Assembly: GCF_028885415.1 (NCBI RefSeq)
Contig: NZ_CP118527.1
Span: 5,518,001-5,582,000, forward strand
Direction: 5' to 3'
Length of the DNA: 64,000 nucleotides
Source: Streptomyces coeruleorubidus
GTDB lineage: Bacteria > Actinomycetota > Actinomycetes > Streptomycetales > Streptomycetaceae
How positions within the stretch are numbered: position 1 is the first letter of the stretch; each line of letters opens with the position of its first letter. Below are positions 1 to 64,000 of this stretch, piece after piece. Below the pieces are notes generated by a model. It saw only the letters and a list, made by a program, of their open reading frames with translations. It made no database searches and was not told where the DNA came from. The position numbers and the translations under genes are program-made.

Positions 1-548
1 TCGGTGCGCCAGGGCAGCCCGGCGCGGTTCATCTCGGCGGCCACCAGCATGCCCGCGGACTCGGCGGCCGTCAGCAGGCGCATCCGGTCGGGGTGTTCGG
101 CCCGCTCGTGCCGCCGCTGCTGCTCGGCGTAGACCGCGAGGAGGTCGGGCAGGGGCAGGTGGACGCCCCGCGGTTCGAACAGTGAGGACTGGGAGCCCGG
201 TTCGGCGGAGCGCTGCGGCGGATCGGGCGGCACGGGGCCGCCGCGCAGCCGGGCCAGGGCGGCCGCGGCCGAGCGTGGTTCCCCGTACCGCCCCTCGTGG
301 CCGAGGAGGAGCGTCTCGGCGGCCTCGATGTCGTAGCACCGCTCGACTCGCACCCCCGTGGCGAGCAGGCGCGGGTAGACCTCGGCGGTGGACCGCCACA
401 CCCACCGCGTGACGCCGGGACGGCTCCGCACGGCCTCGGCGGGATCCGCCTCCCGCCGCACCGGCCCGGCGGGCAGCCCGTCCGGACCGAGGGGGGCGAC
501 GTCCACGCCACCGTCCTCGGCCGGAGCGATCGCCCACCGGTCGGCCAT
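1..548 (-). CDS. DNA polymerase I-like protein, bifunctional 3'-5' exonuclease/DNA polymerase (N-terminal part)
   Basis: The reverse strand is open from an ATG at 548 to the window edge, giving 182 residues without a stop. The N-terminus begins MADRWAIAPAEDGG and contains a WVWRSTAEVYPRLLATGV segment and later an LPLPDLLAVYAEQQRR segment. I recognise these from the Streptomyces polymerase A-family protein annotated as bifunctional 3'-5' exonuclease/DNA polymerase, which is distinct from the main PolI. The catalytic polymerase motifs lie outside the window and cannot be checked. No Shine-Dalgarno sequence is visible before the ATG, so the start may be leaderless. The assignment relies on family recall and S. 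coelicolor gene order. Confidence 0.75.
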   Translation of the reverse strand, partial: MADRWAIAPAEDGGVDVAPLGPDGLPAGPVRREADPAEAVRSRPGVTRWVWRSTAEVYPRLLATGVRVERCYDIEAAETLLLGHEGRYGEPRSAAAALARLRGGPVPPDPPQRSAEPGSQSSLFEPRGVHLPLPDLLAVYAEQQRRHERAEHPDRMRLLTAAESAGMLVAAEMNRAGLPWRT

Positions 549-982
549 GCTGCGAGTGTGCCAGGGGGGTCTGACAACGCCCCCCGATCGCCGTTCCGGT
601 CTCGGCCCGGGTCCCGGTTCCGGTCCCGGTCTCGGCCTAGGTCTCGGTCTCGACCTCGGTCCCGGCCTTGGTCCCGGTCGCCGTCCCGGCCCCGGCCTCA
701 GTCCCGGCCCTGGCCTCAGTCCCGGCCCTGGCCTCAGTCCCGGCCTCAGTCCCGGCCTCAGTCCCGGCTCCGGTCGCCGTCCCGGTCCCGGCCTCAGTCC
801 CGGCCCCGGTCGCCGTCCCGGTCACAGTCCCGGTGCCGGTCGCCGTTCCTCCCCGGCCTCGGCCCCGGCCTCGGCCCCGGCCTCGGCCTCGGCCCCGGCC
901 CCGGCCCCGGCCCCGCCCCGGCCCCGCCCCGACCCCGGTCGCCGTCCCGTCACGTCGCCGTCTCGGTCACCGCCGGGCGCCC
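549..982. other. 434-bp gene-free gap, mostly low-complexity
   Basis: The gap separates the start of the polymerase-like gene from the end of the Clp-N gene; both are on the reverse strand. About 360 bases of it are the simple-sequence tract listed separately. The open frames across the tract translate to runs such as GTEAGTEAG or VPASVPASV and look like by-products of the repeat. I see no convincing promoter or gene. Confidence 0.6.
590..950. repeat. Degenerate tandem hexamer/dodecamer tract
   Basis: The plus strand is a run of imperfect 6-mers of the types tcccgg, cctcag, ccctgg and ctcggc. They often combine into 12- and 18-base units (cctcagtcccgg; the same with ccctgg added) that repeat several times between 700 and 800. 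The 3' part shifts to ccccgg/cctcgg units. Such tracts arise by slippage and vary between strains. No coding role is apparent. Confidence 0.85.
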
Positions 983-1726
983 TCAGGCCTCGTCCAGCGT
1001 CTCCTTCTGCGCCTGCACGATCTTCTCCAGCACCTCGGCCACGTACCGCTCGGTCCGCTCCTTGCCGATGCCCAGGCCGCTGAGGACGCCCTGGCCGTTC
1101 TCGTGCTCCAGCAGGGCGAGCAGGATGTGCTCGGTGCCGATGTAGTTGTGGCCGAGGCGCAGGGCCTCGCGGAAGGTGAGCTCCAGGACCTTCTTGGCGG
1201 CCTGGCCGTACGGCACCAGCTCCGGGGCCTCCTCGACGGCCGGCGGCAGTGCGGCGGTCGCCGCCTCGCGGACCGTGTCGAGGGAGACGCCCTGCTCGAC
1301 GAGCGCCTTCGCGGCGAGACCCTCGGGCTCGGCCAGCAGACCGAGGACGAGGTGCTCGGGCACGCCCTCGGCGTTGCGCGCGGACTTGGCGGCGTTGTGC
1401 GCGGCCATCACCGTGTTGCGGGCGCGGGGCGTGTAGCGGTTGAAGCCCTGGCTCGGGTCGAGGTCCGCCGACTCCTTCGGCACGAAGCGCTTCTGCGCGG
1501 CCTGCCGGGTGACCCCCATGCTCTTGCCGATGTCCGTCCAGGAGGCGCCCGAACGGCGGGCCTGGTCCACGAAGTGGCCGATCAGGTGGTCGGCCACCTC
1601 GCCGAGGTGATCGGCGGCGAGCACCGCGTCCTGGAGCTGTTCGAGGGGTTCCTGGTGAACCTTCTTGATCGCCGCGATGAGGTCGTCGAGGCGCACGGAT
1701 GACGTGATGTTGGGGTTCGTCGTCAT
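983..1726 (-). CDS. Clp N-domain protein with N-terminal HTH
   Basis: The product is 247 residues and lacks any AAA+ ATPase module, so it is not a ClpC chaperone. Residues about 58-81 (ASWTDIGKSMGVTRQAAQKR) look like a helix-turn-helix. The C-terminal half holds two Clp-N repeats, including [16 protein letters not shown], closely like the N-domain of the clpC product at the far end of this window. The start is set at the ATG because a good promoter puts transcription at or next to that A; upstream in-frame codons have no ribosome site. It could be a regulator that senses Clp substrates or an adaptor. That role is inference. Confidence 0.85.
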   Translation of the reverse strand: MTTNPNITSSVRLDDLIAAIKKVHQEPLEQLQDAVLAADHLGEVADHLIGHFVDQARRSGASWTDIGKSMGVTRQAAQKRFVPKESADLDPSQGFNRYTPRARNTVMAAHNAAKSARNAEGVPEHLVLGLLAEPEGLAAKALVEQGVSLDTVREAATAALPPAVEEAPELVPYGQAAKKVLELTFREALRLGHNYIGTEHILLALLEHENGQGVLSGLGIGKERTERYVAEVLEKIVQAQKETLDEA

Positions 1727-1778
1727 GGTGTCAACCGTAGGTTGCGCTCGCCAGGGTGTCAACCACGAGTTGACACCC
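1727..1778 (-). promoter_or_regulatory. Leaderless promoter with GTTGACACC operators
   Basis: On the reverse strand TTGACA (1762-1757), a 17-base spacer and TACGGT (1739-1734) form a near-consensus sigma-70 promoter. Seven bases separate the -10 box from the ATG at 1726, so the mRNA should start at or beside the start codon. A perfect 10-base inverted repeat (gggtgtcaac, 1754-1763; gttgacaccc, 1769-1778; 5-base spacer) overlaps the -35 box, and another ggtgtcaac copy sits at 1727-1735. These are good candidate operators for the HTH of the encoded protein. Confidence 0.7.
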
Positions 1779-1876
1779 TGCGACACCCTGCGACACCCTT
1801 CGGTGCCCGGCTTGCGAGCGGCTAGGAACACCGTGCGCGTGCCGGGCCGCCCCTGCCGGCGTGGCACCATCGGCCC

Positions 1877-2977
1877 GTGAGTACGCCCACCACCGTCGAC
1901 CGCGCGTTCGAGGCCGCCCTGTACGACAGCAGCGAGACGGCCCTCGACACCGGCGCGTCCCTGCTCGCCTCCGACCCGGCTGCGGACGCCGAACTCGCCC
2001 GGCGCGGTGAGGAGTTCGTGGCGGCGGCCTGGCGGCGCGGCTGGCAGCCGGCCGATGTCGTGCGGACCGTCCGGCGCGAGCTGGACGACGTGCACGTACG
2101 CCTGGTGGCGGCGCTGATCCGCGCGCAGGCGCCGCACGACCGTCCGCGCGGCCGCCGCTGGAGCGCGCAGCTCGCGGAACTCCCCGCCGACCCCCCGCCC
2201 CGCAGCGACCGCTTCTCGTACGCCACCGCCGTGCTGGAGCTGTACCGCCTGCTGCTGCGCCTGCCGGCCCTCGAGGCCCTCGACGAGTCCGCCGGGGAGC
2301 CGAAGACCGAGTCCCGGATGTTCGGCCGCATCCGAGCCCTGCTCGCCAAGGCGGAGGCCACCGGGTTCCCGGAGGAGGCGGAGGCGCTCAGTGCCAAGGC
2401 GCAGGAGCTGATGGCCCGGCACAGTGTCGACGAGGCGCTGCTAGCGGCCCGGGCACCCTCGCCCGAGACGCCCGGGGCCTGCCGGATCGGTGTCGAACCG
2501 CCGTACGAGCAGGCCAAGGCGGTACTGCTGGACGCCGTCGCCGCCGCCAACCACTGCCGGGCGGTGTGGAACGAGCCCTTCGGCTTCTCCACCGTCGTCG
2601 GCTTCGAAACCGACCTGGAAGCGGTCGAACTCCTCTACACCTCACTCCTCGTGCAGGCCACGACCGCGATGACCAAGGCGGAGGCCGCCCAGCGCGCGGC
2701 CGGCCGCAAGCGCACCAAGACGTTCCGGCAGTCCTTCCTCGCGGCCTATGCCCACCGCATCGGCACCCGTCTGGCGGCAGCCGCCGAGACCCAGGTGTCG
2801 GAGGACCTGCTCCCGGTCCTCGCCTCCCGCGACGTGGCGGTCACCGGCCGGCTGGACTCGATGTTCCCGGAGACGACCACGACCCGTCTGCGCGGTGTGC
2901 GCGACGCGGCGGGCTGGACTCAGGGCGCGCAGGCGGCGGACCGCGCCCAGGTCGGACACCGCCCGCCGTTGCGCTGA
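1877..2977 (+). CDS. DUF2786 domain protein
   Basis: The 366-residue product starts at a GTG. A central segment beginning FGRIRALLAKAEATGFPEEA, followed by ALSAKAQELMARHSVDEALL, is characteristic of DUF2786 (residues about 150-190). This domain is of unknown function and is common in Actinobacteria and phages. The C-terminal part includes KRTKTFRQSFLAAYAHRIG. It is divergent from the Clp-N gene with about 150 bases between them, so the two could share regulation. No signal peptide or membrane segment is visible. Confidence 0.8.
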   Translation: MSTPTTVDRAFEAALYDSSETALDTGASLLASDPAADAELARRGEEFVAAAWRRGWQPADVVRTVRRELDDVHVRLVAALIRAQAPHDRPRGRRWSAQLAELPADPPPRSDRFSYATAVLELYRLLLRLPALEALDESAGEPKTESRMFGRIRALLAKAEATGFPEEAEALSAKAQELMARHSVDEALLAARAPSPETPGACRIGVEPPYEQAKAVLLDAVAAANHCRAVWNEPFGFSTVVGFETDLEAVELLYTSLLVQATTAMTKAEAAQRAAGRKRTKTFRQSFLAAYAHRIGTRLAAAAETQVSEDLLPVLASRDVAVTGRLDSMFPETTTTRLRGVRDAAGWTQGAQAADRAQVGHRPPLR

Positions 2978-2984
2978 CCTGCCG

Positions 2985-3533
2985 TCAGTCGCCCGAGGAC
3001 TGGAAGCCGCTCACCGAGGCCTGCGCCGCGCCGCCGCTGCCGCTCCCGTCCCTCCTGGCGACCTCGCCGTACGACCACGTCAGGTCGTGCGCGTCCTCGC
3101 CGGCGCCGGGCAGGGTGAAGGACGCCTTCCGCACGGCAAGGCTCTTCGCGGAACCGGCCTCGCCCCGGACGTAGGTGATCGTGAAGGACGTGGTGCCGCC
3201 CTTCCCCAGCGTGAGCGGCTGGGCCTTCGCGCCCTCCTCCGGGGACACGGACGTCGTGCTGTCCTCGGCCGCGAGGTCCACGGCGGGGAAGCCCTTCAGG
3301 GCGCACGGGGCGCCGTTGTTGGTGAGGGTGACGGTGACGTTGCCGGTGTCCCCGGCCGCCGGGGCGGCACCGGCCCCGACCTCCACGCCCAAGTCGCCGA
3401 TCGAGCAGGCCGAACCGCCCGGCCGGTCCGCCTTCTTGGCGTCGTCGGCACTGGTCTTGGCGTCGTCGCAGGCGGTCAGCAGGAGCGTGGCCGCGAGGGC
3501 GGCGGCCAGGGCGAGGGGAGGAAGGGGGCGCAT
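2985..3533 (-). CDS. Lipoprotein with DUF4232-like domain
   Basis: The 182-residue product has a lipoprotein signal (PPLALAAALAATLLLTACDD) with lipobox LTAC, so it should be exported and lipidated. The mature part carries paired cysteines (GGSACSIGDLGVEVG and NNGAPCALKGFPAV) and reads like DUF4232, an extracellular domain of unknown function frequent in Streptomyces. The ATG at 3533 is chosen because AGAGGA lies 5-6 bases upstream and the signal peptide starts there. It ends 8 bases from the end of the convergent DUF2786 gene. Confidence 0.85.
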   Translation of the reverse strand: MRPLPPLALAAALAATLLLTACDDAKTSADDAKKADRPGGSACSIGDLGVEVGAGAAPAAGDTGNVTVTLTNNGAPCALKGFPAVDLAAEDSTTSVSPEEGAKAQPLTLGKGGTTSFTITYVRGEAGSAKSLAVRKASFTLPGAGEDAHDLTWSYGEVARRDGSGSGGAAQASVSGFQSSGD

Positions 3534-3671
3534 GGGGTCCTCTGGTGCGTGATGGCGATGGGCGGTTCGGACGCATGGATCATCTCGGACGCAGGGACCG
3601 TCACGCACCGGGGCAGGCCACCCGCCGGAACAGCCTCTGAAACCCCCCGGGCCCCTCAAACCCCCACGCTC

Positions 3672-4253
3672 CTACCCGAGGCCCCCCGTCGGCAGCCCGG
3701 TCGGCAGTTTCCCGCCCTCGGCCTTGGTGTACGTCTCCGCGCCGAGGCCGCCCTCCCAGGTGACCTTGAGGCTCTTGCCGTTCACGGAGTCGACCGTGCC
3801 GATCGCCCGGTCCTTGCTGCCGTCCGTGCACTTCAGGCGGATCATCCGCGTCCCGGACTCCTCGCCCGCGGTGCCGGTGCACACGCTGCCGCCGGTGGCG
3901 AAGACCGCGGCCTGCTTACCGGTGATCACCAGGGCCACGGCCTTGCCGCCGGTCGTCGCGAGCCAGCTGCCCTCGAGCCCCCCGGCGTCCGACCCGTCGG
4001 AACCGGAACCGGAGCCGGAACCGGAGCCGGAACCGGCGTCGGAACCGGAGCCGGAGTCACCGCCCGTCCCGGCGGACGCCGCGGCCGACGGGGCCGGGCT
4101 GGAGGCCGAGTCGTCCCCGGAGTCGCCGGCACCGCTGCACGCGGACAGCACGAGCACGCCCGCCAGGCCCGCGGCCGCCGCCGCGACCCGCGCGCGCCGA
4201 CGGGGTCCCGGGCGACACGCTCCCGGGCGACGCGAGAAGATCACCGAAGTCAC
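3672..4253 (-). CDS. Lipoprotein with Gly-Ser linker, unknown function
   Basis: The 193-residue product starts at a GTG (VTSVIFSRRPG). An Arg-rich n-region and a hydrophobic stretch end in lipobox LSAC. A long linker made almost only of Gly, Ser and Asp (SGSGSDAGSGSGSGSGSG) leads to a small C-terminal domain with two cysteines (VCTGTAG, LKCTDGS). I do not recognise that domain. It probably sits on the outer face of the membrane. An upstream ATG at 4346 is possible but would place a non-signal extension before the n-region. Confidence 0.75.
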   Translation of the reverse strand: MTSVIFSRRPGACRPGPRRRARVAAAAAGLAGVLVLSACSGAGDSGDDSASSPAPSAAASAGTGGDSGSGSDAGSGSGSGSGSGSDGSDAGGLEGSWLATTGGKAVALVITGKQAAVFATGGSVCTGTAGEESGTRMIRLKCTDGSKDRAIGTVDSVNGKSLKVTWEGGLGAETYTKAEGGKLPTGLPTGGLG

Positions 4254-4408
4254 TGCAAGCCCCCAAGCTGTAGCCGGCCGACGGCCCCGGTCGGAGCCCG
4301 CCGACCCATGCCGGAACGACCGCAGCAAGCTACCAGGGCCGGTCAAGAGGCCCAGGGGCGAACCCCCAGGGGCCTCTTACCGGCCCGCCGGCGCCGGGAA
4401 ACCCCGGC

Positions 4409-4714
4409 TCACCAGGACGACTTGCGCACCCCCGGCAGGTACCCCGCATGCGCCTGCTCCCGCAGACTCACCCGGGACAGCCCGAACGTCCGGAAGTAAC
4501 CGCGCGGCCGCCCGTCCACCTGGTCCCGGTTGCGCACCCGCGTGGCGCTGGCGTCGCGCGGCTGCCTGCGCAGTTCCGCCTGCGCGGCGAGCCGTTCGGC
4601 GTCCGTGGACGAGGGCCGCCGGATGATCTCCTTCAGCTCGGCCCGCCGGGCGGCGTACCGCGCGACGATCTCCTGCCGCTTGTCGTTCTTCGCGATCTTG
4701 CTCTTCTTCGCCAT
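4409..4714 (-). CDS. rpsN: 30S ribosomal protein S14, zinc-independent paralogue
   Basis: The 101-residue product begins [20 protein letters not shown] and ends [11 protein letters not shown], the long S14 form. It has no CxxC pairs, so it is the zinc-free version made when zinc is scarce. Its ATG overlaps the stop of rpmB (ATGA), so the two genes are translationally coupled. It belongs to the reverse-strand half of the divergent cluster centred on the Zur-type box near 4990. Confidence 0.95.
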
Positions 4715-4950
4715 CAGACCTTCACTCCCCGGGCGCGGATCCGGGCGACGGCCGCCTCGACTCCGATCGTGTCGATGGTCTTGATCGCCCTGGCGCTCAG
4801 CCGCAGGCGTACGTACCGGCCCTCGCTCGGCAGCCAGTAGCGCTTGGTCTGGATGTTGGGGTCGAACCGGCGTGACGTGCGCCGGTGGGAGTGCGAGATG
4901 CGGTTGCCGAAGCCGGGCTGGGTGCCGGTCAGCATGCAGTGGGCGGACAT
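4714..4950 (-). CDS. rpmB: 50S ribosomal protein L28, zinc-independent paralogue
   Basis: The 78-residue product ([20 protein letters not shown]...) is L28. It has a single cysteine, so the four-cysteine zinc site of the standard copy is missing. A GAGGT ribosome site lies upstream of the ATG. It is the first gene of the rpmB-rpsN transcript, directly behind the shared Zur-type operator. Alternative ribosomal proteins of this kind free zinc by replacing zinc-bearing copies in the ribosome. Confidence 0.95.
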
Positions 4951-4978
4951 GTGGTGACGTACCTCTCTGGCTCAGGAG

Positions 4979-5013
4979 ATGTAAATGGAATTCATTTTCA
5001 GTAGCATAGCGGC
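4979..5013. promoter_or_regulatory. Zur-type box in the divergent ribosomal-protein promoter
   Basis: A near-perfect palindrome gtaaatggaattcattttc (4981-4999) lies between rpmB (reverse) and rpmG (forward). Its AT-rich AAATG...CATTT form fits Streptomyces Zur boxes, and genes of this set are known Zur targets in S. coelicolor. For rpmG, a -10-like TAGCAT (5002-5007) sits six bases before the ATG with no ribosome site, so rpmG is probably leaderless and its promoter overlaps the box. Zinc-bound Zur should repress both directions. Confidence 0.8.
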
Positions 5014-5178
5014 ATGGCACGCAACGAACTCCGACCGGTCATCAAACTCCGGTCCACGGCCGGGACCGGCTACACCTACGTGACCCGCAAGAACCGTCGC
5101 AACGACCCGGACCGACTGACCCTGCGCAAGTTCGATCCGGTCGTCGGCCGCCACGTCGACTTCCGAGAGGAGCGCTGA
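5014..5178 (+). CDS. rpmG: 50S ribosomal protein L33, zinc-independent paralogue
   Basis: This 54-residue gene runs from ATG to TGA and translates to [20 protein letters not shown]... ending [11 protein letters not shown]. It is L33 without the CxxC pairs of the zinc form. It is followed after 2 bases by rpmE2, so it heads the forward half of the Zur-controlled cluster. Its likely leaderless start is described under the Zur-type box. Confidence 0.93.
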
Positions 5179-5180
5179 CC

Positions 5181-5429
5181 ATGCGCAAGGGCATCCACCC
5201 GGACTACGGTCCCGTCGTCTTCCGTGACCGTGCCGCGAACTACGCCTTCCTCACCCGCTCGACCATGACGAGTGAGAAGACCGTCGAGTGGGAGGACGGC
5301 AACACCTACCCGGTCGTCGACGTCGAGATCTCCGACGTCAGCCACCCCTTCTACACCGGCACGGCCCGCGTCCTGGACACCGCGGGACGCGTGGAGCGCT
5401 TCGAGCGCCGGTACGGAAAGAAGGGCTGA
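5181..5429 (+). CDS. rpmE2: 50S ribosomal protein L31 type B
   Basis: The 82-residue product ([16 protein letters not shown]...) is the type B L31, which lacks the CxxC zinc motif and carries the usual extended C-terminus ([14 protein letters not shown]). A GAGAGGAG ribosome site lies within the end of rpmG. It is followed after 4 bases by the CobW-like gene, so all four forward genes probably form one transcript. Confidence 0.95.
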
Positions 5430-5433
5430 CCCC

Positions 5434-6654
5434 GTGCCCGAGCTCTCCGTCGTCATCGTCGGCGGGCTGCACGCCGACGCCCGCAAGGAGGCCGTGGCCA
5501 GGCTGCTCGCCGACGTGCCCGGCAGCGTCGCACTCCATCACGACCTGGCGACGGCCGCGGCCGGCACGGTCGTACGGACCGTCCGGGACGCCACGGGCGT
5601 CCTGGACGCGGGAGAGGCGCCGCTCGTCAACGACTGTGCCTGCTGCGCCCTGCGCGAGGACCTGGTCCCGGAGCTGGAGCGGCTCGCGGACGCCGGGCAG
5701 GCGCCCCTGGCCGTCGTCGAGCTGTGGGACTCCGTCGAGCCCAAGGCCATGGCCGAGGTCGTCACGGCCGGCGGGCTGACCGTCACCGGCGTGATCACCG
5801 CCGTCGACCCGGCCCTGGTCCTGCCGTACCTCGGCAACGGCGACGACCTGGCCGACGGCGGCCTCGCGGCAGCCGCCACCGACCAGCGCACGGTCGCCGA
5901 CACCTTCGCCCGCCAGCTGGAGTACGCCCCCGTCCTCGCGATCGCCGAGTCCCCGGAGGCCGACGACGAGGACCGCGAGCTGCTCGCGCAGCTGCACCCG
6001 ACGGCCCGCCAGGTCCCGATCGGCCACGGCGGCCTGGCGGGCGCACCCGCCCCCGGCGCCGTCACGGCGGACACGGCTGACGGCCTGACCGTGCCGGCCC
6101 CGCGCCGACGCCCGCTGTCGCCGCTGGCCGCGGCCGCCCTGGCCGGCTTCGACGTGGAGTCGGCGGCGGCCGCCCAGCACCCGGCCTGCGCCCTGCTCCC
6201 CGCCGAGGCCGACGCGCACGGCGTCTCCACCCTGGTCTGGCAGCAGCGCCGCCCCTTCCACCCGGAGCGGCTCTACGCCGCCCTGGAGGACCTGACCTGC
6301 GCGGCCGCCCGCAGCCGGGGCCGGTTCTGGCTCGCCGACAAGCCCGACACGCTGTTCCACTGGGACGCGGCGGGCGGGGCCCTGTGCGTGGAGAGCGTGG
6401 GGCCGTGGCTCGCCTCGCTGCCGGACGCGGCCTGGGAGATGGTCCCGCCGGTGCGCCGCGCCGCTGCCGCGCTGGACTGGCACCCCGAGCACGGTGACCG
6501 CGGCCAGCACCTGGTCTTCACCTCGCCCGGCCTCGACCGGGACGGCCTGGAGCGGCTGCTGGAGTCCTGCCTGCTGACCGACGCCGAGTACGCGGCCGGG
6601 CGCGACGCCTGGCAGCGGCTGCCACACGCCTTCGACACCCTCCTGGAGGTCTGA
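5434..6654 (+). CDS. CobW/COG0523-family protein with degenerate P-loop
   Basis: The 406-residue product starts at a GTG 4 bases after rpmE2. It has the family's metal-binding CxCC motif (NDCACCALRED, Cys68, Cys70, Cys71) and the CobW C-terminal domain (LVWQQRRPFHPERLYAAL; later GQHLVFTSPGLDRD). The family's Walker A, normally GxxGxGKT, is here replaced by GGLHADARKEAVARLL, with no GKT or GKS. COG0523 GTPases in zinc-regulated operons act as zinc chaperones. This one may bind metal without normal GTP hydrolysis. Its place between Zur-controlled ribosomal proteins supports a zinc-starvation role. Confidence 0.85.
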   Translation: MPELSVVIVGGLHADARKEAVARLLADVPGSVALHHDLATAAAGTVVRTVRDATGVLDAGEAPLVNDCACCALREDLVPELERLADAGQAPLAVVELWDSVEPKAMAEVVTAGGLTVTGVITAVDPALVLPYLGNGDDLADGGLAAAATDQRTVADTFARQLEYAPVLAIAESPEADDEDRELLAQLHPTARQVPIGHGGLAGAPAPGAVTADTADGLTVPAPRRRPLSPLAAAALAGFDVESAAAAQHPACALLPAEADAHGVSTLVWQQRRPFHPERLYAALEDLTCAAARSRGRFWLADKPDTLFHWDAAGGALCVESVGPWLASLPDAAWEMVPPVRRAAAALDWHPEHGDRGQHLVFTSPGLDRDGLERLLESCLLTDAEYAAGRDAWQRLPHAFDTLLEV

Positions 6655-6660
6655 CCCGAG

Positions 6661-6894
6661 ATGCCCCGCAAGATCGACCGCAAGCCCGTCAAGAACCGTC
6701 CCAACCCCCTGGACCAGGCCGGGATCGAGTACATCGACTACAAGGACACCGACCTGTTGCGGAAGTTCATCTCCGACCGCGGCAAGATCCGCAGCCGCCG
6801 GGTCACCCGGGTGTCGGCCCAGCAGCAGCGGCAGCTGGCCCGGGCGATCAAGAACGCGCGCGAGATGGCGCTGCTGCCGTACGCCAGCCGGTGA
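6661..6894 (+). CDS. rpsR2: 30S ribosomal protein S18, zinc-independent paralogue
   Basis: The 77-residue product ([21 protein letters not shown]...) is S18, with typical [19 protein letters not shown] and [15 protein letters not shown] segments. It has no cysteines, unlike zinc-linked S18. It is 6 bases downstream of the CobW-like gene and closes the forward Zur-regulated operon. Its last codons (ctgctgccgtacgcc) resemble the 20-bp repeats that follow the stop. Confidence 0.95.
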
Positions 6895-6925
6895 GCCGTA
6901 CGCCGGCTGTTGAGCCGCACTCCAA

Positions 6926-7016
6926 CCGCTGCTGCCGTACACCGCGGCCGCTGCTGCCGTAGACCGGCCGCTCCTGCCGCGCACCGGCCGCTGACGCCGT
7001 ACGCCGGCCGCTGAGC
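6926..7016. repeat. Four and a half 20-bp tandem repeats after rpsR2
   Basis: Units at 6926-6947 (22 bp), 6948-6967, 6968-6987, 6988-7007 and a partial one at 7008-7016 follow the pattern ccgctgctgccgtacaccgg with a few changes. The pattern resembles the last codons of rpsR2 (6868-6892), as if the gene end had been copied outward by slippage. Confidence 0.85.
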
Positions 7017-7030
7017 GCATCCGGCCCGGG

Positions 7031-7065
7031 TGAGGTTCCCCACGCTTGACGGGTGGGGAACCTCA
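7031..7065 (+). terminator. Hairpin terminator of the rpmG-rpsR2 operon
   Basis: tgaggttccccac (7031-7043) pairs perfectly with gtggggaacctca (7053-7065) around a 9-base loop, a 13-bp stem. No T-run follows, which is common for Streptomyces terminators. Confidence 0.8.
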
Positions 7066-7479
7066 TGCCTTGGTCGCGACGCCGCACGGGGCGCACGCCG
7101 GGCGGTTCGTCAGGGCCGGGTGGCCGACTGCCTGTCCGGCGATGGTCCGACCCCGGCACCGGCCCGCAGGAGGACGTCACAGTCCTCCGCGCGGCCCATT
7201 TCTTCCCGCCCCCGCTTCCTGCGGCCGTCCTCCGCATGGAGCCCGTCCGGCCCTGCCCGAAGCCCCGGACCCCACGCCCCAGCTCCCGCTTCTCCGGTCT
7301 CGCTGCCGTCCCGGCGCCCGTCCCCGCCGCCGAGCGGATGCTCCGCCTCCACGACACCTCCGCCGGACCCGACGACTTCGTCACGGGCGCCCGGGAACGC
7401 GCGGCGGTGGAGGGCCGTCAAACAGGCAAGAGCTTTCGGTAAAGCGGTCGTCAAAGCTGTAACCGGACGCCCACCCGGC

Positions 7480-7526
7480 GTGCACGTGCATCTGCCCATG
7501 CATCTGCACATGAACAGGGCTATGAT
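7480..7526 (+). promoter_or_regulatory. 28-bp element and -10 box upstream of the DUF397 gene
   Basis: The element at 7480-7507 contains two copies of tgcatctgc 12 bases apart plus a leading tgcacg. A TATGAT at 7521-7526 is a good -10 box, so the element covers the expected -35 region. The same 28 bases, with one mismatch, occur in the same orientation relative to the gene upstream of the ATPase gene at 8515-8542. It is a strong candidate operator; the regulator encoded at 8750 is the obvious candidate to bind it. Confidence 0.7.
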
Positions 7527-7588
7527 CCGGGTCAGTTGACCACCGCATCAATGGCCACACAAGCCAGTGCACCACCGGGGAGCGACCT

Positions 7589-7831
7589 GTGGACCACGAC
7601 GTGTACAACGGTATGGCGGCCGCCGGGCTGCGCGGTGTGGCCTGGCAGAAGAGCCGGCACAGCAACTCGCAGGGCTCGTGCGTGGAGTTCGCCCGGCTGC
7701 CGGGCGGTGACGTGGCCGTCAGGAACTCGCGCTTCCCGGACGGTCCCGCGCTGGTCTACACCCGTGCGGAGATAGAGGCCATGCTGCTGGGTGTGAAGGA
7801 CGGCGAGTTCGACCACCTGGTGGGGGGCTGA
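7589..7831 (+). CDS. DUF397 domain protein
   Basis: The 80-residue product starts at a GTG with GGGGAG six bases upstream. It shows the DUF397 pattern: WQKSRHSNSQGSCVEFARL, then VAVRNSRFPDGPALVYT and a C-terminal GVKDGEFDHL. DUF397 proteins are usually encoded beside DUF5753/Scr1-type HTH regulators and anti-sigma-like ATPases, as here, and take part in Streptomyces developmental and antibiotic control (WhiJ/AbaA-like loci). The neighbours and shared upstream element suggest one regulatory system. Confidence 0.92.
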   Translation: MDHDVYNGMAAAGLRGVAWQKSRHSNSQGSCVEFARLPGGDVAVRNSRFPDGPALVYTRAEIEAMLLGVKDGEFDHLVGG

Positions 7832-7842
7832 CACCCCGACAG

Positions 7843-7923
7843 GCCCCGCTGTAAAACGGGGCAATCAGTACTTCTACGCGCCGCGACGCGCGTAGAACCG
7901 CGGCGCCAGGAAGCGCCGCGGTT
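7843..7923. terminator. Three consecutive hairpins between convergent genes
   Basis: gccccg/cggggc (7843-7848, 7857-7862), ttctacgcgc/gcgcgtagaa (7872-7881, 7888-7897) and aaccgcggcgc/gcgccgcggtt (7896-7906, 7913-7923) are perfect inverted repeats between the stops of the DUF397 gene and the reverse-strand ATPase gene. The second and third share two bases and cannot form fully at once. Together they are a strong two-way terminator; TTTCT follows the third on the plus strand. Confidence 0.85.
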
Positions 7924-7925
7924 TC

Positions 7926-8441
7926 TCATTCCGCGTTCGGCCCCGAACCGGGCCGCGGCAGCCGGAACAGCGCCCAGACCACCTTGCCGCTGAGCGCGCC
8001 GGCGAGCGGGTGCCAGCCCCAGCTGTCGCTGAAGGAGTCGACGAGGAACAGCCCCCGGCCCGACTCGGCCGAGAAGTCGTCGCTCTCCCGGGCGACGGGA
8101 CTGTCGTGACTGGGGTCGCGCACCGCGCACACCAGCCGCTCGGTCCACCGCATCAGGTGCAGCCGTACGGGAGGTTCCTGACCGGTGGCGCAGCGAGTGC
8201 TCGCCGGCAGACCGTGCCGCAGTGCGTTGGTGACGAGTTCCGAGACGACCAGGCAGACGTCGTCGAAACGGTCGCCCATGTCCCACTGGTCGAGCGTTCT
8301 GCGGGTGAACCGCCGCGCCTCGCGCACCGCTTCGTAGCGGGCGGGCAGGGCGCAGGAGGCGGCGTCGGACACGGCCGCGGGATCCAGCGGCGGAAGGCCC
8401 TGCCGTAACGGCTCGAGCATGGTCGATCCATTCGTCCCCAT
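7926..8441 (-). CDS. ATP-binding protein, histidine-kinase-like ATPase (anti-sigma factor type)
   Basis: The 171-residue product has the HATPase_c_2 pattern of stand-alone anti-sigma-like ATPases: an N-box in DDVCLVVSELVTNALRHG and a G-box in SGRGLFLVDSFSDSWG. There is no kinase dimerisation or sensor part. The ATG at 8441 is preferred because GGGAG lies 8 bases upstream; a GTG at 8450 is too close to it. Such proteins usually act in partner-switching control or in DUF397/Scr1 loci. It is convergent with the DUF397 gene and shares its 28-bp upstream element. Confidence 0.88.
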   Translation of the reverse strand: MGTNGSTMLEPLRQGLPPLDPAAVSDAASCALPARYEAVREARRFTRRTLDQWDMGDRFDDVCLVVSELVTNALRHGLPASTRCATGQEPPVRLHLMRWTERLVCAVRDPSHDSPVARESDDFSAESGRGLFLVDSFSDSWGWHPLAGALSGKVVWALFRLPRPGSGPNAE

Positions 8442-8749
8442 GCGAGGCACTCCCGGGAATTCGCGGTCGGTGCGATGCGGCGGTGGTGCGGGACCATGGT
8501 TTCGGATGCGTACAGCAGATGCAAGGGCAGATGCACGTGCACGTGACCGGAATGAGTCGTCCCGTACCGCTTGTTGGTCAATTTTTCCGTCATCTTCGTG
8601 CTGCCGTCCGCCCGTTTCCTTGCCTCTTTCTTGATGAGCGCGCGCGTGCGTCCCCCGGCTCGATTCCGTTTCCGTAACCGGACGAGTACTGCTCGGAGTG
8701 TTTTAGTGGCAGACTTCGGCCCCTGAAGACGTTGGGGAGGCTGGCGAAC
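8442..8749. other. 308-bp divergent promoter region
   Basis: The region carries the starts of the reverse-strand ATPase gene and the forward HTH gene. The only clear structure is the 28-bp element at 8515-8542. The part from 8580 to 8720 is comparatively AT-rich for this genome and should include the HTH promoter, but I cannot choose convincing -10 and -35 boxes. Confidence 0.5.
8515..8542 (-). promoter_or_regulatory. Second copy of the 28-bp element, upstream of the ATPase gene
   Basis: Read on the reverse strand, this matches the element at 7480-7507 in 27 of 28 bases, including both tgcatctgc cores. It ends 73 bases before the ATPase start; the first copy ends 81 bases before the DUF397 start. 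Similar placement and orientation imply co-regulation of the two genes. Confidence 0.75.
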
Positions 8750-9610
8750 GTGAGCGCGGGAGAGCCGGGATCGGTGGTGCGGCGCATGCTGCTCGGATCA
8801 CAACTCAGGCGACTGCGTGAGGCGCGGGGCATCACGCGCGAGGCGGCGGGCTACTCGATCCGCGCCTCCGAGTCGAAGATCAGCCGGATGGAGTTGGGCC
8901 GGGTGAGCTTCAAGACCAGAGACGTCGAGGACCTGCTGACGCTGTACGGCATCACGGACGAGCAGGAGCGCGCCTCCCTGCTGTCCCTGGCGAAGGAGGC
9001 CAACGTAGCGGGCTGGTGGCACAGTTACTCCGACGTGCTGCCCAGCTGGTTCCCCACCTACGTCGGCCTGGAGGGCGCCGCCTCGCTGATCCGGGCGTAC
9101 GAGGTGCAGTTCGTGCACGGCCTGCTCCAGACCGAGGCGTACGCGCACGCGGTGGTCCGGCGGGGCATGCAGGGCGCGAGCGAGGCCGATGTGGAGCGGC
9201 GTGTGGCGCTGCGTCTGGAGCGGCAGAAGTACCTCGTCGACGAGAGCGCCCCCGACTTCCACATCATCCTGGACGAGGCCGCCCTGCGCCGTCCGTACGG
9301 GGACCGCGAGGTGATGCGCGGCCAGCTCCAGCACCTCATCGAGGTCTCCGAGCGGCCCAACGTGCGCCTTCAGGTGGTGCCGTTCAGCCTCGGCGGCCAC
9401 TCCGGCGAAAGTGGCGCGTTCACGATCCTCAGCTTCCCGGAGTCCGACCTCTCGGACGTCGTCTACCTGGAGCAGCTCACCAGCGCGCTGTACCTGGACA
9501 AGGCCGAGGACGTCGCCCAGTACGAGAAGGCGCTCAAGGAACTCCAGAGCGACAGTCCGGGCCCTTCGGAGAGCCGGGATCTTCTCCGGGGACTCCTCCA
9601 ACTCTCCTGA
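8750..9610 (+). CDS. HTH transcriptional regulator with DUF5753 domain (Scr1/WhiJ type)
   Basis: The 286-residue product starts at a GTG with GGGGAGG nine bases upstream. The N-terminus is an XRE-type HTH (GSQLRRLREARGITREAAGY, then RASESKISRMELGRVSF). The remainder fits DUF5753 (residues about 95-270), including YEVQFVHGLLQTEAYA and VRLQVVPFSLGGHSG. This family is nearly always next to DUF397 genes and regulates them. It is the likely regulator acting through the two 28-bp elements. Confidence 0.92.
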   Translation: MSAGEPGSVVRRMLLGSQLRRLREARGITREAAGYSIRASESKISRMELGRVSFKTRDVEDLLTLYGITDEQERASLLSLAKEANVAGWWHSYSDVLPSWFPTYVGLEGAASLIRAYEVQFVHGLLQTEAYAHAVVRRGMQGASEADVERRVALRLERQKYLVDESAPDFHIILDEAALRRPYGDREVMRGQLQHLIEVSERPNVRLQVVPFSLGGHSGESGAFTILSFPESDLSDVVYLEQLTSALYLDKAEDVAQYEKALKELQSDSPGPSESRDLLRGLLQLS

Positions 9611-9700
9611 GACCGCCAACTCTCCCGAAACATAAGTACGATGACGTGTGATCAGATCGTGAAGGCGCGATCGAGGGTCTGCTAGGGATCGAGGGATCAC

Positions 9701-11164
9701 ATGTCGTCGTCCTACTTCACCGACCTTGCACAGCAGTACATCGACGGTGAGTGGCGCCCGGGTACCGGTTCCTGGGACATCATCGACTTCAACCCGTACG
9801 ACGACGAGAAGCTGGCGTCGATCACGATAGCCACGGTCGACGAGGTCGACCAGGCGTACCAGGCAGCGGCCCGTGCCCAGCAGCAGTGGGCCGCGACCAA
9901 CCCCTATGCCCGCCGTGCCGTCTTCGAGAAGGCCCTGAGGCTCATCGAGGAGCGCGAGGCCGAGATATCCGAGGCGATCATCGCCGAGCTCGGCGGGACG
10001 CGTCTGAAGGCCGCCTTCGAACTGCACCTCGCCAAGGAGTTCCTGCGCGAGGCGGTCCAGCTGGCGCTGCGCCCCGAGGGCCGGATCCTCCCCTCGCCGG
10101 TCGACGGCAAGGAGAACCGCGTCTACCGCGTCCCGGTCGGGGTCGTGGGTGTGATCAGCCCTTTCAACTTCCCGTTCCTGCTCTCGATCAAGTCCGTCGC
10201 CCCGGCGCTCGCGCTCGGCAACGCCGTGGTGCTCAAGCCGCACCAGAACACGCCGATCGTCGGCGGCTCACTGGTCGCGAAGATCTTCGAGGACGCGGGG
10301 CTGCCCGGCGGTCTGCTGAACGTCGTCATCACCGACATCGCGGAGATCGGCGACGCCTTCCTCGAGCACCCGGTGCCCAAGGTCATCTCCTTCACCGGCT
10401 CCGACCAGGTCGGCCGGCACGTGGCGACCGTCTGCGCCCGGCTGTTCAAGCGCTCGGTCCTCGAACTGGGCGGCAACAGCGCGCTGGTGGTCCTCGACGA
10501 CGCCGACGTCGACTACGCGGTCGACGCGGCCGTCTTCAGCCGGTACGTCCACCAGGGCCAGGTCTGCATGGCCGCCAACCGCGTCCTGGTCGACCGGTCC
10601 GTCGCCGAGGAGTTCACCGAGAAGTTCGTCGCCAAGGTGAAGACCCTCAAGGCGGGCGACCCGCGCGACCCTCGGACCGTCATCGGCCCGCTCATCAACT
10701 CCTCACAGGCGGACGCCGTCTCCGGCGCGGTCGAGCAGGCCCTCGCCGAGGGCGCCACGGCCCTGGTGCGCGGCGGGCGCACCGACAACCTCGTCGAGCC
10801 GTCCGTCCTGACCGGCCTCCCCGCCGAATCCGCCCTGCTGCGGCAGGAGGTCTTCGGCCCGGTCGTCTTCCTCGTCCCGTTCGACGGCGAGGAGGAGGCC
10901 GTACGCCTCGTCAACGACACCCCGTACGGCCTGAGCGGCGCCGTCCACACCGGTGACATCGAGCGGGGCGTGAACTTCGCCAAGCAGATCGACACGGGCA
11001 TGTTCCACGTGAACGACGGCACCGTGCACGACGAGCCGATCGTGCCCTTCGGCGGCGAGAAGCACTCGGGCCTGGGCCGGCTCAACGGCGAGACGATGCT
11101 GGACTCCTTCACCACGCTGAAGTGGATCTCCGTGCAGCACGGGCGCAGCGGCTTCCCGTTCTAG
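9701..11164 (+). CDS. NAD(P)+-dependent aldehyde dehydrogenase
   Basis: The 487-residue product is a full-length ALDH. It has the cofactor-region motif GVVGVISPFNFPF, the general base Glu255 in LELGGNS and the catalytic Cys289 in QVCMAANR, plus a C-terminal PFGGEKHSGLGR. The sequence is closest in character to the benzaldehyde/vanillin dehydrogenase group (XylC-like), but the substrate cannot be told from sequence alone. GAGGGATC lies just before the ATG. It is apparently monocistronic, with a strong terminator after it. Confidence 0.93.
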   Translation: MSSSYFTDLAQQYIDGEWRPGTGSWDIIDFNPYDDEKLASITIATVDEVDQAYQAAARAQQQWAATNPYARRAVFEKALRLIEEREAEISEAIIAELGGTRLKAAFELHLAKEFLREAVQLALRPEGRILPSPVDGKENRVYRVPVGVVGVISPFNFPFLLSIKSVAPALALGNAVVLKPHQNTPIVGGSLVAKIFEDAGLPGGLLNVVITDIAEIGDAFLEHPVPKVISFTGSDQVGRHVATVCARLFKRSVLELGGNSALVVLDDADVDYAVDAAVFSRYVHQGQVCMAANRVLVDRSVAEEFTEKFVAKVKTLKAGDPRDPRTVIGPLINSSQADAVSGAVEQALAEGATALVRGGRTDNLVEPSVLTGLPAESALLRQEVFGPVVFLVPFDGEEEAVRLVNDTPYGLSGAVHTGDIERGVNFAKQIDTGMFHVNDGTVHDEPIVPFGGEKHSGLGRLNGETMLDSFTTLKWISVQHGRSGFPF

Positions 11165-11180
11165 GCCTCGTACGAGACGG

Positions 11181-11217
11181 CGGGCCCTTGCGGACAGAAC
11201 CTGACCGCAAGGGCCCG
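11181..11217 (+). terminator. Terminator of the aldehyde dehydrogenase gene
   Basis: cgggcccttgcgg (11181-11193) and ccgcaagggcccg (11205-11217) form a perfect 13-bp stem with an 11-base loop, 16 bases after the stop codon. Confidence 0.88.
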
Positions 11218-11271
11218 TAGCTTCGTCGGTGTCGGGGGAGAGGCCCCCGGATCCGGCGAAAGGCGGCGGTC

Positions 11272-11823
11272 ATGGTCACTCACGTTCCCGCGGAGGCACA
11301 CGGCGACGAGCGCGGAGCGCTGCTCTCCTTCATCGAGGAGCAGCGCGGCGGCATCCGGCGGGCGGTGCTGGGGCTGACCGACGAGCAGGCCGTGAGCACG
11401 CCCAGCGCCAGTGAGCTGTCGCTCGCCGGGCTGCTCAAGCACGTCGCCGAGGTCGAGCAGGGCTGGATCGCCCGCGCCAAGGGCGAGCCGCCGGCCGTCC
11501 ACCGGGACGAGTCGAACTGGCACGAGTGCTTCCGGCTGACCGGCGACGAGACCGTGGCGTCGCAGCTGGCGTACTACGAGAAGGTGGCCGCCGAGACGGA
11601 GGCTTTCATGCGCGCTGTGCCCAGCCTCGACGACACCTTCGAGTTGCCCGCGACCTCCTGGAATCCGCGGGACGAGCGGCTCTCCATGCGCTGGCTCTGT
11701 CTCCACCTGATCCGCGAGACGGCCCGGCACGCCGGCCACGCCGACATCATCCGCGAGTCGCTGGACGGCGCGACGGCCTTCGAGCTGGTGGCCGAGGAGC
11801 AGCAGGTGGCGGTCGCGTCCTAA
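11272..11823 (+). CDS. DinB-like (DUF664) protein
   Basis: The 183-residue product has the four-helix DinB pattern with metal-ligand-type histidines: LLKHVAEVEQGWIARAKG near residue 50 and LHLIRETARHAGHADIIRES near residue 150. In Actinobacteria several DinB/DUF664 proteins are thiol (mycothiol or bacillithiol) transferases. This one's substrate is unknown. Its stop is 10 bases from the start of the PadR-type gene, so they may be cotranscribed. Confidence 0.85.
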   Translation: MVTHVPAEAHGDERGALLSFIEEQRGGIRRAVLGLTDEQAVSTPSASELSLAGLLKHVAEVEQGWIARAKGEPPAVHRDESNWHECFRLTGDETVASQLAYYEKVAAETEAFMRAVPSLDDTFELPATSWNPRDERLSMRWLCLHLIRETARHAGHADIIRESLDGATAFELVAEEQQVAVAS

Positions 11824-11833
11824 TCTGGACCGC

Positions 11834-12475
11834 ATGTCAGCGATCCGTCTCCTCGTGCTCGGCGCGGTCCGCATGCACGGGCGGGCCCACGGCTATCAGG
11901 TCCGCAACGACCTGGAGTACTGGGGCGCACACGAGTGGTCCAGCGCCAAGCCCGGCTCGATCTACCACGCCCTGAAGCAGATGGCGAAGCAAGGGCTGCT
12001 GCACGCGCACGAGGTCGCCCCGTCCACGGCTGGCGGCCCGCCGCGCACGGAGTACGAGATCACGGGACAGGGGACCGAGGAGTACTTCCGGCTGCTGCGC
12101 GAGGCGCTGGTCACGTACGACCAGCGGGGGGACGTGAAGACGGCCGCCGTCGGTTTCGTCGTCGACCTGCCGCGGGCGGAGGCGGTCGCGCTGCTGAAGG
12201 AGCGGACCCTGCGGATCGAGCAGTGGCGGGCCTCCGTCCTGGAGCACTACGTCCCCGAGGAGGGGCCCGGACAGCTGGGCCACATCGGCGAGATCATGAA
12301 CATGTGGGTCCACACGGCCGACTCCGAGGCCGAGTGGACCCGCGGTCTCATCGAGCGCATCGAGGGCGGCGCCTACACCTTCGCCGACGAGGGCGACCCG
12401 TTCGTCGGCGTGCTGGCCGAGGGTGAGGAGAACCCGTACGCGACGGGGGAGCGGCACCCCGGGGACGACCACTAA
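11834..12475 (+). CDS. PadR-family transcriptional repressor
   Basis: The 213-residue product begins MSAIRLLVLGAVRMHGRAHGY, the PadR winged-helix start, with KPGSIYHALKQMAKQGLL as the recognition region. The longer C-terminal helix domain is of the PadR-s1 kind. It lies just upstream of a drug-exporter-type ABC pair and two TTGA/TCAA palindromes. PadR repressors typically lift repression of an exporter when its substrate binds, so it most likely controls the two ABC genes that follow. Confidence 0.92.
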   Translation: MSAIRLLVLGAVRMHGRAHGYQVRNDLEYWGAHEWSSAKPGSIYHALKQMAKQGLLHAHEVAPSTAGGPPRTEYEITGQGTEEYFRLLREALVTYDQRGDVKTAAVGFVVDLPRAEAVALLKERTLRIEQWRASVLEHYVPEEGPGQLGHIGEIMNMWVHTADSEAEWTRGLIERIEGGAYTFADEGDPFVGVLAEGEENPYATGERHPGDDH

Positions 12476-12533
12476 TCAAATTTGACGAATGAATGGCGCC
12501 GGGTTACCTTCGAGCCTGTAGTCAAGTTTGACT
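12476..12533 (+). promoter_or_regulatory. Promoter and two PadR-type operators before the ABC exporter
   Basis: TTGACG (12482-12487), a 17-base spacer and TACCTT (12505-12510) make a good promoter. A perfect palindrome TCAAATTTGA (12476-12485) overlaps the -35 box, and the closely related AGTCAAGTTTGACT (12520-12533) lies just downstream of the expected start of transcription. Paired TCAA-N2-TTGA half-sites of this kind suit a PadR dimer. Confidence 0.78.
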
Positions 12534-12548
12534 AGCGAGGGGGTGTCT

Positions 12549-13499
12549 GTGGCCGACACGGTGATCACCGTCGAAGGCGCGGAGAAGAGGTACGGCGAGA
12601 AGAAGGCGCTGGACGGGCTCGACCTGCGGGTCGCGCGCGGCACGGTGCACGGGGTGCTCGGCCCGAACGGCGCGGGCAAGACCACCTTGGTGAGGGTCCT
12701 GTCCACGCTGCTGCGACCCGACGCGGGCCGGATCGAGGTGGCCGGGCACGACGTGGTGCGCGAGGCGTACGCCGTGCGGCTGCGCATCGGTCTGCTCGGC
12801 CAGCACGCCGCGCTCGACGAGGAGCTCGGCGGCCGGCAGAACCTGGAGCTGTTCGGCCGGCTGCACCACCTGGGTGCGAGGCGGGCACGCGCGCGTGCCG
12901 ACGAGCTCCTTCAGCGCTTCGACCTGGCCGGCACCGGCCGCAAGGCGGTCCGGCAGTACAGCGGCGGCATGCGGCGCCGCCTGGACCTCGCGGCCAGCCT
13001 GATCACCGGACCGGAGGTGCTGTTCCTGGACGAACCGACCACCGGCCTCGACCCGCGCGGCCGCGCCGAGGTGTGGGACTCCGTCCGCTCCCTGGTCGGC
13101 GGCGGCACGACGGTCCTGCTCACCACGCAGTACCTGGAGGAGGCCGACCAGCTCGCCGACCGCATCTCGGTCGTCGACGCCGGACGGGTCATCGCCGAGG
13201 GCACGGCGGACGAGCTGAAGGCACAGACCGGCGGCGACCGCATCGACGTGGTCCTGCGGGAGGCGGGCCAACTGGGCGCGGCCGTCGCTTTGCTGCCGCT
13301 CGCCGGAGTCACCGTCGACACCGACCGCCGCCTGCTGAGCGCCCCGGTGACCGACCGCATGGAGGCGCTCGCCGGGGTCGTACGGGCCTTGCAGGAAGCG
13401 GGAATCGAGGCGGAGGACGTCGCCCTGCGCCGCCCGACGCTGGACGAGGTGTTCCTGCACCTCACGGGAGACGACCGCCGAGTGAAGGAGGCCGCGTGA
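12549..13499 (+). CDS. ABC exporter ATP-binding protein, DrrA type
   Basis: The 316-residue product has Walker A GPNGAGKT (residues 38-45), a signature in the [13 protein letters not shown] segment, Walker [13 protein letters not shown], and a DrrA-type C-terminal domain ending [14 protein letters not shown]. The GTG at 12549 is chosen because GAGGGGG lies six bases upstream; a GTG at 12543 is also in frame. It powers export with the overlapping permease gene. The substrate is probably a drug or lipid, unknown here. Confidence 0.93.
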
Positions 13500-14257
13500 C
13501 CGCCCACGCCCTGACCGACTCCTGGACCATGACCCGCCGGGAACTCGCCCGCTGGGCGCGGCAGCCGGTCCAGCTGGTCGTCAACCTCGTCTTCCCGGTG
13601 ATGCTGCTGCTCATGTTCGGCTACCTGATCGGCGGTGGCCGGGGCGTGAGCGGCGAGTACCGCGACTACCTGATCCCCGGCATGCTCGCGCTCACCATGG
13701 CCTTCGGCCTGGAGGGCACGATGATCGCCGTCACCCGGGACCTCGACAAGGGCGTCATCGACCGCTTCCGCTCGATGCCCATGGCCGACGGAGCGGTACT
13801 GGTGGGCCGTTCGGCCGCCGACATGCTCCAGTCGGCGCTGGCCCTGGTGGTGCTCATCGGCGTGGGCGCCGCGCTCGGCTGGCGGGTCCAGGGTGGTCCG
13901 GCGGCCTTCCTGGGAGCCGTGGGCCTGCTGCTCCTGTTCCGGTTCGCCATGCTGTGGATCGGCATCCACCTGGCGCTGGTGGCCGGGAAGCCGGAGATGG
14001 TCCAGGCCGTGCAGATCCTGGTCTGGCCCATCGGCTTCCTGTCCAACGCCCTGGCCCTCCCCGGCACCATGCCCGGCTGGCTCGGCACGGTCGTCGAGTG
14101 GAACCCCATGTCCCACACGGCCACGGCCGTACGGGACCTGTTCGGCACCCCCGGCGCGGAGTCCGGGCACGTGTGGGCGGCGGTCGTCTGGCCCCTGGCC
14201 CTGCTGGCGGTGTTCTTCCCGCTGGCGGTAGGGAGGTTCGGGCGGCTGAGCCGCTAG
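13496..14257 (+). CDS. ABC exporter permease, DrrB type
   Basis: The 253-residue membrane protein starts at a GTG that overlaps the ATPase stop (GTGA). It has about six hydrophobic segments, for example [20 protein letters not shown] and [16 protein letters not shown], and the ABC-2 type conserved region [20 protein letters not shown]. It pairs with the preceding ATPase. Its stop overlaps the last bases of the convergent glutamate decarboxylase gene (14254-14257). Confidence 0.92.
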
Positions 14258-15660
14258 TGATGGAAGCCGGTGGCCGCGTCCTTGTCCCGCGTGAAGGGGC
14301 GTGGCTGCCGGCGCAGCTCCGGCAGCAGCCGTTCCAGGTCCTGCGCGAGCAGCTCGGCGAGGTCGGCCGAGAAGCCGTTGCGGCACACCACCCGCAGCAC
14401 GGACAGGTCCTCCCGGTGCGGCGGGAATGTGTACGCGGGCACCAGCCAGCCGCTCTCGCGCAGCCGCCGCGAGACGTCGAAGACGTCGTACGCCGACACG
14501 TCCGGCGCGGTCGTGAAGGCGAACACCGGCAACTGGTCGCCCCGGGTCAGCAGCCGGAAGTCACCGAGCGCCTCGATCCGCCCGGCGAGCCCCGTGGCCA
14601 CGTCCCGCGCGGCCTGCTGCACGGCCCGGTAGCCGTCCCGGCCCAGCCGCAGGAACGTGTAGTACTGCGCCACGACCTGCGCGCCCGGCCGGGAGAAGTT
14701 CAGCGCGAACGTCGGCATGTCGCCGCCCAGGTAGTTCACCCGGAACACCAGCTCCTCCGGCAGCGCCTCCGCGTCCCGCCACAGCGCCCAGCCGACGCCC
14801 GGGTAGACGAGCCCGTACTTGTGCCCCGAGGTGTTGATCGACGCCACCCTCGGCAGCCGGAAGTCCCACACCAGGTCCTCGTCGAGGAACGGCGCGATCA
14901 TGGCACCTGACGCCCCGTCGACATGCACGGGGATGTCGAGCCCGGTCCGCTCCTGCACCGCGTCCAGCGCCGCGCACAGCTCGGTGACCGGCTCGTAGGA
15001 CCCGTCGAAGGTCGAGCCCAGGATCCCGACGACCCCGATGGTGTTCTCGTCGCACAGCTCGGCCGCGGCCTGCGGGTCCAGGTGGAACCGCTCGCCCTCC
15101 ATGGGCACCAGCCGGGCCTCCACCTCCCAGAAGTTGCAGAACTTCTCCCAGTAGACCTGCACGTTGACGCCCATCACCAGATTGGGCCGGGCCCGCGGGT
15201 ACCGGTCGGCGTTGCGCCGCGCCCAGCGCCGCTTCAGCGCCATCCCGGCGAGCATGCACGCCTCGCTCGACCCGGTCGTCGAACAGCCCACGGCCGCCGC
15301 CGGGTCGGGTGCGTGCCACAGGTCGGCGAGCATCGCCACGCACCGCCGCTCCAGCTCGGCCGTGCGCGGGTACTCGTCCTTGTCGATCATGTTCTTGTCC
15401 CGGCACTCCGCCATCAGCACACCGGCCTCCGGCTCCATCCAGGTGGTGACGAAGGTGGCGAGGTTCAGCCGCGCGTTGCCGTCCAGCATCAGCTCGTCGC
15501 GCACCAGCTGGTGGGCGGTCGCCGGTGCCATGGGCTGCTCCGGGAGCCGGTGCGTGGGCGGGGCCTCGGCCATGTCGCCGACCGGGTTGGCGGGGCCGTA
15601 GAAGGGGTTGACGGCCAGGCGGCGTTCGCCGGGCTGACGGGGGCCTTCGTTGAGCGGCAA
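14254..15660 (-). CDS. gadB: Glutamate decarboxylase
   Basis: The 468-residue PLP enzyme matches the usual GadB length. It carries the [17 protein letters not shown] and [14 protein letters not shown] segments and the PLP lysine (Lys281) in [15 protein letters not shown]. It converts glutamate to GABA and CO2 and uses up a cytoplasmic proton. The start is probably a TTG at 15660 with GGAGG five bases upstream; a clear start further upstream is absent. It lies 29 bases downstream of the ClC gene, so the two likely form an acid-resistance operon. Confidence 0.92.
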
Positions 15661-15689
15661 GGGAGCCTCCAGGGGGTTCGAGAGAGGTG

Positions 15690-17018
15690 TCAGCGGACGG
15701 GTGTGCCGTCCGGGTGCAGCTGCATCTGCGGGCGGCCCGTGACCAGCAGCCAGGCCGGCAGCGAGGCGACGCAGAGCAGGGCGAGGATCCCCGGCGAGGC
15801 GACCAGCACCGCGGCGACGAAGAGGCTGATCCAGCCCTGCCGGGTGATGGCCAGCAGCATCCCGAGCACACCGGCGGACACACCCACCGACGGATGCACA
15901 CCGGACACCAGGGCGTGCGCGCACAGCCCGAGGGCGGTGCCGGCGAACACGGCCGGGAAGATGCGCCCGCCGCGGAAACCGCAGGACGCGGCGACGAGCA
16001 GGGCGGCCAGCTTCACCACCGTCAGGACGGCGAACTCCCCGGCCGACCGGCCCTGCGGGTCGTGCGCCAGCTCGGCGATCTCGTCGAGCCCCTTGAACAG
16101 CGTCAGATGGCCGCCCAGGGCCGCGAGACAGCCCAGCACGGCCCCGCCCGCCGGGAGCATCAGCATCGGATGCCGCAGCCGGCGGAACGCCGCGTGGACG
16201 TAAGGGAAGGCGCGCACGGCGCACATGCCGAGCAGCGCGCCCGCCGCGGCGACCACGAGCGCCGCGAGCAGGTCCGCCCAGCCCGGCCGGCCGAAGGACG
16301 GCAGGTCCAGGTCGAAGCTCGGGTGGTCGACGAGGGTCGCGGTCAGGGCACCGGCCGCGGCGGCGGTCAGCGGCGCGAACAGGTTGTCCCACAGCAGCCC
16401 GCGCGTCTCCTGCCGGGCCAGCACCTCGGAGATCACCAGGGCCGCGGCCACGGGCGTGCCGAACAGGGCGCCGATCGTCGCCGCCTCCGCCAGCGCCGGC
16501 CAGACCCGGCCCGGCGCGCGGGGCAGGGCCCGGCCGCCCAGCCAGACCGCCAGGCCGACGTTCACGGCGATGATCGGGTTCTCGGGGCCCAGGCTCGGCC
16601 CGCCGGCCAGCATCAGCGCGGTCGCCAGCAGCAGCCCCGGCAGCACGACGGGCGGCAGAACCGGGGCGTCCAGCCCGACCGTGGCCGGATCGGGGCCCGC
16701 GTGCCCCGGCACCTTCCACACCACCAGCCCGACCGCGACACCCGTCGCGACGAGCATCACGAACATCCACGCCACCGAGTACCGGCCGATCCCCAGCGCG
16801 TCCGGCACCGTCCGCCACAGCACGCCCTGCAGCTCCTCGGTGGCGACTTCCACCCCCACCAGCAGCAGGCTGGACACCACCCCCACGGCCACGGCGGGCA
16901 GGATCGAGGGCAGCAGGACGCGGGCGGGAGTCGCGGGGGTGACGGAGGGCGCCTGCCGCGCGGAGTCCTGGACCACGGGCACACGATAAACGGGCCAAAG
17001 GGGACAAAGGGGAAACAC
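15690..17018 (-). CDS. ClC-family chloride channel/antiporter
   Basis: The 442-residue membrane protein has about ten hydrophobic segments. Signature-like parts are GGPSLGPENPII, with a Glu at the place of the gating Glu of the usual GREGP motif, and CGFRGGRIFPAVFAG, matching the later GxFxP motif. The motifs depart from the E. coli form, so it may be a divergent ion-channel ClC. ClC exchangers export protons in acid resistance, and the neighbouring gadB supports that role. Start: GTG with GTGAGGTG upstream. Confidence 0.85.
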   Translation of the reverse strand: MFPLCPLWPVYRVPVVQDSARQAPSVTPATPARVLLPSILPAVAVGVVSSLLLVGVEVATEELQGVLWRTVPDALGIGRYSVAWMFVMLVATGVAVGLVVWKVPGHAGPDPATVGLDAPVLPPVVLPGLLLATALMLAGGPSLGPENPIIAVNVGLAVWLGGRALPRAPGRVWPALAEAATIGALFGTPVAAALVISEVLARQETRGLLWDNLFAPLTAAAAGALTATLVDHPSFDLDLPSFGRPGWADLLAALVVAAAGALLGMCAVRAFPYVHAAFRRLRHPMLMLPAGGAVLGCLAALGGHLTLFKGLDEIAELAHDPQGRSAGEFAVLTVVKLAALLVAASCGFRGGRIFPAVFAGTALGLCAHALVSGVHPSVGVSAGVLGMLLAITRQGWISLFVAAVLVASPGILALLCVASLPAWLLVTGRPQMQLHPDGTPVR

Positions 17019-17020
17019 GC

Positions 17021-17051
17021 TTGCACCTCACGTGGCGTGAGGCCCCACCGT
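17021..17051 (+). promoter_or_regulatory. MerR-type tipA promoter with conserved operator
   Basis: TTGCAC (17021-17026) and CACCGT (17046-17051) are separated by 19 bases, the long spacing of MerR-controlled promoters. Inside the spacer lies the perfect inverted repeat cctcacg-tgg-cgtgagg (17026-17042). This closely matches the operator I remember from the S. lividans tipA promoter. The divergent ClC-gadB transcript starts within a few bases of it, so TipA could affect both directions. Confidence 0.82.
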
Positions 17052-17078
17052 GAAGCACGGAAGAAGAAGGGAGCGGAA

Positions 17079-17840
17079 GTGAGCTACTCCGTGGGACGGG
17101 TCGCGGGCTTCGCCGGCGTCACGGTGCGCACGCTGCACCACTACGACGACATCGGCCTGCTCGTGCCCAGCGCACGCAGCCACGCGGGTCACCGGCGCTA
17201 CAGCGACACCGACCTCGACCGGCTGCAGCGGATCCTGTTCTACCGGGAGCTCGGCTTCCCGCTCGACGAGGTCGCCGCCCTGCTCGACGACCCGGACGCG
17301 GACCCGCGCGCACATCTGCGCCGGCAGCACGAGCTGCTGACCGCCCGGATCGAGAAGCTGAAGAAGATGGCGGCGGCCGTGGAGCACGCCATGGAGGCAC
17401 GCAAGATGGGCATCAACCTCACGCCCGAGGAGAAGTTCGAGGTCTTCGGGGACAAGGATCCGGAGCAGTACGCCGACGAGGCGGAAGCGCGCTGGGGCGG
17501 CACGGCGCAGTACGCCGAGTCGCAGCGCCGCGTCGCCCGCTACACCAAGGAGGACTGGCAGCGGATCCAGACCGAGACGGCCGACTGGGGCGAGCGCTAC
17601 GACGCCCTGATGGCCGCCGGTGAACCGCCCGCCGGCGAGGCGGCCATGGCCCTGGCGGAGGAGCACCGGCAGCACATCTGCACCTGGTACTACGAGTGCT
17701 CCCACGAACTCCACCGCGGCCTCGGCGAGATGTACGTCTCCGACGAGCGCTTCAAGGCGTTCTACGACTCGATGCGCCCGGGTCTCGCCGAGCACCTGCG
17801 CGACGCGATCCAGGCGAACGCGGACCGCCACCAGGCGTGA
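17079..17840 (+). CDS. tipA: TipA-type MerR regulator with thiopeptide-binding domain
   Basis: The 253-residue product equals TipAL in length. It has an N-terminal MerR HTH (SVGRVAGFAGVTVRTLHHYD), a coiled coil, and a TipAS domain that opens MGINLTPEEKFEVFGD at Met110 and includes MYVSDERF. TipAS can be translated separately from Met110. In TipAL, as I recall, Cys214 is the main residue that bonds thiostrepton and Cys207 helps. Here Cys207 is kept (YYECSHE) but position 214 is Gly (HRGLGEMY). The start is the GTG behind AAGGGAG, as in S. lividans. Confidence 0.9.
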   Translation: MSYSVGRVAGFAGVTVRTLHHYDDIGLLVPSARSHAGHRRYSDTDLDRLQRILFYRELGFPLDEVAALLDDPDADPRAHLRRQHELLTARIEKLKKMAAAVEHAMEARKMGINLTPEEKFEVFGDKDPEQYADEAEARWGGTAQYAESQRRVARYTKEDWQRIQTETADWGERYDALMAAGEPPAGEAAMALAEEHRQHICTWYYECSHELHRGLGEMYVSDERFKAFYDSMRPGLAEHLRDAIQANADRHQA

Positions 17841-17852
17841 CGCCCGCCCGGC

Positions 17853-17891
17853 CGGCGGTAGGGGGCCGTCGGGCAACGCGCCCTACCGCCG
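17853..17891. terminator. Hairpin between tipA and the YbjQ gene
   Basis: cggcggtaggg (17853-17863) pairs with ccctaccgccg (17881-17891), a perfect 11-bp stem with a 17-base loop. It lies between two convergent genes and can serve both. Confidence 0.75.
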
Positions 17892-17908
17892 CGCCAGGCA
17901 GAAGGTGG

Positions 17909-18283
17909 TCACCCCGCGTCCTCGGGCTCGATCACCACGGCCGTCCCGTACGCGCACACCTCCGTGCCGACGTCCGCCGCCGCCGTCACGTCGAAGCGGA
18001 ACGCGAGCACACCGTTGGCACCACGCGCGCGTGCCTGTTCGACGAGTCGCTCCATGGCCTGGTTGCGGGTCTGCACGAGCGTCTTGGTGAGACCGCGCAG
18101 CTCGCCGCCGACCATGGACTTCAGACCGGCGCCGATCTGGCTTCCCAGGTGCCGGGAGCGGACCGTCAGGCCGAAGACCTCGCCGAGCACCTCTTTCACG
18201 CGGTAGCCGGGTACGTCGTTCGTGGTGACGACGAGGACGTCGGGCTGGGGGCCCTGTCCGCCGCCGAATTCATCGATGCCCAT
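17909..18283 (-). CDS. YbjQ/UPF0145 family protein
   Basis: The 124-residue product has the family features: VLVVTTNDVPGYRVKEVLG near the start, TKTLVQTRNQAMERLVEQA in the middle, and ANGVLAFRFDVT. The family is sometimes called heavy-metal-binding, but its function is unproven. It has no signal peptide. It is convergent with tipA and divergent from the DedA gene. Confidence 0.9.
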   Translation of the reverse strand: MGIDEFGGGQGPQPDVLVVTTNDVPGYRVKEVLGEVFGLTVRSRHLGSQIGAGLKSMVGGELRGLTKTLVQTRNQAMERLVEQARARGANGVLAFRFDVTAAADVGTEVCAYGTAVVIEPEDAG

Positions 18284-18417
18284 GGTTCACAGCTTTCTCC
18301 GGGACGGCCGACAGTGCATCCTGAATACCCCCATGGAACCTGGGCCATCACGGCTGCGTTGATACTTTGAGGCAGTCAGCCCCAGCCCGTACCCCCAGCA
18401 GCAGGAGCCACATCCCC

Positions 18418-19290
18418 GTGACCACGCTTGCGCTCGGCCCCGAGTGGCTCGACCCGCACTATCTGATCGAGACCTTCAGCCTGCCCGGCATCCTGCTGAT
18501 CGTCTTCGCGGAGTCCGGCCTCTTCGCATTTCTGCCCGGTGACTCGCTGCTGTTCACGGCGGGTCTCTTCGTGGCCGAGGGCACCTACATCACGCAACCC
18601 CTGTGGCTGGTCTGCACGCTGATCGTGATCGCCGCCGTCGTCGGCGACCAAGTGGGCTACATGATCGGCAAGTTCCTGGGCCCGAAGCTCTTCAACCGTC
18701 CCAACTCCAAACTCTTCAAACAGGAGAATCTGGACAAGGCCCACGATTTCATGGAGAAGTACGGCCCCAAGGCGATCGTCCTGGCCCGCTTCGTCCCGAT
18801 CGTGCGCACCTTCGCCCCCATCGTGGCCGGCGCCGGCCGTATGAAGTACCGCACGTTCGTCACGTACAACGTCATCGGCGGCATCGCCTGGGGCACCGGC
18901 GTCACCGTCGCCGGCTACTGGCTCGGCCAGATCGACTTCATCAAGAAGAACGTCGAGTCGATCCTCATCCTGATCGTCCTGCTCTCCATCGTCCCGATCA
19001 TCATCGAGTACCTCCGCGACCGCTCCAAGAAGAAGCGCGCCGCGTCCGAGACCCCGGCGGCCCAGCCCCACCCCCCCGTCATGGACGACGCGACGACCCA
19101 GCTCCGCCGCATCACCCCGGACGACCAGCCCCACCAGCAGCCGCAGCAGCAGCCCCCCTACGGCAACCAGAGCGGCTACAACGACCAGCAGTACTACGGC
19201 CAGTACCCCCAGGCCCCGGGCTACGGCCAGCAGCAGCCCTACGGCACCCAGCAGGGCGGGGGCCAGCAGCCTTACAACGGCGGTTACTGA
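18418..19290 (+). CDS. DedA/SNARE-associated membrane protein with Gln/Gly/Tyr-rich tail
   Basis: The 290-residue product starts at a GTG behind AGGAG. Residues about 1-205 form a DedA domain, with ESGLFAFLPGDSLLFTAG and LARFVPIVRTFAPIVAGAGR. The last 80 residues are a disordered tail rich in Gln, Pro, Gly and Tyr (QQYYGQYPQAPGYGQQQPYG). DedA proteins are linked to lipid-carrier scrambling and envelope homeostasis. Such low-complexity tails are frequent on Streptomyces membrane proteins. Confidence 0.92.
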   Translation: MTTLALGPEWLDPHYLIETFSLPGILLIVFAESGLFAFLPGDSLLFTAGLFVAEGTYITQPLWLVCTLIVIAAVVGDQVGYMIGKFLGPKLFNRPNSKLFKQENLDKAHDFMEKYGPKAIVLARFVPIVRTFAPIVAGAGRMKYRTFVTYNVIGGIAWGTGVTVAGYWLGQIDFIKKNVESILILIVLLSIVPIIIEYLRDRSKKKRAASETPAAQPHPPVMDDATTQLRRITPDDQPHQQPQQQPPYGNQSGYNDQQYYGQYPQAPGYGQQQPYGTQQGGGQQPYNGGY

Positions 19291-19346
19291 CAGACAACCC
19301 GCGGCCGCCAGCGGTCAGGGAGCCCCGAGCCCATAGGCAAAGGACG

Positions 19347-21044
19347 CTAGAAACCCCTGGTCCGCTTGGCGGCCCGCCGCTTCTCCGCAGACCCGATCCG
19401 CAGGAACATCCGCGAGATCTCGGACCCCAGATTCACCCCGATGGCGATCGCCATGGCCAAGGCCACCGCCTTGGACAGCGACACCAGCCCCTCGTCCACC
19501 TTGTTCTGCGCGATCGCCAGCAGCCCGAAGTACGTCGCGGAACCCGGCAGCAACGGCCCGATCGCCGCAGTCGTGTACGGCAGAGCCGACGCGAACTGGT
19601 ACCGGGACAGCAGCTGCCCGAACAACCCCACCAGCCCGGCCGCAGCCGCCGTGGACGCCACCGGCGAGATGTCCCCGGCGTAGTGCATCGCGCCGTACAC
19701 GATCCACGCGACACCCCCGTTCAGCGTCACCCACACCACGGTGGATCGTTCCTGCTGAAGCAGCACGGCGAACGCCAGTGACAGCAGCATCGACGCACCG
19801 ATCAGCAGCGCCGGCTCGTCGGAGGCCCCGAGCGCCGCGTCCGGGTTCAACCGGGCCCCCAGCTGCACGCCGAAGTACAGCACCACCAGCACACCCGCGA
19901 CGATGCCCACGAAGAAGTACAGGACCTCCAGCAGACGCGCGGACGCGGTGATGTAGAAGCCGGTCAGCCCGTCCTGCACCCCCGCCACCAGCGCCCGCCC
20001 GGGCAGCAGCGCGAACAGCCCACCGGTGATGACCGCGGAGGCCTTCACGTCCACATGGCCGAGCGTCAGCGCGACCCCGATCGCGGCCGGCGGCGTCGCG
20101 GCCACCGTGAACTGGTAGAACTCCGGCAGCCCGCGCCCCGCGCACAGCCACGCCAGCCGGTCGCCGAGCATCGCGCCCAGCGCGGCCGCGACGAACACGA
20201 TCAGATCACCGCCGACGAGCACGGAGGCCGCACCCGCCAGCAGCCCGCTCGCGCCGGTCAGCGCCCAGCCGGGGTAGGGGTGCCGGTTACGACGGATCTC
20301 GGCGAGCCGCCGGTAGGCCTCCTCCAGGGAGACCGCCGTCTCGTCGTCGCTGAGGTCGTCCACCAGCTGGTACACGGCAGCCAGCCGCGTGTAGTCGGTG
20401 CCCCTGCGGCGTACGGTCCGCGACGCCGTGACCGGGTCGTCGACGAGCGACGGCTGGTACGAGATCGCCAGCAGCGTGAAGGTGACGTTGGGCTCGCAGC
20501 GGTCCAGGCCGTACGACCGGCAGACGGCGAACATGGCCGCCTCCACGTCCTCGGCGCCCTCGCCGCCCGCCAGCAGCAACTCGCCGATACGCAGCGTCAG
20601 GTCGAGCACGCGCGGCACGGCCGGCCCCGAGTCGTCGCCGCCGCGCTGGCTCGGCTCCGGCGCCGGCCGCTCCGCCACCGGCATGCGCAGCATGGTGCGC
20701 ATCCGGTCCTGCCAGGGCACGTCCTTGGTCAGGCTGACCACGGGGATCCCGCTCGGCGGGGTGAACGCCGACGGGGCGTGCTTCGCGCTGTACGTGCTCG
20801 GCGGGGTGAACGCCGACCCCTCCGGCTCCGCCGAGGGCACCTGCGAGACGTCCAGCCCCTGCGGCAGGGCGAACTCGGACGTCACCTCGCACTCCGCTCC
20901 GGTCACCCTGGGCGCGGCGAGGCCCTCGGGGATCGCGAACTCCGACGTCGTCGACATGTCCCCGTCGACGGCGGCCCCCGCCGGAGGCAGGAATGTGCTC
21001 CTCGCCTCGTCCGACTTCGGCTTGCGGTCCTCCGCGTCCGTCAC
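19347..21044 (-). CDS. ThrE-family threonine/serine exporter
   Basis: The 565-residue product has a long hydrophilic N-terminus of about 150 residues with repeated SAFTPPS blocks, followed by the ThrE domain (LRIGELLLAGGEGAEDVEAA; DDPVTASRTVRRR) and about ten membrane segments. The C-terminal half matches the ThrE-like DUF3815 module (LPGSATYFGLLAIAQNKVDEG). It probably exports threonine or serine. The GTG at 21044 is preferred, with GGGAG nine bases upstream; a GTG at 21068 is also possible. Confidence 0.88.
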   Translation of the reverse strand: MTDAEDRKPKSDEARSTFLPPAGAAVDGDMSTTSEFAIPEGLAAPRVTGAECEVTSEFALPQGLDVSQVPSAEPEGSAFTPPSTYSAKHAPSAFTPPSGIPVVSLTKDVPWQDRMRTMLRMPVAERPAPEPSQRGGDDSGPAVPRVLDLTLRIGELLLAGGEGAEDVEAAMFAVCRSYGLDRCEPNVTFTLLAISYQPSLVDDPVTASRTVRRRGTDYTRLAAVYQLVDDLSDDETAVSLEEAYRRLAEIRRNRHPYPGWALTGASGLLAGAASVLVGGDLIVFVAAALGAMLGDRLAWLCAGRGLPEFYQFTVAATPPAAIGVALTLGHVDVKASAVITGGLFALLPGRALVAGVQDGLTGFYITASARLLEVLYFFVGIVAGVLVVLYFGVQLGARLNPDAALGASDEPALLIGASMLLSLAFAVLLQQERSTVVWVTLNGGVAWIVYGAMHYAGDISPVASTAAAAGLVGLFGQLLSRYQFASALPYTTAAIGPLLPGSATYFGLLAIAQNKVDEGLVSLSKAVALAMAIAIGVNLGSEISRMFLRIGSAEKRRAAKRTRGF

Positions 21045-21158
21045 TGCCTGGCGCTCCCTGTACGACACGTCAGCCTCAGTACCCCCCAGCCTCAGTATGC
21101 GCACATACAGGCGAACGGGCCGCACGCGCAGGCGTACGGCCCGTGAGTATCACAAGGG

Positions 21159-21650
21159 TCAGTGACCGCCCTGGTCCTTGAAGCGCTTGTACGACCGCTC
21201 GATCTCGGCCTCGGCCTCGGTGCGGCCCACCCAGTCGGCGCCCTCGACCGACTTGCCGGGCTCCAGGTCCTTGTAGACCTCGAAGAAGTGCTGGATCTCC
21301 AGGCGGTCGAACTCCGACACGTGGTGGATGTCCCGCAGGTGCTCCACACGCGGGTCCGTCGCCGGCACGCACAGCAGCTTGTCGTCGCCACCGGCCTCGT
21401 CCGTCATCCGGAACATGCCGATCGCCCGGCACTTGATCAGGCAGCCCGGGAAGGTCGGCTCGTCCAGGATGACCAGCGCGTCCAGCGGGTCGCCGTCCTC
21501 GCCGAGAGTGTTCTCGACGAAGCCGTAGTCGGTCGGGTAGGCGGTCGAGGTGAAGAGTCGCCGGTCCAGGCGGATACGACCGGTCTCGTGGTCCACCTCG
21601 TACTTGTTGCGCGAACCCTTCGGAATCTCGATCGTGACGTCGAACTCCAC
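21159..21650 (-). CDS. ppa: Inorganic pyrophosphatase (family I)
   Basis: The 163-residue product has the typical length and start ([19 protein letters not shown]), the active-site segment [13 protein letters not shown] with metal-binding Asp residues, and a C-terminal [12 protein letters not shown]. It hydrolyses pyrophosphate released by biosynthetic reactions. The GTG at 21650 is chosen for GGAG six bases upstream and for agreement with known actinobacterial enzymes. It is divergent from dacB. Confidence 0.96.
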
Positions 21651-21735
21651 CGGTGGCTCCTCCATGATCAACACATAGTTCTGGTGGTTAAGTGTCCCTC
21701 ACGCAGGTGTGTGATCGCGAAAGGGGCTGGTGGTC

Positions 21736-23310
21736 GTGCCGGAGCTGCGTCCTTGGCGGGCCGCGAGACCGCACGTGGTGCGGATCGCGGATGCCGTACG
21801 ACCGCGCCTGGCCAGGGCCGCCGCGGCCGCGAAACCACGGATCGCGCGGCTCGCCCGAGTCGGGAAACCGCAGGTCGCGCGGGTCACACGGTCGAAGACC
21901 TGGCAGTACACCGCGGGCGCCACCACCGCCGGTCTCGCACTGGCCGCCGGTGTGGTGACCGCCGCCGGCCCCTGGGACTCCTCGGGTCAGCGTACGGCCG
22001 AGCGGGACCGGGCCGCGGCCCTGGGCCGCGCGGGTGGCACAGATCACGGCCGCGCCCCCGGCGCGCCCGCGCAGCCCCGGCCCGCCCCCAGCGCCGGGCC
22101 CGTGCTGACCGGCCTGGGCGGCGTCAGCACCGTGAAGTCCGCCCCGGACGGCAAGGCCCTGGCGAAGACCCTCACGCCCCTGCTGAAGGACCCGGAGCTC
22201 GGCCCCCGGCCCGCGGCGGCGGTCGTGGACGTCACGACCGGCAGGCGCCTGTACGGCACGGGCTCGGACGCCGCGCTCACCCCGGCCTCGACGACGAAGA
22301 TCGCCACGGCCGTCGCGGCGCTGTCCGCGATGGGCGCCGACCACCGCCTCACCACCCGCGCCGCCCTCGAACCCGACACGAAGGAAGTCGTCCTGGTCGG
22401 CGGCGGCGACCCCACCCTCACGGCCCGCGAGGCCTCCGACGGCTCGGCCGGCCTGCGCGCCCTGGCCGACAGGACGGCCGCGGCCCTGGCCCAGCGCGGC
22501 ATCCGCGACGTGACGCTCTCCTACGACACGACCCTCTACGCGGGCCCCCAGAAGCACCCGATCGGGGTCAACCCCAACCTCGCCCTCGTCAGCCCCCTGA
22601 TGGCCGACGAGGGCCGCACGGACGACTCGACGAGCGGCCCGGTCACCCGCGTGACCGACCCGGCCGCGGACGCCGCCCGCCGCTTCGGGGACCTCCTGAA
22701 GTCCCGCGGCATCAAGGCCACGGCCCCCGGCCCGTCGAAGGCCACGACCCGCGCGAAGACCCTGGCCACGGTCTCCTCGCCCCCGCTGTCGGCCCTCGTC
22801 GAACGGATGCTGACCAACAGCGACAACGACATCGCCGAGGCCCTCGCCCGCCACACGGCGATCGCCACGGGCCACCCGGCCGACTTCGCCGGCGCAGACC
22901 GGGCTATCAACGCCCGGCTCCGCGAGCTCGGCCTGCCCCTCAAGGGCGCCGCCTTCAAGGACGGCAGCGGCCTGAACCGCGCCGACAGACTGACGGCCGA
23001 CCTCCTCACCGCCCTCCTGGCCAAGGCGGCCGACCCCGCCCACCCCGAACTCCGCCCGGCCCTCACCGGCCTCCCCGTCGCCGGCTTCACCGGCACCCTG
23101 ACCACCCGCTACACGGACGGCGCAGCCGGCGTCGTCCGCGCCAAGACAGGCACCCTGACCGGCGTGAACACCCTCGCAGGCACGGTCGTCGACCAGGACG
23201 GCCGCCTGCTCGCTTTCGCCTTCATGGCCAACGACACGAGAAACCCGGAGGCGGCCCAGAAGGCCCTGGACAAGGCGGCGACGACGCTGGCGGCGTGCGG
23301 CTGCCGGTAG
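21736..23310 (+). CDS. dacB: D-alanyl-D-alanine carboxypeptidase/endopeptidase (PBP4 family, S13)
   Basis: The 524-residue product has the three penicillin-binding motifs: Ser185-x-x-Lys in PASTTKIATA, SDN at 362-364 in LTNSDNDIAEA, and KTG at 470-472 in RAKTGTLTG. A basic N-terminus of about 55 residues precedes a single hydrophobic segment (AGATTAGLALAAGVVTAAG), so it is exported or membrane-anchored. It trims peptidoglycan stem peptides. The GTG at 21736 is used because AAGGGG lies nine bases upstream; the GTG at 21730 is too close. Confidence 0.93.
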   Translation: MPELRPWRAARPHVVRIADAVRPRLARAAAAAKPRIARLARVGKPQVARVTRSKTWQYTAGATTAGLALAAGVVTAAGPWDSSGQRTAERDRAAALGRAGGTDHGRAPGAPAQPRPAPSAGPVLTGLGGVSTVKSAPDGKALAKTLTPLLKDPELGPRPAAAVVDVTTGRRLYGTGSDAALTPASTTKIATAVAALSAMGADHRLTTRAALEPDTKEVVLVGGGDPTLTAREASDGSAGLRALADRTAAALAQRGIRDVTLSYDTTLYAGPQKHPIGVNPNLALVSPLMADEGRTDDSTSGPVTRVTDPAADAARRFGDLLKSRGIKATAPGPSKATTRAKTLATVSSPPLSALVERMLTNSDNDIAEALARHTAIATGHPADFAGADRAINARLRELGLPLKGAAFKDGSGLNRADRLTADLLTALLAKAADPAHPELRPALTGLPVAGFTGTLTTRYTDGAAGVVRAKTGTLTGVNTLAGTVVDQDGRLLAFAFMANDTRNPEAAQKALDKAATTLAACGCR

Positions 23311-23505
23311 GCACCGCCGTGGGCAGTCGTTCCGCTGGGGCGGAACGGGTGGGCACGGCCTGCAACGCCGAGTACCGGCCAAGACACCCCAGCCCCTGCC
23401 GACCTCACACACCGGCCACACCCCACAGCACCCAGGAAGCGAACCCGGCATCCCCCAACCCTCGCCGCCCTGCCCCAGCGGCCAGCGCTCACGTACGGTT
23501 GACGC

Positions 23506-24633
23506 ATGACGAGCATCGGTGGTGCTTCAACCGGCATGGTCGACTGGAATCTCGCGGTCGCGACCGCGACCCGGCTCGTACGGCCGGGCCCCGACGTCAG
23601 CCGCGACGAGGCCCGGGCCGTCGTCGCGGAGCTGCGCCGGCACGCCAAGGCCTCGGAGGGACACGTCCGGGGCTTCACCCGTCTGGGCACGGAGGCCGGC
23701 CACGACACCCCCGTCCTGGTCGTCGACCGCCCGGGCTGGATCCGGGCGAACGTCGCCGGCTTCCGGGAACTCCTGAAGCCCCTGCTCGACAAGATGCAGG
23801 ACCGGCGCGGCAACACCCCCGGCGGCGCGGTCATGAGCGCCGTCGGCGGCAAGGTCACCGGCGTGGAGCTGGGCATGCTCCTGTCCTTCCTGGCCTCCCG
23901 CGTCCTCGGCCAGTACGAGACCTTCGCCCCCGCCACGCGCCAGCTCCCGGCCGGGGAGAACGGTGGCGGCCGGCTCCTGCTCGTCGCCCCGAACATCGTG
24001 CACGTGGAGCGCGAACTCGACGTCGACCCGCACGACTTCAGGCTCTGGGTGTGCCTGCACGAGGAGACGCACCGCACGCAGTTCACGGCCGTGCCCTGGC
24101 TGCGGGACCACCTCGAGGGTGAAATCCAGTCGTTCCTGGGCGAGACCGACGTGGACCCCATGACCGTCCTGGAACGCGTACGCGAAGCCGCCCAGAGCCT
24201 CGCCGGGGGCCGCCCCGAGGCCGAGGAGGACGACGGCGGCCGCTCCCTCGTCGAGATCGTGCAGACCCCCGCCCAGCGCGAGATCCTTGGCCGCCTCACG
24301 GCTGTGATGTCCCTGCTGGAGGGCCACGCGGACTTCGTGATGGACGGCGTCGGACCGGACGTCGTACCGAGCGTCGGGGAGATCCGCGAGAAGTTCCAGC
24401 AGCGCCGCGCCAAGGGCGCCTCCCGCCTGGACCTGGCCCTGCGCAAGCTGCTCGGCCTGGACGCCAAGCTCCGGCAGTACCGGGACGGCGAACGCTTCGT
24501 ACGGGCCGTCGTCGACGAGGTCGGCATGGACGGCTTCAACCGCGTGTGGACCTCGCCCAACACCCTCCCCACCAAGACGGAGATCGCCAAACCGGCGGAC
24601 TGGATCGCGCGGGTGCATCGCAGGACCGAGTAG
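23506..24633 (+). CDS. Zinc-dependent metalloprotease-like protein (DUF2342)
   Basis: The 375-residue product has a zinc-protease motif HEETHRTQF at residues 185-189 onward and a second conserved region LLEGHADFVMDGVG. It matches the actinobacterial DUF2342 family, annotated as zinc-dependent metalloprotease or F420-biosynthesis-associated protein; no substrate is known. It regularly precedes tilS, as here. No signal peptide is visible, so it probably acts in the cytoplasm. Confidence 0.9.
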   Translation: MTSIGGASTGMVDWNLAVATATRLVRPGPDVSRDEARAVVAELRRHAKASEGHVRGFTRLGTEAGHDTPVLVVDRPGWIRANVAGFRELLKPLLDKMQDRRGNTPGGAVMSAVGGKVTGVELGMLLSFLASRVLGQYETFAPATRQLPAGENGGGRLLLVAPNIVHVERELDVDPHDFRLWVCLHEETHRTQFTAVPWLRDHLEGEIQSFLGETDVDPMTVLERVREAAQSLAGGRPEAEEDDGGRSLVEIVQTPAQREILGRLTAVMSLLEGHADFVMDGVGPDVVPSVGEIREKFQQRRAKGASRLDLALRKLLGLDAKLRQYRDGERFVRAVVDEVGMDGFNRVWTSPNTLPTKTEIAKPADWIARVHRRTE

Positions 24634-24829
24634 TGAACATCGAGGGAAGGTCGTGAAGGAAAACGGGCCGAGGGCAGGCGAACGCCCCTCCAATCACCCG
24701 TCCGAGGGACCGTGAGCCAGGGGTAGGCGTGCAATGCTCGGGGAACGGCCCGGTTCTGTCACCATCTACACACTCTGCGTGACCGACACTCGGGTTCACC
24801 CCCCGAAAACTTCATGAAGGGAACCGGAC

Positions 24830-25864
24830 ATGGGTCCCCATCCTGCGGTCGCGGCGATACGCCTGGCGGTCCGCCGCGTCCTCCATGACCTCCTCACCGA
24901 ACACCGCACCACCGCCGCACTCCCGCACGCCCCCTCGCACGAGCCGCCGCCCCCGCCGCTCGTGCTCGTGGCATGCTCCGGCGGCGCCGACTCCATGGCC
25001 CTCGCCTCCGCCCTCGCCTTCGAGTCGCCCAAGCTCGGCATCAGAGCCGGCGGCGTGACCGTCGACCACGGTCTCCAGCCCGGCTCCGACGTGCGGGCCG
25101 CGGAAGTCGTCCTGCGCCTGCGCGAACTCGGCCTCGACCCCGTCGACTCCGTCGCCGTGACCGTCGGCCGCGCGGGCGGCCCGGAAGCCGCCGCCCGCGA
25201 CGCCCGCTACGCCGCACTCGACACCGCGGCCGAACGCCACGGCGCCGCCGCGGTCCTGCTCGGCCACACGCGGGACGACCAGGCCGAAACCGTCCTGCTG
25301 GGCCTCGCCCGGGGCTCCGGCATCCGCTCCCTGTCCGGCATGGCCGCGGTCTCGGGGGCGGGCGGCCGTTACCGGCGGCCCTTCCTGGAACTCGACCGGC
25401 AGACCGCCCGCAAGGCCTGCATGGTCCAGTCCCTGCCCGTCTGGGACGACCCGCACAACGTCGACCCGGCCTACACCCGCTCCCGGCTACGCCACGAGGG
25501 CCTGCCCGCCCTGGAGAAGGCCCTCGGCAAGGGCGTCGTCGAAGCCCTCGCCCGTACGGCCCAGCTCTCCCGCGACGACGCCGACGCCCTCGACTCCTGG
25601 GCCATCCAGGCCGAGGCCACCGTCCGCGACGCCGCCGGGCTCCTGGAGTGCGTGAAGCTCTACGCCCTGCCGCCCGCCGTACGCCGCCGCATCCTGCGCC
25701 GGGCCGCCATCGCAGCCGGTGCCCCCGCCGGTTCGCTGTTCGCCCGGCACATCGAGGAAGTCGACCGGTTGATCACCGGCTGGCGCGGTCAGGGTGCCAT
25801 CAACCTCCCCGGCAAGGTCGTGGCCCGGCGGCAGGGTGGCAGACTGGTGATTCGGCAAGGCTGA
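24830..25864 (+). CDS. tilS: tRNA(Ile)-lysidine synthase
   Basis: The 344-residue product has the PP-loop motif SGGADS at residues 50-55 and the family's [20 protein letters not shown] and RPFLELDR segments. It attaches lysine to C34 of the CAU-anticodon isoleucine tRNA so that AUA is read correctly. It begins an essential cluster with hpt and ftsH, an order kept in many Gram-positive bacteria. The ATG has AAGGG upstream. Confidence 0.95.
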
Positions 25865-25923
25865 ATCACGACCCCTCCGGGCAGTCGGTGGAGGGGCCGC
25901 TCAGTCAGGGACGACCGAAAGTG

Positions 25924-26484
25924 ATGCGGGTGGACGCGAAAGACATGGGTGCCGAGCTTCAGCAGGTGCTCATCACCAAGGAAGAGATCGACGCCAAGCT
26001 GGCCGAACTGGCCGCGAAGATCGACGCGGAGTACGCGGGCAAGGACCTGCTGATCGTCGGCGTCCTCAAGGGCGCGGTGATGGTCATGGCCGATCTCGCC
26101 CGGGCGTTGTCCACCCCCGTCACCATGGACTGGATGGCCGTATCCTCGTACGGGGCGGGCACCCAGTCCTCCGGTGTGGTGCGGATCCTCAAGGACCTCG
26201 ACACCGACATCAAGGGCAAGCACGTCCTCATCGTCGAGGACATCATCGACTCCGGCCTGACCCTGTCCTGGCTGATCTCCAACCTCGGCTCGCGCGAGCC
26301 CGCCTCCCTCAAGGTGTGCACGCTGCTGCGCAAGCCCGAGGCCGCGAAGGTCGCCATCGACGTGGAATGGGTCGGGTTCGATATCCCCAACGAGTTCGTC
26401 GTCGGCTACGGCCTCGACTACGCCGAGAAGTACCGCAACCTCCCGTTCGTGGGTACGCTCGCGCCCCACGTGTACGGCGGCTGA
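25924..26484 (+). CDS. hpt: Hypoxanthine-guanine phosphoribosyltransferase
   Basis: The 186-residue product carries the PRPP-binding loop [17 protein letters not shown] and an N-terminal [19 protein letters not shown] segment. It salvages hypoxanthine and guanine to IMP and GMP. It follows tilS by 59 bases and precedes ftsH, the usual arrangement. A GTG at 25921 directly before the ATG is an alternative start; AGGGAC serves either. Confidence 0.95.
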
Positions 26485-26670
26485 AACTCCGGCCGGGGTG
26501 CCGTGACGGTGATCGGGAACCCCAGCGTGCTTCCCGCCGTTGGAGCATGCGTAGACGGATCGCCAGTCGTCCCGCGCGGCTTCAGGTGACAATGCTGGGG
26601 TACCGTCCGAAGAACAGCCTTTATCAAACTCACTATGGCAGGAGGGACGGGGCGGCACCGCTCCGTATGG

Positions 26671-28713
26671 ATGGACGTGAAGCGATACTTCCGTGGGCCG
26701 GTCATGTGGATCGTGCTGGCCGTCCTTGCCGTGGTCGTGTTGATGCAGGTCGTCGGCTCGTCCGGCGGCTACAAGACAGTGGACACCGGCCAGGTCGTCC
26801 AGGCGATCAACCAGAACAAGGTGGAGTCGGCCAAGCTCACCACCGGCGATGACGAGACCATCAAGGTCACGCTCAAGAACGGCCAAAAGATCGAGGGCAG
26901 CTCGAAGATCCAGGCGAGCTACATCGGCAACCAGGGCGAGGACATCGCCAACACGCTGCAGAACAAGTACCAGAACAAGCAGATCCCGGACGGCTACACG
27001 GTCTCGCCGTCCAAGCAGAACCCGTTCATCGGGATGCTGATCTCTTTCCTGCTCCCCTTGATTCTCATCGTGGTCCTCTTCCTGTTCCTGATGAACCAGA
27101 TGCAGGGCGGCGGCTCTCGCGTCATGAACTTCGGGAAGTCCAAGGCCAAGCTCATCACCAAGGACACCCCCAAGACGACGTTCTCCGACGTCGCCGGTTC
27201 GGACGAGGCCGTCGAGGAGCTCCACGAGATCAAGGAGTTCCTCCAGGAGCCGGCCAAGTTCCAGGCGGTCGGCGCCAAGATTCCCAAGGGCGTGCTGCTC
27301 TACGGGCCTCCCGGTACCGGCAAGACCCTGCTCGCGCGTGCCGTCGCGGGCGAGGCCGGTGTGCCGTTCTACTCGATCTCCGGTTCCGACTTCGTCGAGA
27401 TGTTCGTCGGTGTCGGTGCCTCCCGAGTCCGTGACCTGTTCGAGCAGGCCAAGGCGAACGCCCCGGCGATCGTCTTCGTCGACGAGATCGACGCGGTCGG
27501 CCGCCACCGCGGCGCCGGCCTCGGCGGTGGTCACGACGAGCGCGAGCAGACGCTGAACCAGCTGCTCGTCGAGATGGACGGCTTCGACGTCAAGGGCGGC
27601 GTGATCCTCATCGCCGCGACGAACCGGCCCGACATCCTCGACCCGGCGCTGCTGCGCCCGGGCCGGTTCGACCGGCAGATCGCGGTCGACCGCCCGGACA
27701 TGCAGGGCCGTCTGGAGATCCTGAAGGTTCACCAGAAGGGCAAGCCGGTCGCTCCGGACGTCGACCTGTCGGCCATGGCCCGCCGTACGCCCGGCATGAC
27801 GGGTGCCGATCTGGCCAACGTGCTGAACGAGGCCGCCCTGCTGACGGCCCGCAGCGACAAGAAGCTGATCGACAACCACATGCTGGACGAGGCGATCGAC
27901 CGTGTGGTCGCGGGCCCGCAGAAGCGGACCCGGATCATGTCGGACAAGGAGAAGAAGATCACCGCGTACCACGAGGGCGGACACGCCCTGGTCGCGGCGG
28001 CCTCGCCGAACTCCGATCCCGTCCACAAGATCACGATCCTGTCGAGAGGCCGCGCCCTCGGCTACACGATGGTGCTGCCGGACGAGGACAAGTACTCGAC
28101 CACGCGCAACGAGATGCTGGACCAGCTGGCCTACATGTTGGGCGGCCGCGCGGCCGAGGAGCTCGTCTTCCACGACCCGACGACGGGTGCCGCCAACGAC
28201 ATCGAGAAGGCCACGGGCCTGGCCCGGGCGATGGTCACGCAGTACGGCATGACCGAGCGTCTCGGCGCGATCAAGTTCGGCGGCGACAACACCGAGCCGT
28301 TCCTCGGACGTGAGATGTCTCACCAGCGCGACTACTCGGAAGAGGTCGCGGCGCTGGTCGACGAAGAGGTCAAGAAGCTCATCGAGACCGCGCACAACGA
28401 GGCGTGGGAGATCCTGGTCGAGAACCGCGACGTCCTCGACAACCTCGTGCTGCAGCTGTTGGAGAAGGAGACGCTGGGCAAGGAGGAGATCGCCGAGATC
28501 TTCGCCCCGATCGTCAAGCGCCCGCCGCGGCCTGCCTGGACGGGTTCCTCCCGCCGCACGCCGTCCACCCGCCCGCCGGTCCTCTCCCCCAAGGAGCTGG
28601 CCCTGACGAACGGGGCGAACGGCGCGACGCCGGCCATCACCACCGCGAAGAGCACCGCGGCGGAGCCCGCCCCGGCGCCCGAGCGAGCCCCGGAGGAACG
28701 CCCCGAGAGCTGA
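26671..28713 (+). CDS. ftsH: ATP-dependent zinc metalloprotease FtsH
   Basis: From the ATG at 26671 the product is 680 residues. It has a membrane segment near residues 10-28, an extracytoplasmic domain, a second membrane segment ([19 protein letters not shown]), AAA Walker A GPPGTGKT at 212-219, Walker B IVFVDEID, and the zinc motif HEGGH at 434-438. The C-terminus is Pro/Ala-rich and probably disordered. It degrades membrane and short-lived cytoplasmic proteins. The start is unsure: an ATG at 26635 is in frame, and neither has a clear ribosome site. Confidence 0.96.
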
Positions 28714-28751
28714 CCGCAGCTCCCGGCGGCCCCACCGGGCCCGGAATGGAT

Positions 28752-28791
28752 GCCGCGCCCCCCAGGTTTTAGCCTGGGGGGCGCGGCTTTT
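28752..28791 (+). terminator. Intrinsic terminator after ftsH
   Basis: gccgcgccccccagg (28752-28766) pairs perfectly with cctggggggcgcggc (28773-28787) around a 6-base loop and is followed by TTTT. A 15-bp stem with a T-run makes this the strongest terminator in the window. Confidence 0.93.
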
Positions 28792-28840
28792 CGCCATCTG
28801 CGCAGGCCGCCCCCTGATGGACACAGGAACGAGGCACCAG

Positions 28841-29446
28841 ATGACCGACCCCGTGACGCTGGACGGCGAGGGCCAGATCGGCGAGTTCGACGAGAAGCGG
28901 GCCGAGAACGCCGTACGGGAGCTGCTGATCGCGGTCGGCGAGGACCCCGACCGCGAGGGGCTCCGTGAGACGCCGGCGCGGGTGGCGCGGGCGTACAAGG
29001 AGATATTCGCGGGGTTGTGGCAGAAGCCCGAGGATGTGCTGACGACGACGTTCGATCTCGGGCATGACGAGATGGTGCTGGTGAAGGACATCGAAGTCCT
29101 GAGCTCGTGTGAACATCACCTCGTGCCGTTTGTCGGAGTTGCCCATGTTGGCTACATTCCGTCCGTCGAGGGTAAGATCACCGGCCTCTCCAAGCTGGCG
29201 CGGCTCGTAGACGTGTACGCACGGCGTCCGCAGGTGCAGGAACGACTCACCACGCAGATCGCGGACTCGCTGATGCAGATCCTGGAGCCGCGCGGGGTCA
29301 TCGTGGTCGTGGAGTGCGAGCACATGTGCATGTCGATGCGCGGGGTCCGGAAGCCGGGTGCGAAGACCATTACCTCGGCGGTCCGCGGCCAGCTCCGTGA
29401 TCCGGCGACCCGCAATGAGGCCATGAGCCTGATCATGGCGCGCTGA
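28841..29446 (+). CDS. folE: GTP cyclohydrolase I
   Basis: The 201-residue product has the zinc and catalytic motifs [18 protein letters not shown] and [19 protein letters not shown]. It converts GTP to dihydroneopterin triphosphate, the first step of folate synthesis. The ATG at 28841 has GAGG six bases upstream. It faces the reverse-strand folate genes (folP, folB, folK) across the DUF3180 gene. Confidence 0.96.
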
Positions 29447-29454
29447 CGCCGGGG

Positions 29455-29943
29455 TCACACGGTCGGAGCCGCTCCCGCGCCGTCGTGTTCGTCGTCCTCC
29501 GGGAGCTTGCAGACGCGCTCCAGGAAGATGGCGGCCGCGATGACGCCGATGCCCGCGAGCACCGAGAAGCCGGCGGAGATGGCCTGGTCGCGGCGGGCGG
29601 GGTTGTCGAGGGACTCCAGGAGGAAGACGCCGGTGCCGCCGTACATGCCGGCGACGAGGGCGGCGACGAGGGCGCTGGCCTGACCGAAGACGACCGCGCG
29701 GGCCGCCATCATGGGGTCGACGCCCTTGGCGTCGGGCTGCCGCTCGCGCTGGGCCTTCAGGCGGGCGCGGAGCGAGAGCGCGGTGGCCAGCAGGACCACG
29801 GTGATCAGAGCCAGGACGATGGGGGCGGCCAGGGGGACACTCGGCAGGGTCCCGACCGAGTTCCACAGGCGGGCGCCCGCCCAGGACAGCACGCCTGCCA
29901 CGACGAAGACGCCGGCCAGCACCCTGATGCGCAGCTCTTTCAC
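29455..29943 (-). CDS. DUF3180 membrane protein
   Basis: The 162-residue product has four hydrophobic segments (VLAGVFVVAGVLSWAGARLW, PIVLALITVVLLATALSLR, SALVAALVAGMYGGTGVFLL, SVLAGIGVIAAAIFLERV) and matches DUF3180, an actinobacterial membrane family of unknown function habitually found behind folK. It is the last gene of the reverse-strand folate transcript and ends 8 bases from the folE stop. Confidence 0.9.
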   Translation of the reverse strand: MKELRIRVLAGVFVVAGVLSWAGARLWNSVGTLPSVPLAAPIVLALITVVLLATALSLRARLKAQRERQPDAKGVDPMMAARAVVFGQASALVAALVAGMYGGTGVFLLESLDNPARRDQAISAGFSVLAGIGVIAAAIFLERVCKLPEDDEHDGAGAAPTV

Positions 29944-30002
29944 AGTGTCCCTTCGGTTCCCCCGGCTCCGGCCTGGTTGTGCAGCCGTCTCGACCTTAAC
30001 GG

Positions 30003-30614
30003 CTACTCGGGCAGCCGGAGTTCCAGGTCCGCGCGGGGCGCCACGCCTTCGCGGGTGACGGACTCCAGCAGACCGGTGACCGGGCCGCGGCCGGGCAGCT
30101 GCGCCTCGGGGTCCAGGTCGTGCCAGGGGGCCAGGACGAAGGCGCGCTCATGGGCGCGAGGGTGGGGGAGGGTGAGCTGCGGGTCCTCGGAGACGACGTC
30201 GGCGTAGGAGACGATGTCGACGTCCAGGGTGCGGGGGCCCCAGTGCTCGTCCCGGACGCGGTGGAAGGCCTCCTCGATCGCGTGTGCGCGCTCCAGCAGC
30301 GAGGACGGCGGGAGGGTGGTCTTCAGTACGACGACCGCGTTGAAGTAGGCGGGCTGGCTGCCGGGCTCCACGCCCCAGGGCTCGGTCTCGTAGACCGGGG
30401 AGACGGCCTTGATGCGGACGCCGGGGGTGTCCTCCAGGGCGTCGATGGCTCCCTGGAGGGTCTCCAGGCGGTTGCCGAGGTTGGAGCCGAGGGCGACCAC
30501 GGCCCGTTTTGGATTGCTGAGCGTGGTGTCGGCGGCGTCGACCTTCTCGACGACGGAGGCGGGTACCGGCTGTACGGTCGGGTCGCTGGGACCCTTGAGG
30601 AAGGGCGCAGTCAT
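30003..30614 (-). CDS. folK: 2-amino-4-hydroxy-6-hydroxymethyldihydropteridine pyrophosphokinase (HPPK)
   Basis: The 203-residue product has the HPPK motifs VVALGSNLGNR, VYETEPWG and HWGPRTLDVDIVSY, then LPHPRAHERAFVLAPW. It transfers pyrophosphate from ATP to the pterin before FolP acts. A non-conserved N-terminal extension of about 35 residues precedes the domain. The ATG overlaps the folB stop, so translation is coupled. Confidence 0.96.
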   Translation of the reverse strand: MTAPFLKGPSDPTVQPVPASVVEKVDAADTTLSNPKRAVVALGSNLGNRLETLQGAIDALEDTPGVRIKAVSPVYETEPWGVEPGSQPAYFNAVVVLKTTLPPSSLLERAHAIEEAFHRVRDEHWGPRTLDVDIVSYADVVSEDPQLTLPHPRAHERAFVLAPWHDLDPEAQLPGRGPVTGLLESVTREGVAPRADLELRLPE

Positions 30615-30970
30615 ACTCGGCTCCGGGTGATGGTGACGGTCACGTCGTCGAAGGGGACCGTGATCGGGGCGTCCGGCTTGTGGACGCAGACCTCGACCTG
30701 CTGAACCCCGTCGTGCTTCAGACATACCTGGGCGATGCGCTCGGCGAGCGTCTCGATGAGGTTGACGGGCTCGCCCTGCACGACGGCCACGACCTCCTCG
30801 GCCACGATGCCGTAGTGCACGGTCTTCGCCAGGTCGTCGTCGGCCGCGGCCGGTCGGGTGTCCAGGCCGAGGACGAGGTCCACGATGAAGGTCTGGCCCT
30901 CCTCGCGTTCCCTCGGGAACACACCGTGGTGCCCGCGGGCCTTCAGGCCGCGCAGCGCGACACGATCCAC
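30611..30970 (-). CDS. folB: Dihydroneopterin aldolase
   Basis: The 119-residue product starts VDRVALRGLKARGHHGVF and has the catalytic-site segments EGQTFIVDLVLG and NLIETLAERIA. It cleaves dihydroneopterin to the hydroxymethyl pterin used by FolK. The GTG at 30970 is chosen for AGGAG eight bases upstream; a GTG at 30979 overlaps that ribosome site. Confidence 0.95.
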   Translation of the reverse strand: MDRVALRGLKARGHHGVFPREREEGQTFIVDLVLGLDTRPAAADDDLAKTVHYGIVAEEVVAVVQGEPVNLIETLAERIAQVCLKHDGVQQVEVCVHKPDAPITVPFDDVTVTITRSRV

Positions 30971-31206
30971 GCGAATCACTCCTGCAATCGTCGGTCACGG
31001 CCGGTCCGTGCCGTGTGCGGTCGGCACACCGGCCTCAGTCGAATCTACCTGCGAGCCCGGACGGGGCCGGGCCACGGGGCGTGGGTCCGGGCCGGGCCCG
31101 GCAGGATTCATCCGGCGTTTCCCCTGGGGAACCCGGCGGCTCACGGGTTGGTAGCCGCCCATACCCGCGGGTCCGTGATTCCAACCACTTCCTGGCACGT
31201 ACCCAC

Positions 31207-31710
31207 TCAGGTGGGAGTGTCGTCCTGTTCGTCCTCGTCGGTTTCGGCCAGAACGGGGGAAGCGTGGTGCGACCAGAGTTTCCACCCCACGGGCGTGCGC
31301 CGGAACACGTTCGTGGCGACCACGAGCTGTCCGACGAGCGGGCCGAGCTCCTCGTCGCCCTCGGGGGCGGGGCCGCCGCTGAGGATGTTCTCCGTGCAGG
31401 TCACCAGGGCGGTGTCGCCGGTGACCGAGACGTGCACGTCGGTGAGGAAGAACTGGATGTAGTCGGTGTTCGCCATGATCAGCGCGTACGACCTGAGGAC
31501 CTCGCCGCGGCCGGTGAGCACCGGCCAGCCGGGGTGCACGCAGGAGACCACGCCGGTGTCGGCCGGGTCGTGGTACGTCTCGTCGACGCCCAGGTCGGAA
31601 GGGGTCAGCCAGAGCGACGCCAGTTCCTCGAAGTCGCCTCGTTCCAGTGCCTCGTAGAAGGCGGTGTTGGCGGCCTCGACCTGTTCGACGTCGGTGTGCG
31701 GGGCGCTCAC
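31207..31710 (-). CDS. SnoaL/NTF2-like family protein
   Basis: The 167-residue product begins VEQVEAANTAFYEALERGDF and continues with the NTF2-like cone-fold pattern (HPGWPVLTGRGEVLRSYALI, TNVFRRTPVGWKLWSHHASP). It has no obvious catalytic residues. It sits inside the folate operon: its GTG overlaps the folP stop. The same placement is seen in other Streptomyces, so a folate-linked role is possible but unproven. The acidic tail (ETDEDEQDD) is unusual. Confidence 0.88.
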   Translation of the reverse strand: MSAPHTDVEQVEAANTAFYEALERGDFEELASLWLTPSDLGVDETYHDPADTGVVSCVHPGWPVLTGRGEVLRSYALIMANTDYIQFFLTDVHVSVTGDTALVTCTENILSGGPAPEGDEELGPLVGQLVVATNVFRRTPVGWKLWSHHASPVLAETDEDEQDDTPT

Positions 31711-32588
31711 CGGGTTCCTTCTGCGCCGGTGCGTGCCTTAGCGATGGCGTGGGCGACGCGTACGGCGTCCGCCGTGGCGCGTACTTCGTGCACGCGTACC
31801 GCCCACGCGCCGGCGTGCGCCGCGAGCGCGGAGACGGCAGCGGTGGCGGCGTCGCGTTCGCGTGCGGGCGGGGGCGGGCCGTCCGGGCCGGCGAGGACCC
31901 GGCCGAGGAATCGCTTGCGGGAGGCGGCGACGAGCAGCGGGTGGCCGAGGCCGAGGACCCGGTCGAGGCCCGCGAGGAGCGCGAGGTCGTGCTCGGCGTC
32001 CTTGGAGAAGCCGAGTCCGGGGTCGACGACGACCCGGTCGGGAGCGATACCGCCCGCCAGAACGGCCTCCACGCGCGCGTGCAGCTCGTCGACGACCTCG
32101 GTGACGACGTCGGCGTACTCGCCGCGGACGTTGCCGCCCTGGAGGAAGCCGCGCCAGTGCATGACGACGAAGGGGGCGCCGGCGTCGGCGACGGCCGGGA
32201 TCATGCGGGGGTCGGCGAGGCCGCCGCTGACGTCGTTGACGAGGGCGGCGCCCGCCGCGAGGGCCCGCTCGGCGACGGACGCGCGCATGGTGTCGACCGA
32301 GACGGTGACGCCCTCGGAGGCCAGGCCGTGCACGACGGGGACGACACGGCGGAGTTCCTCGGCCTCGTCCACCCGGGTGGCGCCGGGGCGGGTCGACTCG
32401 CCGCCGACGTCGACCAGGTCCGCGCCCTCGGTGACCAGGTCCAGGCCGTGCTTGACGGCGGCCGTGGTGTCGAAGAAGCGGCCGCCGTCGGAGAAGGAGT
32501 CGGGGGTTACGTTCACGACTCCCATGACCGCGCAGCGGTCCCATTCCGGTAGGCCCGCCACGCGCCCGCGTCCGCTCTGGTTGCTCAT
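31707..32588 (-). CDS. folP: Dihydropteroate synthase
   Basis: The 293-residue product has VMGVVNVTPDSFSDGG, the DVGGESTRPGA pterin/pABA-site motif, LVNDVSGGLADPRM and VDPGLGFSKDAEHDLALL. It joins the pterin to p-aminobenzoate and is the sulfonamide target. It heads the reverse-strand folate operon. No ribosome site precedes the ATG; a -10-like TACGCT six bases upstream suggests a leaderless start. Confidence 0.96.
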   Translation of the reverse strand: MSNQSGRGRVAGLPEWDRCAVMGVVNVTPDSFSDGGRFFDTTAAVKHGLDLVTEGADLVDVGGESTRPGATRVDEAEELRRVVPVVHGLASEGVTVSVDTMRASVAERALAAGAALVNDVSGGLADPRMIPAVADAGAPFVVMHWRGFLQGGNVRGEYADVVTEVVDELHARVEAVLAGGIAPDRVVVDPGLGFSKDAEHDLALLAGLDRVLGLGHPLLVAASRKRFLGRVLAGPDGPPPPARERDAATAAVSALAAHAGAWAVRVHEVRATADAVRVAHAIAKARTGAEGTR

Positions 32589-32650
32589 ATGTTCAGCGTA
32601 GGCCCAGGGGACGGCCGTCAGGCGCTGCGGCCCGGGTCGGCCCGGACAGG

Positions 32651-34519
32651 TCACGCCGTTCTGACGCTCCGTTCCGTCGTCGTGCCGTGCGCGCACGGGC
32701 GGCGGCCCGACGGGCGTCGGCGGCGCAGGAATCGCGGCAGGGGGAGGGCGAGGTTGACGAAGCCCTCGGCCTGCATGGCGGCGAAGCCGATGCGGGGCAG
32801 GTCGCCGGAGGCCCGGTAGACGACGAAGCGGGGTTCCCAGCGCGGCTGGAACTTGGCGTTGAACTTGTAGAGCGACTCGATCTGGAACCAGCGGGAGAGG
32901 AACACCAGCAGCCCGCGCCAGGCGCGCAGCACCGGGCCGGCGCCGATCTTCTCGCCGCGGGCCAGCGCCGAGCGGAACATGGCGAAGTTGAGGGAGACGC
33001 GGGCGATGCCGAGCTTCGGGGCGGCCTGGAGGGCGGCCACGATGAGCAGTTCGTTCATGCCGGGGTCGGCCGAGCGGTCGCGGCGCATGAGGTCCAGGGA
33101 GACGCCGTCGGTGCCCCAGGGCACGAAGTGCAGGATCGCCTTCAGGTCGCCGTAGGGGCCGGGGTGGTCGTCCTGCTTGTGGGCGGTGGCGATGAGGCAG
33201 TCGCCGTCGGCGGGGTCGCCGACGCGGCCCAGGGCCATGGAGAAGCCGCGCTCGGTGTCGGTGCCGCGCCAGTCGTCGGCGGCGCGCCGGATGCGCTCCA
33301 GTTCGGCCTCGCCGACGTCACGGACACGTCGTACCCGGGTCTCGTAACCGGCGCGCTCGATGCGTTTGACCATCTGGCGCACGTTGCGCATCGCGCGGCC
33401 GGCCAGGGAGAAATCCGCGACGTCCACCACCGCCTCGTCGCCCAGTTCGAGGGCGTCGAGCCCGGTCTCGCGGGTCCACACCTCGCCCCCGGTCTCGGAG
33501 CAGCCCATGACGGCCGGTGTCCAGGAGTGGGCCTTGGCCTCGTCCATGAACCGTTCGATGGCGCCGGGCCAGGCCTCGACGTCGCCGATCGGGTCGCCGC
33601 TGGCGAGCATCACGCCGGAGACGACGCGGTACGTCACCGCCGCCTTGCCGCTGGGGGAGAAGACGACGGCCTTGTCGCGGCGCAGCGCGAAGTGGCCGAG
33701 GGAGTCGCGGCCGCCGTGCCGCTCCAGCAGGGCGCGCAGCCGGGCCTCGTCCTCCTCGGTGAGCTGGGCGGCCGGGTGTTCGGGGCGGAAGGCCAGGTAG
33801 ATGGTGGTGACGGCGGTGAGCAGGCCGAGGGCGCCGAGCGAGAAGGCGACCGTCCAGGAGGTGTTGCCCTGGTAGTCGACCGGGCCCTCGAAGCCGAACA
33901 GCCCGTAGATGACGTGGGTGATGCGGTCGGCCAGGCTCGGGTCGCCGACCATGCGCTCGCCGTGGACGCTGACGATGAACAGGCCCAGCAGCAGCGAACC
34001 GGCGCTCATCAGCACGAAGTTGGCGAGCGCCCGCCAGCGGCTGCGCGGGTCGGGCAGGGCCGAGAACTGGTCGCGGTGGAGCAGCAGGGGCGCCAGCAGG
34101 GCCAGTGAGATGAGCACGCCCACGATCGAGTGCCGGTACGTGAACTGCGCCACGGCACCGGCCGGCAGCAGGGCCACGGCCGCCCGCCACGCCCGGCGCT
34201 TGCCGCGCTTGAGGCCGTGGGCGAGCAGCAGCAACAGCACTCCGGCGCTGAGGGACAGGGCGGCCGCGAACGGGCCGAGCGCGCCGGGCAGGACCTCGGC
34301 GATGGCGTGCATGCGGCTGTGCCTGAAGCGCGGGAAGACGCCCGCGGCGATGTCCAGGACGCCCACCAGCGCGCAGGCTCTGCCGACCAGGACCGGGACG
34401 GCCTCGGGGCGTGGTCCGGGCAGCCGGTGGCGCACTCGGCTCATCAGGCCCGTACCAGCCGTGGCGCTTCCGTGACTCGGAACCTCGCCCGACATTTCCT
34501 CATCTGTCCTGACAGACAT
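32651..34519 (-). CDS. MprF-like membrane protein with phosphatidylglycerol lysyltransferase domain
   Basis: The roughly 622-residue product has six or seven membrane segments in its first 250 residues, then a DUF2156/LPG-synthase domain (VVFSPSGKAAVTYRVVSGVM; YGDLKAILHFVPWGTDGVSL; LNFAMFRSALARGE). Such proteins transfer amino acids, usually lysine, to phosphatidylglycerol and reduce surface charge. There is no lysyl-tRNA synthetase fusion as in mycobacterial LysX. Starts at 34519, 34495 and 34570 are all in frame. The esterase gene next to it is divergent. Confidence 0.88.
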   Translation of the reverse strand: MSVRTDEEMSGEVPSHGSATAGTGLMSRVRHRLPGPRPEAVPVLVGRACALVGVLDIAAGVFPRFRHSRMHAIAEVLPGALGPFAAALSLSAGVLLLLLAHGLKRGKRRAWRAAVALLPAGAVAQFTYRHSIVGVLISLALLAPLLLHRDQFSALPDPRSRWRALANFVLMSAGSLLLGLFIVSVHGERMVGDPSLADRITHVIYGLFGFEGPVDYQGNTSWTVAFSLGALGLLTAVTTIYLAFRPEHPAAQLTEEDEARLRALLERHGGRDSLGHFALRRDKAVVFSPSGKAAVTYRVVSGVMLASGDPIGDVEAWPGAIERFMDEAKAHSWTPAVMGCSETGGEVWTRETGLDALELGDEAVVDVADFSLAGRAMRNVRQMVKRIERAGYETRVRRVRDVGEAELERIRRAADDWRGTDTERGFSMALGRVGDPADGDCLIATAHKQDDHPGPYGDLKAILHFVPWGTDGVSLDLMRRDRSADPGMNELLIVAALQAAPKLGIARVSLNFAMFRSALARGEKIGAGPVLRAWRGLLVFLSRWFQIESLYKFNAKFQPRWEPRFVVYRASGDLPRIGFAAMQAEGFVNLALPLPRFLRRRRPSGRRPCAHGTTTERSVRTA

Positions 34520-34654
34520 CGCATCCCATAGTTCCGCGAGAGACCTTGGATCCGGTGCCGATTCGGGCATCCGGCGACATTGCGCCCTCTAGGACGGTGT
34601 CTCGGAGGGAGAGGTTCACTCCCTTCGTCAAAGCCATTTCAAAGGCCAAGGAAA

Positions 34655-34703
34655 GTCCGGGACAAGCCCTCGCAAGGTGTGAGTGCGGTGAGAGACCCCG
34701 GAC
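34655..34703 (+). other. Possible stem in the leader of the esterase gene
   Basis: gtccggg (34655-34661) can pair with cccggac (34697-34703) about 25 bases before the esterase ATG, enclosing smaller possible stems. It resembles no riboswitch class that I can identify and may be chance in GC-rich DNA. Confidence 0.3.
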
Positions 34704-34728
34704 GGAAAGCGCGGACAGGTAACCACCG

Positions 34729-35853
34729 ATGGGTCTGGGTCTCACGAGCAACAAGGTGCTGGTGCTGGCGGTACTGTCCGCCGTGCTGCTGTTCGCCGGC
34801 ACGGTCTGGCTGTGGCCGCGGCTGGCCCGGCGGAGTTGGCGGGCCGTGGGCGGGCGGGTCGGCCTGCTGCTCGCCACGCAGGTGGCGCTGTTCGCCGCGG
34901 TGGGCCTCGCCGCCAACCAGGCCTTCGGTTTCTACGCCAGCTGGGCGGACCTGTTCGGGCAGGAGAAGGACCAGGGCGTGGTCGTGGACCACACGCCGGG
35001 TGGCGGCCCGTTGGAGGTGGTCGGCTCGCGCCGGGTGCCGGGGGCGGGCGGGGTGAGTCCCCGGGCGGGCGGCCGGATCCAGCAGATCGACATCGTGGGG
35101 CGTACGACGCGCATCGCCACGCCCGCGTACGTCTATCTGCCGCCGGAGTACTTCCAGCCGCGGTACCGCACCCGTACGTTCCCCACGGCCGTCGTGCTGA
35201 CCGGTTACCCGGGTACGGCCTCGGCGCTGGTGGAGAAGCTCCACTATCCGCGTACGGCACTGGAGCTGGCCCGGGAGGGCCGGATGCCGCCGATGATCCT
35301 GGTGATGCTGCGGCCCACGGTGGCGCCGCCCCGGGACACGGAGTGCGTGGACGTCCCGGGCGGTCCGCAGACCGAGTCGTTCTTCGCCAGGGATCTGCCC
35401 GACGCGTTGCGCACGCACTACCGGGTGGCCGAAAAGCCGGGCGGTCTGGGCATCATCGGCAACTCGACGGGCGGCTACTGCGCCTTGAAGATCGCCATGC
35501 ACCATCCCGGTGTGTATGCCGCCGGGGCGGGCTTGTCCGCGTACTACAAGGCGCCGATCGACGCCACGACGGGCGATCTCTTCCAGGGCGACAAGGGGCT
35601 CCGGAATCGCGCCGACCTGTGGTGGTACCTCAAGCACAGGCCGGCTCCCGACACTTCACTGCTCGTCACCAGCAGCAGGTCCGGTGAGTCCAACTACCGG
35701 GACACGCTGCGGTTCATAGAGCGGGTGCAGGCGACCGGGCGGACGCGGATCTCGTCGATCATCCTGGAAAGTGGCGGGCACAACTTCAACACCTGGCGGC
35801 GCGAGATTCCGGCGACGCTGGAGTGGATCGGCGGGCGGCTGAACGGCCGTTGA
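34729..35853 (+). CDS. Membrane-anchored alpha/beta-hydrolase esterase (antigen 85/esterase D-like)
   Basis: The 374-residue product has two N-terminal membrane segments (VLVLAVLSAVLLFAGTVWLW and LLLATQVALFAAVGLAANQA) and an outside hydrolase domain. The nucleophile elbow is GNSTGGYCALK and a likely catalytic His lies in ILESGGHNFNTW. It resembles the esterase D/mycolyl transferase group, but Streptomyces lacks mycolic acids, so the substrate is unknown. It is divergent from the MprF-like gene; in other bacteria such pairs act on aminoacylated lipids. Confidence 0.87.
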   Translation: MGLGLTSNKVLVLAVLSAVLLFAGTVWLWPRLARRSWRAVGGRVGLLLATQVALFAAVGLAANQAFGFYASWADLFGQEKDQGVVVDHTPGGGPLEVVGSRRVPGAGGVSPRAGGRIQQIDIVGRTTRIATPAYVYLPPEYFQPRYRTRTFPTAVVLTGYPGTASALVEKLHYPRTALELAREGRMPPMILVMLRPTVAPPRDTECVDVPGGPQTESFFARDLPDALRTHYRVAEKPGGLGIIGNSTGGYCALKIAMHHPGVYAAGAGLSAYYKAPIDATTGDLFQGDKGLRNRADLWWYLKHRPAPDTSLLVTSSRSGESNYRDTLRFIERVQATGRTRISSIILESGGHNFNTWRREIPATLEWIGGRLNGR

Positions 35854-35988
35854 AAATGATCTTGGGAATTGGGGTGAGGGCCGATTCCGCTTCTTCCCGA
35901 GTTCCCATGCCGTGTGAACGCTTCGGTGTGGCTTTCTTTTTGCGGGGTGGGTCACCATGATTCGCCTACGCGCGGTAAGTTTCTGGCC

Positions 35989-37209
35989 ATGCCACGTGGA
36001 CGTCACCGCCATTCCCCGCCCTTGCACAGGCTGCTGCCCCCGTCGGCGATCGCAGGCGTCTCCCTCGTCTGCGCCCTGGGGCCCTGGGTGTTCACGGAGC
36101 CGATGGTGCTCCGCGGTCTGGCCGCGGCCGCCGCGGCGACGGCGGTCGTCGGCGCGGTCGTGCTCCGCCGCTGGGACACCCAGGCGGGCAAACGCGTCGC
36201 CGATCTCACGCGCGCGCGTGCGAGCGACGAGTGGCGCTTCGAGGAGCGGGTCGCCGAACTGGAGGCCGACCTCGAGGAGTCCCGCGAGCTGCGCGTGAAG
36301 CTGGAGCAGCGGCTGCGCGCCAAGCGCACGGAACTGGCCGGACTGCGCAACGAGCACGCCGCGCTGCTGCGCCGGTACGCCACCGCCGAGACCGAGCGCG
36401 CGAGCGCCCTGGAGGAACGCCGGGTGCTCGAGATAGAGGCGACGGCTCCGGTACGGGCCGCGCTGCCCGCGGGGGCGTCTCGGACGGCGGATGCCCCGGC
36501 GGACGCGGACGAGACGGCTGCCGCCGAGGCGCCGGCCCTTGCCGTGGAGGAGCAGACGGCGATCCCCGCGGTGTTCTCGCCGGAGGGCTCCCGGCTGTTC
36601 CGGCGTGCCGCGGCGGCGCTCGCCCGGCTCGACGGCGACTTCGCCCCGGCCCCTGACCCGGACGGGGGCGGCGACGGCGACGGCGTACCGAAGGGCGACG
36701 ACGCGGAGCCCGCGCGGGACGACCGGAAGGGCGACGACGCGGAGCCCGCGCGGGACGACCGGAAGGACGACCGGCGGGAGCAGCCGCAGGAGGACGAGGC
36801 GCAGGGGCAGTCCGAGGCGGTCGCCGGGCACGAGCGCGCGACCGCCGGCACCTCCACCGCGGCCGAGGCCGAGCGACTCCCGCAGCCTGCCTCCTCGGGG
36901 CACTACACCGTGCCGACCGCTGTGGCCGTGGCGCCGCAGACGCCGGTGCGCCGTCCTGTGTCCGAAGGCGGGTTCGACTTCTTCGGTACGAAGCAGGGGA
37001 CGTCCCGGGCCGCCCTGGACGCCGTGCAGAACGAGGACCTGGCCGATGTCGTCGGCCAGGAGGCCCTCGCGCTGCACAAGGCCGAGACCGAGGCCCGGTT
37101 CAAGCCGGCGGACGAGGAGTCGCGCGGGATCGGCCAGGTCATCGACCTGACGGCGCACGACGAGACGGAGCAGATCGACGTACAGGGGCTGCGGAGCGCG
37201 GTTTCCTGA
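35989..37209 (+). CDS. Membrane-anchored coiled-coil protein, unknown function
   Basis: The 406-residue product begins MPRGRHRHSPPLHRLLPPSA. Two hydrophobic segments (residues about 19-36 and 42-60) are followed by a long Glu/Arg-rich coiled coil (VAELEADLEESRELRVKLEQ), a disordered acidic region with a perfect tandem 12-residue duplication (KGDDAEPARDDR), and a conserved-looking end. I do not recognise a family. The ATG at 35989 has no ribosome site; a TAAGTT seven bases upstream could give a leaderless start. Confidence 0.75.
   Translation: MPRGRHRHSPPLHRLLPPSAIAGVSLVCALGPWVFTEPMVLRGLAAAAAATAVVGAVVLRRWDTQAGKRVADLTRARASDEWRFEERVAELEADLEESRELRVKLEQRLRAKRTELAGLRNEHAALLRRYATAETERASALEERRVLEIEATAPVRAALPAGASRTADAPADADETAAAEAPALAVEEQTAIPAVFSPEGSRLFRRAAAALARLDGDFAPAPDPDGGGDGDGVPKGDDAEPARDDRKGDDAEPARDDRKDDRREQPQEDEAQGQSEAVAGHERATAGTSTAAEAERLPQPASSGHYTVPTAVAVAPQTPVRRPVSEGGFDFFGTKQGTSRAALDAVQNEDLADVVGQEALALHKAETEARFKPADEESRGIGQVIDLTAHDETEQIDVQGLRSAVS
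36691..36762 (+). repeat. Perfect 36-bp tandem duplication inside the coiled-coil gene
   Basis: 36691-36726 and 36727-36762 are identical and in frame, giving two copies of KGDDAEPARDDR; a third copy starts (aagg) and decays. The exactness suggests recent slippage. Confidence 0.95.
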
Positions 37210-37225
37210 CGCCCACGCTGCCCAA

Positions 37226-37254
37226 AAGGCCCCCCGGCCCGGCCGGGGGGCCTT
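37226..37254. terminator. Bidirectional terminator
   Basis: aaggccccccgg (37226-37237) pairs with ccggggggcctt (37243-37254) around cccgg. It lies between the convergent coiled-coil and PH-domain genes; AAAA/TT flanks help both directions. Confidence 0.9.
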
Positions 37255-37278
37255 CGGCTTTCCGGTGGGTCCGGCGGG

Positions 37279-38649
37279 TCACGCCATCCAGCGGTCCGGC
37301 CGCGCGTCCCTGCGCCCGGTCCGTGACCGCTCCGCCTGTGCCTGCAGCAGTTCACGCGCTTCGGCCGCGTCCCGCAGCCGTGCCCGCACCGTCTTGTTCG
37401 CGCCCGTGTCCACACACACGTCGGCCACGCCCCGGGCCCGCTCCCACGGCCCCTGCGTCATCCGTACGCTCTGCACCTTCGCGTGCGGCACCAGCGCGAG
37501 GCTCCGCCGCAGCAGCCCCGACCGCGCCGCGAACACCGCGTCCGTGACGGCGAGCCCGTACCCGCGCCACCACACCGGCACGCACCACCGGGCGCGGCGC
37601 GGCGACGGCGACAGGGCCGCCTGCTCCGGCACGGTCACCCCGGGCAGCACGCGCGCGACGACGACCTCCGCGATCTCGCGCGGGGCGACCGGCACCAGCA
37701 CGGAGTTGGAGGAGCCCGCCACGTCCAGCTCCACGCGCACCCAGCCGCGCCGCCGCCACAGCAGCGGCTCCACGATCCGCACGGTCTGCACCCGCCCCGG
37801 CGGCACCGTCTCGTGGGCGCGGTCCAGCAGACCGTGGTCCAGGCGCAGCCCGTCGGGCGACTCGGCCACCGTCCAGTCGTACTCGCGGACGAACCGCCCC
37901 ACGCTGCTCGCGCCCGCCGCGCCCAGCAGCGGCAGGGCGACGGCCAGGACCGTCCACACGCTCTCCGTGGCCAGCCACAGCACCGGCGGCACGACGAGCG
38001 CCGCGGCCAGCGACGCCCAGGTCGCCCCGCTCAGCACCAGCGACATGGCGAGCACGCCGGGCGGCACCCGCAGCATCTGCCGGGACGGCGCCTCCCCGAC
38101 CTCGTGCGCGGTCTCGGGCGCGAATCCGGCCGCGCGGGCGAGCAGTTCGGCCCGCAGCGTCCGCGCCTCGTCCGCGCCCAGGAAGGCCAGCTCGTCCTTC
38201 TTGTCGGTGCCTATGACGTCGAGTTTGAGCTTGGCGACGCCCGCGACCCGCGCGAGCAGCGGCTGGGTGACGTCGACGGCCTGGAGCCGCTCCAGCCGGA
38301 TGTGCGCGGTGCGCCGGAACACCAGTCCGGTACGGATGCGCAGTTCGGTCTCGGTCACCGCGAAGTGCGTGAACCACCAGGAGCAGAAGCCGTACAGGGC
38401 CGCGGCCGGGACGATCACGGCGAGGCCGATCAGCAGCGTGGTCGTGTTCAGCCGGGTCAGATGGCGCTGCGCCCCGTCGGGGTCGTGCACCGCCCAGCCG
38501 ATCACCACGGCGACCGGCGCCCAGGCCCGCCTGAGCGGTGTGACGGGGTGCAGCCGCCGCTCGGCGATCCCGTTGTCGGCCTCGGCGGTCCGGGCGGCCT
38601 CGGGGGCCTCGGCAGCCCCGGCGTCCCCGGCCGCCTCGGGGGGCGTCAC
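37279..38649 (-). CDS. PH-domain (bPH2/DUF304) membrane protein, YdbT-like
   Basis: The 456-residue product has several membrane segments and two or three bPH2 repeats, e.g. [21 protein letters not shown] and [20 protein letters not shown], then [20 protein letters not shown]. It is the YdbT-type partner of the preceding YdbS-type gene. In Bacillus the pair is linked to resistance to certain bacteriocins and membrane stress. Its GTG overlaps the stop of that gene, so they are coupled. Confidence 0.9.
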
Positions 38650-39212
38650 AGCCCCGCCGATCGGGCCTCGCCCAGCTCGGTGAGCCGGTCTCGCAGCCGC
38701 TCCGCCTCGGCCGGGTCCAGGCCGGGGATGGTCGCGTCGGTCCAGGCGGCGGCCGTGTGCAGCTGCACGCTGGCCAGCCCGAAGTGCCGCTCGACGGGCC
38801 CGGACGTGACCTCGACCAGCTGCATCCGCCCGTACGGCACGACCGTCTCCTCGCGCCACAGCACACCGCGGCTGATCAGCAGGTCGTCGGCGCGCTCGGC
38901 GTACCGCCAGGAACGCCAGTTGCGCTCCAGCATCACCCAGCCCCAGGCCATCAGCGCCAGCGGCGGCAGTGCGAAGGCGGCCCAGGCGGGCCCGGCCAGC
39001 AGGCCCGGCACCAGCCCGGCGGCCAGGCTGATCAGCCCCAGCCACACCACCAGCAGCAGCCGCCGCATCTTCAGCAGTCCGGGCGGCAGCGCGATCCACA
39101 CCGGCCCGTCCTCGACGGCCCCCGCCGCGCCCTGTGTCCCTGCGGCGCCCTGCGTCTGCGCCGCGCCTTGTGTCCCCGCCGGCCCCGTGTCCTGCGGGCT
39201 CCCCGTCTCCAT
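38646..39212 (-). CDS. PH-domain (bPH2/DUF304) membrane protein, YdbS-like
   Basis: The 188-residue product has a low-complexity N-terminus ([19 protein letters not shown]), two membrane segments and one bPH2 domain ([36 protein letters not shown]). It forms an operon with the YdbT-like gene. The start is the ATG at 39212; no ribosome site is seen, but TACGCT six bases upstream could give a leaderless transcript. It is divergent from nuoD. Confidence 0.9.
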
Positions 39213-39243
39213 GAGGCCAGCGTACGTAGGAGAGACTGTGTCC

Positions 39244-40395
39244 ATGACTCCTACGACGGAGACCATGGTCGGAATCGGCGGCGCCGCGGAGAGCACCGAC
39301 ATGGTGCTCAACATCGGGCCGCAGCACCCGTCCACCCACGGCGTGCTGCGGCTGAAGCTCGTCCTGGACGGCGAGCGCATCACGCACGCGGAGCCGGTGA
39401 TCGGCTATATGCACCGCGGCGCGGAGAAGCTGTTCGAGGCGCGCGACTACCGCCAGATCATCATGCTCGCCAACCGCCACGACTGGCTGTCGGCCTTCTC
39501 CAACGAGCTGGGCGTGGTCCTCGCCGTGGAGCGGATGCTCGGCATGGAGGTCCCCGAGCGCGCGGTGTGGCTGCGCACGCTGCTCGCCGAGCTGAACCGG
39601 GTGCTCAACCACCTGATGTTCCTCGGCTCGTACCCGCTGGAGCTCGGCGGGATCACGCCGATCTTCTACGCCTTCCGGGAGCGCGAGGAGCTCCAGCACG
39701 TCATGGAGGAGGTCTCCGGCGGGCGGATGCACTACATGTTCAACCGGGTGGGCGGCCTCAAGGAGGACCTGCCGGCCGGGTGGACCACGCGCGCACGTGC
39801 CGCCGTCGCCGACGTGCGTTCCCGGATGGACCGCTTCGACGACCTGGTGCTGGGCAACGAGATCTTCCGGGGCCGCACCCGGGGGGTCGGCACGCTCGCC
39901 CCGGAGGCGGTACACGCCTACGGCGTCAGCGGGCCGATCGGGCGCGCCTCGGGCGTGGACTTCGACCTGCGCCGGGACGAGCCCTACCTCGCCTACGGGG
40001 AGCTGGGCGACGTCCTGAAGGTGGTGACCCGGCAGGAGGGCGACTGCCTCGCCCGCTTCGAGTGCCTCCTGGAGCAGACGCACAACGCGCTGGACCTGGC
40101 CGACGCCTGCCTCGACCGGCTCGCCGAGCTGCCGCCCGGGCCGGTCAACCAGCGGCTCCCGAAGGTCCTGAAGGCACCCGAGGGCCACACGTACGCCTGG
40201 ACCGAGAACCCGCTCGGCATCAACGGCTACTACCTGGTCAGCAAGGGCGAGAAGACGCCGTACCGGCTGAAGCTGCGCTCGGCCTCGTACAACAACATCC
40301 AGGTGCTGACGGAGCTGCTGCCGGGGACGCTGGTCGCGGACATGGTGGCGATCCTGGGGTCGATGTTCTTCGTCGTGGGCGACATCGACAAGTAA
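39244..40395 (+). CDS. nuoD2: NADH-quinone oxidoreductase subunit D, orphan copy
   Basis: The 383-residue product is a complete Nuo[51 protein letters not shown] and the C-terminal [20 protein letters not shown] are all present. It stands alone, without other nuo genes nearby; S. coelicolor has a similar extra nuoD besides the full nuo operon. Whether it joins complex I or another hydrogenase-like complex is unknown. AGGAG lies upstream of the ATG. It is convergent with a MidA-type methyltransferase gene. Confidence 0.93.
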
Positions 40396-40425
40396 TCGAC
40401 AAGTAGGGGACTTTACGGACATCCC

Positions 40426-41439
40426 CTAGAGCGGATCCCCGATCCCGACCGGCTGTACCAGCCACCCGAAGTCGCCCAGCCCGCCCGACGCGGTGAGCTC
40501 GGCGGCCTCCCCGGCGCTCGCGAGGGCGCGTACGTAGGCGGCGGGGGCGGTGGACGCCAGCGTGAGCGGGGGGCGTGCGCCGGTCACGCCCAGGGCGCGC
40601 AGCGCCTCGCGCTGCGGGAGCAGGCGCCCGCCGGGCAGCGCGCACGCGTCGAGCGCGACATGCGCCGTGATGTCGCACGAGCCGTCCGGCACGGCCGCCG
40701 TCTCGCGGCCCTCCCGGAAGCCGGTCAGCGTCCCGAACGGCGGCCGTGTGTCCGCCGTGTGCGCGTAGTCCACGGCGACGGCGAGCCCCCGGTCGAGCGT
40801 GGCGACCGCCGAGGCCCAGGCCTCGTCCCTGGACAGGCCGATCTCGGCCCGCAGTCCCGCCTCGCCGGACAGCGGCCACCAGCGCGCCAGCCACCGCGCC
40901 TGCGCCCCGTCGACCGGCTCCCCGAGCCGCTCGGTCCCGTCCTCCCTGACCAGCACCAGCCGCGCCACGCCCGCGGAGTCCACCTCCGCGACGTCCACCG
41001 GTACGTTGTCCAGCCACTCGTTGGCGAACAGCAACCCGGTGATGCCCTGCGGCGGCTCGGCCAGCCACTCGATCCGGTGATCGAGCCCCTCGGGCCGCTC
41101 GGCGACTTCCACGGCGTACGCGCGCGTGCGGGCCGCCACGTCGGCCGGGAGCGCGGCGAGCACCCCGCCGGCCAGCTCGCCCCGCCCGGCCGCCATGTCG
41201 ACGAAGTCCAGCGTCGTGGGCCGCCCCAGCGCCTCGTCGACCCGGCACAGCAGCCCCGCCACGGCCCCGGCGAACAGCGGTGACGCGTGCACGGACGTCC
41301 GGAAGTGCCCGGCCGGACCCTCGGCCCGGCGATAGAAGCCGCCCGGCCCGTACAGGGCCTCCCGCACGGCCGCACGCCACCCGCGCCACTCGTGCCCGTC
41401 GTGTTCCACGGGTCCCTTGCCCCTCGTCGCTGCTGTCAC
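40426..41439 (-). CDS. SAM-dependent methyltransferase, MidA/NDUFAF7 family (DUF185)
   Basis: The 337-residue product shows the family pattern: [20 protein letters not shown], the SAM site [18 protein letters not shown] and the acidic [21 protein letters not shown]7, the mitochondrial member, methylates an arginine of NDUFS2, the homologue of NuoD. Here the gene is convergent with a nuoD copy, which suggests the same enzyme-substrate pair. The GTG start lacks a visible ribosome site. Confidence 0.88.
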
Positions 41440-41557
41440 CGGGCCAGGCTAAGGGCACACAACGAACGCAACTCCACCTTGCGGAGTACGCGCGCCCGGT
41501 GCGGATCGGTCCTCCGGTTGACCCCTGCACCTATCCCCCTTCCCTACGCTGGGTTAC

Positions 41558-42748
41558 GTGCAGCGTCTCTATGACTTCCTCCGCAGGCACCCGATGTGGG
41601 TCGACGGCTCCTGGGCCGTGGTCCTCCTCGGGATTTCCGTGGTCGGCGGAGCGTCGGGCGGATTCGGCCCCCCGGCCGTCGCCGTTCCGCTCGCGATGCT
41701 GCTGTGCCTGGTGGTGGCGCTGCGCCGCCGCATGCCGGAGAAGATGCTGCTGCTCGCGACCGCGGTCGGTGTGGCCCAGCTGATCACCGATGTCGAGATG
41801 GGCCCCCACGACTTCGCCATGCTGGTGATCGTCTACACGGTCGCGGCGGAGGGTGCCCGCTGGGCCTCCCGCTTCGCGCTGGCCGCCGGCCTGTGCGCGG
41901 CCCCCGTGGCACAGCTGCGCTGGCCGAACGATCAGACGGGCGTCTTCGGCGACATGGTCCTGGCGGTCTTCATGACCGTGCCCTTCGCCCTCGCCTGGGT
42001 GCTCGGCGATTCCATCCGCACCCGCCGCGCCTACTTCGCGCAGCTGGAGGAGCGGGCCGCCCGTCTGGAGAGGGAGCGCGAGGCACAGTCCAAGGTCGCC
42101 GTCGCCGCGGAACGCGCTCGGATCGCCCGCGAGTTGCACGACGTCGTCGCGCACAACGTCTCGGTGATGGTGGTGCAGGCCGACGGCGCCGCCTACGTCC
42201 TCGACGCCGCGCCCGACCAGGCGAAGAAGGCCCTGGAGACCATCTCCTCCACCGGCCGCCAGGCCCTCGCCGAGATGCGCCGCCTGCTCGGCGTGCTGCG
42301 CACCGGGGAGCACGAGGAGGCCGGCGAGTACGTGCCGCAGCCCGACGTCCAGCAGATCGAGGACCTCGTCGAGCAGTGCCGCGGGCACGGACTGCCCGTC
42401 GACTTCAAGGTCGAGGGCACCCCCCGCCCGCTGCCCAGCGGCGTCGAGCTCACCGCCTACCGCATCGTGCAGGAGGCGCTCACCAACACCCGCAAGCACG
42501 GCGGGCCGGGCGCGGGCGCGAGCGTGCGCCTGGTGTACTTCGACGACGGCCTCGGCCTGCTCGTCGAGGACGACGGCAAGGGCGCCCCGCACGAGCTGTA
42601 CGAGGAGGGCGGGCTCGACGGCCAGGGCCACGGCCTGATCGGCATGCGGGAACGGGTCGGCATGGTCGGCGGCACCCTGGACGCCGGCCCGCGCCCGGGC
42701 GGAGGGTTCCGCATCAGTGCCCTCCTGCCGCTCAAACCCGCTCACTGA
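41558..42748 (+). CDS. Sensor histidine kinase, NarL-type system
   Basis: The 396-residue product has four or five membrane segments, a short coiled coil, a HisKA_3 box ARIARELHDVVAHNVSVMVV with phospho-acceptor His194, and an HATPase domain (LTNTRKHGG; GLLVEDDGKG; GQGHGLIGMRER). The sensed signal is unknown; there is no periplasmic sensor domain. It starts at a GTG and is followed after 55 bases by its response regulator gene. Confidence 0.94.
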   Translation: MQRLYDFLRRHPMWVDGSWAVVLLGISVVGGASGGFGPPAVAVPLAMLLCLVVALRRRMPEKMLLLATAVGVAQLITDVEMGPHDFAMLVIVYTVAAEGARWASRFALAAGLCAAPVAQLRWPNDQTGVFGDMVLAVFMTVPFALAWVLGDSIRTRRAYFAQLEERAARLEREREAQSKVAVAAERARIARELHDVVAHNVSVMVVQADGAAYVLDAAPDQAKKALETISSTGRQALAEMRRLLGVLRTGEHEEAGEYVPQPDVQQIEDLVEQCRGHGLPVDFKVEGTPRPLPSGVELTAYRIVQEALTNTRKHGGPGAGASVRLVYFDDGLGLLVEDDGKGAPHELYEEGGLDGQGHGLIGMRERVGMVGGTLDAGPRPGGGFRISALLPLKPAH

Positions 42749-42803
42749 CCTCCGCACACGCCCCTCGCTGACACCTGTAACGACAGACATGGAAGAGGCC
42801 CCG

Positions 42804-43472
42804 ATGACGATCCGCGTGATGCTCGTCGACGACCAGGTGCTGCTGCGCACCGGGTTCCGGATGGTGCTCGCCGCCCAGCCGGACATGGAGGTCGTGGCGG
42901 AGGCGGGCGACGGGGTCGAGGCCCTCCAGGCGCTGCGCTCGACCGAGGTCGACGTGGTGCTGATGGACGTCCGTATGCCGAAGCTCGACGGTGTGGAGGC
43001 GACCCGTCGGATCTGCGCGGACGCCGACCCGCCGAAGGTGCTCATCCTGACCACCTTCGACCTCGACGAGTACGCCTTCTCCGGGCTGAAGGCGGGCGCC
43101 TCCGGCTTCATGCTCAAGGACGTGCCGCCCGGGGAGCTCCTCGCCGCGATCCGCGCCGTGCACAGCGGTGACGCGGTCGTCGCCCCCTCCACCACCCGGC
43201 GGCTCCTGGACCGCTTCGCGCCGATGCTGCCGGGCGCGAAGCAGCCCCAGCACCAGGAGCTGGAGCGGCTCACCGGACGCGAGCGCGAGGTCATGGTGCT
43301 GGTCGCGCAGGGCCTGTCCAACGGCGAGATCGCGGCCCGGCTGGTGCTGTCCGAGGCGACCGTGAAGACGCACGTGGGCCGCATCCTGACCAAGCTGGGG
43401 CTCAGGGACCGGGTGCAGGTGGTGGTGCTGGCATACGAGACGGGGCTGGTGCGGGCCGGCGGGCTCGGCTGA
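42804..43472 (+). CDS. LuxR/NarL-family response regulator
   Basis: The 222-residue product has a receiver domain with Asp55 in VVLMDVRMPKLDG and Lys in GFMLKDVPPGELL, and a C-terminal LuxR HTH (LTGREREVMVLVAQGLSNGE). It pairs with the upstream kinase. The ATG at 42804 has AGAGG five bases upstream; an in-frame ATG at 42789 is less well placed. Confidence 0.95.
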   Translation: MTIRVMLVDDQVLLRTGFRMVLAAQPDMEVVAEAGDGVEALQALRSTEVDVVLMDVRMPKLDGVEATRRICADADPPKVLILTTFDLDEYAFSGLKAGASGFMLKDVPPGELLAAIRAVHSGDAVVAPSTTRRLLDRFAPMLPGAKQPQHQELERLTGREREVMVLVAQGLSNGEIAARLVLSEATVKTHVGRILTKLGLRDRVQVVVLAYETGLVRAGGLG

Positions 43473-43490
43473 GCGGCGCACGAGGGCCGG

Positions 43491-44597
43491 CTACCTGAGG
43501 ATCCCTTCCAGGAACTCGCTGCCGAGCCGGGCCACCACCGTCACGTCCAGCTGGTGCAGGACGTAGCGCCCGCGGCGACGGGTGGTGACCAGGCCCGCCT
43601 TCTTCAGCACGGCCAGATGCCGGGATATCTCCGGGGCCGTCATGCCGTGCACCTGCGCCAGCTCACCGGTGGTGTACGCGCTGCGGGCCAGATTGCGGCA
43701 CAGGCGCATCCGCACGGGATGGGACAGCGCCGTCATGCGCAGGGCCAGCTGCTCCAGTGTGGGCGGGGCGGCGAACTCGGGGGAGCCGACCGGGTAGTGC
43801 AGCACCGGCTGCCAGCCGTACCGGTGCAGGACCATCAGGTGCGGCCAGCCCAGGCTCGTCGGGACGAGCAGCAGGCCGTGGTCGCCCGTGGCCGTACGGC
43901 CGTCGCCCAGCTTGTCGACCGTGATGCCGGCGGCGGCCTCGTCGAGCGTCACCGCCGGGGACACCGCGGCGAGCGCCTCGGCCAGGCCCCGGTGTCTGAG
44001 GAGGTCCGTTTTGTGGCGGGCGTCCGCCGCGAGCTGGTGACGCAGCCGGGACCACGCCTCCGCGAAGAACGCCTCGTCGCAGTCCTGGAGGAACTGCCGC
44101 AGCCAGGCCCGGATCCGGGGCGGGTCGGCCAGCAGCCGCTCGCTGAACCGCAGCTGCCGCGGCCCGCGCGCGGCGGCCAGGTCCAGCGAGCGGCGGCGCA
44201 CCTCGGGGTCGGACAGCGCGGTGGGCCCGCACGTGCCGTACCAGACGGCACAGGTGAACTCCAGCGCCGCGTCCACGAACTGTTCGTCCGTCAGCTTGTC
44301 CAGCAGGTCCAGTTCCTCGGCGAGGGTGGTGCACGGCAGCGTGCCCGGGCCCGGGATGCCCGCGTACGGCAGGAACAGGTCCGAGAACGTCGTCCGCCAC
44401 AGGAAGTCGGCCTCGCACATCCGGTCGGCCAGATGCGGGTCGAGCCGGGCGGTCACGCCCGTCACCCAGCCCTGGAGGCCCGGGTGGTGTCCCGGCTCGG
44501 ACAGCGCGTGCAGCGCCATGCCCAGCTCGGCCAGGGGCGAGGGCACGACGGCGACCTGCTCCGGCCGCAGCCCCGCGATGTCGATGTGCACGCTCAT
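43491..44597 (-). CDS. ArsR-type HTH regulator with DUF5937 domain
   Basis: The 368-residue product has a large N-terminal DUF5937-like region and a C-terminal winged helix (TALSHPVRMRLCRNLARSAY; MTAPEISRHLAVLKKAGLVTT). Such regulators usually repress a divergent gene and themselves. A perfect palindrome lies directly upstream (44634-44660). The next gene to the right is now the IS; the original divergent neighbour is probably the small gene at 51380. A start at 44612 is also in frame. Confidence 0.88.
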   Translation of the reverse strand: MSVHIDIAGLRPEQVAVVPSPLAELGMALHALSEPGHHPGLQGWVTGVTARLDPHLADRMCEADFLWRTTFSDLFLPYAGIPGPGTLPCTTLAEELDLLDKLTDEQFVDAALEFTCAVWYGTCGPTALSDPEVRRRSLDLAAARGPRQLRFSERLLADPPRIRAWLRQFLQDCDEAFFAEAWSRLRHQLAADARHKTDLLRHRGLAEALAAVSPAVTLDEAAAGITVDKLGDGRTATGDHGLLLVPTSLGWPHLMVLHRYGWQPVLHYPVGSPEFAAPPTLEQLALRMTALSHPVRMRLCRNLARSAYTTGELAQVHGMTAPEISRHLAVLKKAGLVTTRRRGRYVLHQLDVTVVARLGSEFLEGILR

Positions 44598-44633
44598 GAC
44601 CTCATGGTGCACCCCGCCACTGACAACGCCCCC

Positions 44634-44660
44634 GTCGATTGACGGGCCTCGTCAATCGAC
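44634..44660. promoter_or_regulatory. Putative operator of the ArsR/DUF5937 regulator
   Basis: gtcgattgac (44634-44643) and gtcaatcgac (44651-44660) are perfect inverted repeats around a 7-base spacer, 37 bases upstream of the regulator start. The mobile insert begins 28 bases beyond the distal arm. Confidence 0.75.
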
Positions 44661-44688
44661 GCGACGCCGCCCTCGGCACGGGCTCACT

Positions 44689-44837
44689 GAGGCCCGTGCA
44701 TCGTGAAACGTGCAGGTGAGGTGGGCTGGTGTGCGGACGAGTTGCCGTGCTCGTACTGGTCGGCGGCGGGTGTCCATGGTGAAGATCGTCTGCCCTGTCG
44801 GCTGAGGCGGTTCTCGGGTTCCGCTGCGCTCGTCGCG
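44689..44837 (+). repeat. Left 149-bp IS end
   Basis: This stretch matches the reverse complement of 51160-51308 with about three mismatches by eye, and the match stops sharply at 44837. It contains the terminal inverted repeat and the likely promoter-proximal part of the IS. Confidence 0.9.
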
Positions 44838-44899
44838 GGACCGCTCCTACGATCCGTGACCGGGGCGGTACGCGGTGGGATCGCGGGAGGGTGCAGGGT

Positions 44900-45355
44900 A
44901 TGAGAGACCTGGAGCGGATCATCGCTCGCCGGAGCGAACTGGACGCGCTCGCCGAGGGGTTGGCCAAGCAGCTGCAGGAGGTCCAGGCCGAGCGGGAGGA
45001 ACTGCTGGTCGCCGAGCGGGTCCTGAACCGGCTGGCCGAGCGGGACCGGGCCGAAGCGGAGACAGCCGTGGTCGCCTCACCGGTGCCCGCCCGGGTGGCG
45101 GGAAGGGCGGTCCTGTTGATCCCGCACCGCGGCGAGGTCCTTGACGAGGCCGCGCTGCCCGCCGATTACCGCAAGATCCTGGCGATCGTGCGGGCCGAGG
45201 ACGGCCCGGTGCAGGTCAGGGCGGTGGGCGAGGAGATGGGACTTGAGGTGGCGGTGCGCGGGAAGCTGGAACCGCTGCGGGCGAAGATGACCAAGCTCGC
45301 CGATCGTGGCTGGCTGCACAAACGACCCGACGGACGGTTCACCGCCCGCCGGTAG
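44900..45355 (+). CDS. IS accessory protein, coiled coil plus winged-helix-like domain
   Basis: The 151-residue product begins MRDLERIIARRSELDALAEG. Residues 1-60 form a charged coiled coil and the C-terminal half (RKILAIVRAEDGPVQVRAVG...ADRGWLHKRPDGRFTARR) resembles a winged helix. It lies inside the IS, upstream of the transposase gene in the same direction. I recall similar proteins beside Streptomyces transposases; a role in regulating or targeting transposition is inference. The ATG at 44900 has GGGAGG nine bases upstream. Confidence 0.75.
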   Translation: MRDLERIIARRSELDALAEGLAKQLQEVQAEREELLVAERVLNRLAERDRAEAETAVVASPVPARVAGRAVLLIPHRGEVLDEAALPADYRKILAIVRAEDGPVQVRAVGEEMGLEVAVRGKLEPLRAKMTKLADRGWLHKRPDGRFTARR

Positions 45356-45418
45356 CCACACCGGGACCGGAGAGCCGGGGCGTAACCGGCGGGCCCCCGA
45401 CGGCAGGTGACGTGTTTT

Positions 45419-46258
45419 GTGAAGAACAACCCCAGCCCCGTCGAGGGCCCTGACGACCTTGTCTACACCGCCCGCCTGCCGCTGTCGAGCGCCACCCTGA
45501 ACTACCTCGCCACCGTGATACGCGGCCACCTGAAGAAGATCGGCTCGCGGTGGCGGGCCCTGCCCGCGGGGAAGATCGCCGGCATCGTGCTGGCGGTGCT
45601 GCGCTGTGACCAGCGCCCCGGCGACCTCGCCGGCGGGAACGGAGTGCACCGCACCACCGTCACCCGGTGGGTACGCGAGGCCGTCGGCCTGCTCGCCGCC
45701 CGCGCCCCGCGCCTGGACCGCGCGCTCAAGAAGATCGCCCGGACGGGTGGCGGGGTGGTCCTCCTCGACGGCACCCTGATACGGACCCGGCGGCGCACCG
45801 GCACGGCGAACCGGAAGAACTGCTCCGGCAAGCACAAGTGCCATGGCCTGCTGGTGATCGCGCTCACCGACGACCGGGGCCGCCTGCTGTGGGTCTCGGC
45901 GGCCCGCCCTGGACGATCCTCGGAGATCACCGCCTGCCGCCACGACCTGCTCACCGCGAAACTGCGGGCGGCCGGGCTCGGCGCCATCGCCGACCTGGGC
46001 TTCGTCGGCCTCGACGACAGCGGCCCGGACATCGACCCAGCGGTGATCACCGGCTACAAAGCCGCCCGCAACCGGCCCCTGACCCGAGGGCAGAAACTGT
46101 CCAACAAGGCGCTCGCCGCCGTCCGGGCGCCGGTCGAGCACGGCTTCGCCCATCTCAAGAACTGGCGGGTCCTCGGCAAGGTCCGCACCGACCCAAAGTG
46201 GGCAACAACCCTGGTCAGGGCCCTGCTGGTCCTGACGAACCGCGAAGTCTCCCGCTGA
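45419..46258 (+). CDS. IS5-family DDE transposase
   Basis: The 279-residue product has an N-terminal HTH (GDLAGGNGVHRTTVTRWVRE) and the DDE_Tnp_4 catalytic set: Asp in VVLLDGTLIRTRRR, Asp in AIADLGFVGLDD and Glu in APVEHGFAHLKNWRVL. It appears intact and should be active on the two IS ends. The GTG at 45419 is preferred; a GTG at 45407 is also in frame. Confidence 0.92.
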   Translation: MKNNPSPVEGPDDLVYTARLPLSSATLNYLATVIRGHLKKIGSRWRALPAGKIAGIVLAVLRCDQRPGDLAGGNGVHRTTVTRWVREAVGLLAARAPRLDRALKKIARTGGGVVLLDGTLIRTRRRTGTANRKNCSGKHKCHGLLVIALTDDRGRLLWVSAARPGRSSEITACRHDLLTAKLRAAGLGAIADLGFVGLDDSGPDIDPAVITGYKAARNRPLTRGQKLSNKALAAVRAPVEHGFAHLKNWRVLGKVRTDPKWATTLVRALLVLTNREVSR

Positions 46259-46449
46259 CCGACGATCTTCACCGAAGTCACCCACCCGCGACCAGCCCGA
46301 GCATCGAGAACCCCGCGCACACCAGAACCGTGACCTGCAACTTCACGATGCACACTGCTCACTGGTGGCCACTGTCACCCCAGATGCCTATGACGGCATG
46401 GGGTCGGCGTCATGGATCTGAATCGCTGACGTGCCGGACTTCGATCACG

Positions 46450-46476
46450 GGGGAGGAGCGCAGTTCGCTCCTCCCC
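46450..46476. terminator. Hairpin downstream of the SARP-type gene
   Basis: ggggaggagcg (46450-46460) and cgctcctcccc (46466-46476) form a perfect 11-bp stem with loop cagtt, 30 bases beyond the SARP stop and 90 bases beyond the IS end. It can stop transcription from both sides. Confidence 0.85.
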
Positions 46477-46505
46477 GATCCGAACCCTGCCGGACCGCGA
46501 CTCCA

Positions 46506-49500
46506 TCAAGTTCGGGTGTCAGAGGTTGCTGTGCTGGAAGCCCTTGACGACGGCCTCGGCGCCGAGAGGCAGTGGTGCCCGTTGGCCCTCGCCTGCACCT
46601 CGTCGGCCTGCGGCATGCCCAGCTCCCGGTAGATCACCAGCGCCTGCTGCCAGAAATCGCGGCTCACCTCGTGCTCGCCGAGTGCGGCGTGGATGTCACC
46701 GATGCCCGCAAGCGCGTGGGCCCGAAGGTCGCGTTGACCAGACCCGACATCCACGTTCAGCGCCTCCTCGTGGAGCCTGAGCGCCTCGCTCGGGTTCCCC
46801 GCAGCAGCGTGCGCCTCGGCCAGCGCGCTGAGCGTTGCCATGACCTCCTCCAGGTCGCCCACGCCCTGAGAGATCTGCAGTGCGGTGTCGAGACGGCGTA
46901 TCGCCGACTCGTGATCCCCCTGGCAGCGGTGCACGACGCCGAGCGTCCGCATGGCGGTGCCTTCGAGGCTGCGGTGACCGGCGTTGCGCGCCTTCGCCAG
47001 GGCACGATGCGCGTAGTCCAGCGCCTCTCGGTGACGACCGGCCGCGGCGTTCACTTCCGCCAGACCGCACAGCGTGTTCGCCTCGCTCCCTCGGTTCCCG
47101 TTCTCTCGCGCGATGGCCAGCGCCTGCTCGAACAGTTCGAGTGCCTCGTCGGACCTGCCCAGGATGTGCAGGATACGTGCGAGGTTGTTCGTGGCCGGCG
47201 CGCGCATGCGCTGGTGGACGCTGAACTCCTGGTAGAGGGCCAGAGCCTGGCGGAAGCAGTCCGCTGCCGCGACCAGGTTCGACCGCCGCCAGTTCCCGAC
47301 GCCGAGGTTGTTCAGGGTCGCTGCCTGCAATGATCGGTCGCCGACCTGCCGGTACAGGGCCAGTGCCCGCTCCAGGTGAGCGACCGCCGGTGATACGGCT
47401 CCCGTCCTGAGTGCCGCAGCCCCGAGTACCCGCCGGGCATTGGCCTCGGCCTTGACGTCGCCCAGAGCCTCGGCGGCATGGAGTGCGCGTGTATGCAACA
47501 CCATGGCGTCGTCGTGGTATCCGCCGATGTTGAGGTAGCGCCACACCGTGTCGGACATCCTGATCACGTAGTCCGGCTCGGCGTGTTGTGTGGCGACGAG
47601 CAGGTGGGTGCGTTCGCTGTCCAGCCAGCCGAACGCCGCGTGGTAGTCGCCGAATGCCGGTGTCTCGGCGTCCGGCGCGGGGACATCGGGCCGGCGTTCG
47701 GCCTCGTGCGGGACGATGGCGTCCATGGCGGCGGCCGCGGTGGCGAGGTAATAGTCGAACAGCCGGGTCAGCGGTCCCGTGTCGTCGCCGGCGGTCTCGG
47801 CAAGCTCGGCGGCGTAGACACGCAGCAGGTCGTGCAGCTGGTAGCGGCCGCCGGGAGTCTGCTCCACGAGGTGGGCACGGACCAGCACGTCGAGCGCCTT
47901 GCGCGTGTCCCGCAGCCCGGTCCCGGTCATCGCCGCCACCGCGTAGGCGTCCATGCCGTGTCCGGGATGCACGCCGAGCAGCCGGAAGGCCCGCGCCACG
48001 GGCGGGGCGAGCTGCCGGTACGACCAGGAGAACACCGCGCGCACCGCCGTCTGCGGGTCTCCCTCGACCTCCAGCAGGTCCAGGGCGGCCTGCTCGGCCA
48101 GCTCCTCGGCCAGGTCGCCGATGGTACGGGCCGGTCGTGAACGGACCAGTTCCGCCGCGATCCGCAGGACCAGCGGCAGTCTTGCGCACCGCTCGACCAA
48201 GGAGTCGATCGCGGCCGGTTCGGTGTCGGCGTACGCGCCGAGCAACGTGCGCAGCAGGCCGGCGGCATCGGCCTGCGGCAGCCGGTCGAGCCCGATGCGG
48301 TGCGCGCCCTCTCTGGCGACGAGCCCGGCCAGCGATTCACGACTGGTCACCAGGGTGAAGCAGGACATGCCGGCCGGCAGCATCGGGCGTACCTGGTCCA
48401 CGGTACGGGCGTTGTCGAGCAGAACCAGCATCCGGCGCCGGCTGACCAGCGACCGGAAACGGGCCGCGCGCTCGGCGAGATCTTCGGGGATCGCGGCGCC
48501 GTCCAGCCCGAGCGCGCGGAGAAAGCCGGCGAGCGCGTCGGCCGCCGACACCGGGTCGTCCGTGCCGTAGCCACGCAGGTCCACATAGAGCTGGCCGTCC
48601 GGGAAACGGTCGCGCATCCGATGCGCCCACCGCACCGCCAGTGCTGTCTTGCCGACCCCGGCGGTGCCGACCACGATGGCGATGACCGCGGGTGAGCCGG
48701 CGGACAGCAGGCCGTCCAGCTCGTCGAGCTCAGCGTCCCGGCCGACGAAACCCCGGACGTCGAGGGGCAGGTGGGACGGGATCGCGCCGGTGCGGTCGGC
48801 GGCGGCGCCCACGCCGGGCGAGGCAGTGGCAGGTGCAGCTGCCGGTGCCGAAACGACCGCCGGTGGGGGCCCCGGGCGCATGGTGGGGCTCAGCTTCGTG
48901 TCCCCGGCGAGGATTGCCTCGTGCAGCCGCTGCAGGTCACGGCCGGCGTCGACGCCCAACTCCTCGGCGAGGATGCCGCGTACGTGCCGATAGTGGGCGA
49001 GGGCGTCGGCCTGCCGACCGCAGCGGTACAGGGCGAGCATGTATTGCGCGGCCAGCCGCTCGTCCATCGGATGCGCTGCGCAGTGCTCGGCCAGTGTGGC
49101 AAGCAGTGCGGCGTGTTCACCGAACCGCAGCCGCAGGTCGTTGCAGTCCAGTTCGGCCGCCCACCGCTCCTTGCGGAGCGTGTTACGGGCCGTGTTGAAC
49201 CAGGGGGTGTCGGCGCTCGCGAACGGCTCTTCCCGCCACAGTGCCATCGCCTCCTCGAACAGTGCCAGCGCCTGCGCGTCGTCGTCGGCCCGCCGCGCCA
49301 GCACGAGCAGCCGGCGGAACCGGTGCATGTCAACCTGCTGCTCGTCAGCGGTGAGTACGTACCCTCCGCCAGCCCCCCGGGCGATCACCCCCGGCAGGAG
49401 GCGGCGCAGCCGGGACACATACCCGTACAGGGTCTGCGTGGCACGCAGCGGTGGCTTGTCCCCCCACACCCGGTGCACGAGCTGTTCGACCGTCACCGGC

Positions 49501-49613
49501 CGGTTGACGTCCACGAGAAGAGCAGCCAGCACCGTCTGCTGCCGGGCAGGCCCGAGCTCGACCGGTCCGGTCGCCGTCCGTGCCTCAACACCGCCCAGCA
49601 GCCGAAACTCCAT
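46506..49613 (-). CDS. AfsR-like SARP-NB-ARC-TPR transcriptional activator
   Basis: From the ATG at 49613 the product is 1035 residues. Residues 1-95 are the SARP winged helix (MEFRLLGGVEARTATGPVEL), 100-245 the BTAD domain, then an NB-ARC ATPase with Walker A GTAGVGKT (Lys322) and LVLLDNARTVDQV, and a C-terminal TPR region. AfsR/GlnR-like STAND regulators activate target genes when a signal triggers ATP-driven assembly. It is divergent from two small secreted-protein genes. The last 15-20 residues look unlike a SARP end; another frame ends AEAVVKGFQHSNL at 46519, so a terminal frameshift is possible. Confidence 0.92.
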   Translation of the reverse strand: MEFRLLGGVEARTATGPVELGPARQQTVLAALLVDVNRPVTVEQLVHRVWGDKPPLRATQTLYGYVSRLRRLLPGVIARGAGGGYVLTADEQQVDMHRFRRLLVLARRADDDAQALALFEEAMALWREEPFASADTPWFNTARNTLRKERWAAELDCNDLRLRFGEHAALLATLAEHCAAHPMDERLAAQYMLALYRCGRQADALAHYRHVRGILAEELGVDAGRDLQRLHEAILAGDTKLSPTMRPGPPPAVVSAPAAAPATASPGVGAAADRTGAIPSHLPLDVRGFVGRDAELDELDGLLSAGSPAVIAIVVGTAGVGKTALAVRWAHRMRDRFPDGQLYVDLRGYGTDDPVSAADALAGFLRALGLDGAAIPEDLAERAARFRSLVSRRRMLVLLDNARTVDQVRPMLPAGMSCFTLVTSRESLAGLVAREGAHRIGLDRLPQADAAGLLRTLLGAYADTEPAAIDSLVERCARLPLVLRIAAELVRSRPARTIGDLAEELAEQAALDLLEVEGDPQTAVRAVFSWSYRQLAPPVARAFRLLGVHPGHGMDAYAVAAMTGTGLRDTRKALDVLVRAHLVEQTPGGRYQLHDLLRVYAAELAETAGDDTGPLTRLFDYYLATAAAAMDAIVPHEAERRPDVPAPDAETPAFGDYHAAFGWLDSERTHLLVATQHAEPDYVIRMSDTVWRYLNIGGYHDDAMVLHTRALHAAEALGDVKAEANARRVLGAAALRTGAVSPAVAHLERALALYRQVGDRSLQAATLNNLGVGNWRRSNLVAAADCFRQALALYQEFSVHQRMRAPATNNLARILHILGRSDEALELFEQALAIARENGNRGSEANTLCGLAEVNAAAGRHREALDYAHRALAKARNAGHRSLEGTAMRTLGVVHRCQGDHESAIRRLDTALQISQGVGDLEEVMATLSALAEAHAAAGNPSEALRLHEEALNVDVGSGQRDLRAHALAGIGDIHAALGEHEVSRDFWQQALVIYRELGMPQADEVQARANGHHCLSAPRPSSRASSTATSDTRT

Positions 49614-49667
49614 ACCCAGCCCCCGCCTGTGCCGCTCGGCCGCAGACACGGCCGTACCTGTGGATTC

Positions 49668-49711
49668 TAGGTTCCCTGCAGGGTTGTTGCACGACGGCTC
49701 GTCAGGGTTGT
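49668..49711. promoter_or_regulatory. Direct repeats in the SARP/secreted-protein divergent promoter
   Basis: cagggttgt occurs at 49679-49687 and 49703-49711, 24 bases apart, about two helix turns. SARP regulators bind direct repeats spaced by about one or two turns. taggttccc (49668-49676) precedes them and recurs at 50329-50337, before the second secreted-protein gene, close to a reversed caaccctg (50313-50320). These are candidate binding sites for the SARP-type protein. Confidence 0.5.
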
Positions 49712-49756
49712 ACCTGCCGCCGCGGACACCGGCAGCCGTCCATGTCCTGCCTGACC

Positions 49757-49768
49757 GGGGGGGGGGGG
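49757..49768. repeat. Twelve-guanine homopolymer
   Basis: A run of 12 G lies 63 bases upstream of the first secreted-protein start, in the divergent promoter. Runs this long are slippage-prone and can switch promoter spacing. The exact length may also be a sequencing uncertainty. Confidence 0.85.
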
Positions 49769-49831
49769 CAGGCAGGCCCGCGTGCCCGCGCGGCACGTAC
49801 TCAGTGGACAAGGCCGAGGAGTTGATTCGTT

Positions 49832-50242
49832 GTGCGTGCTCAAGTGAAGGTGGCCAAGCGGATGGCCGTTGTGGCGACAGCGGCTGCCGCGCTCACCGCT
49901 GCTGGGCTGGCCACCGCCCCCACCGCCTCGGCCGGGGACTACAACGGGTGCGGCTGGCCTCGCGTCTGCTTCTACCTGACCAACAGTGACTGGAACAACG
50001 GCCGGCCCACGGCCGCGTACCAGGACGTCACCAGCTCCTACCAGGACCTCGGATCCAAGAGCTACGGCGCCAACTATGTCCGGAACACCCGCAACGACGA
50101 CCGGGTCTACCTGCGCGTCTACGACAAGTACAGCGTGACCTACTACTGGTGCCTGCCCCCCAACAGTACGTTCCACTTCAGCGACGACGTCAGGGTGAGC
50201 GGCATCAAGATCCAGACCCAGTCCACCTGCCCCTCGACCTGA
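49832..50242 (+). CDS. Small secreted beta/gamma-crystallin or I36-inhibitor-like protein
   Basis: The 136-residue product starts at a GTG with GAGGAG eleven bases upstream. A signal peptide (MAVVATAAAALTAAGLATAP, cleaved near TASA-GD) is followed by a domain of about 100 residues with four cysteines. Parts such as CGWPRVCFYLTNSDWNNGRP and YQDLGSKSYG follow the beta/gamma-crystallin pattern shared by Streptomyces peptidase inhibitors of family I36. It could inhibit a protease or act as a secreted structural protein. It is divergent from the SARP-type gene, its probable activator. Confidence 0.78.
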   Translation: MRAQVKVAKRMAVVATAAAALTAAGLATAPTASAGDYNGCGWPRVCFYLTNSDWNNGRPTAAYQDVTSSYQDLGSKSYGANYVRNTRNDDRVYLRVYDKYSVTYYWCLPPNSTFHFSDDVRVSGIKIQTQSTCPST

Positions 50243-50298
50243 AACTCACGCTCCACAAAGCCCGGGGCTTGACACCCTCGGGCTGCCCGACTGTCAAA

Positions 50299-50313
50299 GA
50301 GCCCTCGGGGCTC
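50299..50313. other. Short hairpin between the two secreted-protein genes
   Basis: gagccc-tcg-gggctc is a perfect 6-bp stem with a 3-base loop, 57 bases after the first secreted-protein stop. No T-run follows, so it may only partly terminate and let transcription reach the next gene. Confidence 0.5.
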
Positions 50314-50414
50314 AACCCTGAATGGTTGTAGGTTCCCAGTGCGCCGAAAGACCTTCAGGCTGTCCAGACACACCTGCCGCACCCGCGGCGCGCACACAAT
50401 CCATGGGGGAGCAC

Positions 50415-50951
50415 GTGAAGAAGAAGATCCTTGCCAGCCTTGCCGTCCTGGGTATTGCGCTGACCGCATCCACTGTTCCTGCCGAGGCCAAGACATCGGA
50501 CGGATGGATCCGCGGATACGACGGGTACGGCGACGATCTGGACGACGAGGGGATGCTCAACACGTACACCTTCGAGAACTCCAACGCCACCTGCTTCTGG
50601 CAGAAGATCCTGTGGGCCATGGGAGCCGAGTACGACAGGGACGGCAGCAAGTTCACGTACAGGATGGCCGACGGCATCTTCGGCCCGAAGACAGCGCAGG
50701 CGACCAAGGACCTGAACTACCGGATTCGGAAGGTGAGCAGCTCCGACGCCACCAAGGAAATCTTCTACTACATGGGAAATCGACTCGTGAAGACCGGCGG
50801 TTCGACCGCTCGCGGCAAGGATCTGTACCTGGAGTTCCGGGGCGAATCCTACACATTCAGGATCAAGCGGAACTCGGAAGGCAAGTACACCTTCGACGAC
50901 CGGAACGGGAATCACGTACAGGCGGGATACCGCTACCGGACCTGCCAGTAG
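50415..50951 (+). CDS. Small secreted protein with peptidoglycan-binding-like domain
   Basis: The 178-residue product begins VKKKILASLAVLGIALTA, a clear signal peptide ending VPAEA-K. The middle has CFWQKILWAMGAEY followed by MADGIFGPKTAQATKDLN, the WQ...DGxFGxxT pattern of PG_binding_1 domains. The rest (residues about 110-178) is not recognised. There is no catalytic domain, so it may bind cell wall or carry an unknown activity. An ATG at 50403 is in frame 12 bases upstream; both starts keep the signal peptide. It lies 172 bases after the crystallin-like gene. Confidence 0.75.
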   Translation: MKKKILASLAVLGIALTASTVPAEAKTSDGWIRGYDGYGDDLDDEGMLNTYTFENSNATCFWQKILWAMGAEYDRDGSKFTYRMADGIFGPKTAQATKDLNYRIRKVSSSDATKEIFYYMGNRLVKTGGSTARGKDLYLEFRGESYTFRIKRNSEGKYTFDDRNGNHVQAGYRYRTCQ

Positions 50952-50964
50952 TCCGCCGACAGGG

Positions 50965-51160
50965 CTACAGCAGATGATCGGCCCTGCCCGCCTTGATCTC
51001 CGTGATCAGGACGCGCAGGGCCTCGCTGCTGTCGGTGAGGTGCACGTCGTCCTGCCCGGCGGCGGCGATGCAGCCGTTGTGATCTGACGCGACCGGGACT
51101 GCGGCCCCGCGGATGGCCCGGTGAGGGTTGGCGTCCGCCCATTCCGCTGCAGCTCGGCGC
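50965..51160 (-). pseudogene. 3' fragment of an unidentified gene cut by the IS end
   Basis: A reverse-strand frame reads about 65 residues, ending SSEALRVLITEIKAGRADHL before a TAG at 50965, and runs straight into the IS end without its own start. The tail loosely recalls DUF397 C-termini but is too short to assign. It looks like the remnant of a gene truncated when the IS end arrived or was deleted. Confidence 0.5.
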
Positions 51161-51308
51161 GCGACGAGCGCAGCGGAACCCGAGAACCGTCTCAGCCGAC
51201 AGGGCAGACGATCTTCACCATGGACACCCGCCGCCGACCAGTACGAGCACGGCAACTCGCCCGCACACCATCCCACCTCACCTGCACGTTTCACGATGCA
51301 CGGGCCTC
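51160..51308 (-). repeat. Right, solo 149-bp IS end (inverted)
   Basis: It is an inverted near-copy of 44689-44837. The reading frame on it, WCAGELPCSYWSAAGVHGED, differs by one residue from that on the left copy. No accessory or transposase gene follows it, so it is a remnant of a second IS copy or an end captured by recombination. Confidence 0.9.
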
Positions 51309-51379
51309 ACTGTGGGACCACCGGGGCAGCCGCGGAGCCTTCGGACCTCCATCACCGCGTCCCGCAGAGGCGATTGACC

Positions 51380-51583
51380 ATGAGCATCACGCAGCAGCAC
51401 CTTCTCGACACCTACCGCGCCCGGCAGCTCGGTGAGTCCGCCCCGCCCGCCCCCGGCACGCACGACTGGCAGGTCGTGCGGGAATGGCGCGACGAACGGC
51501 AGTTCCGGGCGGTCCTGGCGGGCCGCCCGGCCCGCCCTCGGTTCCGGGACGCCCTGAACCGGTGGCGGCGGCGCCCTACCTGA
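51380..51583 (+). CDS. Small conserved-looking protein, 67 residues
   Basis: The product begins MSITQQHLLDTYRARQLGES and ends with an Arg-rich RFRDALNRWRRRPT. AGAGG lies nine bases upstream of the ATG. I do not recognise a family. It points away from the ArsR/DUF5937 gene that now sits 6.8 kb to the left. Without the insert the two would be divergent neighbours, so this gene may be the regulator's target. Confidence 0.7.
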   Translation: MSITQQHLLDTYRARQLGESAPPAPGTHDWQVVREWRDERQFRAVLAGRPARPRFRDALNRWRRRPT

Positions 51584-52769
51584 CCTCCTCCGGCAGCCGG
51601 GCCACGAACTCCGCCACCGCGCTCTTGACGTCCTCCGCGGTCCACTCCAGCCCGGGGGACCGCACATGCACCTCCGTGACCGCCAGACCCGGACCGCCCC
51701 GGTCCCAGGCGGAGCCGAACAGGACGGAGCGCGTCTCCTCGGCCGCCCGGACCGCCGCCTCCGCCAGGACGTCGGCGTCGTAGGGGAGCCACACCCGGAA
51801 GTCGTGGGTGTGCGGCACCTCCGGGTGCACGCGCACCCACGGCACCCCGGCCGCCGCGAAGCCCTCGCGCAGGGCGGCGGCCACCACGCGCGCGTGGGCG
51901 ACGTATTCCGGCAGCCGGGGCAGCTCCCGCTCCAGTCCGGCCAGTGCCGACAGGACCGTCGGGAACTGCTGGAAGACCTGGCCGCCGTACCGGTGCCGCC
52001 AGGCCTTCGCCTCCTCCACCAGCTCCCTGGGCCCGGCGAGTGCCGCGCCGCCGAATGCCTCCAGGGACTTGTAGAACGACACGTAGACGCTGTCGGCCAG
52101 GCCCGCGATCTCTTCCAGGGACCGGCCGAAGTGGACCGTGGACTCCCACAGGCGGGCCCCGTCGAAGTGCACCACCGCGTCCCGTTCCCGCGCTGCCGCC
52201 ACCACCTCGGTGAGCTCCTCCCAGGAGGGCAGCACGAATCCGGCGTCCCTCAAGGGCAGTTCCAGCATCAGCGCCCCGAAGGGCTCCTCGAAGTCGCGCA
52301 CCTCGGCGGCGGTGGGCAGCCGCGGCTCGCCCGTCACGCGCACCGGCCGCAGTCCGCCGATCTCGCTGAACGCGTTCCGCTCGTGCACCTCGGGATGGCT
52401 GAGCGCGTGCAGGGCGACGGTCGGGTTGCCGGTGCGGCCCGCCCAGCAGCGCAGCGCCACCTGCTGGGCCATCGTGCCCGTCGGGAAGAACGCGGCGGCC
52501 TCGGTGCCGAGCAGTCCGGCGACCTTCGTCTCCAGCGCCTCGACGACGCCGTCGCCGTACACGTCGGCCAGCTCGTCCAGGTCGTACAGGCCCTCCGCCC
52601 CGCCCAGCTCCGCCAGTCGCTCCCGGAGCGTCTTGTGGAAGCCGAAGCGCGCGAACACCCGCCGTGCGCCCCGGTGGGCGGCCAGACGCCGCTCACGGAG
52701 CCGTGACCTGCGGTCCTCGTCCGACAGTTGCCCGGTCGCCTGCTCGTCCTGTTCCGCCGTGTCGCTCAT
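51576..52769 (-). CDS. PLP enzyme of the threonine aldolase/beta-eliminating lyase family
   Basis: The 397-residue product is a fold-type I PLP enzyme. It has VVHFDGARLWESTVHFGRSL (cofactor Asp) and the PLP lysine in VYVSFYKSLEAFGGAAL. Likely activities are low-specificity L-threonine aldolase or another beta-eliminating lyase. The charged N-terminal 40 residues are an extension. Its end overlaps the stop of the convergent small gene by 8 bases. Confidence 0.88.
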   Translation of the reverse strand: MSDTAEQDEQATGQLSDEDRRSRLRERRLAAHRGARRVFARFGFHKTLRERLAELGGAEGLYDLDELADVYGDGVVEALETKVAGLLGTEAAAFFPTGTMAQQVALRCWAGRTGNPTVALHALSHPEVHERNAFSEIGGLRPVRVTGEPRLPTAAEVRDFEEPFGALMLELPLRDAGFVLPSWEELTEVVAAARERDAVVHFDGARLWESTVHFGRSLEEIAGLADSVYVSFYKSLEAFGGAALAGPRELVEEAKAWRHRYGGQVFQQFPTVLSALAGLERELPRLPEYVAHARVVAAALREGFAAAGVPWVRVHPEVPHTHDFRVWLPYDADVLAEAAVRAAEETRSVLFGSAWDRGGPGLAVTEVHVRSPGLEWTAEDVKSAVAEFVARLPEEVR

Positions 52770-52810
52770 GGCCCGGATCATCCCGCGCGCGTGTGCGGAC
52801 GGGCACCCGG

Positions 52811-52857
52811 TTTTCCATGCGGGATGCACACCCTTTTCCGTACGGGAATGCACACCC
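52811..52857. repeat. Tandem direct repeat of about 23 bp
   Basis: 52811-52833 and 52834-52857 both read ttttcc...cggga(a)tgcacaccc with a few changes in the middle. They lie in the divergent promoter region between the PLP-enzyme gene and the DUF2520 gene and could be a regulatory site. Confidence 0.75.
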
Positions 52858-52952
52858 TGTGGACAACCGAACGCCCCTCGAACCGATCGCGTTAACATGA
52901 CGAGAAATCGTCCGGTACCCGGAGCGGACTGGAACGGGAAGGCCGCCGTCGA

Positions 52953-53882
52953 GTGAACACAACCCCACAGCCAGACCCCAAGGACCGCCCCGCGCGGCTC
53001 ACCGTCGGCGTCGTCGGCGCCGGTCGCGTGGGACCCGCACTGGCCGCGGCCCTCGAGCTCGCCGGGCACCGCCCGGTCGCCGTCTCCGCGGTCTCCGACG
53101 TCTCCCGGCGCCGCGCCGCGCAACTGCTGCCCGACGTGCCGGTGATGCCGCCCGCCGAGGTGCTCCAGCGGGCCGAGCTGGTCCTGCTGACGGTTCCGGA
53201 CGACGCCCTGCCCGAGCTGGTCACGGGCCTCGCCGACACCGGGTCCGTACGACCGGGACAGCTGCTCGTGCACACCTCCGGGCGGTACGGCGCGCGGGTG
53301 CTCGACCCGGCCCTGCGCGCGGGCGCCCTGCCGCTCGCCCTGCACCCCGCGATGACCTTCACCGGCACGCCCGTGGACGTCCAGCGACTGGCCGGCTGCT
53401 CCTTCGGCGTCACCGCGCCCGAGGAACTGCGGCTGGCCGCCGAGGCCCTGGTCATCGAGATGGGCGGCGAGCCGGAGTGGATCGCCGAGGAGAACCGGCC
53501 GCTCTACCACGCGGCCCTCGCGCTCGGCGCCAACCACCTGGTCACCCTCGTCGCCCAGTCCCTGGAGCTGCTGCGCACGGCCGGTGTCGCGGCCCCCGAC
53601 CGGATGCTCGGCCCGCTGCTCGGCGCGGCCCTGGACAACGCCCTGCGCTCCGGCGACGCGGCCCTCACCGGCCCGGTCGCGCGCGGGGACGCGGGCACGG
53701 TCGCCGCGCACGTCGCCGAGCTGCGACGGCACGCCCCGCAGACCGTCGCCGGCTACCTGGCGATGGCCCGCGCGACCGCCGACCGGGCCCTGGCCCACGG
53801 ACTGCTGAAGCCGGAGCTCGCCGAGGACCTCCTTGGGGTACTCGCCGACGGGACCGACGGCACCGAAGGGGACGCCCGATGA
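52953..53882 (+). CDS. Rossmann-fold protein with DUF2520 domain
   Basis: The 309-residue product has an N-terminal NADP-binding motif ([20 protein letters not shown]) and a C-terminal DUF2520 helical domain ([20 protein letters not shown]). It resembles 6-phosphogluconate-dehydrogenase-like reductases. Its stop overlaps the panC start. Its regular place before panC makes a ketopantoate reductase role attractive but unproven. It starts at a GTG. Confidence 0.9.
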
Positions 53883-54880
53883 CCATCACGCTGCTGAGCA
53901 CCGCCGGTGAGCTGCACGCACGCGCGCGTGGGGGCCGTCGCGCCGTGGTGATGACCATGGGCGCGCTGCACGAGGGCCACGCCACGCTGATCCGCACCGC
54001 ACGCGCCATCGCCGGGCCCGACGGCGAGGTCGTCGTCACCGTCTTCGTCAACCCCCTCCAGTTCGGCGAGGGCGAGGACCTCGACCGCTACCCGCGCACC
54101 CTGGACGCCGACGTGAAGCTGGCCGGGGAGTCGGGCGCGGACGTCGTGTTCGCCCCGGCCGTCGACGAGGTCTACCCCGGCGGCGAGCCCCAGGTCCGTA
54201 TCACCGCGGGCCCCATGGGCGAGCGGCTGGAGGGCGCCTCCCGCCCGGGCCACTTCGACGGCATGCTCACGGTCGTCGCCAAGCTGCTGCACCTCACCCG
54301 CCCCGACGTCGCCCTGTACGGCCAGAAGGACGCCCAGCAACTCGCGCTGATCCGCCGCATGGTGCGGGACCTGAACTTCGGCGTGGAGATCGTCGGCGTC
54401 CCCACCGTCCGCGAGGAGGACGGCCTGGCCCTGTCCAGCCGCAACCGCTACCTCTCGCCCGCCGAGCGGCGCACCGCCCTCGCGCTGTCCGGTGCCCTGT
54501 TCGCTGGCCAGGACCGGCACGCCGCGCAGGAGGCGCTGCGCGCCCGGGCCCGGGAAGTGCCCGCCACACGCGCGCGTGCCGAGGCCCTCAGCGCCATAGG
54601 GGAGTCCCGCGCGGCGGCGGACGCGCACGCCGTCGCGACGGCCGTTCCGGGCGGCCCGGCCGCCGTCCGCGCGGCCGCCCGCCAGGTCCTCGACGAGGCC
54701 GCCCGCCTCGATCCGCCGCTCGTGCTGGACTACCTCGCCCTGGTCGACCCGTCCGACTTCACCGAGATCGGGGACGACTTCACCGGCGAGGCGGTCCTCG
54801 CCGTCGCCGCCCGGGTCGGGACGACCCGGCTGATCGACAACGTCCCGCTCACCTTCGGAATCCTCGGAGCCGCCTCGTGA
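53879..54880 (+). CDS. panC: Pantothenate synthetase
   Basis: The 333-residue product has the HIGH-type motif ALHEGH (HEGH at 31-34), [20 protein letters not shown], the [13 protein letters not shown] segment and the KMSKS-like [10 protein letters not shown]. It joins pantoate and beta-alanine using ATP. The ATG overlaps the previous stop (ATGA) and its own stop overlaps nadB (GTGA). It opens the vitamin part of the operon. Confidence 0.96.
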
Positions 54881-56586
54881 CCACCACAGGCATACGACTG
54901 CACGCGCCCGCGCCCGGGTGGTCCATCTCCGCGGACGTGGTCGTCGTCGGCTCCGGCGTCGCCGGCCTCACCGCCGCCCTGCGCTGCGAGGCGGCCGGCC
55001 TCACCACCGTCGTCGTCACCAAGGCCCGCCTGGACGACGGCTCCACCCGCTGGGCCCAGGGCGGCATCGCCGCGGCCCTCGGCGAGGGCGACACCCCCGA
55101 ACAGCACCTGGACGACACCCTGGTCGCGGGCGCGGGCCTGTGCGACGAGGAAGCGGTCCGCATCCTCGTCACCGAGGGCCCCGACGCCGTACGCCGCCTC
55201 ATCGAGACCGGCGCCCAGTTCGACGAGTCCTCCGAAGGCAGCCTGGAACTCACCCGCGAGGGCGGCCACCACCGCCGCCGCATCGCCCACGCCGGCGGCG
55301 ACGCCACCGGGGCCGAGATCTCCAGGGCCCTGGTCGAGGCGGTACGCGCGCGTGGTCTGCGCACGGTCGAGAACGCGCTCGTCCTGGACCTCCTCACGGA
55401 CGCCGAGGGCCGCACGGCGGGCGTCACCCTGCACGTCATGGGCGAGGGCCAGCACGACGGCGTGGGCGCGGTCCACGCCCCCGCGGTGGTCCTGGCCACC
55501 GGCGGCATGGGCCAGGTCTTCTCGGCGACGACCAACCCCTCCGTCTCCACGGGCGACGGCGTGGCCCTGGCGCTGCGCGCGGGCGCCGAGGTGAGCGACC
55601 TGGAGTTCGTCCAGTTCCACCCGACGGTCCTCTTCCTGGGCGCCGACGCGGAGGGCCAGCAGCCCCTGGTCTCCGAGGCGGTACGCGGCGAGGGCGCCCA
55701 CCTGGTCGACGCCGACGGCGTGCGCTTCATGCAGGGGCAGCACGAACTGGCCGAACTCGCCCCGCGGGACATCGTCGCCAAGGGCATCACGCGCCGCATG
55801 CAGGAGCAGGACGCCGAGCACATGTTCCTCGACGCCCGGCACTTCGGCGCCGACATGTGGGAACACCGCTTCCCGACGATCCTCGCCGCCTGCCGCGCCC
55901 ACGGCATCGACCCGGTCACCGAGCCCATCCCGGTCGCCCCGGCCGCCCACTACGCCTCCGGCGGCGTCCGCACCGACTCCCACGGCCGTACGACCGTCCC
56001 CGGCCTGTACGCGTGCGGCGAGGTCGCCTGCACCGGCGTGCACGGCGCCAACCGCCTGGCCTCCAACTCCCTCCTCGAAGGCCTCGTCTACGCCGAGCGC
56101 ATCGCGGCCGACATCGCGGCGAACGGCCTCGACGCGCGCGTGCCGCAGCCACTTGCGCACCCGGAGACCCCCGAGCACCCCCTGCTCACCCCAGAGGCCC
56201 GCTTCACGATCCAGCGGATCATGACCAACGGGGCCGGCGTCCTGCGCTCGGCGGAGTCCCTCACCAAGGCCGCCGACCAGCTCCAGCAGCTGCACACCGA
56301 CGCCCGCGACGCCCTCGCCGAGAACGGCAAGACCGCCGAGGCCGGCGTCGACACCTGGGAGGCCACCAACCTGCTGTGCGTGGCCCGCGTCCTGGTCACC
56401 GCGGCCCGGCTGCGCGAGGAGACCCGGGGCTGCCACTGGCGCGAGGACCGCCCCGAGCGCGACGACACCACCTGGCGCCGCCACATCGTCGTACGCCTGA
56501 ACCCCGACCGCACGCTGGCCGTGCACACCACCGACACCACTCACTTCCCTTCGACTCTTCCTCCCCAGGCCCCCCAGGAGCTGTGA
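54877..56586 (+). CDS. nadB: L-aspartate oxidase
   Basis: The 569-residue flavoprotein has the FAD motif [21 protein letters not shown], the [20 protein letters not shown] segment and the active-site region [12 protein letters not shown], with [22 protein letters not shown] near the end. It oxidises aspartate to iminoaspartate, the first step of NAD synthesis. It is cotranscribed with nadC. I see no nadA in the window. Confidence 0.96.
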
Positions 56587-57566
56587 CCGACGTGAGCACC
56601 CCCGACCTTCCCCTCGCCTCGTCCGGAGGCTGCGGCGACGGCTGCGCCTGCGGCGCGGACGGCGAGGCGTACCTGGAGTGCGGTCTGGACCCCGCACTCG
56701 CCCAGCTCCTGGCCGACGCCGGCCTCGACCCCGTCGAGGTCGAGGACATCGCCAACGTGGCCCTCCAGGAGGACCTGGCCCACGGCGTGGACGTGACGAC
56801 CGTGGCGACGATCCCCGAGGACGCGGTGTCCACCGCCGACTTCACGGCCCGCGAGGCGGGCGTGGTGGCGGGCCTGCGGGTCGCCGAAGCGGTGATCTCC
56901 GTCGTCTGCGAGGAGGAACTCGCGATCGAACGCCACGCGGAGGACGGCGACCGCGTCGAGGCGGGCCAGAAGCTCCTCTCGGTCACCACCCGCACCCGCG
57001 ACCTCCTCACGGCCGAGCGCAGCGCGCTGAACATCCTGTGCCGCCTGTCGGGCATCGCGACGGCCACGCGCGCGTGGGCGGACGTCCTGGACGGTACGAA
57101 GGCCAAGGTCCGCGACACCCGCAAGACGACACCCGGCCTGCGTTCCCTCGAGAAGTACGCGGTCCGCTGCGGCGGCGGCGTCAACCACCGCATGTCCCTC
57201 TCGGACGCGGCCCTGGTCAAGGACAACCACGTGGTCGCCGCGGGCGGCGTCGCCCAGGCCTTCACGGCCGTACGCGAACGCTTCCCCGACGTCCCGGTCG
57301 AGGTCGAGGTCGACACCCTGCACCAGCTCCGCGAGGTTCTGGACGCCGGCGCCGATCTGATCCTCCTGGACAACTTCACGCCGGCCGAGTGCGCGGAGGC
57401 GGTGGCCGTCGTCCAGGGCCGCGCCGCCCTGGAGGCCTCGGGCCGCCTGACCCTCGACAACGCCAAGGCGTACGCCGACACCGGCGTCGACTACCTGGCC
57501 GTCGGAGCCCTCACCCACTCCTCGCCGATCCTGGACATCGGCCTGGACCTGCGGCCGGCGGAGTAG
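56583..57566 (+). CDS. nadC: Nicotinate-nucleotide pyrophosphorylase with Cys-rich N-terminal extension
   Basis: The 327-residue product has the QPRTase features ALQEDLAHGVDVTT, NILCRLSGIATATRAW, RDTRKTTPGLRSLEKYAV and VEVEVDTLHQLREVLDAGAD. It makes nicotinate mononucleotide from quinolinate. Compared with typical enzymes of about 285 residues it has some 40 extra N-terminal residues with a cysteine cluster (SSGGCGDGCACGADG). The GTG at 56583 overlaps the nadB stop; a GTG at 56592 has better ribosome-site spacing. Confidence 0.95.
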   Translation: MTDVSTPDLPLASSGGCGDGCACGADGEAYLECGLDPALAQLLADAGLDPVEVEDIANVALQEDLAHGVDVTTVATIPEDAVSTADFTAREAGVVAGLRVAEAVISVVCEEELAIERHAEDGDRVEAGQKLLSVTTRTRDLLTAERSALNILCRLSGIATATRAWADVLDGTKAKVRDTRKTTPGLRSLEKYAVRCGGGVNHRMSLSDAALVKDNHVVAAGGVAQAFTAVRERFPDVPVEVEVDTLHQLREVLDAGADLILLDNFTPAECAEAVAVVQGRAALEASGRLTLDNAKAYADTGVDYLAVGALTHSSPILDIGLDLRPAE

Positions 57567-57582
57567 GGAGCGGGTACGGGCC

Positions 57583-58380
57583 ATGCTGCTGACGATCGAC
57601 GTAGGCAACACCCACACCGTCCTCGGCCTGTTCGACGGCGAGGACATCGTCGAACACTGGCGCATCTCCACGGACGCGCGCCGCACCGCCGACGAGCTGG
57701 CGGTCCTCCTCCAGGGCCTGATGGGCATGCACCCGCTCCTCGGCGACGAACTGGGCGACGGCATCGACGGCATCGCCATCTGCGCCACCGTCCCCTCGGT
57801 CCTGCACGAACTCCGCGAGGTGACGCGCCGCTACTACGGCGACGTCCCGGCGGTCCTGGTCGAACCGGGCGTCAAGACGGGCGTCCCGATCCTCATGGAC
57901 AACCCCAAGGAGGTCGGCGCGGACCGCATCATCAACGCGGTCGCGGCGGTCGAGCTCTACGGCGGCCCCGCGATCGTCGTCGACTTCGGCACGGCGACGA
58001 CGTTCGACGCGGTCAGCGCGCGTGGCGAGTACGTCGGTGGCGTCATCGCCCCCGGCATCGAGATCTCCGTCGAGGCCCTAGGCGTCCGCGGCGCCCAGCT
58101 CCGCAAGATCGAGGTGGCCCGGCCCCGCAGCGTCATCGGCAAGAACACGGTCGAGGCGATGCAGTCGGGCATCATCTACGGCTTCGCCGGCCAGGTCGAC
58201 GGGGTCGTCAACCGCGTGGCCCGCGAGCTGTCCGACGATCCGGACGATGTCACGGTCATCGCGACGGGGGGTCTCGCACCGATGGTCCTGGGCGAGTCGT
58301 CGGTCATCGACGAACATGAGCCGTGGCTGACGCTGATCGGGTTGCGACTGGTTTACGAGCGGAACGTGTCACGTATGTGA
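57583..58380 (+). CDS. coaX: Type III pantothenate kinase
   Basis: The 265-residue product has the type III features: Asp6 in MLLTIDVGNTHTVLGLFDG, DNPKEVGADRIINAVAA and IVVDFGTATTFDAVSARGEY, and the C-terminal ATGGLAPMVLGESS. It phosphorylates pantothenate, the first step of CoA synthesis, directly after the genes that make pantothenate and NAD. GGGAG lies upstream of the ATG. Confidence 0.95.
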   Translation: MLLTIDVGNTHTVLGLFDGEDIVEHWRISTDARRTADELAVLLQGLMGMHPLLGDELGDGIDGIAICATVPSVLHELREVTRRYYGDVPAVLVEPGVKTGVPILMDNPKEVGADRIINAVAAVELYGGPAIVVDFGTATTFDAVSARGEYVGGVIAPGIEISVEALGVRGAQLRKIEVARPRSVIGKNTVEAMQSGIIYGFAGQVDGVVNRVARELSDDPDDVTVIATGGLAPMVLGESSVIDEHEPWLTLIGLRLVYERNVSRM

Positions 58381-58705
58381 GCCGCTGCTCGGCGTTGTCG
58401 CTGGGGGGTGGGTGCGCAGCCCGGCGTAGCGGGGTGCCGCTGCGCCACCCTCCCCCAAGCTCTCGGCTTCTCCCCCAAGTTCTCGGCTTCGCTCGAACAG
58501 GGGGGACCCCCATGAGCAGGGGGACCTCCATCGCCCCAGCGGCACGACTGCCCGCAGCTCAGCACGCCCGAATACCCCGACGCGGCCCCGGCCCACCACC
58601 ACCGCGCAGGCGCAGGCGTTTCGCACCCCCGCCCACCTGGGTGGTTCCCCGCGCCACACCCATCAGCTATGCGTAATTTGTCTGATTAGCGCGTATCGTC
58701 GCCAC
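58381..58705. other. 325-bp gap after coaX
   Basis: The gap contains a Streptomyces-type intergenic hairpin repeat (58451-58528), a GC-rich stretch without a gene, and near 58665-58700 a locally AT-rich promoter-like zone before the next gene, with TATCGT six bases before the ATG. Confidence 0.65.
58451..58528. repeat. Intergenic hairpin repeat, partly duplicated
   Basis: ctcccccaagctctcggctt (58451-58470) is followed by a second copy with one change (58471-58490), then cgctcgaacagggggg and a further caggggga-type arm. cccccaagttc can fold on gaacagggggg. I recognise this as a dispersed element seen behind many Streptomyces genes. Confidence 0.8.
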
Positions 58706-59380
58706 ATGCCCACGCCATACGGATCCCGCGGCGGCATGGCGTTCGGCGTGGAGGAGCTGCGTGTGCTCCGCCGCGCTCTCGCCCTCGCCCTCCACCCCAC
58801 CTCCGCCTCGGCCGACGACGTCCAGGACTGTCTCCGCCTCGCAGAGTCGCTCGACGAGGCGATGCGGGAGGGAGCCAGGCTGCGTGCCTTCCTCGTGGCC
58901 GACCTCGGCCGGTACCGCGCCGCCCTCCCCGGCACCGCCGCCGGTTACCTCACGCTCCTGGACGAGGCACTGGGCGCCGGGTACCGCCCCCACCCCGACG
59001 ACCTCTCCGCCCTCCGTGCCCTGCGCGGCAACCCCGCCGCCGCCGCCCTCCTGGACCGCTGCGACCTGCTCACTCCGGCCGCTCACGCGGCCGCAGTCGG
59101 CACCCCCACCGTCCCCGCCTCCCGCATCCGCACCCGCCTCCGTCTCCTGCCCCTCCCCGGAGGCCTCTCCGGCACCGCCGAGAACACCCCGGAGAAACAG
59201 CCCGAGAAGAAGCCCGCACGAAAGCCGGCGGCCCCGAAGCCCGCCCCCAAGCCCACGCCGGCCCCCGCCCCGGGCACCCCGAAACCCACTCGCCCGATCC
59301 CCACCCCGGGCGAGGTCTTCCCGCGCCGCAAACCCACCCCGCCACCCCCGGCCAACCCCCAGCAGCTCGCCGCGGGCTGA
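58706..59380 (+). CDS. Hypothetical protein with proline-rich C-terminus
   Basis: The 224-residue product has an alpha-helical N-terminal domain of about 150 residues (VEELRVLRRALALALHPTSA; SLDEAMREGARLRAFLVADL) and a disordered Pro/Lys/Ala-rich tail (KPAAPKPAPKPTPAPAPG). No family is recognised. There is no ribosome site; TATCGT six bases before the ATG suggests a leaderless mRNA. It is followed after 18 bases by a small membrane protein gene. Confidence 0.8.
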   Translation: MPTPYGSRGGMAFGVEELRVLRRALALALHPTSASADDVQDCLRLAESLDEAMREGARLRAFLVADLGRYRAALPGTAAGYLTLLDEALGAGYRPHPDDLSALRALRGNPAAAALLDRCDLLTPAAHAAAVGTPTVPASRIRTRLRLLPLPGGLSGTAENTPEKQPEKKPARKPAAPKPAPKPTPAPAPGTPKPTRPIPTPGEVFPRRKPTPPPPANPQQLAAG

Positions 59381-59398
59381 CGTGGCTACTCTGGATCC

Positions 59399-59587
59399 AT
59401 GGACTACGTCTCCGCGCTCCTGCCCCCGGTCGTCATGGCCATCTTCTTCATCGGCGTGATCCGGGTGATCGTGAAGACACAGGGCGGCGCCAACAAGGCC
59501 AAGGAGGACGCGGCGGTCGACGCCGCCCTCGCGCGCGCGGAGGGTGCCCGCCAGTCCTCCGTGACGCCCCCGAAGGCCGAAGCCTGA
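59399..59587 (+). CDS. Small single-pass membrane protein, 62 residues
   Basis: The product MDYVSALLPPVVMAIFFIGV... has one hydrophobic segment (residues about 8-26) and a charged, Ala/Glu-rich cytoplasmic tail. No function is known. TACTCT six bases before the ATG and no ribosome site suggest a leaderless transcript. Confidence 0.8.
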   Translation: MDYVSALLPPVVMAIFFIGVIRVIVKTQGGANKAKEDAAVDAALARAEGARQSSVTPPKAEA

Positions 59588-59757
59588 CCCGACCGCTGTC
59601 GCCCTCCCGGCACAGCGCTCCGACGGCGTACGACTCCGTGCGGCCCGCCTCCGGCGAGGCTCGCACTTTGGAGTCGTACGCCCTTTTTGCTCCCGTTCGC
59701 CGGTGAAGCGCACGTCCGGCACGCGATTACCGAGATCTCCCACTATTGTTCTGAGCT

Positions 59758-60264
59758 GTGCCTCGCCCATTGGGAGAACTCGAAGACGCGGTCATGTCGC
59801 GGGTGTGGAAGTGGAACCGCCCGGTGACCGTTCGAGAAGTCCTGGAAGATCTTCAGAAGGAGCGGTCCATCGCCTACACCACCGTGATGACCGTTTTGGA
59901 CAATCTCCATCAGAAGGGCTGGGTGCGCCGTGAGGCGGAAGGCCGCGCCTATCGATATGAGGCGGTCTCCACACGCGCCGCCTACGCCGCCGCCCTGATG
60001 AACGAGGCCTGGTCGCAGAGCGACAACCCCGCCGCGGCTCTCGTCGCCTTCTTCGGCATGATGAGCGAGGAACAGCGAGAGGCTCTCCGCGATGCCGTAC
60101 GCATCGTCCAGGTCCCGGAAACCCAGAAACCGACCGAACCGTCGGAACTGGCCCGTCCGCCGGAACGAACGGAACCGCCGGAACGAACCGAACCTGCGGA
60201 ACGAACCGAACCGGCTGAACCACCGGAGAACCCCGCCTCTGCTCAGGACCCCGGCGGACGATAG
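59758..60264 (+). CDS. BlaI/MecI/CopY-family transcriptional regulator
   Basis: The 168-residue product starts at a GTG. It has the BlaI winged helix: RPLGELEDAVMSRVWKWNRP, YTTVMTVLDNLHQKGWVRRE and AYRYEAVSTRAAYAAALMNE. The last 45 residues are a repeat of PPERTEP-type units and probably disordered. Relatives in Streptomyces and mycobacteria repress beta-lactam, copper or respiration genes. No BlaR-like sensor gene is adjacent. Confidence 0.92.
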   Translation: MPRPLGELEDAVMSRVWKWNRPVTVREVLEDLQKERSIAYTTVMTVLDNLHQKGWVRREAEGRAYRYEAVSTRAAYAAALMNEAWSQSDNPAAALVAFFGMMSEEQREALRDAVRIVQVPETQKPTEPSELARPPERTEPPERTEPAERTEPAEPPENPASAQDPGGR

Positions 60265-60273
60265 CGTCCCGGC

Positions 60274-60807
60274 ATGTCCGCGAAGAGCCCTGAAGCCCCC
60301 GCAAAAGCCATCACCGTCCGACGGGCCCGCACCAGCGATGTCCCGGCCGTGCGCCGCCTCCTTGACGCCTACGTCCGCAGCGGCATCCTGCTCGACAAAG
60401 CAACGGTGACGCTTTACGAGGACATCCAGGAGTTCTGGGTCGCGGAACGGGACGACAACGCCGAGGTCGTCGGCTGCGGTGCCCTGCACGTGATGTGGGA
60501 AGACCTCGCGGAAGTGCGCACTCTCGCCGTGAAGCCCGGCCTGAAGGGCGCGGGCGTCGGACACCAGTTGCTGGAGAAGTTGCTGCACACCGCCCGCTGG
60601 CTCGGCGTTCGCCGCGTTTTCTGCCTGACCTTCGAAGTGGACTTCTTCAGCAAGCACGGCTTCGTGGAGATCGGCGAGACGCCTGTCGACACGGATGTCT
60701 ACGCGGAGCTGCTGCGTTCCTATGACGAGGGTGTCGCGGAGTTCCTCGGTCTCGAACGAGTGAAACCGAACACCTTGGGCAACAGTCGGATGCTTCTGCA
60801 TCTGTGA
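60274..60807 (+). CDS. GNAT amino-acid N-acetyltransferase (short N-acetylglutamate synthase type)
   Basis: The 177-residue product has the GNAT acetyl-CoA motif region EVRTLAVKPGLKGAGVGHQL and VFCLTFEVDFFSKHGFVEIG. It matches the short stand-alone amino-acid N-acetyltransferases like mycobacterial ArgA (Rv2747), which make N-acetylglutamate for arginine synthesis. It follows the BlaI-type gene by 9 bases. Confidence 0.9.
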   Translation: MSAKSPEAPAKAITVRRARTSDVPAVRRLLDAYVRSGILLDKATVTLYEDIQEFWVAERDDNAEVVGCGALHVMWEDLAEVRTLAVKPGLKGAGVGHQLLEKLLHTARWLGVRRVFCLTFEVDFFSKHGFVEIGETPVDTDVYAELLRSYDEGVAEFLGLERVKPNTLGNSRMLLHL

Positions 60808-60993
60808 TCGCCGGGCGGGCACACAAGCCAGTTGCAAGCCGGTCGCAAGACCGCCCGGCCGGTTCGTCAAGACATATTCCGCTCCGCCGCCCTGCCCAGG
60901 TGCCCTATGTCCGAAACGCGCATGTTTCCGGACGGAGGCGGGGCTGTCGGTCTCTGCCGAGGGTTTGTGTTTTTCCGGCAAAAGCGGTTTGCT

Positions 60994-61022
60994 TTCCGAG
61001 GTACTGCAGTACTGCATATAAC
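60994..61022 (+). promoter_or_regulatory. Candidate lsr2 promoter with a GTACTGCAGTAC palindrome
   Basis: In the 281-bp gap before lsr2 the sequence turns AT-rich. TATAAC (61017-61022) is a plausible -10 box with TTCCGA 17 bases upstream as a weak -35. Between them lies the perfect 12-base palindrome GTACTGCAGTAC (61001-61012), a likely binding site for a regulator. Confidence 0.55.
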
Positions 61023-61088
61023 AGGGGACGGCGATACGGCGGACGCCGGCAGACCCCGGCCCTGAAGATATCGATGAAAGGAAATCCG

Positions 61089-61424
61089 GTGGCACAGAAG
61101 GTTCAGGTCCTTCTTGTCGACGACCTCGACGGCGGCGAGGCGGACGAGACCGTGACGTTCGCGCTGGACGGCAAGACGTACGAGATCGATCTCACCACCG
61201 CCAATGCGGACAAGCTCCGCGGCCTTCTCGAGCCTTACGTGAAGGGCGGTCGTCGTACCGGAGGCCGTGCTTCGGGCGGGCGCGGAAAGGCGCGCGCGGC
61301 TTCGAGCGGCAGCCAGGACACCGCGGCCATCCGCGCCTGGGCGAAGGAGAACGGCTACGAGGTCAACGACCGCGGCCGTGTTCCCGCGACCATCCGCGAG
61401 GCCTACGAGAAGGCCAACGGCTGA
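61089..61424 (+). CDS. lsr2: Nucleoid-associated protein Lsr2
   Basis: The 111-residue product begins VAQKVQVLLVDDLDGGEADE, has the N-terminal dimerisation strand region, a basic Gly-rich linker (GGRRTGGRASGGRGKARA) and the C-terminal DNA-binding domain with RGR at 95-97 (NDRGRVPATIREAYEKA). It is an H-NS-like silencer of AT-rich foreign DNA. It starts at a GTG with AAAGGA six bases upstream. Confidence 0.96.
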   Translation: MAQKVQVLLVDDLDGGEADETVTFALDGKTYEIDLTTANADKLRGLLEPYVKGGRRTGGRASGGRGKARAASSGSQDTAAIRAWAKENGYEVNDRGRVPATIREAYEKANG

Positions 61425-61433
61425 ACAGCGGCA

Positions 61434-62621
61434 CTACCGACCCTGCGCACGCAAGGCCGGCGGCTGTGCGCTCGCGCGCCGCAGCCGGAGCCGGTGGCAC
61501 TGCGTGGCCACCGTGTTCACCAGCCGCACGAGATCGGGGGCGTCCCCAACGCCCCCCAAGGCCGACAACGTCGGCAGCGAGGCCTCGACCTCGCATCCCG
61601 GCTCGGGGGGCCGCAACCACACAGCGGCCCCCTGGGAACCGAACCGGACCAGGGGAAGCGGCCGGCCACGGGATGAGCCGGGCGCGGGGGCCGATTCACC
61701 GTGCGTCTCGCGGACCGACTGCGCGACCGCCTGGCGAGGCAGCAGCCCGCCCCACTCGACGGCCGACGCCGCGAAGCCCACGCAGGGCAGCGGCCCGCCG
61801 CTCTCACCCGATACCGAGCCCTCCGCCTCGCGCAAGAACGACGCGCCGGCCTCGCAGGGCAGCGACCTGCCCGTCTCGCCAGACAGCAGCCGGTCTGTCT
61901 CCCGCGGCATCAAGCCGCCCGTCCCGCAGATCAGCAGCACTTCCCTCTCGCGCGACACCGAGCCCTCTACCTCGCGGGGCAACAGCCCGTCCGCCTCGCA
62001 GCCCAGCAGCCCACCCCACCTGCGCGGCATCAAGCCGTCCGTCTCGCGGAACAGCGGCGGGTTCGTCTCGCGGGGCAGCTGCGCACCTCTCTCGTGCGGC
62101 ATCAAGCCGTCCGTCTCGCGGAACAGCGGCGGGTTCGTCTCGCGGGGCAGCTGCCCACCCCTCTCGCGCGGCACCGAGCCGCCCGCGTCGCGGGGCAGCA
62201 GCCCGTCCGCCTCGCAGCCCAGCAGCACACCCCTCTCGCGTGCCGACGGCACACCCATCCCGGGCGGCCGCGGCGCCTCCATCGCACCCCCCGCCCCGAT
62301 CGCCGTCAGGTCGAGCGGCAGCGTCCCCCACTCCAGCCACTCCAGCAGGCCGGGCAGTTCCTCCGCGGTGCCCGGGGCCACCAGGAGCCGCATCCGGTCG
62401 CCGAGTACGGCGACCGGAGAACCCGGTGCCAGGCGCCGCAGGGCCGCGTGTCCCGCCTCGGCAGGCACGTCCAGGACGTCGTAGCGCACCCCTACCACCA
62501 GCCGCAGAGGATCGCCGGGCACCGTCGGCCAGCCCAGTTCGTTCTCGTACCACCGCCGGACCGGACAGCTCGCGTCGAGCGGCCGGCGGGGCAGCGGGAC
62601 GGGTCGAGGGGCGCCGAACAT
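61434..62621 (-). CDS. SCO3374-family protein with expanded internal repeats
   Basis: The 395-residue product begins MFGAPRPVPLPRRPLDASCP. The first 120 residues (RRWYENELGWPTVPGDPLRL; VGVRYDVLDVPAEAGHAALR) resemble the N-terminal part of bifunctional primase/polymerase-like proteins. The last 75 residues include LVRFGSQGAAVWLRPPEPGC. Between them, about 180 residues are degenerate repeats (PRETNPPLFRETDGLMPRR types). I recall the family between lsr2 and clpC in Streptomyces; the long repeat block looks like a lineage-specific expansion. No ribosome site is seen. Confidence 0.75.
   Translation of the reverse strand: MFGAPRPVPLPRRPLDASCPVRRWYENELGWPTVPGDPLRLVVGVRYDVLDVPAEAGHAALRRLAPGSPVAVLGDRMRLLVAPGTAEELPGLLEWLEWGTLPLDLTAIGAGGAMEAPRPPGMGVPSARERGVLLGCEADGLLPRDAGGSVPRERGGQLPRETNPPLFRETDGLMPHERGAQLPRETNPPLFRETDGLMPRRWGGLLGCEADGLLPREVEGSVSREREVLLICGTGGLMPRETDRLLSGETGRSLPCEAGASFLREAEGSVSGESGGPLPCVGFAASAVEWGGLLPRQAVAQSVRETHGESAPAPGSSRGRPLPLVRFGSQGAAVWLRPPEPGCEVEASLPTLSALGGVGDAPDLVRLVNTVATQCHRLRLRRASAQPPALRAQGR
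62024..62154. repeat. 72-bp near-perfect tandem duplication in the SCO3374-family gene
   Basis: 62024-62082 and 62096-62154 are identical over 59 bases with a 72-base period. They sit in a wider field of degenerate 30-40 base units (about 61790-62270) built on cgcggcatcaag/ctcgcggggcag modules, all in frame. Confidence 0.9.
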
Positions 62622-62727
62622 GCCAAGTGCAACAGCCGGAAGGGCGTGCGGGTTACGCTGGGTGGCGCGGCGAGCGCACAGAGTGTCGAAACGGGGGCGT
62701 GTGAGGGGTGCGGGGAGGCGCAAGGTT

Positions 62728-62744
62728 GTTCGCCCGTAGCGGAG
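62728..62744. promoter_or_regulatory. ClgR-like box 1 upstream of clpC
   Basis: GTTCGC-N5-GCG fits the ClgR consensus in its core but the right arm (gcggag) is weaker. It may be a secondary site. Confidence 0.45.
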
Positions 62745-62833
62745 GGAAGGGGGGTGCTCGGCATGGACTTCCGGTCCGTACGGGTAAGACATCCCTAGTG
62801 GGAGGGGGCGACACGCAGAAACGGCAGTCTCAC

Positions 62834-62850
62834 GTTCGCCATGGGCGTAC
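62834..62850. promoter_or_regulatory. ClgR-like box 2 upstream of clpC
   Basis: GTTCGC-CATGG-GCGTAC is a palindrome with one mismatch and matches the GTTCGC-N5-GCG pattern of the actinobacterial Clp activator ClgR, which controls clpC in related species. It lies 202 bases before the clpC ATG. Confidence 0.65.
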
Positions 62851-63051
62851 TGGCGAAGGGGGTAACTGCCTGGCCTGCGGGAACATCGTCTCGCACCATC
62901 GGGTTGGAGCAGATGTCGGCGTTCGGGGTCAGGAGGCCAAGGACGGTGTCGGCAGTTGGAATGAGCGGTCCCCGCTCGCGGGACTAAGCTGCGGAAGGAC
63001 AGGGAGGGGAAGTTCCCCCCACTGCCTGACCGCTCTGAGGAGCGATTAACG

Positions 63052-64000
63052 ATGTTCGAGAGGTTCACCGACCGCGCGCGGCGGGTTGTCGTCCTGGCTC
63101 AGGAAGAAGCCCGGATGCTCAACCACAACTACATCGGCACTGAGCACATCCTCCTGGGCCTGATCCACGAGGGTGAAGGTGTCGCCGCCAAGGCCCTTGA
63201 GAGCCTCGGGATTTCGCTCGAGGCGGTCCGCCAGCAGGTGGAGGAGATCATCGGCCAGGGCCAGCAGGCCCCGTCGGGTCACATCCCCTTCACCCCCCGT
63301 GCCAAGAAGGTCCTGGAGCTGTCGCTCCGCGAGGCCCTTCAGCTGGGCCACAACTACATCGGCACGGAGCACATCCTGCTCGGCCTGATCCGCGAGGGCG
63401 AGGGCGTCGCCGCCCAGGTCCTGGTCAAGCTGGGCGCAGATCTGAACCGCGTGCGGCAGCAGGTGATCCAGCTGCTCTCCGGTTACCAGGGCAAGGAGAC
63501 CGCCACCGCCGGCGGTCCTGCCGAGGGCACGCCCTCCACGTCCCTGGTCCTCGACCAGTTCGGCCGGAACCTCACCCAGGCCGCTCGTGAGTCCAAGCTC
63601 GACCCGGTCATCGGGCGCGAGAAGGAGATCGAGCGGGTCATGCAGGTGCTGTCCCGCCGTACGAAGAACAACCCGGTCCTGATCGGTGAGCCCGGCGTCG
63701 GCAAGACCGCCGTCGTGGAGGGCCTCGCCCAGGCCATCGTCAAGGGCGAGGTGCCCGAGACCCTCAAGGACAAGCACCTCTACACCCTGGACCTCGGCGC
63801 GCTGGTCGCCGGCTCCCGCTACCGCGGTGACTTCGAGGAGCGCCTGAAGAAGGTGCTCAAGGAGATCCGCACCCGCGGCGACATCATCCTGTTCATCGAC
63901 GAGCTGCACACGCTGGTCGGTGCGGGTGCCGCCGAGGGCGCCATCGACGCGGCTTCCATCCTGAAGCCGATGCTGGCCCGCGGTGAGCTGCAGACCATCG
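63052..64000 (+). CDS. clpC: ATP-dependent Clp protease ATP-binding subunit ClpC (N-terminal part)
   Basis: The first 316 codons are present; the gene continues past the window. Two Clp-N repeats ([40 protein letters not shown]) precede AAA+ module 1 with Walker A GEPGVGKT (residues 212-219) and Walker [12 protein letters not shown]. ClpC unfolds proteins for ClpP. AGGAG lies nine bases upstream of the ATG. The Clp-N part strongly resembles the C-terminal half of the Clp-N/HTH protein at 983-1726. Confidence 0.97.

Follow-up and report, generated by a model that had tools for sequence, protein, structure and literature searches.

A putative composite transposon of Streptomyces with one insertion sequence reduced to its outer end

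Organization of the 6.6-kb block

The window, which is the whole 64,000-nucleotide stretch of DNA analysed here, belongs to a host genome consisting of a single 9.41-Mb contig; the relatives and the cargo matches described below are all from Streptomyces. A block between positions 44689 and 51308 is bounded by inverted copies of one sequence, 44689-44837 and 51160-51308. These are identical in 146 of 149 positions, the three differences being the number that an earlier sequence-only reading had estimated by eye. A repeat search gave the arms as 44685-44837 and 51160-51312 with a complementarity of 97%.

As that reading had proposed, the two copies stand in different settings. The left copy is the beginning of a complete IS5-type insertion sequence (IS) of 1672 bp (44689-46360, plus strand), the two ends of which resemble each other for about 110 bp (79 of 113 aligned columns). 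The right copy (51160-51308, minus strand) is a solo inverted left end of 149 bp, here called the stump. The same IS is therefore found at both outer ends of the block, and both outer tips are IS left ends having the same tip in inverted orientation. The trinucleotide ACT adjoins the block on the left (44686-44688) and on the right (51309-51311), and is also present at the inner tip of the complete IS (46361-46363, read from the window letters), so that all three of the ACT borders noticed earlier are in place. The inner ACT is probably a relic of the insertion of the IS in a donor.

Between the IS and the stump lie a regulator gene, two genes for small proteins and, immediately inside the stump, the end piece of a further gene (50965-51159, minus strand), which has DNA relatives in many Streptomyces and is cut where the stump starts. 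The two small genes have a GC content of 62%, versus 73-74% in the flanks. A run of 12 G (49757-49768), possibly a slippage-prone stretch, is situated upstream of the first small-protein gene.

The insertion sequence

The complete IS has two open reading frames on the plus strand. The first, orf1 (44891-45355), encodes 154 amino acids and matches no Pfam family; it is uninterrupted over nearly its full length in 11 of the 17 other loci scanned. The second (45407-46258) encodes a 283-residue transposase of the DDE_Tnp_4 family (PF13359), scoring 68.5 bits against a cut-off of 24.8. The IS5 model is the top match of this protein in the NCBIfam library, at 69.4 bits, which is below the cut-off of 140.

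The full IS is present once in its own genome (12 matches, with the best 40 of 546 candidates scored). The other matches in this search are the stump, at 98% (E 1.4e-67), two pieces at 4.47 Mb that belong to a diverged relative (85% and 75% identical), and short stretches.

Members of the ISL2 group of the IS5 family generate a 3-bp target duplication of the form ANT. Among nine single full copies of the IS, matching 3-bp ANT duplications are found in five (one each in genomes G255, G283 and G254, and two in G024) and are lacking in four (G333, G155, G203 and G297). L143, L148, L149 and L162, where one end is missing or degenerate, were left out of this count. Relatives of the IS were sought with the best two candidates scored per genome, and the counts are lower bounds.

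Cargo genes

The cargo had been described as an AfsR-like regulator accompanied by two secreted proteins, and this description is borne out by the domains of the regulator and by the signal-like N-termini of both small proteins. Start codons of the cargo genes were chosen by us. The regulator (46506-49613, minus strand) is an AfsR/SARP-like protein of 1035 residues with Trans_reg_C, BTAD and NB-ARC domains and TPR repeats; it scores 521.9 bits with the NCBI AfsR model, well under the cut-off of 1430. AfsR-like regulators steer development and antibiotic production in Streptomyces.

The first small gene (49832-50242, plus strand) encodes 136 residues. This protein has 73 relatives, some of them labelled by a source as peptidase inhibitor family I36, and a protein search found a relative in S. 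chartreusis at 89%. The second (50415-50951, plus strand) encodes 178 residues and has five relatives among the matches listed, all from Streptomyces, which are labelled peptidoglycan-binding-domain protein or Tat pathway signal protein; a relative in Streptomyces sp. ISL-14 was found by protein search at 87%. A comparison with solved structures gave no convincing match for either small protein, and a PADLOC search for a role in defence gave a general TPR match only.

The empty site

Searches with the flanks of the block in 295 genomes of the genus show that the left and right flanks adjoin in the best relatives. In genome G182, the best-matching relative, the two flank matches overlap by 3 bp, positions 4942172-4942174, which read ACT. 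The alignment has CACT followed by GTGGGACC, identical to the joined window, and CACT followed by GTGGG is what had been predicted. Four of nine relatives lay in the wrong orientation in the empty-site alignment and were excluded from counting; another alignment, with three of seven relatives wrongly oriented, was discarded as a whole.

The flanks joined with a single ACT were also used as a query against 20 genomes, comprising 18 from the best matches together with S. olindensis and S. indicus. The alignment runs unbroken over the junction in 19 of them; S. indicus gives weak partial matches only (68% over the first 139 bases). Among the 19 empty sites CACTGTGG is found in G182 only, most of the others having ACG, ACC or AGG-like sequences at this position. 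The empty site with a single ACT joining 44688 to 51309, which the sequence-only reading had proposed to look for, is thus seen in G182. Neither the cargo genes at this place without IS ends nor a site that does not join at ACT was seen in the 19 genomes having the locus.

Because the joined flanks align in 19 of 20 genomes and G182 has a single ACT where the window has ACT on both sides of the whole unit, the genome comparison shows that 44689-51308 was inserted at one target, in one piece, at an ACT that was duplicated over 3 bp.

The stump at a second site and the source of the cargo

A scan for the 136-aa protein, using one genome per species and reaching only close relatives, found two loci. 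One contig of S. olindensis (JJOH01000100.1) matches window positions 49890-51312 at about 97.6-97.7%. Its stump has the same inner break and the same outer tip as the stump of the window, and beyond the tip the DNA is unrelated to the window flank. On the left the match ends at 49890, adjoining another transposase gene, which we take to be IS1182-like. Since this copy is without its left half, its duplication is unreadable. The S. olindensis site orthologous to that of the window is empty. Neither a complete IS nor a close regulator was found in this genome among the best 40 of 797 candidates scored, and a search with the right flank of the copy gave no empty site, the long matches shown beginning at least 35 bases inside. 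The region of the 136-aa gene has an 83% relative on the same contig. Beside the stump (L159:4792-8980) are integrase-like genes, similar to ones annotated on plasmids of actinobacteria, and these neighbors place the S. olindensis unit in an accessory region.

The end of the complete IS in the window shows three differences from its own stump and one from that of S. olindensis, none being shared. Because S. olindensis has the same inner break elsewhere and an empty orthologous site, the stump was probably truncated before the insertion in the window, as judged from these alignments. The expectation that the same cargo would be found elsewhere between two such ends held in part: the cargo does lie beside the same stump in S. 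olindensis, but a second copy with both ends was not found.

The regulator and both small genes are present in the same order in S. indicus (NZ_FNFF01000001.1), where they match the window from 46561 to 50958 at 92.7% and 91.1%. They sit at a locus other than the one orthologous to the window site. The 20-kb cargo locus has no IS match, so that the cargo is found here without the IS; an 80% relative of the IS is situated on another contig. It is plausible that the S. indicus cargo represents the source of that in the window. When 49612-51159, a segment outside the body of the regulator, was searched for in 295 genomes with the best two candidates each, a full-length match was obtained in its own genome only; the best other matches covered 261 bp at 81% and about 400 bp at 73%.

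Taken with the empty site and the second site, this likely source suggests that an AfsR-like regulator and two small proteins of secreted type have traveled between Streptomyces as an IS-ended unit, the block carrying its cargo outside any resistance setting.

A second unit with SnoaL-like and TetR-type cargo

A similar arrangement is found with other cargo. In genome G312 (L155:3248-6471) a 3224-bp block has AGT on both sides; it combines the IS left end and the IS genes with genes for a SnoaL-like protein and a TetR-type regulator, and is completed by about 350 bp of an IS left end in inverted orientation. The inner end of the IS is unmatched in this block. The unit also occurs in L150, L195 and others. 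In a search of 295 genomes its cargo was matched in nine, at 10 places in all, with a minimum of 1038 of 1211 bases aligned at 85% or more; among these genomes are G311 and G346, where it is without an IS part in the stretch examined.

Three copies have both outer ends. Their flanking trinucleotides are AGT/AGT in G312, ATT/ATT in G325 and ACT/ACA in G186, matching in two of the three. No single open frame spans the transposase in the copies of G312 and G325. The two units together have 10 right tips, followed by 10 mutually unrelated 1-kb flanks, nine of which start with ANT; the exception is G186.

Two types of cargo have so far been found in a build with two left ends. A scan of 30 genomes (best 24 candidates each, part of the pairs inspected) for left ends gave no clear third cargo in such a build; the left ends of the IS are similar to its right ends. 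Among plasmid records none has 80% of the window unit, of the second unit or of the cargo in one place.

Origin and movement of the block

We consider it highly probable that 44689-51308 represents a composite transposon whose right-hand IS was reduced to its outer 149 bp, and which was moved by its outer ends. That one of two IS copies had lost its inside was the suggestion of the sequence-only reading; the empty site, the stump in S. olindensis and the IS-free cargo in S. indicus now speak for it on comparative grounds. Further support comes from the open transposase frame with its DDE domain, from the ANT duplications at five single IS copies and from the independent SnoaL/TetR unit with the ANT starts of its flanks. 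On the other side stand the four single IS copies and the G186 unit with unmatched trinucleotides, the left-truncated copy of S. olindensis, and the letters other than ACT at most of the empty sites. Two copies of the IS would once have flanked the cargo, the right-hand one then shrinking to its outer 149 bp. The transposase would come from the complete left IS; it presumably recognizes the two nearly identical outer left ends and mobilizes the intervening DNA, with a 3-bp duplication (ANT) of the target. Since the stump retains the whole stretch of about 110 bp over which the IS ends are similar, both outer ends are expected to be functional. The unit may still be mobile.

The ACT on both sides of the complete IS also fits the insertion of a lone IS; we estimate the chance of a match of this kind at about 1 in 4 for an ANT target. 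The window could accordingly have been built in two events, the IS inserting alone at ACT and 46364-51308, with the stump, arriving beside it later by one-ended transposition. The latter segment is itself flanked by ACT, and in S. olindensis the matches comprise cargo and stump but no complete IS, although the copy there is broken at 49890 and is therefore uninformative about the left end. This course of events is nevertheless quite improbable: the same 3 bp would have to be hit twice, the sequence at the left edge of the segment (46364) is by eye unlike an IS end, and in the second unit the whole block of IS, cargo and stump is found at two sites with matching duplications. Far less probable still, to the point of being negligible, is that the genes were always present at this locus and acquired the IS ends by local insertion, inversion or deletion. 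The flanks are joined in 19 of the 20 genomes queried, S. olindensis included, which would demand many independent clean deletions, and the lower GC content of the two small genes sets them apart from their surroundings. The empty sites argue against a local inversion or deletion as the cause, and no evidence in favor of such an origin was seen.

A further possibility overlaps with the composite transposon: the stump may already be a settled second end, the block having long moved as one, that is, as a unit transposon. The inner break that the stumps of the two species share would agree with this, as would the SnoaL/TetR unit, which is without the inner IS end and has its tips at several unrelated sites. 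We regard it as rather unlikely for the window, where the inner IS end is intact and the IS could therefore still leave alone. In addition, the stump and the IS end are 98% identical, suggesting youth, and this unit is known at two sites only.

Returning to the composite transposon, the single IS, the window unit with its inner IS end intact, and the SnoaL/TetR unit, which has lost that end and could therefore move only as a complete block, may represent stages existing side by side, in which one IS5-type subfamily of Streptomyces repeatedly becomes gene-carrying transposons. We put this forward tentatively, judging it somewhat less probable than its opposite. If true, IS and unit transposon would be connected by a natural series of forms, one that spreads regulators instead of resistance. 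The two units offer material on how an IS becomes a fixed transposon, and movable AfsR-like regulators are of practical interest because of their role in development and antibiotic production.

Comparison with known transposons

Tn5, Tn10 and Tn903 consist of inverted IS copies with alike outer ends and cargo between them, one IS often being defective. The window unit shares the inverted copies, the alike outer ends and the enclosed cargo. However, both IS of these transposons are near full length, whereas the window unit has a second IS of only 149 bp and carries no resistance gene. By the strict definition, which calls for two complete IS copies, the window unit no longer qualifies as a composite transposon, since it has a single complete copy besides the stump of 149 bp, though from its sequence it appears built to work like one.

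In passenger-bearing IS (tIS) the ends are the element's own left and right repeats, whereas both outer ends of the window unit are left ends. A complete IS with extra genes is common to the window unit, tIS and, in the available portion of the source, transposable modules (PMC3281130). Pseudo-compound transposons, as far as the accessible text describes them, likewise have cargo between two IS copies, but these are directly oriented (PMC12561309), in contrast to the inverted ends seen here.

The closest published build among the sources available in part is that of the derivatives of Tn6330 (ISApl1-mcr-1) described by Snesrud, McGann and Chandler, which retain 42 or 90 bp of the downstream ISApl1; several have putative target duplications, at least three of them checked against empty sites, and mobility was inferred, not assayed (PMC5821093). 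Like the window unit, these derivatives have one complete IS, only the outer end of the other, and putative target duplications. They differ in having 2-bp duplications and a resistance gene, as opposed to 3-bp duplications, an IS5-type element with inverted ends, and a regulator with two small proteins. The window unit matches them as a build only, and not as ISApl1 or mcr-1. ISApl1 belongs to the IS30 family. A literature search on titles and the openings of abstracts found no report of the window unit, which does not prove that there is none.

Other arrangements of the insertion sequence

In genome G207 a 9.7-kb block (L143:4370-14100) has two inverted IS copies without inner ends, the outer ends being right ends, flanked by ATT/ATT. 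The gene enclosed encodes a TPR protein of 1648 residues that weakly matches STAND. For this block, a possible third composite, the comparison gives no support for a clean insertion: 9 other genomes of 27 matched the joined flanks, and in none did the match pass the junction. In G294 the bordering trinucleotides are ATT/AAT, which do not match. In G180 (L149:5136-5150) two IS left ends lie head to head with 3 bp between their tips. A plasmid of Streptomyces sp. NBC_01216 (L223, NZ_CP108678.1, 207.5-209.7 kb) has an IS copy with AAT on both sides, in which a 3-oxoacyl-ACP reductase gene occupies the place of orf1 in the opposite direction.
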